From positions 1 through 39,952 of the forward strand of contig CAMDHE010000032.1 of the NCBI GenBank assembly GCA_945898095.1: a DNA stretch of 39,952 nucleotides, given 5' to 3'. The position numbers and the translations under genes were made by a program. The DNA comes from Roseateles toxinivorans (GTDB lineage Bacteria; Pseudomonadota; Gammaproteobacteria; Burkholderiales; Burkholderiaceae_C). Shown piece after piece: positions 1-39,952 of the stretch. The notes under the pieces were generated by a model. That model made no database searches and was not told the origin of the DNA. It worked only from the letters and a program-made list of their open reading frames with translations. How positions within the stretch are numbered: the stretch's first letter is position 1; each line of letters opens with the position of its first letter.

Positions 1-962
1 GTGGCCATGCGGTAGACCTGCGGGCTGCCGCCGCGGTCGCTGACGAAATAGATCGAGCGGCCATCGGGTGTAAACACCGGTTCGGTGTCGATCGCCGAGG
101 TCTGGGTCAAACGGCGCAGGGCGCTGCCATCGCGGTTCATGATGAACAACTGTGAGCCGCCATCACGCGACAAGGTCAGGGCCAGTTGCAGCCCGTCGGG
201 TGAAAAAGTCGGCGCGCTGTTGGTGCCGCGGAAGTTAGCCAGCATGCGGCGCCGCCCGGTCGACAAGTCCTGCACCCAGACCACGGCTTTGCGCGACTCG
301 AACGACACATAGGCAAGTTCATGGCCGTTTGGCGACCAGGCCGGCGAGATGATCGGGTCGGCACTGGACAGCGCGACCTGGCCACCTTCCCCATCGGCAT
401 CGGCGATGCGCAGGCTGTAGCGGCCGCCGGCCTTGGTCACATAGGCCATGCGGGTGGCAAAAACGCCGCGCTCGCCGGTCAGCTTCAGATAGATCGCGTC
501 GGCAATCCGGTGCGCCGCGAGCCGCACATCGTCGGGCGCCACCGCATTGGCTTCGCCGCCGAGGTCCTGGCCTTTCACCACATCCCAGAGCTTGAAGCGC
601 AGGTCGACCCGGCCATCGGCGAGCCGGCTGACCGAGCCTGCCGCCAAGGCATCGGCATTGCGGGCGCGCCAATCGCTCCAGGCCGGCAAGCTGGTCTCCG
701 ACAGGCCCGCCGGCGCATCGACGATGCGGAACTGTCCGCTGCGCTCGAGATCGGCGCGGATGATCGCCGCCACCGCCTGGCCGCTGCCGGTTTCGTTGAC
801 GAAATCGGGCAAGGCCACCGGCATCTGCGTGCCGCCGACACCAGAAATTTCAACACGGAACTGGGCCAAGGCTGGCAGACCCAGCAGCGCGGCTGTGCCG
901 CCCAGCAAAGTACGGCGCGACAGCTGGGTCAGCGGCTGGAGAAAAGGCTTCAGGTAGGACAT
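1..962 (-). CDS. tolB: Tol-Pal system protein TolB, 5' part (runs off left edge)
   Basis: About 320 N-terminal residues are present; the C-terminus lies outside the window. TolB is a periplasmic beta-propeller protein that works with Pal and the TolQRA complex to hold the outer membrane during division. The translation begins with a short leader containing SRRTLLG (residues 15-21) and a hydrophobic stretch ending ALA-Q near residue 34. After it comes the TolB N-terminal domain, then propeller repeats of the type 'PAWSPNGHELAYVSF', 'PTFSPDGLQLALT' and 'PVFTPDGRSIYFVSD'. The start is the ATG at 962-960; no in-frame stop occurs before the window edge. The paired arginines look like a Tat signal, which is seen in related betaproteobacterial TolB proteins. 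It is divergent from the peroxidase-related gene at 1132. Identification is firm; the export route is inferred. Confidence 0.93.
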   Translation of the reverse strand, partial: MSYLKPFLQPLTQLSRRTLLGGTAALLGLPALAQFRVEISGVGGTQMPVALPDFVNETGSGQAVAAIIRADLERSGQFRIVDAPAGLSETSLPAWSDWRARNADALAAGSVSRLADGRVDLRFKLWDVVKGQDLGGEANAVAPDDVRLAAHRIADAIYLKLTGERGVFATRMAYVTKAGGRYSLRIADADGEGGQVALSSADPIISPAWSPNGHELAYVSFESRKAVVWVQDLSTGRRRMLANFRGTNSAPTFSPDGLQLALTLSRDGGSQLFIMNRDGSALRRLTQTSAIDTEPVFTPDGRSIYFVSDRGGSPQVYRMA

Positions 963-1025
963 GGGCTCGCGATCATTGCTGCTGCGCTGTCGCGCACAAG
1001 CCGCTGATTTTGCCTCAGGGATGCC

Positions 1026-1078
1026 CTGCATGACTCAAGGCGAGTGGATGCAGCGCGGATCGGGATGGGATGCAAGGC
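1026..1078 (+). repeat. Direct repeat, copy 1 (upstream of peroxidase-related gene)
   Basis: About 50 bp that recurs in the same orientation at 1736-1784. The shared core is CGGATCGGGATGGGATGCAA (20 bp identical), preceded by CTGCAT-ACTCAA-GCGAG with scattered substitutions. This copy carries five extra bases before the core. At its 3' side GGATGC and GCATCC (1068-1085) can pair as a short hairpin that copy 2 lacks. Confidence 0.7.
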
Positions 1079-1131
1079 GCATCCGCAGCGCAATGCTGGC
1101 TATCATCAGCGCAACCCAGCAGGAGATCCAC

Positions 1132-1743
1132 ATGAGCCAGACTGCCAAGATTTGCCGCTATCCGACGCCCGATCCTGCCCTGCTCGACGATCTGCCCGAA
1201 GACGTCCGCCAGCGCATTCTGGAGGTGCAGGACAAAGCCGGTTTCGTGCCCAATGTTTTTCTGGCGCTGGCGCGCAGGCCGGATGAATTCCGCGCCTTCC
1301 TGGCCTATCACGATGCCTTGCTGCTGCGCGACTCGGGCCTGAGCAAGGGCGAACGCGAGATGATCATCGTCGCCACCAGCGCGGCCAACCATTGCCTCTA
1401 TTGCGTCGTCGCCCATGGCGCGATCCTGCGCATCCATGAAAAGGCACCGATGCTGGCCGACCAGGTGGCGACCAATTACCGCAAGGCCGACATCACGCCG
1501 CGCCAGCAAGCGATGCTCGACTTTGCCCTGAAGGTCTGCCTGCATTCAGGTACGGTGGGTGACGCCGACTATGCGGCGCTCTACCCCCATGGTTTCAACG
1601 ACGAGGACATCTGGGACATCACGTCGATCACCGCCCTGTTCGGCCTGTCGAACCGACTCGCCAACAGCATTTCCCTGCGCCCGAATGCCGAGTTCTATCA
1701 GCTCGGCCGGCAGCCGCGGCCGCCCAAGGGAGGCTCTGCATAA
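1132..1743 (+). CDS. Peroxidase-related enzyme, carboxymuconolactone decarboxylase (AhpD-like) family
   Basis: A 203-residue cytoplasmic protein. The AhpD signature is visible: Glu75, then CLYC with Cys88 and Cys91, then His95 (motif E-X12-C-X2-C-X3-H). In this family the cysteine pair with the nearby Glu/His relay supports peroxide or disulfide reduction. Length and the 'PDPALLDDLPEDVRQRI' opening fit the peroxidase-related subfamily. The ATG at 1132 is chosen because AGGAGA sits just upstream; the frame is open further 5' to 961, but that part is unlike the family. It stands alone, divergent from tolB. Its last codons and stop fall inside copy 2 of a direct repeat whose copy 1 lies in its upstream region, so the gene may have been copied in or duplicated as a unit. 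The substrate is unknown. Confidence 0.88.
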   Translation: MSQTAKICRYPTPDPALLDDLPEDVRQRILEVQDKAGFVPNVFLALARRPDEFRAFLAYHDALLLRDSGLSKGEREMIIVATSAANHCLYCVVAHGAILRIHEKAPMLADQVATNYRKADITPRQQAMLDFALKVCLHSGTVGDADYAALYPHGFNDEDIWDITSITALFGLSNRLANSISLRPNAEFYQLGRQPRPPKGGSA

Positions 1744-1784
1744 CTCAACGCGAGCGGGTGCGGATCGGGATGGGATGCAACGCC
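1736..1784 (+). repeat. Direct repeat, copy 2 (covers the stop of the peroxidase-related gene)
   Basis: Second copy of the repeat at 1026-1078, about 43 of 48 aligned bases identical, with a 5-base gap. It starts within the last two codons before the TAA at 1741-1743 and runs into the intergenic space. Confidence 0.7.
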
Positions 1785-1920
1785 ACAGACTGCCCGAGGC
1801 CGCAACAGCACAAGCCGTGAGGGCTTATGCAGAGCATCCCAAGACCTGAACATTTTTCTCGAATGGCAATTTTGCCGGTAGAGTCCGCTGGTCCATCACC
1901 CCAACCGAAAGAGTTACAAC

Positions 1921-2799
1921 ATGCGTACTTCTCTCCTCATGGTTCTGTCCGTTCTGGGCATCTGCAGCACCGCTCAAGCGCAGACCCTCGACAAGGTCAA
2001 GGCCAGTGGCAGCATCACGGTGGCCTACCGTGAGTCGTCGATTCCTTTTTCCTACCTCGGCGGCGATGCACAACCGATCGGCTTTGCCTGGGAAATCTGC
2101 GGCAAGCTGGTCGAACAGGTCAAGAAGGCCACCGGCCGCGCCGATCTGAAGGTCAGCACCCAGGCGGTGACCTCGCAGAACCGGATTCCGCTGCTGCAGA
2201 ACGGCACCATCGACATCGAATGTGGCTCGACCACCAACAACAGCGAGCGCGGCAAGCAGGTCGCCTTTGCCACCAATTATTTTTATACCGGCACCCGGTT
2301 GCTGGTGAATGCGAACTCGGGCATCAAGAACTTCGCTGACCTGAAAGGCAAAAAAGTCGTGTCAACGGCCGGAACGACGAACTTCCAGTTGCTGCGCAAG
2401 CTGAACGCTGAGCAGAGCATGGGTTTTGAGTTGCTGGCCGCCAAGGACCATGCCGAATCGGCCTTGCTGGTGCAGCAGCGCCGCGCCGATGCCTTCGGCA
2501 TGGATGACATCCTGCTCTACGGCCTGCGTGCGAGCGCGCAGAACCCGGCCGAGTTGGCCGTCGTCGGCGAGGCGCTGCAGGTCGAGCCCTATGCGATCAT
2601 GCTGCGCCGCGATGACCCGAGCTTCAAGAAGCTGGTCGATGACAGCCTGGCCGCGATGATGAAGAGCGGCGAATTCGAAGCCCTCTACAAGAAATGGTTC
2701 CAGTCGCCGATCCCGCCCAAAGGCATCAATCTGAATGCGCCGATGAGCAAGGAATTGATCGACAACCTGAAGGCCTTGTCGGACAAACCGGCGATGTGA
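1921..2799 (+). CDS. Amino-acid ABC transporter periplasmic binding protein, GltI-like
   Basis: 292 residues with a Sec-type signal peptide: Arg at position 2, a hydrophobic core, and cleavage likely after Ala-Gln-Ala near residue 20. The mature protein opens 'TLDKVKASGSITVAYRESS' and contains 'GTIDIECGSTTNN', both typical of glutamate/aspartate-type SBP_bac_3 proteins. Such proteins bind polar amino acids in the periplasm and deliver them to a GltJK-L type importer. No permease or ATPase gene is adjacent, so it is an orphan receptor here. An AAGAG box lies upstream of the ATG at 1921. Its TGA abuts the stop codon of convergent rng with no spacer. Ligand assignment is by resemblance only. Confidence 0.88.
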   Translation: MRTSLLMVLSVLGICSTAQAQTLDKVKASGSITVAYRESSIPFSYLGGDAQPIGFAWEICGKLVEQVKKATGRADLKVSTQAVTSQNRIPLLQNGTIDIECGSTTNNSERGKQVAFATNYFYTGTRLLVNANSGIKNFADLKGKKVVSTAGTTNFQLLRKLNAEQSMGFELLAAKDHAESALLVQQRRADAFGMDDILLYGLRASAQNPAELAVVGEALQVEPYAIMLRRDDPSFKKLVDDSLAAMMKSGEFEALYKKWFQSPIPPKGINLNAPMSKELIDNLKALSDKPAM

Positions 2800-4281
2800 T
2801 TACAGCAGCACGATGTCGTAATGCTCGGTCTGGTTCATCGGCTCGGCGGTCAGCGAGATCGGCTTGCCGATGAAGTCAGACAGGCCAGCGAGATGCTGGC
2901 TTTCTTCGTCGAGCAGCATCTCCACCACATTGGCCGCAGCGACGATGCGGAATTCCTTCGGGCTGAACTGGCGTGCTTCGCGCAGGATCTCGCGCATGAT
3001 GTCGTAGCAAACGCTGCGCGCGGTCTTGATCTGGCCCCGGCCCTCGCAAGTCGGGCAGGGTTCGCAAAGGATTCGCGCCAGTGATTCACGCGTGCGTTTG
3101 CGGGTCATCTCGAGCAGACCAAGCTGGGTGAAGCCGCCGACGGTGACCTTGGTGCGGTCGCGGCTCAACTGCTTGCGGAACTCGGACAACACTGCGGCCT
3201 TGTGTTCTTCGCGCACCATGTCGATGAAGTCGGCAATGATGATGCCGCCCAGATTGCGCAACCGCAGTTGCCGGGCGATTGCTCCCGCAGCCTCCAGATT
3301 GGTCTTGAAAATCGTGTCTTCGAAGTTGCGGGCGCCAACGAAGCCGCCGGTGTTGACGTCGATCGTCGTCATCGCCTCGGTCTGGTCAAAGATCAGATAA
3401 CCGCCTGATTTCAGATCGACCCGCCGTGCCAGCGCACGGACCAGTTCGGCGTCGACATTGTTCAGATCGAAGATCGGTCGCTCACCGCTGTAATGCTCGA
3501 GCTTGGCCGAAGCGGCAGGCATGTACAGGTCGCCAAATCCTTGCAGCACCTCAAACTGGCTGCGTGAATCGATACGGATCGACGCCGTGCGCTCGTGGAC
3601 CAGGTCGCGCAGCACCCGTTCGACCAGGCTGAGGTCCTGATGCAGCAGCGAGCCTGGCGGCTTGGTCGAAGCACCCTCGCGGATACGGCTCCAGGTCTTG
3701 CGCAGGTAAGCGATGTCGGCAGCCAGCTCTTCATCGCTGGCATCTTCGGCATTGGTGCGCAGGATGAAACCGCCGCCTCCGCTTTCGTCGGGGCGGCCGA
3801 TCAGGACTTGCATGCGGGCGCGCAGCAACTCGCGCGCTTCAGGCGAGCCGATCTTTTGCGACACGCCGATATGTTCGTCCTGTGGCAGAAACACCAGCAT
3901 GCGTCCGGCGATGCTGATCTGGCTCGACAGACGCGCGCCCTTGGTGCCGATCGGGTCCTTGATCACCTGCACGGTCAAGGCCTGGCCCTCGAAGACCAGA
4001 CGTTCGATCGGCATCGCCGCGCCTGCCTCGGCATGGTAGCTGCGGGCGCTGACGCCATTGACATGCAGATCGGCCACATGCAGAAATGCTGCGCGTTCAA
4101 GGCCGATGTCGATAAAGGCCGATTGCATGCCCGGCAACACGCGCGCGACCTTGCCCAGATAGACGTTGCCGACCAGGCCCCGCTCCAGCGAGCGCTCGAT
4201 ATGCAATTCCTGCACCGAGCCGTTTTCGACCACCGCCACCCTTGTTTCCTGCGGCGACCAGTTGATCAAGATGTCTTCCAT
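2800..4281 (-). CDS. rng: Ribonuclease G
   Basis: 493 residues, close to the usual 489. This is a cytoplasmic, 5'-end-dependent, single-strand endoribonuclease that trims the 5' end of 16S rRNA and takes part in mRNA decay. An S1 RNA-binding domain with a family insert occupies roughly residues 37-125. The DNase I-like catalytic region holds TTIDVNTG (Asp308) and IIIADFIDM (Asp351 and Asp354), which match the metal-binding aspartates of the RNase E/G family. The zinc-link CPTC is at Cys409 and Cys412. The long C-terminal scaffold of RNase E is absent, which supports Rng. It is the last gene of the yebC-to-rng operon, 27 bp after maf, with a GGGG ribosome-binding stretch before the ATG. Confidence 0.96.
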   Translation of the reverse strand: MEDILINWSPQETRVAVVENGSVQELHIERSLERGLVGNVYLGKVARVLPGMQSAFIDIGLERAAFLHVADLHVNGVSARSYHAEAGAAMPIERLVFEGQALTVQVIKDPIGTKGARLSSQISIAGRMLVFLPQDEHIGVSQKIGSPEARELLRARMQVLIGRPDESGGGGFILRTNAEDASDEELAADIAYLRKTWSRIREGASTKPPGSLLHQDLSLVERVLRDLVHERTASIRIDSRSQFEVLQGFGDLYMPAASAKLEHYSGERPIFDLNNVDAELVRALARRVDLKSGGYLIFDQTEAMTTIDVNTGGFVGARNFEDTIFKTNLEAAGAIARQLRLRNLGGIIIADFIDMVREEHKAAVLSEFRKQLSRDRTKVTVGGFTQLGLLEMTRKRTRESLARILCEPCPTCEGRGQIKTARSVCYDIMREILREARQFSPKEFRIVAAANVVEMLLDEESQHLAGLSDFIGKPISLTAEPMNQTEHYDIVLL

Positions 4282-4308
4282 TGCCCGCCCCTTTTACCGA
4301 TTACCAGC

Positions 4309-4914
4309 TCAAAATCTGAATCCCCATGCCTGCAGCAACTGCGCGGTCTCATACAAGGGCAAGCCCATGATGGCCGAATAGCTGCCATGGATCGAACTGA
4401 TCCAGGCTGCCGCCTGACTCTGGATCGCATAAGACCCGGCCTTGCCGAAAGGCTCGCCACTGGCCACATAGCGGCGCAGTTGCTCGGCAGAAACCGGGGC
4501 GAACTCGACCTCCGAAATATTCAGCACCGAGCTGCGCCGGTCGGGCGTTCCCACCGCGACCGCCGTGATGACGCGATGGCGGCGCCCGGACAGCAGGCTC
4601 AGCGTTGCGAAAGCATCTTCGGCATTGACCGGTTTGCCCAGGATGAGCTGGTCGAGCGCCACGGTGGTGTCCGAGCACAGCACCGGAGCAGCGGGCAGAC
4701 CCCGCGCTGCCAGGCGCTGCAGCGCCGCATCGAGCTTGGCTTCGGTGACGCGCGCGACATAGGCTTCGGGCAGCTCGCCCGGCAGCAAAGCTTCCAGCGC
4801 TTCGGCGTCTTCGTCAGCACCGGGCAGCAACAGCTCGAAGCGCATGCCCAACTGGTCGAGCAGCTGACGCCGGCGCGGGCTTTGCGAAGCGAGGTAGATG
4901 AATTCCGGGCGCAT
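4309..4914 (-). CDS. maf: Maf family nucleotide pyrophosphatase
   Basis: 201 residues. Maf proteins hydrolyse non-canonical or excess nucleoside triphosphates to monophosphates and are linked to division arrest. Visible motifs are [13 protein letters not shown] (phosphate-binding loop near the N-terminus), [22 protein letters not shown] and [13 protein letters not shown] chose the ATG at 4914 because '[15 protein letters not shown]' is the usual Maf opening. A GTG at 4926, four codons upstream and overlapping the end of rlmH, is a possible alternative. It sits between rlmH and rng in the operon. Substrate preference cannot be settled by eye. Confidence 0.93.
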
Positions 4915-4918
4915 CGGC

Positions 4919-5386
4919 TTACTCACGGTGATAGGGGTGTCCGGTCATGATCGTCCAGGCGCGGTAAAGGCCCTCGGCCAACAGCACGCGGGCAAAAGCA
5001 TGGGGCAGGGTCAGGTCCGACAGGCGCAGCGTCTCGTCAGCAGTTGCCTTCAGTGCCGGCGCCAGACCGTCAGGCCCGCCGATGATCAAGGCGACATCGC
5101 GCCCATCGCCCATCCACAGCTTCATCCGGGCCGCCAATTGCAGGCTGCTGCGGCGCTCGCCATGCTCGTCAAGGATCACCCGGCGCACGCCCTTGGGCAA
5201 GGCCGCTTCGATGCGCAAAGCTTCGGCCGCCATCAACTGCTCGGCCGTCTTGCTGCCGCGCGTCTCGGCCTTGACGGCTTTCAACTCGAGCCGCAACTCT
5301 GGCGGAAAGCGCTTGGAGAAATCCTCATAAGCGCTGTCAGCCCAAGCCGGTTGGCGCAGCCCGACAGCGACCAGCAGCAAGCGCAT
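4919..5386 (-). CDS. rlmH: 23S rRNA (pseudouridine1915-N3)-methyltransferase RlmH
   Basis: 155 residues, the standard family length. RlmH is a small SPOUT-fold dimer that uses S-adenosylmethionine to methylate pseudouridine 1915 in helix 69 of 23S rRNA. The knot region shows LIIGGPDGL, then [23 protein letters not shown], and the protein ends HPYHRE, the conserved C-terminal tail needed for catalysis. The gene begins 6 bp after rsfS. The rsfS-rlmH pair is conserved across bacteria and joins ribosome silencing to late ribosome maturation. Confidence 0.96.
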
Positions 5387-5392
5387 CTGCGC

Positions 5393-6025
5393 TTAGGCGC
5401 GGGTTGCGGTCTTTCTGGCAGGCCTGGCAGCCTTGACCGCGACCTTCTTGGCAGCGGGCTTGGGCACGCCGACCTTGATGATCTTGTTGACCGGAGTCTT
5501 GACGCCGACGGTACGGGTCACGCCCTTCTTGGCCGGGACCTTCTTGGCCACCGGCTTGACTGCCGGGGCTCGCTTGACGGGAACCGGCTTGGCAGCGACA
5601 GCCTTGACGGCGGTCTTTTTCGCTGCGGTTTTCTTCACCGGCGCTGCGTCTTCCGAAGCCTTGACCAGGCGCGTCTCACCGTCGCCAAGCTTGAGCTTGA
5701 CCGGCTTTTCGCCCCAGATTTCTTCCAGGTGGTAGTAATCGCGGATCGCCGGCTGCATCACATGGACAACGGCAGCACCGCAGTCAACGATGATCCATTC
5801 GCCGTTCTCGCCGCCTTCCATGCGCAGCACCTGCATGCCCCGGCCCTTGACCGTCTCGCGCACGCTGGATGCCAGTGCCTTGGTTTGACGGTTGCTGGTG
5901 CCCGAGGCAATGATCACGCGCTCGAACAGCGGCGACAGGTGCTCGGTGTTGAAGACCACGATGTTCTGGCCCTTCACGTCCTCGAGACCATCGACGATGG
6001 CGCGTTGCAGTTTTCGAATGTCCAT
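5393..6025 (-). CDS. rsfS: Ribosomal silencing factor RsfS with a long basic C-terminal tail
   Basis: 210 residues, whereas the family is usually 105-135. Residues 1 to about 115 form the RsfS domain, with 'IVVFNTEHLSPLFERVIIASG', 'NGEWIIVDCGAAVVHVM' and 'YYHLEEIWG' characteristic. RsfS binds uL14 on the 50S subunit and blocks subunit joining when nutrients are limiting. Residues about 124-210 are a low-complexity tail of Lys, Ala, Val and Pro with repeated AAKK, PVKR and PAKK units. It resembles histone H1-like or bacterial HU-tail sequences and could bind RNA or DNA. The ATG directly abuts the nadD stop. The core call is certain; a function for the tail is conjecture. Confidence 0.95.
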   Translation of the reverse strand: MDIRKLQRAIVDGLEDVKGQNIVVFNTEHLSPLFERVIIASGTSNRQTKALASSVRETVKGRGMQVLRMEGGENGEWIIVDCGAAVVHVMQPAIRDYYHLEEIWGEKPVKLKLGDGETRLVKASEDAAPVKKTAAKKTAVKAVAAKPVPVKRAPAVKPVAKKVPAKKGVTRTVGVKTPVNKIIKVGVPKPAAKKVAVKAARPARKTATRA

Positions 6026-6655
6026 TCAGTGCTCGCTGTAAAGACGGTGTTGGGCAATATACCCCGCCACCGCGTCGCCCACCATAGGGCGGATGTCCTG
6101 AGCACGCGAGGCCAGCTCGCGTACTTGGGTAGATGAAATCTGCATTGCCGGCATCTCCAGCAACTGCATGCCTTGCGGCGCTGCGGCGATCACTTGCTCG
6201 ACCTCCGCTGACGCCTTGACTCGCTGCCCTGCGCGCGCTGCCACAGCCAGGGTCACCAGCCCCAGCAGCTCGCGCCATTGGTGCCAGGTATGCAGTCGCT
6301 CGAACTGATCCTGGCCGATCACCAGGAACAGCTGCTCGCCCGGATGACTTGACACCCGCGCGCGCACCGTGTCTATCGTGTAGCTGGCGCCATCTCGCAC
6401 CAACTCGCTGTCGTCAACGCTGAAGCGCGCCTCATGCGCCACCATCAACTCGACCATCGCGCGCCGATGCAAGGGCGAAGCCAACCCGCGCCCATCGCCT
6501 CGATCGACCTTTTGCCAGGGCCGGCCGGCCGGCAGCCAGAGCAGATGATCGAGATGCAGCTGCTCCAGCGCCGATTGCGCCAGCTTCAGATGCGCCAGAT
6601 GCACCGGGTCAAAGCTGCCGCCAAACAAACCCGTCCTGCCGGCCTTCACTGCCAT
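6026..6655 (-). CDS. nadD: Nicotinate-nucleotide adenylyltransferase
   Basis: 209 residues. NadD transfers AMP from ATP to nicotinate mononucleotide to make deamido-NAD in the shared final branch of NAD synthesis. The nucleotidyltransferase signature [11 protein letters not shown] is at residues 12-22, with both histidines of the (H/T)xGH-type site. The second motif, ISSTQVRE, appears near the C-terminus. Its start overlaps the end of hemF by 10 bp and its stop abuts rsfS, so translation is probably coupled along the operon. Confidence 0.96.
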
Positions 6656-7581
6656 GAAGGCATCGCCGATTCATGCGCCCATTCACGTGGCCGCAGGAAA
6701 TCGCTGTAAAGCCTGGCCTCTGGCGTGCCTGCTTCGGGCGACCAGTTGTAGCGCCATTTGACGATCGGCGGCATCGACATCAGGATCGCTTCAGTACGCC
6801 CGCCAGACTGCAGGCCGAACAAGGTGCCGCGGTCGAAGACCAGATTGAACTCGACATAACGGCCGCGCCGGTAGGCCTGGAAATCACGCTGATGCTCGCC
6901 GTAAGGCAGACTCCGGCGCCGCAAGGCAATCGGCAGATAAGCCGGCAAAAAGGCATCGCCGACCGAGCGCAGGGTCGCGAATGCTGCTTCGAAGCCGCCA
7001 TCGGCGAAATCGTCAAAGAAGATGCCGCCGATGCCGCGCGGCTCGTCGCGGTGCTTCAAGAAGAAATACTCATCGCACCAGGTCTTGAAGCGCGGGTAGA
7101 GCTGCTCGCCATGGGGTTTCAGCGCAGCCTCGCAGCTGCGGTGGAAATGCTGGGCGTCGCTCTCGAAACCGTAATAAGGCGTCAGATCCATGCCGCCGCC
7201 GAACCATTGCACCGCGTCCCTGCCGGCCGGTTGTGCGGCGAACATGCGCACGTTCATGTGGACGGTCGGCACGAACGGGTTGTGCGGATGCAGCACCAGC
7301 GACACACCCATCGCTTCAAACGGTGCGCCAGCCAGTTCGGGCCGATGCTGGGTCGCTGAAGCGGGCAGCGTGCTGCCGCGTACATGCGAGAAGTTGACGC
7401 CACCGCGTTCGAACAAGGCGCCGCCTTCGATCAAGCGCGACAGCCCGTCGCCTTCGAGCCGGCCACCGGCTGGGCGCTGCCAGCCATCGCTGAGAAAGAC
7501 GCCGCCGTCGGCTGCTTCCAGCGCCGCCACAATCGACTGCTGCAGGCCCAGCAGATAGTCGCGCACCACCTGCATGGTCAT
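6646..7581 (-). CDS. hemF: Oxygen-dependent coproporphyrinogen III oxidase
   Basis: 311 residues, near the typical 300. HemF converts coproporphyrinogen III to protoporphyrinogen IX with O2 by two oxidative decarboxylations, in the cytoplasm. Conserved blocks include '[14 protein letters not shown]', '[12 protein letters not shown]', '[16 protein letters not shown]', '[20 protein letters not shown]' and '[10 protein letters not shown]'. The oxygen-dependent form implies an aerobic or facultative lifestyle. It overlaps the upstream acyltransferase by 4 bp and downstream nadD by 10 bp. Confidence 0.97.
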
Positions 7582-8210
7582 GACTTCAACCTGATCGGAC
7601 TGGCCAGTTCGGCTCGCTTGCCGCAGCGATTCGCCAGCTGTTGCTCGAACAGCGCAAAGTCACGCTGGGGGTCGCCACTGAGCTTGTAGAAATCGGTCAC
7701 TCCGACGACTTTCTTCGAATAATCAAAATAGGCCAACCCCACCGGCACATCGGCCTGCAAAGCCAGCTGGTAAGAGCCCGAACGCCAGCCGCTGGTCAGC
7801 GAGCGCGTGCCTTCAGGGGCCAGCGCCAACCAGAACATCCGGTCGGCAGAACGCGCCGCCAACATTTGCGCGACCGTATCGCCCACGGTGCCCTTCGCGC
7901 TGCTGCGGTCGATCGCCACGCCGCCAAGCCAACGCAACCAACTGCCGAACAAGGGCAGCTTGAACAGACTGTCCTTGCCCCAGAAGCGCAGCTGCAGTCC
8001 GCAAGCCCATTTGGCCAGCACGCCGACGACGAAATCCCAGTTCGAGGTATGCGGATACACCATGATCACGCCTTGCTTGGCCGGCAGCCCCTCGTACAAC
8101 AAGCGCCAGCCGGCCAGACGCAGCAGACCCCGAGCCAGCATGCTGCCGCCGGCTTTGAGTTCGCTGCGGGCTTGCACCCTGCAAGGCAGCTGGTCGAGCG
8201 TCGAATTCAA
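7578..8210 (-). CDS. Lysophospholipid acyltransferase family protein (first of two in the window)
   Basis: 210 residues, PlsC-like. The acceptor motif is PHTSNWDF (H-X4-D) and the third block is [18 protein letters not shown] lies between them. These are the conserved blocks of 1-acyl-glycerol-3-phosphate and related membrane acyltransferases. The acyl acceptor cannot be told from sequence. It is embedded between purD and hemF with 4-bp overlaps on both sides. A clear paralogue with the same PHTSNWD, RWLGG, PEGTRS and DY-K blocks lies at 21294-21884. Membrane attachment is expected for the family, but only short hydrophobic segments are seen. Confidence 0.88.
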
Positions 8211-9487
8211 CGTTTGACCGCCCGATGCCCGATGTCGTGGCGGTACTGTTTGCCTTCGAACTGGATGTTGACCAGGCTGTCATAGGCCAGCTGTTGCGCC
8301 TTGCGGGCTGATTCACCCAATGCGGTCACGCAAAGCACGCGGCCACCGGCAGTCAGCAATTGCCCGTCGACCTCGGTCGTCCCGGCATGGAACACCATCG
8401 CCGCTTCGCTGTCGGCAGGCAGGCCGCTGATCACATCACCACTGCACGGCTGCTGCGGATAACCGCCAGCGGCCATCACCACGCCCAGGGCGACGCGGCG
8501 ATCCCATTGCAGTTCGACGCCATCGAGCGTGCCGTCGGTGGCATGCAGCAGCAATTCGAGCAGATCGCTTTTCAGCCGCATCATGATCGGCTGCGTTTCG
8601 GGGTCACCCATGCGGGTATTGAATTCGACGGTGCGCGGCTCGCCCTGTGAGTCGATCATCAGACCGGCATACAGGAAACCGGTGAAAGGAACACCGTCGC
8701 GCGCCATGCCGGCGATCGTTGGCAGGATGATTTCATGCATCACCTTGGCATGCACATTCGGCGTCACCACCGGTGCGGGCGAATAAGCGCCCATGCCGCC
8801 GGTATTCGGGCCTTCGTCATGGTCGAGCAGGCGCTTGTGGTCCTGGCTGGTGGCCAGCGGCACGACATTCTTGCCGTCGCACAGGACGATAAAGCTGGCT
8901 TCTTCGCCGGCCAGGAACTGCTCGATGACGACGCGCGCGCCGCCTTCGTTGTGCACCACGCCCGAGCCGTTATCGGCCAGGATCCAGTCGATCGCAGCAT
9001 GAGCTTCTGCGATGGTCATCGCCACCACCACGCCCTTGCCGGCGGCCAGGCCATCGGCCTTGATGACGATCGGTGCGCCCTGCGCGTCGATATAGGCATG
9101 GGCTGCAGCGACATCGCTGAAGACCTCATAAGCCGCAGTCGGAATGCCGTGGCGCTTCATGAAGTCCTTGGCAAAGGCTTTCGACGACTCGAGCTGAGCC
9201 GCAGCCTTGGTCGGGCCGAAGATGCGCAGCCCGCGGGCACGAAACTCGTCGACGACGCCTGCGGCCAGCAAGCCCTCAGGCCCGACCACGGTGAGGATAA
9301 TCTTCTGCTCAATCGCAAAGTCGGCCAGCGCGCGCACATCGGTCAATGGCACATTCGTCAAGAGCGGATCCCGCGCGGTGCCGCCATTGCCCGGCGCGAC
9401 AAATACCTGGCTGACCCGTTCGGCCTGAGCCAGCTTCCAGGCCAGAGCATGTTCGCGCCCGCCGCTTCCCAGTACCAGAACCTTCAT
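8207..9487 (-). CDS. purD: Phosphoribosylamine-glycine ligase (GAR synthetase)
   Basis: 426 residues, the normal length. PurD joins phosphoribosylamine and glycine using ATP, the second step of de novo purine synthesis. It opens '[19 protein letters not shown]'. The ATP-grasp domain shows [16 protein letters not shown] and the signature '[14 protein letters not shown]', with '[20 protein letters not shown]' in the middle. It overlaps yebC by 4 bp (ATGA) and the downstream acyltransferase by 4 bp. Confidence 0.98.
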
Positions 9488-10209
9488 GAATTGATGCTCG
9501 CGTTGTGATAGACCGCCTGGACATCATCCAGATCCTCGATCACGTCGAGCAGCTTTTGCATCCGCGCCGCGTCGTCGCCGGCCAACTCGATGTTGATTTC
9601 GGGCCGCATCGTGACCTCGGCCAGTTCGGCATGCAGGCCGGCCTGCTCGAGTGCTTGCTTGACCGCTTCAAAATCACCCGGCGCGGTCAATACCTCGATG
9701 GCGCCATCTTCATCGGTCAGCACGTCGTCGGCGCCGGCTTCCAGCGCGATCTCCATGATCTTGTCTTCCGGACTGCCGGGCGCGAACACCAGCTGGCCGC
9801 AATGCTTGAACTGGAAGGACACCGAACCATCGGTCCCCATATTGCCGCCATGCTTGCTGAACGCGTGGCGCACTTCGGCAACGGTGCGGACCTTGTTGTC
9901 GGTCATCGTGTCGATGATGATCGCGGCGCCGCCGATGCCGTAGCCTTCGTAGCGAATTTCTTCATAGGTCACGCCGGCCTGGTTGCCGGTGGCCTTGTCG
10001 ATGTTGTACTTGATCCGGTCAGCCGGCAGGTTGGCGGCCTTGGCCTTGTCAACGGCCAGGCGCAGGCGCGGGTTCTCCTTCACATCGCCGCCGCCCTGGC
10101 GCGCAGCCACGGTGATCTCGCGGATCGCACGGGTCCAGATCTTGCCGCGCTTCTCGTCCTGGCGGCCTTTTCGATGCTGGATATTGGCCCATTTGGAATG
10201 ACCGGCCAT
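9484..10209 (-). CDS. YebC/PmpR family (TACO1-like) regulator or translation factor
   Basis: 241 residues. The family opening '[18 protein letters not shown]' marks the ATG at 10209, preceded by GGAG eight bases upstream; the frame is open 14 codons further but without support. Other blocks are '[24 protein letters not shown]', abbreviated here by its DKAKAANLP core, '[14 protein letters not shown]' and '[14 protein letters not shown]'. Members were described as DNA-binding regulators, and recent work ties the family to relief of ribosome stalling. It is the first gene of the minus-strand operon, so the promoter should lie within 10210-10460. Confidence 0.95.
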
Positions 10210-10343
10210 AGGATATTGCTCCTGCCGGGCCTGCAAAACAGCGGCCCGCATTTTGTGAATTGGACTGCGAGTTTAACTTTGTACGCAAAACGGCCTGCGC
10301 CTGATGATTTTCAGCGTGCAGTTCGCGCGCAGTTCGCCCGCCA

Positions 10344-10357
10344 CTGGCGCCCGCCAG
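10344..10357. repeat. Short hairpin in yebC/TCS divergent region
   Basis: CTGGCG and CGCCAG separated by CC; a second CACTGGCGC follows at about 10362. It lies in the 250-bp divergent region between yebC and the two-component operon. Confidence 0.45.
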
Positions 10358-10402
10358 CACCCACTGGCGCCGCCCCGGAACCAACGGTCGCATCGCGCTG
10401 GC

Positions 10403-10436
10403 TTAAGCCGCGGCTTAACGCAAAGATGCCGGCATC
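10403..10436. promoter_or_regulatory. Tandem perfect palindromes upstream of the two-component operon
   Basis: A perfect 16-bp palindrome TTAAGCCGCGGCTTAA (10403-10418) is followed six bases later by a perfect 12-bp palindrome GATGCCGGCATC (10425-10436). They end 24 bp before the ATG at 10461. Such symmetry is expected of dimeric repressor or activator sites; the protein is unknown. They could control the plus-strand unit, the yebC operon, or both. Confidence 0.5.
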
Positions 10437-10460
10437 GACAAACCAAACACTCAGGCCCTC

Positions 10461-10961
10461 ATGCAGATCTTTATCGCCACCGTTCTCAGCCATGTCCCCG
10501 CATGGGTCTGGGTCATCCTTGCATTCATTGCCCTGATGGGCTGGCTGCAAAGCCGTGACCAGCAACCGTCTCGTGCCAGAGTGCTGATCCTGCCGCTGCT
10601 CTGGGCAGGCTTTGGCGCCTGGGGCATACAGAATACCTTCGGCTTGACCTTGATGCCATGGCTGGCCTGGGCAGCGGGGTTGTTGCTCGGCGCGGGTCTG
10701 ATCATCCATTCGGGCTGGCCAGGCCTTGCCGGCTTCAACCCCTCGCGCCAGCGCTTTTTCGTACCGGGCAGCTGGTTGCCGCTGGCTTTGATGCTGGGGA
10801 TTTTTCTCGGCAAGTTCGCCCTCGGCATGAGCTTGGCGCTGCACGCTGAGCTGGCAGGCAGCACCAGCTTTGCAGTCGGCTTCAGCAGCTTTTTCGGCTT
10901 GCTCGGCGGCGTCTTCCTTGGCCGCTCACGCAACATCCTGCGCTGCGCCACAATCAAGTGA
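10461..10961 (+). CDS. Small polytopic membrane protein of unknown function
   Basis: 166 residues with four or five hydrophobic segments (about residues 5-28, 41-60, 64-84, 104-124 and 132-155), so an inner-membrane protein. No catalytic motif is visible. It resembles uncharacterised DUF6622-type membrane proteins, but I am not certain of that family. The gene starts 24 bp after the tandem palindromes, and its TGA overlaps the ATG of the histidine kinase by one base (TGATG). It is therefore probably co-translated with the two-component system and could be a sensor accessory or a regulated output. Confidence 0.75.
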   Translation: MQIFIATVLSHVPAWVWVILAFIALMGWLQSRDQQPSRARVLILPLLWAGFGAWGIQNTFGLTLMPWLAWAAGLLLGAGLIIHSGWPGLAGFNPSRQRFFVPGSWLPLALMLGIFLGKFALGMSLALHAELAGSTSFAVGFSSFFGLLGGVFLGRSRNILRCATIK

Positions 10962-12061
10962 TGATCGCCATCACCGAGCCATCCGGCGCATCCCGCAGCG
11001 CATTCGCAACGGCTGCTCGCTGGCTGGCAGGCCAGATCCTGCTCATCAGCGGCGTCGCCCTGGCGTTCTCGGCAGGTCTGGTGCTGGTATTCGATCAGCG
11101 CCTCGGGCCGACGCTGGTCTACTGCTTTGCCATCTCGTTCAGCTGCACGGTCTTCATCACCCTGGCGCGCATTGGCGCGGCGCGCTGGGTGCATCGCCAT
11201 GCGCCGGCATCAGCTGGCCGCAGCAACTGGCCCGGCTGGCCGCTGATGCTGGCCTGCCTGTTGGTCGGAACCTTGCTGGGATACAGCCTTGGCAACGAAA
11301 TCGGCAACTGGGCAACCGGCTACTCAAACCCGGCACTGCTCGGCATCAACCTGCGCCGGGCCATCAGCATGATGTTGATCTCGCTGCTGCCGGGTCTGGC
11401 GCTGACCTTCTATTTTTTTGGCCGTGGCCGGCTCGATGCTGCCGAAGCCCGTGCGCAGACTGCGCAGCGGCTGGCGGCCGAGGCTCAGCTGCGCTTGCTG
11501 GAGTCACAGCTCGAGCCCCATATGCTGTTCAACACGCTGGCCAATCTGCGCGTCCTGATCAGCATCGATCCGCCGCGCGCGCAGGCCATGCTCGATCAGC
11601 TGATCGCCTTCTTGCGCGCCACCTTAAGCGCTTCGCGCAGCGGGCCGCATCCGCTGAGCGAGGAATTCGCCCGCATCGGCGACTATCTGGCGCTGATGCA
11701 GGTGCGCATGGGCTTGCGCTTGCGGCCCATGCTCTTGCTGCCGGCCGAACTGGCTGAACAGCCGATGCCGCCACTGCTATTGCAGCCCTTGGTTGAAAAT
11801 GCGATCAAGCATGGCCTTGAGACTGCCGTGGACGGCGGCGAGTTGCGTGTCAGCGCCAGCATCGACGCTGGCCAACTGCTGCTCGAAGTGTTCAACACAG
11901 GCGCCGCCCTGGTTACATCTGCGGCCGCTGACGGCAGCCAATTCGGCCTGCGCCAGGTGCGCGAGCGGCTCGCCGCGCAATACGGGCCAAGCGCGAGCTT
12001 GCAGATCGGCCCTGCGCCGGGAAACGGCACCCTCGTCAGCATCCGGCTGCCCCTCGCATGA
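10961..12061 (+). CDS. Sensor histidine kinase, LytS/YehU type (His_kinase PF06580)
   Basis: 366 residues from the ATG at 10961; a GTG one codon earlier is possible. Four hydrophobic segments (about residues 25-45, 51-70, 97-117 and 134-156) form the membrane sensor. After a short coiled region comes the histidine box LESQLEPHMLFNTL, with the phospho-accepting His at about 187, and then 'PPLLLQPLVENAIKHGLE' (N box) and 'GLRQVRERLAAQYG' (G-box side) of the ATPase. The usual QPHFLFN reads EPHMLFN here. Kinases of this type pair with LytTR regulators, as the next gene confirms. Its TGA overlaps the regulator's ATG (ATGA). The stimulus is unknown. Confidence 0.93.
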   Translation: MIAITEPSGASRSAFATAARWLAGQILLISGVALAFSAGLVLVFDQRLGPTLVYCFAISFSCTVFITLARIGAARWVHRHAPASAGRSNWPGWPLMLACLLVGTLLGYSLGNEIGNWATGYSNPALLGINLRRAISMMLISLLPGLALTFYFFGRGRLDAAEARAQTAQRLAAEAQLRLLESQLEPHMLFNTLANLRVLISIDPPRAQAMLDQLIAFLRATLSASRSGPHPLSEEFARIGDYLALMQVRMGLRLRPMLLLPAELAEQPMPPLLLQPLVENAIKHGLETAVDGGELRVSASIDAGQLLLEVFNTGAALVTSAAADGSQFGLRQVRERLAAQYGPSASLQIGPAPGNGTLVSIRLPLA

Positions 12062-12858
12062 TCAAAGCCACTGCACTGATCGCCGAGGACGAAGCCCTGC
12101 TTGCCGAGAACCTGCGCCAGGAGTTGGCCAAGGTCTGGCCTGAACTCGAGATCGTCGCCATGGCATCCCATGGTCAAGCCGCCGTACAGGGCGCGCTGGC
12201 CCAGAGGCCCGACATCTGCTTTCTCGACGTCCGCATGCCGGGCCTGAGTGGCCTGGAGGCCGCCGCTGCACTGACTGAGGAATGGCCTGACGATTTGCCA
12301 TTCCCGCTGCTGGTCTACGTCACGGCCTATGACGAGTACGCGTTGCAGGCGTTCGAACATGCAGCGGTCGACTATGTTCTCAAGCCGGTGCAAGCCGAGC
12401 GGCTGGCGCGGACCTGTCAGAGGCTGCAAACTGCGCTGGCAATGCGGCGCGATGCGTCATCGGCCGGGCCGGCGCTGCAAGCCACGGTCGAGCAGCTCAG
12501 GCAATTGCTCAGCACGACGGCGCAAAACCCGCCGCCGCTGCGCCTGCTGCAAGCGGGTCTGGGCAACCAGATCGCGATGCTGCCGGTCGAAGAGGTGCTC
12601 TATATCGAAGCTGCCGACAAATACCTGCGCGTCATGACTGCAGGCCGTGAGCATCTGCTGCGCATGTCGCTGCGCGAGTTACTGCCGCGGCTCGACGCCC
12701 AGCATTTCTGGCAGGTGCATCGCAGCCTGATCGTGCGCGCTGATGCGATTGCTCTTGCGGTGCGCGACGATAGCGGCCGCATCAAACTGCATCTGCATGG
12801 CAGCGCCGATGTGCTGACCGTCAGTCGCCTGTATTCGCATCTGTTCAAAAGCATGTAG
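12058..12858 (+). CDS. LytTR-family response regulator
   Basis: 266 residues. The receiver domain (about 1-120) has the acidic pair in AEDEA, the phosphorylation site CFLDVRMPG at Asp57, a Thr in YVTAYDEYA, and Lys in DYVLKPV. A linker leads to a LytTR DNA-binding domain (about 160-265) with 'LYIEAADKYLRVMTAGREHL' and 'FWQVHRSLIVR'. LytTR domains bind direct repeats through beta-strand loops. It overlaps the kinase by 4 bp and precedes the 2TM gene by 25 bp, so the four genes form one unit. Confidence 0.95.
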   Translation: MIKATALIAEDEALLAENLRQELAKVWPELEIVAMASHGQAAVQGALAQRPDICFLDVRMPGLSGLEAAAALTEEWPDDLPFPLLVYVTAYDEYALQAFEHAAVDYVLKPVQAERLARTCQRLQTALAMRRDASSAGPALQATVEQLRQLLSTTAQNPPPLRLLQAGLGNQIAMLPVEEVLYIEAADKYLRVMTAGREHLLRMSLRELLPRLDAQHFWQVHRSLIVRADAIALAVRDDSGRIKLHLHGSADVLTVSRLYSHLFKSM

Positions 12859-12883
12859 CCATACCCATCAACCGGAGAACACC

Positions 12884-13168
12884 ATGAACCCGATGGACGA
12901 AGAAGCATTGCAGCAGGCCGCCAAAAAGCGCGTCGACCTGAAAATCGGCTTTTACACCCACTTGCTGGTTTTTGTGCTGGTCAACAGTGGCATGTACCTG
13001 ATGAACAACTTCAGTGGTGGCCAGCGCTGGCACCACTTTCCGCTCTTTGGCTGGGGGCTGGGACTGGCCATTCACGGCATCGTGACCTTCATCTCATTGC
13101 AGGGCATGGGCCTGAAGGCCCGCATGCTTGAGCAGGAAATCGAGACGCTGCGGCGGCGCCAGCGATAA
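12884..13168 (+). CDS. 2TM domain protein next to the LytTR system
   Basis: 94 residues. Two hydrophobic segments (about 25-43 and 55-75) are separated by a short loop with HHFPLFGWG, and a basic, helical tail ends 'EIETLRRRQR'. This pattern matches the 2TM domain family (PF13239), which is often encoded beside or fused to LytS-type kinases. A GGAGA box sits six bases before the ATG. It is probably part of the sensing module; no biochemical role is known to me. Confidence 0.82.
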   Translation: MNPMDEEALQQAAKKRVDLKIGFYTHLLVFVLVNSGMYLMNNFSGGQRWHHFPLFGWGLGLAIHGIVTFISLQGMGLKARMLEQEIETLRRRQR

Positions 13169-13220
13169 TTCGGCCCATCCCAGCAACTGTCTGCTCGCGG
13201 CCCCAGGCCGGCGCAAGCCC

Positions 13221-15023
13221 ATGTCCAATCCGATTCCCGCGAGCGAAGATCCGCTCAAGCCCAGCAACTTTCTGCGCGCCATCATCGAACGCGACCTCGA
13301 GGCCGGCGTTTATGCCGGTCGGCATTTCGCCGGCAAGCCCGGCGACGCGGCCCAGCATGCGGCCGGCCCACTCGATCCGGCGCGGATCCGCACCCGCTTC
13401 CCGCCCGAGCCGAACGGCTATCTGCATATCGGTCATGCCAAGAGCATCTGCCTGAATTTCGGCCTGGCGCGCGATTACGGCGGTGTTTGCCATCTGCGCT
13501 TCGACGACACCAATCCTGAAAAAGAAGATCAGGAATATGTCGATGCGATCCAGGAGATGGTCGCTTGGCTGGGCTGGAGCTGGGAGACCCAATCAGCCGG
13601 CGCAAGCACCTCGCACCTGTTCTTTGCCAGCGATTATTTCGACTTCATGTACCGCGCCGCCGAATACCTGGTCAGCGCTGGCCTGGCTTATGTCGATGAG
13701 CAATCCGCCGAGGAAATGCGCGCCAATCGCGGCGACTTCACCACGCCCGGCGTCAACAGCCCTTTCCGCAGCCGCAGCCCGCAGGACAATCTGGCCCGCT
13801 TGCGCGAGATGCGCGACGCGCTGCATGCCGACGGTGCGATGGTGCTGCGCGCCAAGATCGACATGGCTGCCGCGAATATCAATCTGCGCGACCCGGCGCT
13901 GTACCGCATCCGCCGCGCCACCCACCACAACACAGGCGACCAATGGTGCATCTACCCGATGTACACCTTTGCGCATCCGATCGAGGACGCGCTCGAGCGC
14001 ATCACGCACAGCGTCTGCACGCTCGAGTTCGAGGATCAGCGGCCGTTCTATGACTGGCTGTTGAACCAATTGGCCGAAGGCGGTCTGCTGGCTCAACCGC
14101 TGCCCAAACAATATGAATTCGGCAGGCTGAACCTGACCTATGTCGTGACCAGCAAGCGTAAATTGCGCCAACTGGTTGACGAGGGCCATGTGCAGGGCTG
14201 GGACGATCCGCGTCTGCCGACCCTGGTCGGCATGCGCCGGCGCGGCTACACACCGGAAAGCATCCGCGCGATGGTCGAAGCCACTGGCGTCACCAAGAGC
14301 AATGCCTGGCTCGATTACTCAGTGCTCGACGGCTGCCTGCGCAGCGATCTCGAAGGCAAGGCCTTGCGCGCTTGCGCCGTGCTTGATCCGCTCAAGCTGA
14401 AGCTGACGAACTGGGTCGAGATCTTCGGCGACGCCGCTCATCTGGAAGCCTGCAGCGCTCCGGCGCATCCGCATCTGCCCGAGCTCGGCACAAGACAGTT
14501 CACACTCGGCCCCGCAGTCTGGATCGAGCGCGATGACTTTCTGGAATTGCCCACCAAGGGCTTTCAGCGGCTTTATCCAGGCAACAAGACGCGGCTGAAA
14601 TACGGTTATATCGTCGAATGCACAGGCTGCGAAAAAGACGCCGAAGGCCGGATCACCGCCGTGCTGGCGCACATCATTGCCGACACCAAGAGCGGCACGC
14701 CCGGCGCCGATGCGGTCAAGGTCAAGGGCGTCATCACCTGGGTCGGCGTGCATGAAGCATTGGCCGCCGAAGTGCGTCTTTACGACCGTTTGTTCACCGA
14801 GCCCCAACCCGAGGCGGGCGGGCGCGACTTCATCGAAACGCTGAACCCGAACAGCAAGAAAATCGTCAGCGCCTGGATTGAGCCGTCAATCGCCAATCTG
14901 CCTGCAGACAGCCGCTTGCAGTTCGAGCGCCATGGCTATTTCGTCACCGACCGCATCGACCATGCGGCGGGCAAGCCGGTGTTCAACAAGATCACCGGAT
15001 TGAGGGACGGCTGGGCCAAATAG
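13221..15023 (+). CDS. glnS: Glutaminyl-tRNA synthetase
   Basis: 600 residues, slightly longer than the 554 of the enteric enzyme. It charges tRNA-Gln with glutamine in the cytoplasm. The class I signatures are GYLHIGHAKSI (HIGH) and VTSKRKL (the GlnRS version of KMSKS), and 'RFPPEPNGYLHIGH' and 'RFDDTNPEKEDQEY' are diagnostic. The C-terminal anticodon-binding beta barrels follow from about residue 380. The start is the ATG at 13221 (MSNPIPASED); the frame is open 31 codons upstream into the 3' end of the 2TM gene, but that peptide has no family character. GlnS is acquired from eukaryotes in this lineage and makes the GatCAB route for Gln dispensable. Confidence 0.97.
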   Translation: MSNPIPASEDPLKPSNFLRAIIERDLEAGVYAGRHFAGKPGDAAQHAAGPLDPARIRTRFPPEPNGYLHIGHAKSICLNFGLARDYGGVCHLRFDDTNPEKEDQEYVDAIQEMVAWLGWSWETQSAGASTSHLFFASDYFDFMYRAAEYLVSAGLAYVDEQSAEEMRANRGDFTTPGVNSPFRSRSPQDNLARLREMRDALHADGAMVLRAKIDMAAANINLRDPALYRIRRATHHNTGDQWCIYPMYTFAHPIEDALERITHSVCTLEFEDQRPFYDWLLNQLAEGGLLAQPLPKQYEFGRLNLTYVVTSKRKLRQLVDEGHVQGWDDPRLPTLVGMRRRGYTPESIRAMVEATGVTKSNAWLDYSVLDGCLRSDLEGKALRACAVLDPLKLKLTNWVEIFGDAAHLEACSAPAHPHLPELGTRQFTLGPAVWIERDDFLELPTKGFQRLYPGNKTRLKYGYIVECTGCEKDAEGRITAVLAHIIADTKSGTPGADAVKVKGVITWVGVHEALAAEVRLYDRLFTEPQPEAGGRDFIETLNPNSKKIVSAWIEPSIANLPADSRLQFERHGYFVTDRIDHAAGKPVFNKITGLRDGWAK

Positions 15024-15045
15024 GCCGCGGCCGCTTCAACCCAGT

Positions 15046-16464
15046 TCAGCCCAGCTCGGCCAGGTCGGCCATGCGCCGCACCTTGACCTTGCGGCCTTTG
15101 ACCTTGCCGTTCGACAGCCGCTTGGCCGCTTCACGCGCGATCTCGCGCGCCACCGCTACATAGCTGTGGAATTCGGTGATGTTGATCTTGCCGATCTGCT
15201 CGAAAGTGAAACCGGCCTCGCCGGTCAAGGCGCCGAGGATGTCGCCGGGGCGGATCTTTTCCTTGCGCCCGCCGAGGATCTGCAAGGTTTCCATCGGCGG
15301 CTGCATCAGGCCACCCGGCGCGACCTTCAGGTCTTCAAGCTTTTGCCATTCGAAGGCATAGCCCTGCATCTGCTCGATGCGGCCGACCCGGCCCATCTCG
15401 TCAAGGCTGGACAAGCTCAATGCCAGCCCTTCAGCACCGGCCCGCCCGGTGCGGCCGATGCGGTGCGTATGCACTTCCATATCGGGCGTCATCTCGACAT
15501 TGATGACGCATTCGAGCTGGGCGATGTCAAGGCCACGCGCCGCCACATCGGTGGCCACCAGCACCGAACAGCTGCGGTTGGCAAACTGGATCAGCACCTG
15601 GTCGCGGTCGCGCTGCTCCAGATCGCCATGCAGGGCCATCGCCACAAAGCCCTGGCTTTGCAGCACTTCGACCAGGTCGCGGCATTGCTGTTTGTTATTG
15701 CAAAAAGCGATCGTGCTGACCGGTCGGAAATGACTCAAGAGCTGCGACACCGCATGCAAGCGCTCGCCTTCCTTGACCTCGAAAGCCACCTGCCGAATCT
15801 TGGCCGGCGCAGCCAGCGCTGCGGCACTGAGTTTGACTTCCTTGGGCTCACGCATGAACTGCGCGCTGAGCTTGGCAATGCCTTCCGGGTAGGTGGCCGA
15901 GAACAGCAGGGTCTGGCGCTTTTTCGGCGCCTGCTTGGCCACGGTGACGATGTCGTCGAAAAACCCCATGTCGAGCATCCGGTCGGCTTCATCGAGCACC
16001 AGCGTGTTCAGCTGGCTCAGATTCAGGCTGCCGCGTTCGAGATGGTCCATGATGCGGCCCGGCGTGCCAACGGCAATATGGGCACCAAAGCCAAGGCTGT
16101 CCATCTGCGGCTTCATCGGCGTGCCGCCGCACAGCGTCAGGATCTTGATGTTGTCGGCCGCCCGCGCCAGCCGGCGGATTTCCTGCGTCACCTGGTCGGC
16201 CAGCTCGCGCGTCGGGCACAACACCAGCGCTTGCACGTCAAAGCGCGAGGCATCGAGACGGTGCAGCAGCGACAGTGCAAAAGCCGCGGTCTTGCCGCTG
16301 CCAGTCTGGGCCTGCGCGATCAGATCATGGCCGGCCAATGCCAGCGGCAGGCTTGCCGCCTGGATCGGTGTCATCTGGGTATAGCCGAGCTGAACCAGGT
16401 TGGCCTGCGCGGCGGGGCTCAGCGGCAGCTGGGCAAAGGATTGCATATCTGGGGAATTGGTCAT
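15046..16464 (-). CDS. dbpA: ATP-dependent RNA helicase DbpA
   Basis: 472 residues. DEAD-box helicase that acts in 50S assembly near helix 92 of 23S rRNA. The Q motif (GYTQMTPIQ), motif I AQTGSGKT, motif II LDEADRMLDMGFFDD, motif III FSATYP, and HRIGRTGRAG are all present. The C-terminal 75-80 residues, with 'KIRPGDILGALTGE' and 'GKVKGRKVKVRRM', form the DbpA RNA-binding domain that separates it from RhlE or SrmB. It converges with glnS across 22 bp that contain a GGCCGCGGCC palindrome but no clear terminator. Confidence 0.95.
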   Translation of the reverse strand: MTNSPDMQSFAQLPLSPAAQANLVQLGYTQMTPIQAASLPLALAGHDLIAQAQTGSGKTAAFALSLLHRLDASRFDVQALVLCPTRELADQVTQEIRRLARAADNIKILTLCGGTPMKPQMDSLGFGAHIAVGTPGRIMDHLERGSLNLSQLNTLVLDEADRMLDMGFFDDIVTVAKQAPKKRQTLLFSATYPEGIAKLSAQFMREPKEVKLSAAALAAPAKIRQVAFEVKEGERLHAVSQLLSHFRPVSTIAFCNNKQQCRDLVEVLQSQGFVAMALHGDLEQRDRDQVLIQFANRSCSVLVATDVAARGLDIAQLECVINVEMTPDMEVHTHRIGRTGRAGAEGLALSLSSLDEMGRVGRIEQMQGYAFEWQKLEDLKVAPGGLMQPPMETLQILGGRKEKIRPGDILGALTGEAGFTFEQIGKINITEFHSYVAVAREIAREAAKRLSNGKVKGRKVKVRRMADLAELG

Positions 16465-16482
16465 CCCTGATTATCCCGAGAA

Positions 16483-16898
16483 TTACTGTTTGCCGAGCGC
16501 CTTGATCACCTGGCCGACGAACTGGTTGAAGGCCGGCCCGTTATCGATCCAGCGCATGACGATCAGCAGATCGTTTTCCTGGTCCACATAGATGATTTTC
16601 TGGCCATTACCGCGGAAAGTTTGGTCGGCCCGATCAGCCCACCGAAATGGGGTTCTTTGGCACCAAAACTCTGCGGCCAGGGCAAGGCCTGATCGCGCGG
16701 TGCCGGGCTGTCATGCGCGGCGACAAAGCGCAAAGCTTCGTCGATTGCCGCTACGTTGATGCCGGACTGCTGCGCTGTGTGCCTCTGCCAGTCGAAGCGC
16801 TCGGGGAAAGAAGAGCGGTCTGCCTGACCTGTCGGGCCGCATTGTCGCTGGCCGAGCCTGGCGCTTGCTGGGCAAGGGCCTTGTAGCTGATGTCAGAT
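16483..16898 (-). pseudogene. Decayed serine hydrolase (beta-lactamase/NylB-like), internal deletion
   Basis: Read on the minus strand, a Shine-Dalgarno GGAGA (16903-16908) precedes what looks like a destroyed start near 16896. There follows 'SDISYKALAQQAPG', then after a frame change RFDWQRHTAQQSGINVAAID and 'FVAAHDSPAPRDQALPWPQSF'. This resembles the N-terminus of 6-aminohexanoate-dimer-hydrolase-like serine hydrolases. The sequence then jumps, with another frame change near 16625, to the family's C-terminus: FRGNGQKIIYVDQENDLL, 'VMRWIDNGPAFN' and a TAA at 16485-16483. Roughly 250 central residues, including the SxxK catalytic site, are gone. No continuous ORF remains. The family call rests on the two ends only. 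Confidence 0.6.
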
Positions 16899-16940
16899 GG
16901 GTGTCTCCACGAAGCCTCGGTTGTGCGTTGCCTGGCTTGA

Positions 16941-18176
16941 TCAACCCAGTGGCTGCGGATGCCAGCCCAGCGTGAGCATCAGCACCGCGAAACCGATGAC
17001 ATAGGCCACGGCCACATGCCAGCCTGCCTTCAGCCAGGAACCAACCGATCGCGCTTGCGGGAACAAGTTGGAGACCGCCACCCCCGCAGTGGAGCCGAAC
17101 CAGATCATCGAACCGCCAAATCCCACTGCGTAGGCCAGCACGCCCCAGTCGTAGCCGCCTTGCCGCAAGGCCAGGGCGGTCAGCGGGATGTTGTCGAACA
17201 CCGATGACAGAAAGCCCAGCCCCAGTGTCGACGGCCAGGAAGCCAGGGGCAGGCGGTCCACCGGCATCATCGAAGCACAAAGCACCAGCGACAGCAAAAA
17301 GACGCTGCCCCGGATTGATTCGGGCAGCAATCGCCAAGAGGGCTGGCGCCAAAGCGATGTCGTCAGCAAGGCCGCCCACACCGCCATGCCGATGACAGGC
17401 CAATCGGCCAGCAGATCGGGCCGGACCAGGTTGCAATAGACATTGGCCAGGATCGCCGACAGCAGGATCACCGCCACGATGGCGAGCCGCGCGCCGTCGA
17501 GCAACAGGCCCGGCGGTGCGTCTTTCTCTATCGGTTGCCAAGCATGTTGCTGGCGAGCCGCAAAGTAGCCAAAGAACAGCAAGGCCGGCACAGCGGCGAT
17601 GTAGGCGTCGAGAACGTGCAATGGCGAAACGCCACCGATCCACAACATCGTCGTGGTGGTGTCGCCAACCACGCTGCCCGAGCCGCCAGCATTGGATGCA
17701 GCCACGATGGCCGCCAAAAATCCGATATGCACCTTGCCCTTGTAGAGCGTCATGGCCATGGTGGCACCGATCATCGCGGCCGCGATGTTGTCGAGGAAGG
17801 CCGACATGACGAACACGATTACCAGCAGCCAGAAGCCGCCGGTCCAGCCATCGGGTAGATAGCGTGGCAGCAAGGCCGGTACATGGCTCTTTTCGAAGTG
17901 ATCGGATAACAGCGCAAATCCAACCAGCAGGCCGAACAGGTTGGCAACGACGATCCACTCATGGGTCAGGTGGGCCGTCAGCCCAGCCAGACCCGGGGTG
18001 GCGCCAAAGCCGGTGACCAGCAGCTTGTAGAGCGTGATCACGGCCAGTCCACTCACCGCTACCTTGAGCGTGTGGTGGTGAAACAGCGCCACGCCGAGCA
18101 GGGTAGTGGCGAAGAACAGGAACTCGAGCGGGATGCCCAACAGGGTGGGCAAAGCAAGGCCAATCGAGGTGCTCAT
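16941..18176 (-). CDS. Intact CitMHS/NhaD-type transporter (ion transporter superfamily)
   Basis: 411 residues with about 11 hydrophobic helices. It has two homologous halves carrying FVMSAFLDNIAAAMIGATMA and 'FLSSVFDNIPLTALAL', the DN-containing helices typical of the ArsB/NhaD/CitMHS superfamily, and a GGSGSVVGDTTTTMLWIGG loop like the substrate or ion site. Members export Na+ or exchange or import organic acids; which one applies here cannot be told. It is the only undamaged gene in the 16.5-19.1 kb relic. Its ATG overlaps the stop of the GlcF remnant (ATGA), so it was probably the distal gene of a glycolate operon. That makes an organic-acid substrate plausible, by inference only. Confidence 0.85.
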   Translation of the reverse strand: MSTSIGLALPTLLGIPLEFLFFATTLLGVALFHHHTLKVAVSGLAVITLYKLLVTGFGATPGLAGLTAHLTHEWIVVANLFGLLVGFALLSDHFEKSHVPALLPRYLPDGWTGGFWLLVIVFVMSAFLDNIAAAMIGATMAMTLYKGKVHIGFLAAIVAASNAGGSGSVVGDTTTTMLWIGGVSPLHVLDAYIAAVPALLFFGYFAARQQHAWQPIEKDAPPGLLLDGARLAIVAVILLSAILANVYCNLVRPDLLADWPVIGMAVWAALLTTSLWRQPSWRLLPESIRGSVFLLSLVLCASMMPVDRLPLASWPSTLGLGFLSSVFDNIPLTALALRQGGYDWGVLAYAVGFGGSMIWFGSTAGVAVSNLFPQARSVGSWLKAGWHVAVAYVIGFAVLMLTLGWHPQPLG

Positions 18177-18490
18177 GACAGCGCCTCGTCGATTACTTCA
18201 ACCCGATGCTTGACCGGCATGGTGATGCCGGTCTGCAGCTGCTGGGCATGAAGCGGTTCAAGCTGCTCGCGATCGTGCAACTGGGTGGCCAGTTCCGGCT
18301 GCCGCACCCAATAGCTGGCAGCCGAGCTGCAGCACAATTGGCTTTCGCTGTGCGCCAACTCGTCGCCGAGCAACTGGCAAGCCGGGCAGGTGGCGATACA
18401 GAAGCCGCATTTCCCGCAGTTGCGCAGGAAGGCCTGGGCGGCGATTCCATCACGCTTGCCATTGAATTTCGGACTCAGGTTGATTTGCAT
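18173..18490 (-). pseudogene. glcF: Miniaturised GlcF (glycolate oxidase iron-sulfur subunit), two in-frame deletions
   Basis: The open frame encodes 105 residues; intact GlcF has about 410. The N-terminus 'MQINLSPKFNG' to 'QLLGDELAH' matches GlcF residues 1 to about 45 and keeps the first [4Fe-4S] motif CGKCGFCIATCP. It then jumps in frame to the last cysteine-rich region (ESQLCCSSAASYW, normally CCGSAGTY) and 'QPELATQLHDRE'. A second smaller gap leads to LQTGITMPVKHRVEVIDEAL, the normal C-terminus. The second cluster and most of both CCG domains are lost, so it cannot serve as an oxidase subunit. The frame stays open and ends in a 4-bp overlap with the intact transporter. Confidence 0.78.
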
Positions 18491-18536
18491 GACGCGGCTC
18501 TCAGGACTGGGTTGCATTCGTAAGTGATCAAGACAA

Positions 18537-18672
18537 TCAAAAGCTGCCGCCGCCGATCTGTTGCGGCAGCCACAGGATGACTTGCGGGAACATGAAGCAC
18601 AGCACCCCTATGCTCAATTGCATGGCGGCGAACGGTATCACGCCGACGTAGATGCCCTCGATCGTCACACCC
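18537..18672 (-). pseudogene. TRAP transporter large permease (DctM-like), C-terminal remnant
   Basis: About 45 codons remain, reading 'HPKGVTIEGIYVGVIPFAAM', then QLSIGVLCFMFPQVILWLPQ and a TGA at 18539-18537. This is the characteristic last transmembrane helix of TRAP dicarboxylate permease DctM subunits, which end ...FPQIVLWLP. Homology stops at about 18672, where a plus-strand glycerate kinase remnant begins, so everything upstream was removed by a deletion. It is separated from the GlcF remnant by 46 bp in the same orientation, suggesting a former shared transcript. Confidence 0.7.
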
Positions 18673-18675
18673 TTG

Positions 18676-18830
18676 GGATGGCTTGAACCCGCTGGACTCG
18701 CTGTCCGACAAGGACGGTCACGGCTTCTTCGGGGCGCTCAGCGACTCGGTGATCACCGGACCGACCCTCACCAATGTCAATGACTTTCGCGCCCTTCTGG
18801 TCCTGGCCGAAACAACAAAACGGAACTGGA
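18676..18830 (+). pseudogene. Glycerate 2-kinase (MOFRL/TtuD family), C-terminal remnant
   Basis: Plus-strand codons give NPLDSLSDKDGHGFFGALSD and then 'VITGPTLTNVNDFRALLV'. This matches the conserved C-terminus of glycerate 2-kinase / hydroxypyruvate-reductase-like TtuD proteins (...YGFF..LGDLV.TGPT.TNVNDFRA.L). The rest of the roughly 420-residue protein is missing; homology begins right at the deletion scar shared with the dctM remnant. The original stop is gone and the frame runs on into the next gene, so a frameshift is likely after 'FRALLVLA'. The family assignment rests on about 45 residues, but the TGPT-TNVNDFR block is distinctive. Confidence 0.7.
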
Positions 18831-18831
18831 A

Positions 18832-19128
18832 ATGCGCAGAACAAGAAATGCCAAGATCGTCGCAACGCTGGGGCCCGCCAGCTCGAGCCGGGGGACAGTT
18901 CAACAGTTGTTCCTGGCCGGTGTCGATGTCTTCGAGCTCAACTTCAGCCATGGCAGCGCGGCCGATCATTGCGAGCGCTTCGACATGCTGCGCGCCATCG
19001 AGAGTGAAAACGGCAGGTCGATCGCCATCCTCGCCGACCTGCAAGGGCCAAAGCTGCGCGTGGGCACCTTCGCCGGTGGGAACCTCTGCCACGCAGATCA
19101 AGGCTGTCTCAGCCGCCCGCGCGCTTGA
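18832..19128 (+). pseudogene. Pyruvate kinase, N-terminal remnant
   Basis: 98 codons open, against about 470-480 for the intact enzyme. Residues 1 to about 83 are a good pyruvate kinase N-terminus: 'NAKIVATLGPASSS' (substrate-binding loop), 'LFLAGVDVFELNFSHGSA' and 'ILADLQGPKLRVG'. After GTFAGG the sequence becomes unrelated (NLCHADQGCL) and stops. The ATG at 18832 has GGAA upstream and lies just after the glycerate kinase remnant; ttuD-pyk is a known order in glycerate pathways. The truncated 3' end overlaps convergent yciH by 20 bp, marking a second deletion junction near 19080. Confidence 0.78.
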
Positions 19129-19471
19129 CGGTCCAGCTGGCTTTGGCTTTGAGCAGCTCGATCACGCGCTCGCAATGGTCGCCCTGGACCTCGATCACGC
19201 CGTCCTTGACCGTGCCGCCCGAGCCGCAAGCGGTTTTCAGCTGCTTGCCAAGCTGATTCAAGGCCTCGGCGTCGAGCGGCAGGCCTTTCACCAGGGTCAC
19301 GCCCTTGCCATTGCGGCCCTTGGTTTCGCGCGAAACACGCACGATGCCGTCACCTGCCGGGATCAGCTGTTTGCGACAGCTGCAGGCCGCTACCGCCTTG
19401 CGGCAGACCGGGCACATGCGGCCGGCATCGGTTGAATAAACCAGCCCGCCCGGGCTTGCTTTGTTCTTCAT
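19109..19471 (-). CDS. YciH/SUI1 family translation initiation factor-like protein
   Basis: 120 residues. The C-terminal SUI1 fold shows 'VRVSRETKGRNGKGVTLVKGL', cited by its ETKGRNGKGVT core, and LKTACGSGGTVKDGVIEVQGDH, whose GSGGTVKDG loop is typical. The N-terminal third has a CPVCRK...CSCRK zinc-finger-like cluster. Bacterial YciH is proposed to contribute to initiation fidelity or to inhibit translation under stress, as an eIF1-like protein. Its start overlaps dusC by 4 bp, so the two are probably co-transcribed with the upstream metallopeptidase gene. Confidence 0.92.
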   Translation of the reverse strand: MKNKASPGGLVYSTDAGRMCPVCRKAVAACSCRKQLIPAGDGIVRVSRETKGRNGKGVTLVKGLPLDAEALNQLGKQLKTACGSGGTVKDGVIEVQGDHCERVIELLKAKASWTVKRAGG

Positions 19472-20400
19472 GCAGTCACGCCGAAAATTGTTTGTTGCAG
19501 CAAGGCCGGCGAGTTGATCGCGCGGACCTGCAGATAGGTCTGCTCGGCCTCAGGATAGCGCCGGCGCAGGTAATGCAGCCATTGTTTCAGACGCCCGGCT
19601 TGATGTTTGACCGGCATATGCACCAGCACCAGGTCCCAGAACTGCTGCATCAAGGGCAACAGCTGCGCCCAGGCCAGCGGTGCCGCGCCAGCGCTGATCG
19701 CCAGCGCCAGACCCGGATCGGCGACCATGCCGCGACCCAGCATCAAGGCGCTGCAACCCGATTGCGCAAGGCAGGCTTTGGCGTCAGCGGCGGTCCAGAC
19801 CTCGCCATTGGCAACGACGTTCACCGCCACGGCTTCGCGCACTTCACTGATGCGGTCCCAATAGGCCGGCGGCTTGTAGCCATCGGCCTTGGTGCGGGCA
19901 TGCACGACCAATTCGTCAGCCCCTGAATCGACCATCGCCTGCGCGCATTCGAGCGTGCGCGAACCGTCCATATAGCCCAGCCGCATCTTGGCTGACAAGG
20001 GCATGCCGGGCGGCATCGCGCGGCGCACTGCGGCGACGATGGTGGCGATCAATTCGGGCTCGTCGAGCAGCACTGCGCCACCGCGATGCCGGTTCACGCT
20101 CTTGGCCGGGCAACCAAAGTTCAAATCGATGCCGGCCGGTCCCAGCGCCGCCAGCTTGGCCGCGTTCTCGGCCATGCAGACGGGGTCAGAGCCGAGCAGT
20201 TGGGCCCGCACCGGAACGCCGGCCGGGGTCATGCCGCCGCTGAGCAACTCGGGCACGATGCGGGTAAAGACCCGGTTCGGCATCAAGGTGTCGGTGACGC
20301 GGATGAACTCGGAAACGCAGCGGTCGATGCCGCCGACGCGGGTCAATACATCGCGCAGCATATGGTCGAGCAGACCTTCCATCGGCGCCAGCAGGATCAT
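19468..20400 (-). CDS. dusC: tRNA-dihydrouridine(16) synthase DusC
   Basis: 310 residues, the usual DusC length. It is a flavin-dependent enzyme that reduces U16 in the tRNA D-loop with NADPH. Visible are LLAPMEGLLDHMLRDVLT at the N-terminus, the catalytic loop NFGCPAKSVNRHRGGA with its active-site Cys, MRLGYMDGSRTLECAQ, 'HARTKADGYKPPAYW', 'NGEVWTA' and 'LMLGRGMVADPGLA'. 'KADGYKPPAYW' favours DusC over DusA or DusB. It overlaps the upstream metallopeptidase gene and downstream yciH by 4 bp each. Confidence 0.95.
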   Translation of the reverse strand: MILLAPMEGLLDHMLRDVLTRVGGIDRCVSEFIRVTDTLMPNRVFTRIVPELLSGGMTPAGVPVRAQLLGSDPVCMAENAAKLAALGPAGIDLNFGCPAKSVNRHRGGAVLLDEPELIATIVAAVRRAMPPGMPLSAKMRLGYMDGSRTLECAQAMVDSGADELVVHARTKADGYKPPAYWDRISEVREAVAVNVVANGEVWTAADAKACLAQSGCSALMLGRGMVADPGLALAISAGAAPLAWAQLLPLMQQFWDLVLVHMPVKHQAGRLKQWLHYLRRRYPEAEQTYLQVRAINSPALLQQTIFGVTA

Positions 20401-20945
20401 GGCTTTGCCTCGGCGGCGAGCAGATCCTGCTGCGTCAGGTAGAGCCGCAGGTCGAACTCGAGCTGGCCGTAGGCCGGCTCCATATGGCTACAAAGCTGGT
20501 AGAAGGCCTTGTTGTGGTCGGGCTCCTTCAGATGCGCGAGTTCATGCACGACGATCATCTTCAGGAATTCGGCCGGCGCCTCCCTGAACAAGCTGGCGAC
20601 GCGGATTTCGCGCTTGGACTTCAGCTTGGCGCCCTGCACCCGCGAGCTGCGCGTATGCGTGCCCAGCGCATGCTGGATGATTTTCAGCTTGGCGTCGAAG
20701 CAGACCTTGGACAGCGGCTCGGCATTGCGCAGATAGCGGTTCTTCAATGCCAGCGTGTAGTCGAACAAGGCCTTGTCGCTGCGCACTTCATGGCCCAGCG
20801 GATAACGCTTGGCCAGGGTCTCACCCAGGCGTCCGCTGGCGATCAGCTCGCGCACTTGCGCCAGCAGTTCGGGCGGGTAGCCGGTCAGGTATTTCAGCTC
20901 GATCACGCAGGCAGACTCATCAGCAGGCAAAAAGTCGCCAAGCAT
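20397..20945 (-). CDS. YgjP-like zinc metallopeptidase-fold protein (DUF45, M48-related)
   Basis: 182 residues from the ATG at 20945 (MLGDFLPADES). A further in-frame ATG at 20963 would overlap the divergent ferredoxin start, so I prefer the inner one. The zinc site is VVHELAHLKEPDHNKAFY (HEXXH plus a downstream His), followed by LCSHMEP. 'LKSKREIRVASLF' and the general layout match YgjP/SprT-like DUF45 proteins, for which both protease-like fold and UTP pyrophosphatase activity have been reported. It heads the small minus-strand operon with dusC and yciH. Confidence 0.85.
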   Translation of the reverse strand: MLGDFLPADESACVIELKYLTGYPPELLAQVRELIASGRLGETLAKRYPLGHEVRSDKALFDYTLALKNRYLRNAEPLSKVCFDAKLKIIQHALGTHTRSSRVQGAKLKSKREIRVASLFREAPAEFLKMIVVHELAHLKEPDHNKAFYQLCSHMEPAYGQLEFDLRLYLTQQDLLAAEAKP

Positions 20946-20961
20946 AGCGGCATGATGTCGC

Positions 20962-21264
20962 ATGTTGCCAACCGACCCGACTCAGCGCTTCCAGATCACC
21001 GTCGAGGGCCAACCGGGATGCTTCCGGGCAGGCGCCGGTCAGACCTTGCTGCAGGCCGCCCTGCAAGCCGGCGCCGGCTTGAGCAGTTCATGCCGCAATG
21101 GCAGCTGCCGCGCCTGCATTTGCAAGTTGCTGACAGGCCGGATTGAATACCTGATCGAATGGCCGGGCTTGAGCCGCGAGGAAAAGCAGGAAGGCTGGAT
21201 CCTGCCCTGCGTGGCGCTGCCGCGCAGCGACATCCTGCTGCAGCGGCCGCAACTGGCCGGATAA
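20962..21264 (+). CDS. 2Fe-2S plant-type ferredoxin
   Basis: 100 residues. Ligands are Cys44, Cys49, Cys52 and Cys83, in SSSCRNGSCRACICKLLTG and WILPCVALP (C-X4-C-X2-C-X30-C), the plant-type [2Fe-2S] pattern. It would be a small soluble electron carrier; the partner reductase is not encoded nearby. The ATG at 20962 lies only 17 bases from the likely start of the divergent metallopeptidase, so the promoters must overlap the opposing coding regions. A weak ribosome-binding site is seen. The acyltransferase follows after 29 bp. Confidence 0.9.
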   Translation: MLPTDPTQRFQITVEGQPGCFRAGAGQTLLQAALQAGAGLSSSCRNGSCRACICKLLTGRIEYLIEWPGLSREEKQEGWILPCVALPRSDILLQRPQLAG

Positions 21265-21293
21265 TCGCCGCAACTCGCAGCTCTGGTCCCTCC

Positions 21294-21884
21294 ATGCATC
21301 GAACCATCTTCACCACGCCGATTGTCAATACCGCGCTGCGCGCCTTGTCGCTGGCTGTCCTGAAACTGGCCGGATGGAAAGTCGAAGGCAGCCTGCCCGC
21401 CGAGCAGGGCAAATGCGTGCTGATCGCCGCACCGCATACCAGCAACTGGGACCTGCCTTACACCTTGATGGTGGCTTTCGCGCTGCAACTGAACATCTAC
21501 TGGATGGGCAAGAGCCAGATTTTTCGTTGGCCCTTTGGCGGCCTGATGCGCTGGCTCGGCGGCATATCGGTCGACCGCGAACAGGCGAGCAATCTGGTGG
21601 CAGCCTCGGCTGCGGCCCTGGCAGCGGCCGATGGCCCGGTGCAACTGGTCGTGCCACCCGAAGGCACGCGCAGCAAGACCCGCTACTGGAAGACCGGTTT
21701 TTACTGGATCGCACATGCGGCCAAAGTGCCGATCGTGATGGCTTATATGGACTACCCGCGCAAGCTCAGCGGCCTGGGCCCGGTGTTCATGCCGACCGGT
21801 GATGTCGAAGCCGACATGGCGGCGATCAAGGCCTACTACTCGCAATACAAAGGCAAGAACTGGCAACAGTTCGACCATCAATGA
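21294..21884 (+). CDS. Lysophospholipid acyltransferase family protein (second of two)
   Basis: 196 residues. Motifs: APHTSNWDLPYTLM (H-X4-D), MRWLGGISVDRE, VVPPEGTRSKTRYWKTGFYW and 'MAYMDYPRKLSG'. This is a PlsC-type acyltransferase and a clear paralogue of the protein at 7578-8210; the two share blocks along their whole length. The start is taken at the ATG at 21294 because the frame upstream overlaps the ferredoxin and has no family character. Its stop overlaps the VF530 gene by 4 bp (ATGA). The acyl acceptor is unknown; remodelling of membrane phospholipid or an ornithine-lipid-like role are both possible. Confidence 0.88.
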   Translation: MHRTIFTTPIVNTALRALSLAVLKLAGWKVEGSLPAEQGKCVLIAAPHTSNWDLPYTLMVAFALQLNIYWMGKSQIFRWPFGGLMRWLGGISVDREQASNLVAASAAALAAADGPVQLVVPPEGTRSKTRYWKTGFYWIAHAAKVPIVMAYMDYPRKLSGLGPVFMPTGDVEADMAAIKAYYSQYKGKNWQQFDHQ

Positions 21885-22105
21885 GCGACCCCTTGCATGG
21901 TCTGACGCTGGAGGCGATCGTGACTGCGCTGGCCGATTATTTCGGCTGGGAAGAACTGGGGCAGCGGATCGAAATCCGCTGCTTCCAGAGTGACCCGAGC
22001 GTTGCATCGAGCCTCAAGTTCCTGCGCAAGACCCCCTGGGCCCGCGCCAAGGTCGAAGGCCTTTACCTGTTCATGCTGCGCGAGCAGGCCCGCCAGCAGC
22101 GCTGA
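21881..22105 (+). CDS. VF530 family DNA-binding protein (DUF2132)
   Basis: 74 residues. 'PLHGLTLEAIVTALADYFGW', EELGQRIEIRCFQSDPSVAS and SLKFLRKTPWARAKVEGLY are near-diagnostic for the VF530/DUF2132 family, small helical proteins with a DNA-binding-like fold and no settled role. The 4-bp overlap with the acyltransferase indicates co-translation. The TGA directly abuts the stop codon of convergent minE, with no room for a terminator. Confidence 0.9.
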   Translation: MSDPLHGLTLEAIVTALADYFGWEELGQRIEIRCFQSDPSVASSLKFLRKTPWARAKVEGLYLFMLREQARQQR

Positions 22106-22366
22106 TCAGCGCCTGAATTCAGGCAGTTCGATCTTGACCTCGAGTACTTCGAGGTTGTCCTGCCGCTCGACATGAACTTTCAGGTCTTCAGGGTTGATCG
22201 ACACATATTTCGAAATCACCGCCAGCAACTCGCGCTGCAGTTGCGGCAGATAGTCGGGGCTGGGGCTGCGGCCATTGCGCTCATGCGCGAGGATCAGTTG
22301 CAAGCGCTCCTTGGCGACATTGGCCGAGCTCTTCTTCTGGCCCAGGAAAAAATCAAGAAATCCCAT
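22106..22366 (-). CDS. minE: Cell division topological specificity factor MinE
   Basis: 86 residues, standard length. MinE stimulates MinD ATPase and drives pole-to-pole oscillation so that MinCD inhibits FtsZ away from midcell. The N-terminal membrane-targeting helix is [14 protein letters not shown]. The MinD-contact region '[15 protein letters not shown]' and the dimerisation domain '[18 protein letters not shown]' follow. The ATG at 22366 is chosen by family length; the frame is open 42 codons further into minD. It is the last gene of minCDE, 10 bp after minD. Confidence 0.96.
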
Positions 22367-22376
22367 CTCGTTCCCC

Positions 22377-23192
22377 TCACCTGCCGCCGAACAGGCGCTT
22401 GAAGAGACTGGGCTTGACCGCTTCGATGAAGCGCATCGGCCGCTCTTCGCCGAGGAAACGAAGCACCACGTCTTTGTAGGCCTCCGAGACATCGCTGCCC
22501 TGCATATGAATCGCCGGATTGCCCTGGTTGGATGCCTGCAGCACCACTTCGGATTCGGGAATCACACCGATCAGCGGCGTGCGCAGAATCTCGTTGATGT
22601 CATCCAGCGACAGCATCTGCCCGCCCTCGACACGGTTCGGGTTGTAGCGGGTGATCAGCAGATGCTCCTTGATCGGCTCCTTGCCTTCGATCGCACGCTT
22701 CGTCTTGCTGTTGAGCATGCCGAGAATTCGATCCGAATCGCGTACCGAAGAGACTTCCGGATTGGTCACGACCAGCGCTTCGTCGGCGAAATGCATCGCC
22801 ATCAAGGCACCGGTCTCGATGCCGGCGGGCGAATCGCAGATGATGAACTCGAAGTCCATGGCCTTGAGTTCCTCGAGCACCCGCTCGACGCCAGCATGGG
22901 TCAGCGCATCCTTGTCGCGGCTTTGTGAAGCGGCAAGGATGTAGAGCTTGTCGAGTTGCTTGTCACGGATCAGGGCCTGGCTCAGCTTGATCTCCTCGTT
23001 GATCACATTGATCAGGTCATAGACCACCCGACGCTCGCAACCCATGATCAGGTCCAGATTGCGCAGGCCGACGTCAAAGTCGATCACGCAGGTCTTGTGG
23101 CCCAGCAAGGCCAGGCCGGTTGCAAAGCTGGCGCTGGTGGTCGTCTTGCCGACGCCTCCCTTGCCCGATGTCACCACAACGATTTTCGTCAT
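22377..23192 (-). CDS. minD: Septum site-determining ATPase MinD
   Basis: 271 residues. Deviant Walker [16 protein letters not shown] with the signature Lys11 and Lys16, '[20 protein letters not shown]', and '[18 protein letters not shown]' (Walker B). The C-terminal amphipathic helix '[16 protein letters not shown]' provides ATP-dependent membrane binding. It recruits MinC to the membrane and is released by MinE. It lies between minC (69 bp upstream) and minE (10 bp downstream). Confidence 0.97.
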
Positions 23193-23261
23193 CGAATCAA
23201 ATCCTTCTTTTCAATCGAACAGCGGATGGCCGGCCGATGGCCAGCCCTGGGGGGTTTCACT

Positions 23262-24095
23262 TCAAAGCTTCAGGGCTTCAATCAACAGCTTTTCGCCGTC
23301 GAGCCTGACCTGGGCCGACTTGCCGAAAATCTGCGCAGGCAGCGCAGTCTCGGCAGTGCGGTAAATGCCGGCGATGGCGACCAGTTCGGCCTCCATGCTT
23401 GAGGCAAAAATGCGCGCCTCGGCATTGCCACGCGCGCCGGCAATGGCCTTGCCACGCAGCGGCGCATAGACATGGATATTGCCATCGGCGATCACCTCGG
23501 CACCATGATTGACCAAGGCCAGCACGATCAGATCGGCGTCCTTGGCATAGACCTGCTGGCCTGAGCGCAAGGGTTTGTCGATGATCATCGTTCTGGCGAC
23601 TACCGGAACTTCCACGCTGGCCTGAACCACGGGCGGGCTGCGCGGCGCTTCTGGTCGGGAAGGCGCATCGGTCTGCGGCGCGGCGGCCAAGCCGAGGGCG
23701 ATCGCTTGCTCCAGTTCGGCCGGGTTGGCACCGAGCACCGCGACCGGTTGCATCCGGTAGGCGCGCAACAACAAGATGACCGCGGCCAGATCGACATCGG
23801 CGACCCACTCGACCAGAGTCAGCTGTCCCGACTCGATGCTGACCGGCGCTGCCGCTGCCGGCCTTGCCATTTGTGTCAAATCGATCAACACCGGGTCATG
23901 GTTGAAGACCTCGGGCGTATCGCCCAGCTTGCGGCTCAATTGACCGGCCAGATCGGCCAGATCGGCAGATTTCAAGATGACTGCCAGCAGGCTCAGAGAA
24001 CTTTCTTTCAACTCGAAACCATCGTCGGACTTCTGCGCTGAACGCCCTGTTTGTGCCTGAATCATCGCTGCTGTCATTGTGCAAAAGTCGGCCAT
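23262..24095 (-). CDS. minC: Septum site-determining protein MinC
   Basis: About 277 residues. The N-terminal FtsZ-inhibiting domain starts near 'DDGFELKESSLSLLAVILKS'; after a Pro/Ala/Glu linker the C-terminal beta-helix dimerisation domain shows 'TMIIDKPLRSGQQVYAKDAD', 'LIVLALVNHGAEVIADGNIH' and 'HVYAPLRGKAIAGARGN'. The start is uncertain: I use the ATG at 24095, which has GGCGG upstream; ATGs at 24077 and 24065 also fit, and a TTG at 24146 is possible but would include a hairpin. It heads minCDE and faces the long origin-like intergenic region. Confidence 0.92.
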   Translation of the reverse strand: MADFCTMTAAMIQAQTGRSAQKSDDGFELKESSLSLLAVILKSADLADLAGQLSRKLGDTPEVFNHDPVLIDLTQMARPAAAAPVSIESGQLTLVEWVADVDLAAVILLLRAYRMQPVAVLGANPAELEQAIALGLAAAPQTDAPSRPEAPRSPPVVQASVEVPVVARTMIIDKPLRSGQQVYAKDADLIVLALVNHGAEVIADGNIHVYAPLRGKAIAGARGNAEARIFASSMEAELVAIAGIYRTAETALPAQIFGKSAQVRLDGEKLLIEALKL

Positions 24096-24127
24096 CTTAG
24101 CCGCCGGGCTCTTGAACTGAATTGGGA

Positions 24128-24143
24128 CGGGAGTTGACTCCCG
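24128..24143. repeat. Inverted repeat upstream of minC
   Basis: CGGGAGT and ACTCCCG separated by TG: a perfect 7-bp stem 32 bases upstream of the chosen minC start. It would lie in the 5' leader of the min transcript. Confidence 0.5.
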
Positions 24144-24190
24144 CAAATTCTCGAGTTAGCAACGAATGACGGACTGCGCCAAGTCGCGAC

Positions 24191-24214
24191 AGCTGTTTCA
24201 GGCTTGAAACAGCT
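24191..24214. repeat. Perfect 10-bp inverted repeat in the min leader
   Basis: AGCTGTTTCA and TGAAACAGCT flank a 4-base loop GGCT. On the minus strand it falls just downstream of the candidate min promoter, so it is either a dimeric operator or an RNA hairpin in the leader. On the plus strand it is followed by CTTTCT, but no plus-strand gene precedes it, so a terminator role is unlikely. Confidence 0.6.
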
Positions 24215-24226
24215 CTTTCTGACCTT

Positions 24227-24255
24227 GACTTATCCCCCTTTTCGATCGCCGTCAA
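24227..24255 (-). promoter_or_regulatory. Candidate sigma70 promoter for minCDE
   Basis: Minus strand: TTGACG (24255-24250), 17-base spacer, TAAGTC (24232-24227). The -35 matches five of six consensus bases; the -10 is weak. Transcription would start near 24220, immediately before the 10-bp inverted repeat. Confidence 0.4.
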
Positions 24256-24353
24256 GTCCTTTGAGAAAAAACAATTCGGGGCCCCGGAACTATTTCGCGC
24301 ATCGGGCTAAGTCGTTGATTCATATGAAGCACCTCGACATGCCTAGAAAAGAG

Positions 24354-24520
24354 GCAGATTAAGCTGGAGCGCCAATCTGCAAGGCTTTGGCGCAGGCCCC
24401 AAGCCCTTGTCCACAAAGTTATCCACAGATGCAGTGGATAGCTTTTGATTTTATTAAAATCAATGACTTAGCCGTCTTTTTTCATGTTTTTTTCAGCTTT
24501 GATCGCTAAATGAGGCTTGT
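24354..24520. other. Origin-like segment: DnaA boxes, inverted repeats, AT-rich tract
   Basis: This is the centre of a 524-bp stretch (24096-24619) with no recognised gene. It holds an inverted repeat GCAGATT/AATCTGC (24354-24360 and 24374-24380) and TTGTCCACA (24408-24416). A perfect DnaA box TTATCCACA follows at 24419-24427, then an inverted, two-mismatch box in GTGGATAGC (24433-24441). Next come a roughly 55-base AT-rich tract with a 9-bp palindrome and two T-runs, TCTTTTTTCATG and GTTTTTTTCAG. Phased DnaA boxes beside an AT-rich unwinding element are what oriC looks like. The flanking gene groups, min and metG, also diverge from this point. dnaA and dnaN are not nearby, so a secondary DnaA site is the main alternative. 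Confidence 0.5.
24445..24463. repeat. AT-rich 9-bp palindrome beside the DnaA boxes
   Basis: TTGATTTTA and TAAAATCAA separated by a single T, 17 bases from the perfect DnaA box. It could be part of an unwinding element or a site for a nucleoid or regulator protein. Confidence 0.6.
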
Positions 24521-24619
24521 CAAATCCAGCTCTGGATCGATCGCCCGAACCTCGGCTGCCGGCAGCGGTTACAGTAAACCCAATTTCGCGCACCGCGAAT
24601 ACCTTGCAGGAGCACGGCT

Positions 24620-24802
24620 TTGGCTACACCCAACTACTCATATGAAAAGCGCCAACGTGAATTGGCCAAGAAGCGCAAAACCGAAGAAAAGCGTCAGCGC
24701 AAGGTCAACAAGCCCGAGGGCGAAGTAGAGGGCGCGGAAGGCGCCGAGCCTGCCGAGGGTGAGGCTCCTGTCGAAGGCACAGCGCCTCCCCCCGCCGCCT
24801 GA
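24620..24802 (+). CDS. Small conserved basic/acidic protein, TTG start
   Basis: 60 residues from a TTG codon (24620-24622), which has AGGAG eight bases upstream. The N-terminal half 'MATPNYSYEKRQRELAKKRK' is strongly basic and helical, and resembles small proteins starting MAT-NY-YEKRQ-ELAKK found across beta- and gammaproteobacteria; their function is unknown to me. The C-terminal half is acidic and Ala/Pro/Glu-rich (EGAEGAEPAEGEAP), which I do not recall from other members. It is the first gene to the right of the origin-like region and precedes metG by 129 bp. No ATG occurs that would give the conserved opening, so TTG is well supported. Confidence 0.75.
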   Translation: MATPNYSYEKRQRELAKKRKTEEKRQRKVNKPEGEVEGAEGAEPAEGEAPVEGTAPPPAA

Positions 24803-24931
24803 AGCAATCTGCTGTCCTGAGACAAGCGCGTTCGTCGACATCGCTGCGATCCGGCTGATTCGACTGCACCGTTCAGCAGCGGGCCTGAGATAATGCGGAT
24901 CCCGGCGCGCTGCCGAGGCCGCAAAGATCAC

Positions 24932-26998
24932 ATGACCCGCAAGCTTTTCGTCACCACCGCCCTGCCCTACGCCAACGCCAATTTCCATATTGGCCACATC
25001 ATGGAATACACCCAGGCTGACATCTGGGTGCGCTTTCAGCGCATGCTTGGGCAGCAGGTGCATTTCGTCTGCGCCGACGATGCCCATGGCGCACCGATCA
25101 TGATTGCCGCTGAAAAAGTCGGCAAGACGCCGCAACAATTCGTTGCCGACATTGCGTCCGGGCGCAAAGCCTATCTCGACGGCTTCCATATCGCTTTCGA
25201 CAACTGGCATTCGACCGATGGGGTCGAGAATCACCAACTGTCGCAGGACATCTATCGGGCGCTGCGCCGCAATGAGCTGATCGAAATCAAGTCGGTCGAA
25301 CAGTTCTTCGACCCTGAAAAACAGATGTTCCTGCCTGACCGCTTCATCAAGGGTGAATGCCCGAAATGCGGCGCCAAGGATCAATACGGTGATAGCTGCG
25401 AAGCCTGCGGTGCCGTCTATACGCCGACCGAGCTGAAACAGCCTTTCTCGGTGCTGACCGGCGCCACGCCGGTGCTGAAGAGTTCGGAACATTATTTCTT
25501 CCGCCTCAGCGACACCCGCTGCATTACCTTCCTGGAAGAATGGACGCAAACGCCTGGCCGTTTGCAGCCCGAGGTGTTCAACAAGATCAAGGAATGGTTT
25601 GCCAAGGACGAAGACGGCAAAGGCGGGTTGGGCGACTGGGACATCAGCCGCGATGCGCCCTATTTCGGCATTGAAATTCCCGACGCGCCGGGCAAATATT
25701 TCTATGTCTGGCTGGATGCGCCGATCGGCTATCTGGCTTCGCTGAAGAACTACTTCGACAAGGGCGCGGCGGCGGCCAATGGCGAGCCGCGGAGCTTTGA
25801 AGAATTCCTTGCTGATGACAGCGTCGAGCAGATTCACTTCATCGGCAAGGACATCACTTATTTCCACACGTTGTTCTGGCCGGCGATGCTGCATTTCAGC
25901 GGCCGCAAGACGCCCAACCATGTCTTCGTCCACGGCTTCGTGACCGTCAACAACGGCGAGAAGATGAGCAAGAGCCGCGGCAACGGCCTGGATCCGCTCA
26001 AGTATCTGGGCCTGGGACTGAACGCCGAATGGCTGCGCTATTACCTGGCTGCCAAGCTGAACGGCAAGGTCGAAGACATCGAATTCAATGCCGACGATTT
26101 CACGGCCAGGGTGAACAGCGACCTGGTCGGCAAGTACATCAATATCGCAGCCCGCGCCGCAGGCTTTTTGAGCAAGCGTTTCGACGGCCGTTTGTCGGGC
26201 GATCTCGGCGTCGAAGGCAGGCAATTGCTGGATGCCATGCGGGCCCAGGCGCCGCTGATTGTCGAGTTGTACGAGGAACGTGAATTCGGCAAGGCCTTGC
26301 GCGAAACGATGGTGCTGGCAGACCGGGTGAATGCCTATGTCGACCAGCACAAGCCCTGGGAATTGGCCAAGCAGGAGGGCGCGGAGGCGGTGCTGCACGA
26401 TGTCTGCAGCGTCTGCATCGAGGCGTTTCGCCTGCTGACGATTTATCTGAAGCCGGTGCTGCCGGCATTGGCAGGCAAGGTCGAGAGTTTTTTGCGTATC
26501 GCGCCGCTGCAGTTCGCTGACGCCGCGCGTGCGCTCGGTGCCCACCAGATCGGCGCCTACGAGCATTTGATGCAGCGCGTCGACGCCAAACTGCTCGATC
26601 AGTTGTTTGAGCCGCCCGCCGTGGAAAAAATCAGCCCGGGCGGGGAAGACCTGGCCGCCGAGATCAAGATCGACGATTTCACCAAAGTCGACCTGCGCAT
26701 CGCGAAAATCGTTGCTGCCGAGGCGGTTGAAGGTTCTGACAAACTGCTGCGGCTGACGCTCGATGCCGGCGAGGGCCGGCTGCGCAATGTCTTCAGCGGC
26801 ATCAAGACTGCTTATGCGCCGGCCGATCTGGTCGGAAAGCTGACCTTGCTGGTGGCCAACCTGGCACCACGCAAGATGAAGTTCGGCATCAGCGAAGGCA
26901 TGGTGCTGGCTGCCAGCCATGCGGATGAAAAGGCCAATCCTGGCATCTACCTGCTCGAGCCCTTCCCGGGTGCCCAGCCGGGCATGAGGGTGCGCTAA
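24932..26998 (+). CDS. metG: Methionyl-tRNA synthetase with C-terminal tRNA-binding domain
   Basis: 688 residues. It charges tRNA-Met, including the initiator. The HIGH motif is in [12 protein letters not shown] and the KMSKS motif in [16 protein letters not shown] zinc knuckle [18 protein letters not shown] shows the four-cysteine type. From about residue 580 onward the EMAP/Trbp111-like domain ('[20 protein letters not shown]', '[11 protein letters not shown]') gives a dimeric long-form enzyme. The ATG at 24932 ([15 protein letters not shown]) is used; one at 24893 adds 13 residues without family support. The order metG-DUF3460-scpA is typical of Burkholderiales. Confidence 0.97.
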
Positions 26999-27022
26999 AC
27001 TGCACATTTTTGAAAAGCCCTT

Positions 27023-27226
27023 ATGCCGTTGTTCTGGAAAGCCTATAAATCCGACACCAGCGATTTGATCGATTCGCTGAAAGCCAGCAAACCGACGCTG
27101 GAACAGGAGCAGCGCGCCGGAATGGCCCTGCTCTGGAACAAGCAAGTTGATCGCGAAGCCCAAGCCAGTTTCAAGGCCGCCCAGGTGAAACAGCAGGCTT
27201 ACGTCTACCACTCCGGCTCCAAGTGA
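27023..27226 (+). CDS. DUF3460 family protein
   Basis: 67 residues. 'FWKAYKSDTSDLIDSLKASK', 'PTLEQEQRAGMALLWNK' and 'QASFKAAQVKQQAYVY' match DUF3460, a short helical family found mainly in betaproteobacteria between metG and scpA. No function is established. It starts 24 bp after metG, and scpA starts 31 bp after its stop, so the three are probably co-transcribed. Confidence 0.88.
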   Translation: MPLFWKAYKSDTSDLIDSLKASKPTLEQEQRAGMALLWNKQVDREAQASFKAAQVKQQAYVYHSGSK

Positions 27227-27257
27227 ACCCAGCGGGGTGAACGAAGGGGCTGCCAGC

Positions 27258-28103
27258 ATGACTGCCCTGCCTGCTTTGCATCCGGGAGCGGGCGCTGTGC
27301 CGGGCCTGCCCGAAACGGTCGACTCGGTCGCCGTTGCAAGGCTTTATGGCGAGCCGCTGTTCCAGATGCCGCTCGATCTGTACATCCCGCCGGATGCGCT
27401 GGAGATTTTTCTCGAGGCATTCCAGGGACCGCTCGATCTGCTGCTCTACCTGATCCGGCGCCAGAACTTCAATATTCTCGACATACCGCTGGCCGATGTG
27501 ACGCGCCAGTACCTCAGCTATGTCGAACAGATCCGGCGTCACAACCTCGAGCTCGCCAGCGAATATCTGTTGATGGCAGCAATGCTGATCGAGATCAAGT
27601 CGCGCATGTTGCTGCCGCCGAAGAAGAGCGCCGAGGGCACCGAGCCCGAGGATCCGCGCGCCGAACTGGTGCGCCGCTTGCTCGAATATGAACAGATCAA
27701 GCTCGCTGCCGCCCGCCTTGATGCCCAGCCGCTGCTCGGCCGGGATTTTCTCGGCGCTCAGGTGCATGTCGAGCAGTCGCTGCAGCTGAGCTACCCGGAC
27801 GTCGAACCGCATGAACTGCGCGATGCCTGGATCGACATCCTGCAACGCGCCAAGCTGGTCCAGCACCACCGGATCAGCCGTGAGCAACTGTCGGTGCGCG
27901 AGCATATGAGCATCGTGCTGCGGCGCCTGCAAGGGCAGCGCTTCGTGATGTTCGAGCAATTGTTCGACCCCAGCCGCGGCCAGCAGGTGTTGGTGGTGAC
28001 CTTCATCGCCATGCTGGAACTGGCGCGCGAGCGCTTGCTGGAGGTCACCCAGGCCGAGGCCTTTGCGCCCATCTATGTGCGCCTGGGCTATCAGCCCAGC
28101 TGA
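27258..28103 (+). CDS. scpA: Segregation and condensation protein A
   Basis: 281 residues from the ATG at 27258; a GTG at 27237 would add seven. ScpA is the kleisin subunit of the SMC-ScpAB condensin and bridges SMC heads in chromosome organisation. 'LEAFQGPLDLLLYLIRRQNF', 'DIPLADVTRQYLSYVEQIR', 'EYLLMAAMLIEIKSRMLLP' and the C-terminal winged-helix segment 'VVTFIAMLELARERLLEVTQ' are diagnostic. AGGGG lies ahead of the ATG. scpB and panC are not adjacent here; the next gene is a minus-strand response regulator. Confidence 0.95.
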   Translation: MTALPALHPGAGAVPGLPETVDSVAVARLYGEPLFQMPLDLYIPPDALEIFLEAFQGPLDLLLYLIRRQNFNILDIPLADVTRQYLSYVEQIRRHNLELASEYLLMAAMLIEIKSRMLLPPKKSAEGTEPEDPRAELVRRLLEYEQIKLAAARLDAQPLLGRDFLGAQVHVEQSLQLSYPDVEPHELRDAWIDILQRAKLVQHHRISREQLSVREHMSIVLRRLQGQRFVMFEQLFDPSRGQQVLVVTFIAMLELARERLLEVTQAEAFAPIYVRLGYQPS

Positions 28104-28110
28104 AGCCGAA

Positions 28111-28749
28111 TCAAGGGGCGGCTGATTTGCCTTGCGCCAGTTGCCCGACCGCCAGCACCGCCTGGGTGCGCGTGCTGACGCCCAGCAACTTCAGCACGGC
28201 AGCGACATGGTCCTTGACGGTATCCACCGCAATATCGAGCTCGCGCGCAATGATCTTGTTCGGCTTGCCTTGCAGCAGCAGCGCCAGCACTGCGTTCTGC
28301 CGGGGCGTCAAGCCTGGCAGGACGGGCTTGGCCGGTGCGGGCGTGGCCTGCTGCGGCAGGAAGCCGAGCGGCGGCACATAGATGCCCCCCGCCAGCACCA
28401 GTTGCAAGGCTTCGGTCAACAATTCGGTGCCGCTACGCTTGGGCACAAAACCCATCGCGCCATGGTCGATGGCACGCATCACATCGGCGGCCTGTTCCGA
28501 AGCTGAAATCACCACGATCGGCAAGGCCGGGTAATCAGCATGAAATTCGTCCAGCAGGTCGAAACCGCTGACCTCACCCAGGTGCAGATCGAGCAGCACC
28601 AGATCGAGATCGGTTTGGCTTTTCAACGCTGCCCTGGCTGCTTCGGCATGGTCGACTGCAATCACCGAAACCAATTCACCGAGCGCCTCGATCACATGTC
28701 TCAAGGCCGCCAGGATCAGCGGATGGTCATCGATCAACAATACTTTCAT
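28111..28749 (-). CDS. Orphan NarL/LuxR-type response regulator
   Basis: 212 residues from the ATG at 28749 ('MKVLLIDDHPLILAALRHVI'); 16 further upstream codons are open but run into the intergenic and MaoC region. The receiver has the DD pair at 7-8, Asp54 in LVLLDLHLG, Ser in VVISASEQ and Lys in FVPKRSG. The C-terminal helix-turn-helix 'LTPRQNAVLALLLQGKPNKI' and 'AVDTVKDHVAAVLKLLGV' is of the LuxR/GerE class. No histidine kinase gene is near, so its partner is elsewhere. It lies 44 bp downstream of the MaoC gene in the same direction and converges with scpA. Confidence 0.93.
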   Translation of the reverse strand: MKVLLIDDHPLILAALRHVIEALGELVSVIAVDHAEAARAALKSQTDLDLVLLDLHLGEVSGFDLLDEFHADYPALPIVVISASEQAADVMRAIDHGAMGFVPKRSGTELLTEALQLVLAGGIYVPPLGFLPQQATPAPAKPVLPGLTPRQNAVLALLLQGKPNKIIARELDIAVDTVKDHVAAVLKLLGVSTRTQAVLAVGQLAQGKSAAP

Positions 28750-28793
28750 GGCCGAGCCTCCCGGCGCCAGAATGCGCCCAGCCCATGATGTGG

Positions 28794-29246
28794 TCAACGG
28801 TATTGGCGCGTCAATGACTCAGCCACGCAGGCCGGTTTGCTTTTGCCCTCAATTTCGACCGTAACCTCGATAGAGAGCTGCACGCCACCTTCGATCACGT
28901 CGAAATTCAAGAGCTTGAAACGACCGCGCAGCCGGCTGTTGACCGGCACCGGCGCCGGAAAACGCACCTTGTTGAGCCCGTAGTTGATGCCCATTCGCGT
29001 CTCGGCGACCTTGAAGCCGGTGTCGAAAAAAACCGGCAACAGACTCAGCGTCAAAAAACCATGTGCGATCGTGCCGCCGAAGGGCCCGGCTGCGGCCCGC
29101 TCAGGTGAGGTGTGGATCCATTGCTGATCATCGGTCGCATCGGCAAAACGCTGGATGCGCGCCTGATCGACCAGCAGCCAGTCGCTCAGGCCGACTTCTT
29201 GCCCCACCAGGCCAGCCAATTCGGTCAACCGTTCGAATTCACGCAT
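28794..29246 (-). CDS. MaoC-family (R)-specific enoyl-CoA hydratase-like protein
   Basis: 150 residues from the ATG at 29246 (MREFERLTEL); the frame extends 18 codons upstream without family character. The hot-dog-fold hydratase motif is 'RIQRFADATDDQQWIHTSPE', with catalytic Asp and His in the DATDDQQWIH box, then 'GGTIAHGFLTLSLLPVFF' and INYGLNKVRFPAPVPVNSRL. Such proteins hydrate trans-2-enoyl-CoA to (R)-3-hydroxyacyl-CoA and can feed polyhydroxyalkanoate synthesis. The specific substrate is not shown. It is divergent from the ABC importer operon across 263 bp. Confidence 0.9.
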   Translation of the reverse strand: MREFERLTELAGLVGQEVGLSDWLLVDQARIQRFADATDDQQWIHTSPERAAAGPFGGTIAHGFLTLSLLPVFFDTGFKVAETRMGINYGLNKVRFPAPVPVNSRLRGRFKLLNFDVIEGGVQLSIEVTVEIEGKSKPACVAESLTRQYR

Positions 29247-29435
29247 TTGAGTTCCAGTTTTGCAGTCTTGAAAATGAGGCATTCTGGCCGCTTTTGCCAA
29301 AGCAATCGGTGCAGTGCGGCGTTTCTTCGCCCGGCAAAGCGTAGGGTAAACCGGACTTCTTGCTGCCGCGCCGAGGCGTCATACTCAGTCGGTGGAAAAG
29401 CCTTTTGTCTGTTCTCAAGCGGCCGTCACCATGAA

Positions 29436-29451
29436 TGGCACAACTTGTGCT
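29436..29451 (+). promoter_or_regulatory. Possible sigma54-type promoter before the ABC importer
   Basis: TGGCACAACTTGTGCT has GG and GC at the 12-base -24/-12 spacing (TGGCAC-N5-GTGCT against TGGCAC-N5-TTGCA). It is 58 bp before the start of the binding-protein gene. The -12 element has two mismatches, so this is a weak call. Confidence 0.25.
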
Positions 29452-29509
29452 TGCATCATCGGGACAACAAGGTAATTCATCATTCCCATCACCATTCAGG
29501 AGAAGTTTC

Positions 29510-31111
29510 ATGCGAGGAAATTTACCCAATCATCCGGCCATCTGCCGCTGGGCCATGACAGTTGCAGTCACTGCAGCCATCGGACTATCCCCCGCTGCGT
29601 TCGCACGCGACCTTGTGGTGGCACTCAAGACCGAGCCGACTTCGATGGATCCGCAGTACCACTCGCTCACGCCCAATATCCAGTTGTCGCAGACGCTGTT
29701 TGAAGGTCTGGTTTGTGCCGGTCCGGAACTCAGCATCAAACCCTGCCTGGCCGAATCCTGGTCTTCGAAGGGCAAGGTCTGGACCTTCAATCTGCGCCCT
29801 GGCGTGAAGTTTTCTGACGGCTCGCCGATGACGGCCGCCGATGTGGTCTTCACCTTCGACCGGGTGTCCAAGGTCCCGAACAGCCCATCGTCATTCAAGA
29901 TCTACCTCCAGCAAGTTGACAAAGTCGAGGCGGTCGACCCGCTGACGGTGCGCATCACCACGGCAGTCCCTTACCCGCTGCTGGCCGTCAATATGGTGGG
30001 TCTGCCCATCATGTCGGCCAAGGCAATGGCCGGTCCTCTCCCTGAAGGCAAGTCAACCACCGAACTCAATGGCGGCCTCGGCCTGATCGGCGCAGGCCCC
30101 TACCGGTTTGTTTCCTGGAAACGTGGCGTCGAGGTCGTCTTCGAGCGCAACCCACATTACTGGGGCCGCACACCGGACTGGGACAAGGTCATTTACCGGC
30201 CCATCAGCAACCCTGCCGCGCGCGTCGCGGCCCTGCTCTCCGGGGATGTCGATCTGGTGGAGGATCCACCAACCGATGTGCTCGAACGCCTGCAAAAAGA
30301 CCCCAAGCTGACGGTGGTGACCAAGGCGTCGAGCCGCATCATCTATGTGGCGCTGGACCAGTTTGGCGAACAGACGCCCGGCATCGAGGGCACCAAGGGC
30401 AAGAATCCGCTGCTCGACAAACGCGTGCGTGAAGCCCTGTCGCTGGGTCTGGACCGACATGCCCTGGTGGCGCGCATCATGGGCGGCGTCGGTACTCCTG
30501 CCGGACAGTTGCTGCCTTACCCGATGGCCGGCGCGAGCAAGAATCTGGCGATGGCACCGAAAGTCGACACCGAAAAGGCCAAGGCCCTGCTCAAGGAGGC
30601 GGGCTACCCGGATGGTTTCACGATCGTCCTGGGCACCCCGAATGGCCGCTACATCAATGACATCAAGGTCGCGCAGACGATTGCCGCCATGTGGACCCGT
30701 ATCGGCGTGAAGACCAGCATAGATGCGAATGCGCCGGCTGTCTTCTTCAAGAATCGCGACTCGCATTCCTACAGCGCCTATATGGCTGGCTGGGGCACGG
30801 CGACCGGCGAAATGTCCAACACCTTGAACTCGCTGTTGGTGACGCCCAACAAGGACAAAGGGCAAGGCACGACCAACCGCAGTCGCTATTCCAATTCCGA
30901 GATGGACAAGCTGGTGGCCGAGTCAGCCACCTTGATGGAAGACGGCCCGCGCGCTGCGGCTCTGGCCAAAGCCAGCGAGGTGGCCATGGCTGATTTCGCC
31001 ATGCTGCCGATCCACTTCGAACATTCGGTGTGGGCGATGAAAAAGGGCATCACTTTCGATGGCCGAGCCGACCAGCAGACCATGGTGCAGCATGTCACCC
31101 TGGTCAAATGA
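29510..31111 (+). CDS. Peptide/nickel-type ABC transporter binding protein (SBP_bac_5)
   Basis: 533 residues from the ATG at 29510, preceded by AGGAGA. A Sec signal peptide spans about residues 1-38, cleaved near AFA-R. The mature protein has 'LVVALKTEPTSMDPQYHS', 'LAESWSSKGKVWTFNLRPGV', 'KFSDGSPMTAADVVFTFDRV' and 'GTGPY'-like 'IGAGPYRFVSWKRGVEVVFE', the standard SBP_bac_5 blocks. It is the periplasmic receptor for the importer encoded downstream. The terminal M20 hydrolase gene hints at N-acyl amino acids or small peptides as cargo; glutathione or opines are also possible. Confidence 0.93.
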   Translation: MRGNLPNHPAICRWAMTVAVTAAIGLSPAAFARDLVVALKTEPTSMDPQYHSLTPNIQLSQTLFEGLVCAGPELSIKPCLAESWSSKGKVWTFNLRPGVKFSDGSPMTAADVVFTFDRVSKVPNSPSSFKIYLQQVDKVEAVDPLTVRITTAVPYPLLAVNMVGLPIMSAKAMAGPLPEGKSTTELNGGLGLIGAGPYRFVSWKRGVEVVFERNPHYWGRTPDWDKVIYRPISNPAARVAALLSGDVDLVEDPPTDVLERLQKDPKLTVVTKASSRIIYVALDQFGEQTPGIEGTKGKNPLLDKRVREALSLGLDRHALVARIMGGVGTPAGQLLPYPMAGASKNLAMAPKVDTEKAKALLKEAGYPDGFTIVLGTPNGRYINDIKVAQTIAAMWTRIGVKTSIDANAPAVFFKNRDSHSYSAYMAGWGTATGEMSNTLNSLLVTPNKDKGQGTTNRSRYSNSEMDKLVAESATLMEDGPRAAALAKASEVAMADFAMLPIHFEHSVWAMKKGITFDGRADQQTMVQHVTLVK

Positions 31112-31180
31112 GCTGATCCTGATTCGCGGCTGAACCCAACTTCCTGAGACTCTTTACGCCGTCTTGATGGTGGACCGCTG

Positions 31181-32158
31181 ATGCTTGCCTTTCTCATTCG
31201 CCGCCTGTTGCAGGCCCTGCTGGTGATGGCCGTGATGTCGGGGCTGGTTTTTGTCGGTCTGTATGTGGTTGGCGATCCGGTCTCGATGATGGCCAGCCCC
31301 GAGGCTACCGAACTCGATCGCGACGCGATTCGCGTCAACTTCGGTCTGGACAAACCCTTGTGGGTGCAATACGGCGTCTTCATGGCGCACGCGGCACAGT
31401 TCGATTTCGGCAAGAGCTTCCTCACCGGCCAGTCGGCCATGGGACTGATTCTGGAGCGCATGCCGGCGACGCTGGAACTGGCCGTCATCTCGATAAGCTT
31501 GGCCGCCCTGATCGGTGTGCCGCTGGGCATCTGGGCCGGCCTGAAACCGCAGGCGCTGAGCACGCGCGGCATCATGACCGGTTCAGTGCTGGGATTTTCA
31601 CTGCCCAGTTTCTGGGTCGGCCTGATGCTCATCATGGTGTTTGCCGTCTACCTGGGCTGGCTGCCCTCAGGCGGTCGCGGCCAGACCATCTGGCTCGGCA
31701 GGCTGGACCTGAGTTTTCTCACCATGGATGGCTTGCAGCATCTGATCTTGCCTGCCTGCACCATCGCGATGGCCAAGGGCGCGTTGATCATCCGCGTCAC
31801 CCGTGCCGCGACGCGCGAAGCCTTGCCGATGGACTACATCAAGTTCGCTCGCGCCAAAGGACTAGCCTGGAGCCGCATCCTGCGCGTGCATCTGCTCAAG
31901 AACATCATGATCCCCATCGTCACCGTCCTGGGTCTGGAGTTTGGCCAGGTCGTGGCATTTGCGGTGGTGACCGAAACCATCTTTGCCTGGCCGGGCATGG
32001 GCAAGTTGCTGCTCGACTCGATCATCACGCTGGACCGGCCGGTGGTCGTGGCCTATCTGATCCTGATCGTGTTCTTTCTGGTCATGCTCAACCTCGCGAC
32101 CGACATCCTCTACTCGGTGCTCGACCCGCGCGTGCGTCTGCAGGCAGCCAAAGCATGA
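31181..32158 (+). CDS. ABC transporter permease, DppB/OppB type
   Basis: 325 residues with six predicted helices. It opens 'MLAFLIRRLLQALLVMAVMS' and has the OppB-like periplasmic loop 'RDAIRVNFGLDKPLWVQYGV' and the EAA-type coupling loop 'DYIKFARAKGLAWSRILRVH'. It forms the inner-membrane channel with the next permease. The start lies 69 bp after the binding-protein gene. The stop overlaps the next gene's ATG (ATGA). Confidence 0.95.
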   Translation: MLAFLIRRLLQALLVMAVMSGLVFVGLYVVGDPVSMMASPEATELDRDAIRVNFGLDKPLWVQYGVFMAHAAQFDFGKSFLTGQSAMGLILERMPATLELAVISISLAALIGVPLGIWAGLKPQALSTRGIMTGSVLGFSLPSFWVGLMLIMVFAVYLGWLPSGGRGQTIWLGRLDLSFLTMDGLQHLILPACTIAMAKGALIIRVTRAATREALPMDYIKFARAKGLAWSRILRVHLLKNIMIPIVTVLGLEFGQVVAFAVVTETIFAWPGMGKLLLDSIITLDRPVVVAYLILIVFFLVMLNLATDILYSVLDPRVRLQAAKA

Positions 32159-33078
32159 ACGTGACCCCCAATCCCTTGCCCGAGCCTGCCTTGCTACCCC
32201 GGCCCGAAACTCCCGGGCAGCGCCTGAGACGCGAATTCGTTGCCAGCAAACTGGCCCTGTTCGGCCTGGCCTTGCTGCTGCTGGCGGTCGGCCTGGCGCT
32301 GTTCGCTTCTGCGATCTCGCCGCAGAACCCTTATGACATCGGCAAGCTGGATATTTTCGATTCCAAGTTGCCACCCGGCAGCCAGAATTCGGCCGGCACC
32401 TTCACCTATTGGCTGGGTACCGACAGCCAGGCGCGCGACCTGCTGTCGGCAATTTTCTACGGCCTGCGAACCAGCCTGATGGTGGGCGGCATTTCAGTCG
32501 GCGCGGCTCTGGCCATCGGCAGCATTGCCGGGCTGACGGCGGCCTACTTTGGCGGCTGGATCGATGCGCTGGTGATGCGCATCGTCGACATCCAGTTGTC
32601 CTTTCCGGCCATCCTGGTGGCCTTGATTTTGCTGGCCATTCTGGGCAAGGGCGTGGACAAGGTCATCATCGCGCTGATCATCGTGCAATGGGCTTATTTC
32701 GCCCGCGCGGCGCGCGGCGCCGCCTTGGTCGAGCGGGCCAAGGAATATGTGGAGGCCGCGCAATGCATGGCGCTGGGCGCGCCGCGCATCCTGCTGCGCC
32801 ATATGCTGCCCAACTGCCTGCCGCCCTTGATCGTGATCGCCACCATCGACCTGGCTCATGCGATTGCGCTGGAATCGACCCTGTCCTTCCTCGGTGTCGG
32901 CGTGCCGGTCACCGAGCCTTCGCTGGGCATGCTGATTGCCAATGGCTTTGAATTCATGCTGTCAGGCGACTACTGGATTTCCTTCTTCCCCGGCATTGCC
33001 CTGGCCCTGGCCATCATCGGCATCAACCTGGTGGGTGACCATTTGCGCGACATCCTCAACCCGCACAGTGTCCATTAG
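32155..33078 (+). CDS. ABC transporter permease, DppC/OppC type
   Basis: 307 residues. N-terminal OppC-like segment 'PGQRLRREFVASKLALFGLA', periplasmic 'YWLGTDSQARDLLSAIFYGL' (the GTDxxGRD-type motif, here GTDSQARD), six helices, and the EAA loop 'EYVEAAQCMALGAPRILLRH'. It pairs with the preceding permease. It overlaps the upstream gene by 4 bp and is followed by the first ATPase after 3 bp. Another long frame overlaps this gene but has no family features. Confidence 0.95.
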   Translation: MNVTPNPLPEPALLPRPETPGQRLRREFVASKLALFGLALLLLAVGLALFASAISPQNPYDIGKLDIFDSKLPPGSQNSAGTFTYWLGTDSQARDLLSAIFYGLRTSLMVGGISVGAALAIGSIAGLTAAYFGGWIDALVMRIVDIQLSFPAILVALILLAILGKGVDKVIIALIIVQWAYFARAARGAALVERAKEYVEAAQCMALGAPRILLRHMLPNCLPPLIVIATIDLAHAIALESTLSFLGVGVPVTEPSLGMLIANGFEFMLSGDYWISFFPGIALALAIIGINLVGDHLRDILNPHSVH

Positions 33079-33081
33079 CCG

Positions 33082-34086
33082 ATGAATGATTCACTGAATT
33101 TGTCGGCCCCGCCTGACCCCGCCGCGCTGCCGGTGCTGGAGGTCGAGGGGCTGCAAACCCATTTTTTCACCCATGGCGGTGTGGTGAAGGCCGTTGACGG
33201 TGTCGACCTGCAGGTGCGGGCGGGCGAGATCCTGGGCCTGGTCGGCGAATCCGGTTCGGGCAAGAGCATCACCGGCTTTTCGATCATCGGCTTGATCGAT
33301 GCGCCGGGCCGTATCGTGGGCGGGAAGATCCGCTATCTTGGCGAAGAGTTGGTGGGGCAAGCTGAGTCGCGTCTGCAGCAATTGCGCGGCAAGGAAATCG
33401 CCATGATCTTCCAGGACCCGATGATGACGCTGAACCCGGTCCTGCGGGTTGACACGCAGATGGTTGAAGCGATCCATGCCCATGAGAAGGTCAGTGCTGC
33501 GGCGGCTCGCGCCCGTGCGCAGGACGCCTTGACCATGGTCGGTATGGCGTCGCCGACCGAGCGCCTGCTGGCCTATCCGCATCAGCTGTCCGGCGGCATG
33601 CGCCAGCGCGTTGCCATCGCCATTGCGATGCTCAACCGCCCCAAGCTGATCATTGCCGACGAACCGACGACGGCGCTCGATGTCACCATCCAGGCGCAGA
33701 TCCTGTACGAAGTGCAAAAGCTCTGCCGTGAAACCGGTACCGCGATGATCTGGATCACGCATGATCTGGCCGTAGTCTCGGGACTGGCCGACCGGATTGC
33801 GGTGATGTATGCCGGGCGCATCGTCGAAAGCGGCGTCACGGCTGATGTCGTGCACCGACCCGCACACCCCTACACGCAGGGGCTGATCAACTCCATTCCG
33901 ACCCGCGCAAGCCATGGCCGCCCGCTGCAGCAGATTCCCGGCATGACGCCCTCGATGCTGCATTTGCCGCCAGGTTGTGCATTCAGGCCGCGCTGCAATC
34001 GCGCCAGCCCGAGCTGCCTGGATATGCCGCTGCCGGTCGCAATGCCTGGCGCCAGAAACGTGCGTTGCTGGCACGCGGCGGTCTGA
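33082..34086 (+). CDS. ABC transporter ATPase, DppD/OppD type
   Basis: 334 residues. Walker [10 protein letters not shown]-loop [13 protein letters not shown], signature [16 protein letters not shown], Walker [14 protein letters not shown] and the switch His in WITHDLAVV. The C-terminal oligopeptide-type extension with a Cys-rich '[16 protein letters not shown]' motif, which binds an Fe-S cluster in some relatives, is present. It energises import with the next ATPase. Its TGA overlaps the next ATG by one base. Confidence 0.95.
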
Positions 34087-35120
34087 TGGAAACCCCAACC
34101 ATGGCAGCCACCAACAGCCTGCTGCAACTGCGCGGCATCGGCAAGAACTTTGTGCAACCGGTCGATCTGGCAGGACAGATCGCAAACCTGCTGGGTGCGC
34201 GCAACACCCCCTCGGTGGTACAGGCGGTTGCCGGCGTGAACCTGGACATCCAGGCCGGCGAAGTCATCGGCCTGGTGGGCGAATCGGGCTGCGGGAAATC
34301 GACGCTGGGCCGCGTCATTGCCGGGATCAATCCGCCGACTGCAGGCCAGCTCAGCTACAAGGGCAAGAGCCTTGAGGGAATGAGCGCCGACGAGCGCCGC
34401 GCCTATGGGCTGGGCGTGCAGATGATTTTCCAGAACCCGATGGCTTCGCTCAATCCGCGCATGAATGTGCTCGACATCATCGGCGAGGCGCCGGTGGTGC
34501 ATGGCTTGGTGACCAAAGCTGGCAAGGCCGACTATGTGGCCGGACTGATGCGCCAGGTCGGCCTCGACCCCGACTACGGTCAACGCTATCCACACCAGTT
34601 TTCCGGCGGTCAACGCCAACGCATCGGCATTGCACGTGCGCTGGCGCTCAAGCCGCAGCTGATCGTTTGCGATGAAGCGGTGGCCGCACTCGATATGTCG
34701 ATCCAGGCGCAAGTGCTCAACCTCTTTCTGGAATTGCGCCGCAGCCTTGATCTGACCTATCTGTTCATCAGCCACAACCTGGGCGTGGTGGGCCATATCT
34801 CGGACCGCGTGGTCATCATGTACCTGGGTCGGATCGTCGAGGTGGCGCTGACCGAAGTCATCTTCACCCAGCCCAACCATCCCTATACCCAGGCGCTCTT
34901 GTCAGAGCTGCCGAGCATCGACGCGCGGCGCCGCGACTATCTCCCGATCAAGGGCGAGTTGCCTTCACCGCTGCGGCCGCCTACGGGCTGCGCTTTTCAC
35001 CCGCGCTGCCCGCATGCCATGCCGCAATGCCGGACTGACATGCCGTTGCTGCGAACGCTGGCCACCGGGCATACCAGTGCTTGTCACCTCAACGATGCGG
35101 CCCTGCCGCTTGCCAACTGA
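34086..35120 (+). CDS. ABC transporter ATPase, DppF/OppF type
   Basis: 344 residues from the ATG at 34086, which overlaps the previous stop (TGATG); the frame is open 37 codons upstream but overlaps the preceding gene. Walker [11 protein letters not shown]-loop [13 protein letters not shown], signature [17 protein letters not shown], switch His in FISHNLGVV. Walker B reads DEAVAALD, a common variant of DEPTSALD. The C-terminal '[16 protein letters not shown]' motif mirrors that of the partner. Its TGA overlaps the ATG of the 41-codon ORF by one base. Confidence 0.95.
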
Positions 35121-35245
35121 TGTACAAGCGCAAGCCCAACGCCGGCTTCGAGGCCTTGCAGAGCGCCTTGCGCGGTATTTCTGCTCAAATCGACATTGAC
35201 GTCAAAACCCGAATCAACCGCTTAGCAAAAGGTCCTGCACCATGA
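35120..35245 (+). CDS. Candidate 41-residue small protein, coupled on both sides
   Basis: ATG at 35120-35122 and TGA at 35243-35245 enclose 41 codons. The start overlaps the stop of the upstream ATPase (TGATG), and the stop overlaps the ATG of the M20 hydrolase (ATGA). The product opens [19 protein letters not shown] and is basic, with no membrane segment. Third codon positions are G or C in the first 17 codons after the ATG, as in neighbouring genes, but not in the second half. It could be a genuine small protein, a translation-coupling leader, or the degraded start of another gene. I do not recognise it. Confidence 0.45.
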   Translation: MYKRKPNAGFEALQSALRGISAQIDIDVKTRINRLAKGPAP

Positions 35246-36480
35246 GTCTGATCGCCGCCATCGAAGACAACCACCAGGAATTCATCGCCTTACGCCGGGA
35301 TATTCACGCCCATCCCGAACTGGCCTTCCAAGAAAACCGTACCTCCGACCTGGTCGCTGAAAGGCTGGCCGCATGGGGTATTGAAGTACACCGCGGCCTG
35401 GGCAAGACCGGTGTGGTCGGCGTGCTGCGTGGCAGCCGACTGGCCGCGACCGGCAAGCCGCTCTCGATTGCCTTGCGCGCCGACATGGACGCCTTACCGA
35501 TGCCCGAACACAACCGCTTTGCCCATGCTTCGCAAAACCCCGGCCGCATGCATGCTTGCGGCCATGACGGCCATACCGCGATGCTGCTCGGCGCCGCCAA
35601 ATATCTGGCGACCCATCGCGACTTCGACGGCATCGTCAACTTCATCTTCCAGCCGGCCGAAGAAGGCGGCAACGCCGGCGCCCGCGCGATGATCGAAGAC
35701 GGGTTGTTCGATAAATTCCCTTGCGACGAGATCTACGGCATCCACAATATGCCGGGTTCGGCGGTCGGTCATTTCGGTTTCCGCAAAGGGCCGACCATGG
35801 CCTCGAGCAACCGCTTCGACATCATCGTGCGCGGCACCGGCGGCCATGCGGCGCAGCCGCACAAGGCGGTCGACACCATCGTGATTGCGGCTGAAATGGT
35901 CGGCGTGCTGCAAACCCTGATTTCGCGCCACAAGAATCCCATCGATGTGGCCGTTCTCAGCGTGACGCAGATTCATGCCGGCGACGCTTACAACGTGTTG
36001 CCCGAAGAAACCATCATCCGCGGCACGGTGCGCACCTTCAGTGACAATGTACTGGACGACATCGAAGCCAATCTGCGCCGCGTCGCCGAGTTGCTGCCCC
36101 AGGTTCATGGCGGCAGCGGCGAGCTGAAGTTTCACCGCGCCTATCCGCCGCTGGTGAACTGGGATGAGCAGACCGACTTCGCGATGAAGGTGGCGCAAGA
36201 TGCCTTCGGTGCGGAATGCGTCGACGGCAACACGCCGATGCATGGTGGTGCCGAGGACTTTTCCTTTTACCTGAAAGAAATACCCGGCAGCTACCTGTTC
36301 CTGGGCAATGGCGAAGGCGATGGTGTCCACCGCGAAGACCGTTATCTCGGCATGGGCCCTTGCGAGCTGCACAACCCAAACTACGACTTCAATGACGCGC
36401 TGCTGCCGATCGGGTCGACTTACTGGGTCAAGTTGGTCGGGGCCTTTTTCAATCGCTCAGCCGCGGCTGCGCCGGCCTGA
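35242..36480 (+). CDS. M20 family amidohydrolase (hippurate hydrolase/aminoacylase-like)
   Basis: 412 residues. The M20D metal-site blocks are visible: 'SIALRADMDALPMPE', 'GRMHACGHDGHTAMLLGAAK', FQPAEEGGNAGARAMI, 'YGIHNMPG' and a late 'MHGGAEDFSFYLKEIPGSY'. Family members cleave N-acyl amino acids (hippurate, N-acetyl) or dipeptides in the cytoplasm with two divalent metals. It is the last gene of the ABC importer operon and probably hydrolyses the imported compound. The ATG overlaps the preceding small ORF by 4 bp. Confidence 0.93.
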   Translation: MSLIAAIEDNHQEFIALRRDIHAHPELAFQENRTSDLVAERLAAWGIEVHRGLGKTGVVGVLRGSRLAATGKPLSIALRADMDALPMPEHNRFAHASQNPGRMHACGHDGHTAMLLGAAKYLATHRDFDGIVNFIFQPAEEGGNAGARAMIEDGLFDKFPCDEIYGIHNMPGSAVGHFGFRKGPTMASSNRFDIIVRGTGGHAAQPHKAVDTIVIAAEMVGVLQTLISRHKNPIDVAVLSVTQIHAGDAYNVLPEETIIRGTVRTFSDNVLDDIEANLRRVAELLPQVHGGSGELKFHRAYPPLVNWDEQTDFAMKVAQDAFGAECVDGNTPMHGGAEDFSFYLKEIPGSYLFLGNGEGDGVHREDRYLGMGPCELHNPNYDFNDALLPIGSTYWVKLVGAFFNRSAAAAPA

Positions 36481-36536
36481 AGCCAAGTCCGGAGACTCGA
36501 TCAGGCCTGGCGCTGACGAGCGGCGACAATCGAGCG

Positions 36537-36968
36537 ATGTTCGCGCCCTCACAAATTGACGTACGCCGCTTTTTTTGCGCCACTTATCGCAAGTTGCGCG
36601 CGGCCCAGCCTCTGATCCCGATGGAGGTCATCGCCGCCGACTGGATCGACCAGCACCCGGAATATCACGCCGAGCTGGCCGACGAAGAAGCTGCGGTGGC
36701 CGCCGTCTACAAAGTCGAGGAAGGTCGTACCAATCCATTCCTGCACCTGTCGATGCACCTGACGATCAGCGAGCAGCATTCGATCGATCAGCCGCATGGC
36801 ATCCGGCAGGCGGTCGATTTGCTGGCAGCGCGCCGCAACTCGCTGCATGAAGCCCACCATGTGGCGATGGAAAGCCTGGGCGAGATGATCTGGGCTTCGC
36901 AGCGCAGCGGCTTGCCGCCTGATGGTCATGCCTACCTCGACCGCATCCGCATGAAAGCCACCCGCTGA
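36537..36968 (+). CDS. DUF1841 family protein
   Basis: 143 residues. It opens 'MFAPSQIDVRRFFCATYRKL' and includes 'PEYHAELADEEAAVAAVY', 'GRTNPFLHLSMHLTISEQHS' and 'HEAHHVAMESLGEMIWASQR'. This is the DUF1841 pattern, mostly found in beta- and gammaproteobacteria, with several conserved His/Glu residues but no known activity. It is a soluble, helical protein. It lies 56 bp after the hydrolase and 70 bp before argH. Confidence 0.88.
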   Translation: MFAPSQIDVRRFFCATYRKLRAAQPLIPMEVIAADWIDQHPEYHAELADEEAAVAAVYKVEEGRTNPFLHLSMHLTISEQHSIDQPHGIRQAVDLLAARRNSLHEAHHVAMESLGEMIWASQRSGLPPDGHAYLDRIRMKATR

Positions 36969-36996
36969 GCGCTCGGCTCGATAAACTCCCTGCCTT

Positions 36997-37009
36997 CCGG
37001 ACAGTCCGG
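36997..37009. repeat. Short palindrome before argH
   Basis: CCGGAC and GTCCGG flank a single A, 30 bp upstream of the argH ATG. It may be a regulator site; the flanking GGGCCC adds further symmetry. Confidence 0.35.
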
Positions 37010-37038
37010 GGCCCGTCCACCTTGCAGAAATAATCGCC

Positions 37039-38448
37039 ATGTCATCCGTTTCAGACAACCAACTCGCCAACAAAGCCCAAGCCTGGTCGGCCCTGTTTTC
37101 GGAGCCGATGAGCGATCTGGTCAAGCGTTACACGGCCAGCGTCTTCTTCGACCAGCGCTTGTGGGCAGCCGACATCGAAGGCAGCCTCGCACATGCCGAG
37201 ATGCTGACCGCACAAGGCATCCTCGATGCCGACGACCACGCCGCGATCCTGCGCGGCATGGCGCAGATCAAGGCCGAAATCGAAGCCGGCAAGTTTGACT
37301 GGAAGCTGGATCTGGAAGACGTGCACCTGAACATCGAAGCGCGCCTGACCGAGCTGATCGGTTTGCCGGCAAAGCGCTTGCATACCGGTCGCAGCCGCAA
37401 TGACCAGGTCGCCACCGATGTGCGGCTCTGGCTGCGCGGCGAGATCGACGAGCTGAGCCTGTTGCTGAACGCGCTGCAACTGGCGCTGGTCGAGGTCGCA
37501 GCCAAAAATGTCGACGTGATCATGCCCGGCTTCACCCATTTGCAGGTCGCGCAACCGGTGTCGTTTGGCCACCACCTGCTCGCCTATGTCGAAATGTTTT
37601 CACGCGATGTCGAACGCCTCGGCGATACCCGCCGCCGCGTCAACCGGCTGCCGCTGGGCGCTGCGGCGCTGGCCGGCACCAGCTATCCGCTCGACCGCGA
37701 GCGCGTTGCGTGCACCCTGGGCATGGAAGGCATCTGCCAGAACAGCCTCGACGCCGTCAGCGACCGGGATTTCGCGATCGAGTTCAGTGCCGCCGCCGCC
37801 CTGGTGATGGTGCATATCTCGCGCTTGAGCGAAGAACTGATCCTGTGGATGAGCCAGAGCTTCGGTTTCATCGATCTGGCCGACCGTTTCTGCACCGGCA
37901 GTTCGATCATGCCGCAGAAGAAAAACCCCGATGTGCCCGAGCTGGCGCGCGGCAAAACCGGCCGCGTGGTCGGCCATCTGATGGGCTTGATCACACTGAT
38001 GAAGGGCCAGCCTCTGGCCTACAACAAGGACAACCAGGAAGACAAGGAACCGCTGTTCGACACCGTCGACACGCTCAAGGACACGCTGCGCATTTTTGCC
38101 GAAATGATGGGCGGCTTGACCGTCAAGCAAGAGGCGATGGCGCGGGCTGCGTCCAAAGGCTATGCCACCGCGACCGACCTGGCCGACTATCTGGTCAAGA
38201 AAGGCCTGGCCTTCCGCGATGCGCATGAAATCGTCGCCCATGCGGTAAAGACGGCGATCGCCCAAGGCCTCGACTTGTCGGAATTGCCACTAGCCGAACT
38301 GCAAAAATTCGATGCCCGCATCGAAGCCGATGTATTCGACTTGCTGTCGCTGCGCGGCTCGCTGAACGCCCGCAACACCGTCGGCGGCACTGCTCCAGAC
38401 CAGGTGCGCGCCCAAGTCGCCAGGCACCGGATACGCCTGGCCGTTTAA
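37039..38448 (+). CDS. argH: Argininosuccinate lyase
   Basis: 469 residues. It splits argininosuccinate to arginine and fumarate, the last step of arginine synthesis, as a cytoplasmic tetramer. Motifs: '[20 protein letters not shown]', '[20 protein letters not shown]', and the fumarase/lyase signature [14 protein letters not shown], whose serine loop carries the catalytic Ser. The ATG at 37039 follows a weak ribosome-binding stretch. argH stands apart from other arg genes here. Confidence 0.98.
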
Positions 38449-38499
38449 GCCGGCCGTTTAGCCCGGCCGATTGGCGGCAGTTGGCGCCACAATCGGGCC

Positions 38500-39720
38500 A
38501 TGTCCGCGCCTCATTCATTGCCCGACCGCCTGATCGCGCATCTGGACATGGACGCTTTTTATGCGTCGGTCGAGTTGCTGCGCTATCCCGACCTGTTCGG
38601 GCAGGCCGTTGTCGTCGGCGGGCGCCGCATGCATGAGCCCACGCTGCTGGCAGACGGCAGCCGCAGCTACAAGCGCTTGCGCGATTACAGCGGCCGCGGC
38701 GTCGTCACCACCTCGACCTATGCCGCCCGCGACCTGGGCGTGTTCTCCGGCATGGGATTGATGAAGGCCGCCCTGCGCGCGCCCGACGCGATTCTGCTGC
38801 CAACTGACTTCGAGGCCTATCGGCGCTACTCGAGGCTTTTCAAGGCCGCAGTGGCTGAAGTCGCGCCAGTCATCGAGGACCGCGGCATCGACGAAATTTA
38901 TATCGACCTCAGTGATGTCCCGGGCATCCGCGATGCGGTCGGCCATGACCCGCTTGGCGGCATGCGCTCGGTGGCGCGCGAGATCAAGAACTCGGTGCTG
39001 CAAGCCACCGGCCTGACCTGCTCGATCGGCATCACGCCAAACAAGCTGCTGTCCAAGATCGCCTCCGAGATGGACAAACCCGACGGCATCACCCTGTTGC
39101 TGGCGAATGAAATCGAGTCGCGCATCTGGCCGCTGGCGGTTCGCAAGATCAACGGCATCGGCCCCAAAGCCGGCGCCAAATTGCTAGCCCTGGAGCTTGA
39201 GACCATCGGCCAACTGGCCGCTGCGCCGCCAGAATTGCTGCTGCAGCATTTCGGTCAGAGTTTCGGCAGTTGGCTGCATGAAGCCGCCCATGGCCGCGAC
39301 CTGCGGCCGCTGGTGACCCATAGCGAACCGGTATCGATCAGCCGCGAAACCACCTTCGAGCGCGACCTGCATGTCGTCAACGACAAGGCAATGCTCGGCC
39401 AGATTTTCACCAGGCTGTGCGAACAACTGGCCAGCGACCTGGCTGCCAAGGGCTACCAAGGCCGCACCATCGGCATCAAGCTGCGCTTCGAAGGTTTCCA
39501 CACCGTCACCCGCGACCTGACCCTGGACGCCGCGATTGCCGACGCCGCATCGATCCGGCATGCCGCCGGCAGCTGTCTGAAACGGGTCAACTTCGACAAG
39601 CGCATGCGTCTGCTGGGCGTGCGCATCGGCAGCCTGTCAAGACCCGGCGACCTCAGCCCCGTCAAACCGCGACAAACCCGCAATACGCCGAAGCTGGAAT
39701 CATTGACCTTGTTTGACTGA
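38500..39720 (+). CDS. dinB: DNA polymerase IV (Y-family)
   Basis: 406 residues. Error-prone translesion polymerase. The catalytic carboxylates are in IAHLDMDAFYASVELLR and 'DRGIDEIYIDLSDV'. The fingers region has TSTYAARDLGVFSGMGL, 'CSIGITPNKLLSKIASEMDK' is next, and the helix-hairpin-helix is 'INGIGPKAGAKLLAL'. The little-finger domain spans about 245-370. An insert between 'VVVGGRRM' and 'VVTTSTYAARD' (about 25 residues, HEPTLLADGSRSYKRLRDYS) is longer than in the enteric enzyme. The C-terminus does not show a clear clamp-binding peptide, though SLTLFD at the very end resembles the QLxLF motif. Confidence 0.96.
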   Translation: MSAPHSLPDRLIAHLDMDAFYASVELLRYPDLFGQAVVVGGRRMHEPTLLADGSRSYKRLRDYSGRGVVTTSTYAARDLGVFSGMGLMKAALRAPDAILLPTDFEAYRRYSRLFKAAVAEVAPVIEDRGIDEIYIDLSDVPGIRDAVGHDPLGGMRSVAREIKNSVLQATGLTCSIGITPNKLLSKIASEMDKPDGITLLLANEIESRIWPLAVRKINGIGPKAGAKLLALELETIGQLAAAPPELLLQHFGQSFGSWLHEAAHGRDLRPLVTHSEPVSISRETTFERDLHVVNDKAMLGQIFTRLCEQLASDLAAKGYQGRTIGIKLRFEGFHTVTRDLTLDAAIADAASIRHAAGSCLKRVNFDKRMRLLGVRIGSLSRPGDLSPVKPRQTRNTPKLESLTLFD

Positions 39721-39847
39721 CGACGCTGCCGATATCGTTGTGCCGTGATCACAGCGGGTGCAGAAGAACGAAACATTGCAGACAGCAGCCAAGTGCGTTG
39801 CTCTAGCCTGAAGTTCCAACTGGCAATGGACGAATTTCCCTTTTAAA

Positions 39848-39863
39848 TCAAGCGGTAGCTTGA
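39848..39863 (-). terminator. Weak hairpin, possible terminator for an edge gene
   Basis: TCAAGC and GCTTGA flank GGTA. On the minus strand it is followed by TTTAAAAG and lies about 22 bp beyond the TAG of the possible minus-strand gene at the right edge. The stem is only 6 bp with half AT pairs. Confidence 0.25.
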
Positions 39864-39884
39864 ATTCTGAGGTTGAGTTTCTGT

Positions 39885-39952
39885 CTACGGTCTGATGCTA
39901 TCGATGAGCGCGAGCGCGCGTTTTTGGGCGGGCTCAGCGGTGGTCGTGAGCT
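39885..39952 (-). CDS. Possible 3' end of a minus-strand gene (partial)
   Basis: The minus strand entering from the right edge reads LTTTAEPAQKRALALIDSIR-P and then TAG (39887-39885). It is too short to assign to a family. The 164 bp between it and dinB hold no other gene that I can see and are less GC-rich than the coding regions. Confidence 0.25.
   Translation of the reverse strand, partial: LTTTAEPAQKRALALIDSIRP

Follow-up and report, generated by a model that had tools for sequence, protein, structure and literature searches.

What is a cluster of DnaA boxes doing beside the division-site genes minCDE? The cluster lies in Roseateles toxinivorans, in a 524 bp gap (24096-24619) between minC on the minus strand and a 60-aa open reading frame and metG on the plus strand. 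An earlier note on this DNA read the gap as a possible chromosome origin and, failing that, as a DnaA-titrating or DnaA-regulated site. The window (the whole 39,952 bp stretch analysed) has 61.9% GC. The analysis corrects the reading of this locus as an origin. With moderate confidence, the gap is interpreted as carrying a DARS-type element, which would regenerate ATP-DnaA with IHF; the anatomy of the site, its conservation and the lack of support from GC skew for an origin here are direct observations, and binding of DnaA and IHF and the direction of the effect are predicted. The DARS and datA mechanisms are known mainly from E. coli.

Organisation of the min-metG gap

The gap and its flanks contain the following features.

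23262-24146, minus strand: minC, left flank (TIGR01222 over cut-off)
24230-24238, plus strand: DnaA-box-like TTATCCCCC, 177 bp before the first core box (from sequence)
24308-24320, minus strand: exact IHF consensus (pattern match; TAAnnnnTTGATW on the plus strand), 99 bp before the core
24407-24415, plus strand: core box TTGTCCACA, one mismatch, in the presumed place of DARS box III (from sequence)
24419-24427, plus strand: core box TTATCCACA, perfect, in the presumed place of DARS box II (from sequence)
24433-24441, minus strand: inverted core box CTATCCACT, 5 bp past the second box, in the place of DARS box I
24442-24503, no strand: AT-rich tract after the core (25.8% GC), containing the second IHF site
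24458-24470, plus strand: second exact IHF consensus AATCAATGACTTA (pattern match), starting 51 bp past the core start
24620-24802, plus strand: 60-aa small open reading frame (MATPNYSYEKRQREL...), right flank (sequence and translation)
24893-26998, plus strand: metG (NF001100 and TIGR00398 over cut-off)

For minC, an ATG start at 24095 or 24077 is likelier than the TTG at 24146. The gene groups diverge from the gap as the earlier note described, min to the left on the minus strand and the small open reading frame and metG to the right on the plus strand. The perfect box and the inverted degenerate box are found where that note placed them, and the AT-rich tract beyond the boxes is present (25.8% GC against 61.9% in the window). 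The one-mismatch box also exists; it lies at 24407-24415, 12 bp and not 11 bp from the perfect box, start to start. Four perfect inverted repeats had been claimed. A repeat search with a minimum of 8 nt finds two perfect pairs (24191-24214 and 24445-24463) and three imperfect ones; shorter perfect stems are present in the gap, such as the 6-pair stem at 24585-24599.

The core reads TTGTCCACA-AAG-TTATCCACA-GATGC-AGTGGATAG. Its geometry is 9-3-9-5-9(inverted): the tandem boxes are 3 bp apart and the inverted box follows 5 bp on. Taken alone, the perfect 9-mer is uninformative; TTATCCACA occurs 9 times in the assembly, against 8 times for the reversed pattern. With up to 3 mismatches allowed, the window has a single match to the triple-box pattern, and none of 100 shuffles has one. 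No triad was found in 1.54 Mb of three relatives, sampled as 77 stretches of 20 kb away from known sites.

A terminator scan reports a 12-pair stem at 24415-24445 followed by T's (three terminators in the region, 1.3 expected). This stem is formed by the facing DnaA boxes themselves. No known transcript would end there because both neighbouring genes run away from it, and the chance that it is an intrinsic transcription terminator is negligible. There is no Rfam match to a structured RNA in the window, nor in 24000-24900 at E up to 1. No plasmid relatives were found.

The divergent intergenic position is also compatible with a DnaA-controlled promoter, at which the double box would tune minCDE, metG or both according to the cell-cycle level of DnaA, as at nrdA. 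According to the available text of PMC11317965, DnaA of E. coli prefers a double box with a 2-3 bp spacer, and the nrdA sequence is TTATCCACAaagTTATGCACT; the nrdA boxes are in tandem with an AAG spacer, like those of the window. The nrdA double box is a promoter element, however, and the same text mentions neither an inverted third box nor a fixed IHF pair. Promoter control alone would not explain the fixed inverted box and the two IHF sites, and the composite also precedes unrelated genes (see below). A simple scan of 24000-24950 gave no sigma-70-like promoter; with 0.4 expected in shuffles, this is weak evidence. A promoter element is quite unlikely on these grounds, and a DARS-type element remains the preferred interpretation.

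IHF sites and host factors

Neither the two IHF sites nor the box-like TTATCCCCC appeared in the earlier note. The exact IHF consensus occurs three times in the window, against 0.29 expected, and no shuffle contains three; two of the three sites flank the core boxes. In the sampled 1.54 Mb of the three relatives there are 24 exact sites. A scan for the Fis consensus found none in the window stretch scanned and no common Fis offset in 13 min sites.

The genome encodes Hda (TIGR03420 over cut-off) and IHF alpha (NF001401 over cut-off, 142.5 bits vs 111). The IHF alpha frame is narrowly below TIGR00987 (116.7 vs 120.25); IHF beta is represented by a 60-residue C-terminal piece at the edge of contig C160. 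The IHF frames of this genome passed neither TIGR00987 nor TIGR00988.

Position of the chromosome origin

Several features at min-metG are compatible with an origin: the boxes, the AT-rich tract and the IHF sites. In addition, the rpmH-dnaA interval of this genome contains a single perfect box. However, dnaA is on another contig, C39, in the usual rpmH-dnaA-dnaN-gyrB order (dnaA, dnaN and gyrB over cut-off). GC skew is negative on either side of the min site (left -0.032, right -0.029), with no sign change, and gives no support to an oriC beside min. Skew on C39 is approximately zero on both sides of dnaA, and the assembly consists of 209 contigs; placement of the origin rests on the single-contig relatives G008, G020 and G024.

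The GC-skew check proposed by the earlier note shows no switch at the site; in relatives the switch is near or around dnaA. Skew was read in 20 kb stretches in G008 (n=37), and in 20 stretches each in G020 and G024, of which G024 is coarser and noisier. In G008 the minus-to-plus switch is at 4.28-4.34 Mb, with dnaA at 4.23, the min site at 1.09 and a second copy of the element, upstream of priA, at 4.95 Mb. In G020 the switch is at 3.26-3.38 Mb, with dnaA at 3.33 and the priA site at 3.89 Mb. The noisy switch of G024 (1.2-1.74 Mb) brackets dnaA (1.52); the min site is at 3.38 and the priA site at 2.07 Mb. The switch is thus at most 0.12 Mb from dnaA in G008 and G020, and the min site is within the plus-skew arm in G008 and G024. 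A few stretches run against their arm (G008, 4.86 Mb, -0.017, and 4.02 Mb, +0.003; G020, 3.50 Mb, -0.003, and 4.15 Mb, -0.015). Strand-balanced GC3 skew was noisy and was not relied on.

The min site therefore lacks a skew switch and lies neither by dnaA nor at a conserved origin position. GC skew and the position of dnaA led to rejection of an origin at min-metG, and the gap is very probably not the chromosome origin. In addition, the min copy is restricted, among the sites read, to one genus and G024; a replication origin or second origin beside min is highly improbable. An origin at hemE-priA was also rejected, as the skew switch is about 0.5-0.6 Mb away in G008 and G020. G024 is undecided on that locus because the stretch at 2.01 Mb beside its priA site is slightly negative again (-0.006).

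Copies in related genomes

The pattern CCACAAAGTTATCCACAG (up to two mismatches) is present in 57 of 59 genomes searched, this one included; a reversed-pattern control is present in 2 of 59. The hemE-priA locus accounts for 41 of the 101 sites in the loci read, the junction of xseA with an exbB/tolQ-like gene for 29 and min-metG for 27; the other 4 are elsewhere. These classes were assigned by minC/metG, hemE/priA and xseA/exbB-like hits; hemE, priA and xseA are over cut-off and the exbB/tolQ-like protein is below every cut-off.

The core boxes are kept at min-metG across relatives, which is the conservation that the earlier note had asked for. The 27 min sites consist of 18 main copies and 9 second copies. 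The main copy is found in 17 of 18 genomes of Paucibacter/Roseateles (G000-G017) and in G024, which belongs to another genus; GTGGATAG occupies the place of the inverted box in all 18 main copies read. Eight of the nine second copies are degenerate and lie 275 bp upstream of the main core. These degenerate cores (L043, L044, L049, L129, L133, L137, L148 and L155) occur in part of the genus.

The exact min-type core is found in 38 stretches, of which 11 are at min-metG, 26 at hemE or priA and 1 is not assigned. The 11 min-metG stretches are from assemblies labelled Paucibacter, Roseateles or merely Burkholderiales. The restriction of the min copy is based on the sites read and this exact-core scan; the CCACAAAGTTATCCACAG matches were examined in part.

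The priA copy is found across Burkholderiales, upstream of priA. Doubled priA sites occur in several genera (L057, L059, L064, L065, L159 and L161). This genome contains both the min and the priA copies; its hemE-priA paralogue (L010, C143:5130-5390) has the same upstream box-like site, the IHF sites and the core. A class of triads is found in the family between xseA and the exbB/tolQ-like gene (L054, L056 and others). An xseA copy was looked for in this genome and is absent; the best triad there has 10 mismatches in 27.

For counting, sites without a perfect TTWTNCACA second box were dropped (min 27 to 19, priA 41 to 40, xseA 29 to 28), followed by redundant sites, which leaves 13 min, 37 priA and 26 xseA nonredundant sites. 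The features are distributed over these as follows.

Inverted box at exactly +5 (3 mismatches or fewer): min 12/13, priA 17/37, xseA 24/26
Inverted box at other spacings or in the other orientation, highest score: min 3/13, priA 9/37, xseA 7/26
Upstream IHF site at -101 to -95 (about -99), exact: min 13/13, priA 29/37, xseA 7/26
Upstream IHF site, one mismatch or fewer: min 13/13, priA 34/37, xseA 21/26
Second IHF site at +50 to +54, exact: min 2/13, priA 8/37
Second IHF site, one mismatch or fewer: min 12/13, priA 26/37, xseA 0/26
Upstream box TTAT[CG]C[AC]C in its interval: min 13/13, priA 32/37, xseA 0/26

The priA elements of Burkholderiales have the core, both IHF sites and the -177 box of the min element, often without a good inverted box, which is poor in 20 of the 37 sites. 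The xseA elements have the core and upstream IHF site as at min; they lack the second IHF site and the upstream box. When the priA sites are stacked without gaps, little consensus is left beyond the core, since the spacings in that region differ by a few bases. Because the sites share ancestry, the counts are not independent trials; the three gene contexts are unrelated. The anatomy of the element appears to be held by selection.

Passive titration of DnaA by a box cluster would fit the rarity of the triad (0 in the 1.54 Mb sampled) and the good binding of DnaA to tandem boxes in the available text of PMC11317965. However, titration requires neither a fixed IHF distance nor a fixed inverted box, and both are kept well beyond Burkholderiales; it is very unlikely as the function of the site. 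The earlier note's fallback of a titrating or DnaA-regulated site pointed in the right direction; the anatomy is more specifically that of a DARS-type element, present as one of several copies.

Comparison with DARS and datA of E. coli

According to the available text of PMC5742627, the DARS core consists of three boxes with equal spacing at both loci, with box I opposite to II and III. The E. coli DARS1 core is TAATACACA-TGG-TTATCCACA-GGAAT-AGTGGATAA and the DARS2 core is TTCTTCACA-ACT-CTATCCACA-GAAAA-GGTGAATAA. Of 27 box positions, 23 are identical between the window and DARS1, 21 between the window and DARS2, and 21 between DARS1 and DARS2. This supports the DARS interpretation: the 9-3-9-5-9(inverted) geometry of the window is that of DARS1 and DARS2, and no such triad is present in the E. 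coli datA stretch.

DARS1 (bioD-uvrB) shares with the window the 3-bp and 5-bp spacers and the inverted third box. It has other neighbours, and no IHF-like site (one mismatch or fewer) from -300 to +500 bp of the core start. DARS2 (rppH-mutH) has the same core geometry as the window, and both have IHF-like sites upstream of the core; in DARS2 these are two sites at -87 and -71 with 3 bp between them, whereas the window has single sites at -99 and +51. The window site thus has the triad geometry and IHF sites at conserved distances, with predicted binding and a spacing unlike that of DARS2.

DARS2 needs IHF and Fis sites, according to the available text of PMC4245941; the Fis sites are FBS2-3. 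A conserved Fis site is absent from the window element. Fis is a feature of DARS2 only and is not part of the core shared with DARS1.

In the datA stretch, the box(+)-IHF(-)-box(+) order and orientation are those of the window. The datA IHF site is at -97 from the next box (box 3, as we take the numbering to be), and the window IHF site is at -99 from the first core box (-96 to -100 across sites). The upstream box is 177 bp from the core in the window, against 162 bp in datA. However, datA has no 3/5 triad, and the two boxes on its right are in facing orientation with 3 bp between them. datA lacks the triad but has the same IHF-to-box distance and orientation, so anatomy alone is compatible with either sign of the effect.

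Chromosomal position is also relevant to datA. Measured from dnaA to the opposite point, the priA copy is at 0.04-0.31 in eight of nine genomes (0.63 in the other), comparable with datA at 0.20 from oriC. The min copy is at 0.79 in G008 and 0.70 in G024 (two genomes), and the xseA copy at 0.37-0.93 (seven genomes). These are not origin-proximal; in E. coli, DARS1 is at 0.66 and DARS2 at 0.41 from oriC. The positions invite a split of roles between copies, without proving one. The min site is non-coding and is located on the arm away from oriC, as expected of DARS. A datA-like function for it, in which IHF looping would join the upstream and core boxes, DnaA-bound ATP would be hydrolysed and initiation lowered, is unlikely in view of the triad and these positions.

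The DARS interpretation is further supported by the inverted box at +5 and the IHF site at about -99, which are held in three unrelated gene contexts, and by the genes for Hda, IHF alpha and the IHF beta piece. Other observations count against it: the inverted box is poor at many priA sites, no Fis consensus was found in the window stretch scanned, the IHF spacing is datA-like and the IHF frames miss TIGR00987 and TIGR00988.

Distribution of the signature

A wider survey used the double box with an IHF consensus within a seven-base distance window; the third box was not required. Matches occur in 90 of 369 genomes of the class, this one included, and the reversed-pattern control gives 0. The 279 genomes of the class with no match to the exact signature also count against the DARS interpretation; E. 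coli DARS2 itself would miss this signature.

The third box was read in 30 of the matching class loci. An inverted box is present at +5 in 27 of these, the window included. At the loose limit, 19 of the 30 also match at +7, presumably through a register artefact of the box. In a phylum sample, 27 of 200 genomes match, and 10 of these are among the 149 outside the class; the inverted box is present in 14 of 16 phylum loci read (L279-L294, of which L281 is the L065 already read). Most of the class and phylum loci read thus carry an inverted box that was not asked for, which argues for the DARS interpretation.

Nine of the 30 class loci are by priA (tblastn). L228 precedes uvrB (TIGR00631 over cut-off), and its core is directed away from that gene, as at E. 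coli DARS1; this is a further argument for DARS. Copies are also found beside aroE (L219) and hemW (L230), both over cut-off, and beside a CysQ-like gene below cut-off (L213); the cassette therefore occurs at many loci.

Proposed function and significance

By analogy with E. coli DARS, DnaA would bind the three boxes, two in tandem and one inverted. IHF would bend the DNA at its site 99 bp ahead of the core and probably also at the one starting 51 bp past the core start. The inverted pair of boxes would then bring ADP-DnaA molecules together head to head, and they would release ADP; apo-DnaA would leave and rebind ATP. ATP-DnaA would rise for the next initiation at the origin near dnaA. Regeneration, rather than hydrolysis, of ATP-DnaA is the outcome expected from this analogy.

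In the available text of PMC4245941 the DARS2 core is associated with gamma-proteobacteria related to E. coli. DARS-like sequences are reported from E. coli-related species (PMC4585315) and as conserved in many proteobacteria (PMC10380432), in the text available of each; the kind of element is therefore already known. Among the open-access titles and abstract starts listed, no paper on DARS in Burkholderiales was found. The paired-IHF architecture, these loci and their extent were likewise not found in those titles and abstract starts or in the passages of the papers cited.

It is conceivable, though doubtful, that DnaA recharging arose earlier, and takes a more regular form, than the E. coli picture suggests. 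In that case a standard cassette, with two tandem DnaA boxes, an inverted third and an IHF site about 98 bp ahead of them, would extend over Gammaproteobacteria (as defined in GTDB) and some other Pseudomonadota, with the ancestral copy before priA. Burkholderiales might have elaborated it into a graded circuit: origin-proximal priA copies, often lacking the inverted box, would be datA-like, and distal full-triad copies at xseA and min-metG DARS-like. The Paucibacter/Roseateles copy beside minCDE could then couple initiator recharging to replication of the division-site genes. The fixed-distance IHF site gives a searchable signature, which would make timing control by DnaA recharging testable outside enterics.

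Two further observations concern DnaA-related sequences elsewhere. L003 (C1:61733-61769 of this genome) contains two perfect opposed DnaA boxes in an AT-rich setting, 15 kb from mnmG; this is not DARS geometry. In genome G049 the Bac_DnaA model has 21 hits, with dnaA among them; many of the hits are similar frames of 266 or 279 aa, perhaps transposon helper ATPases.
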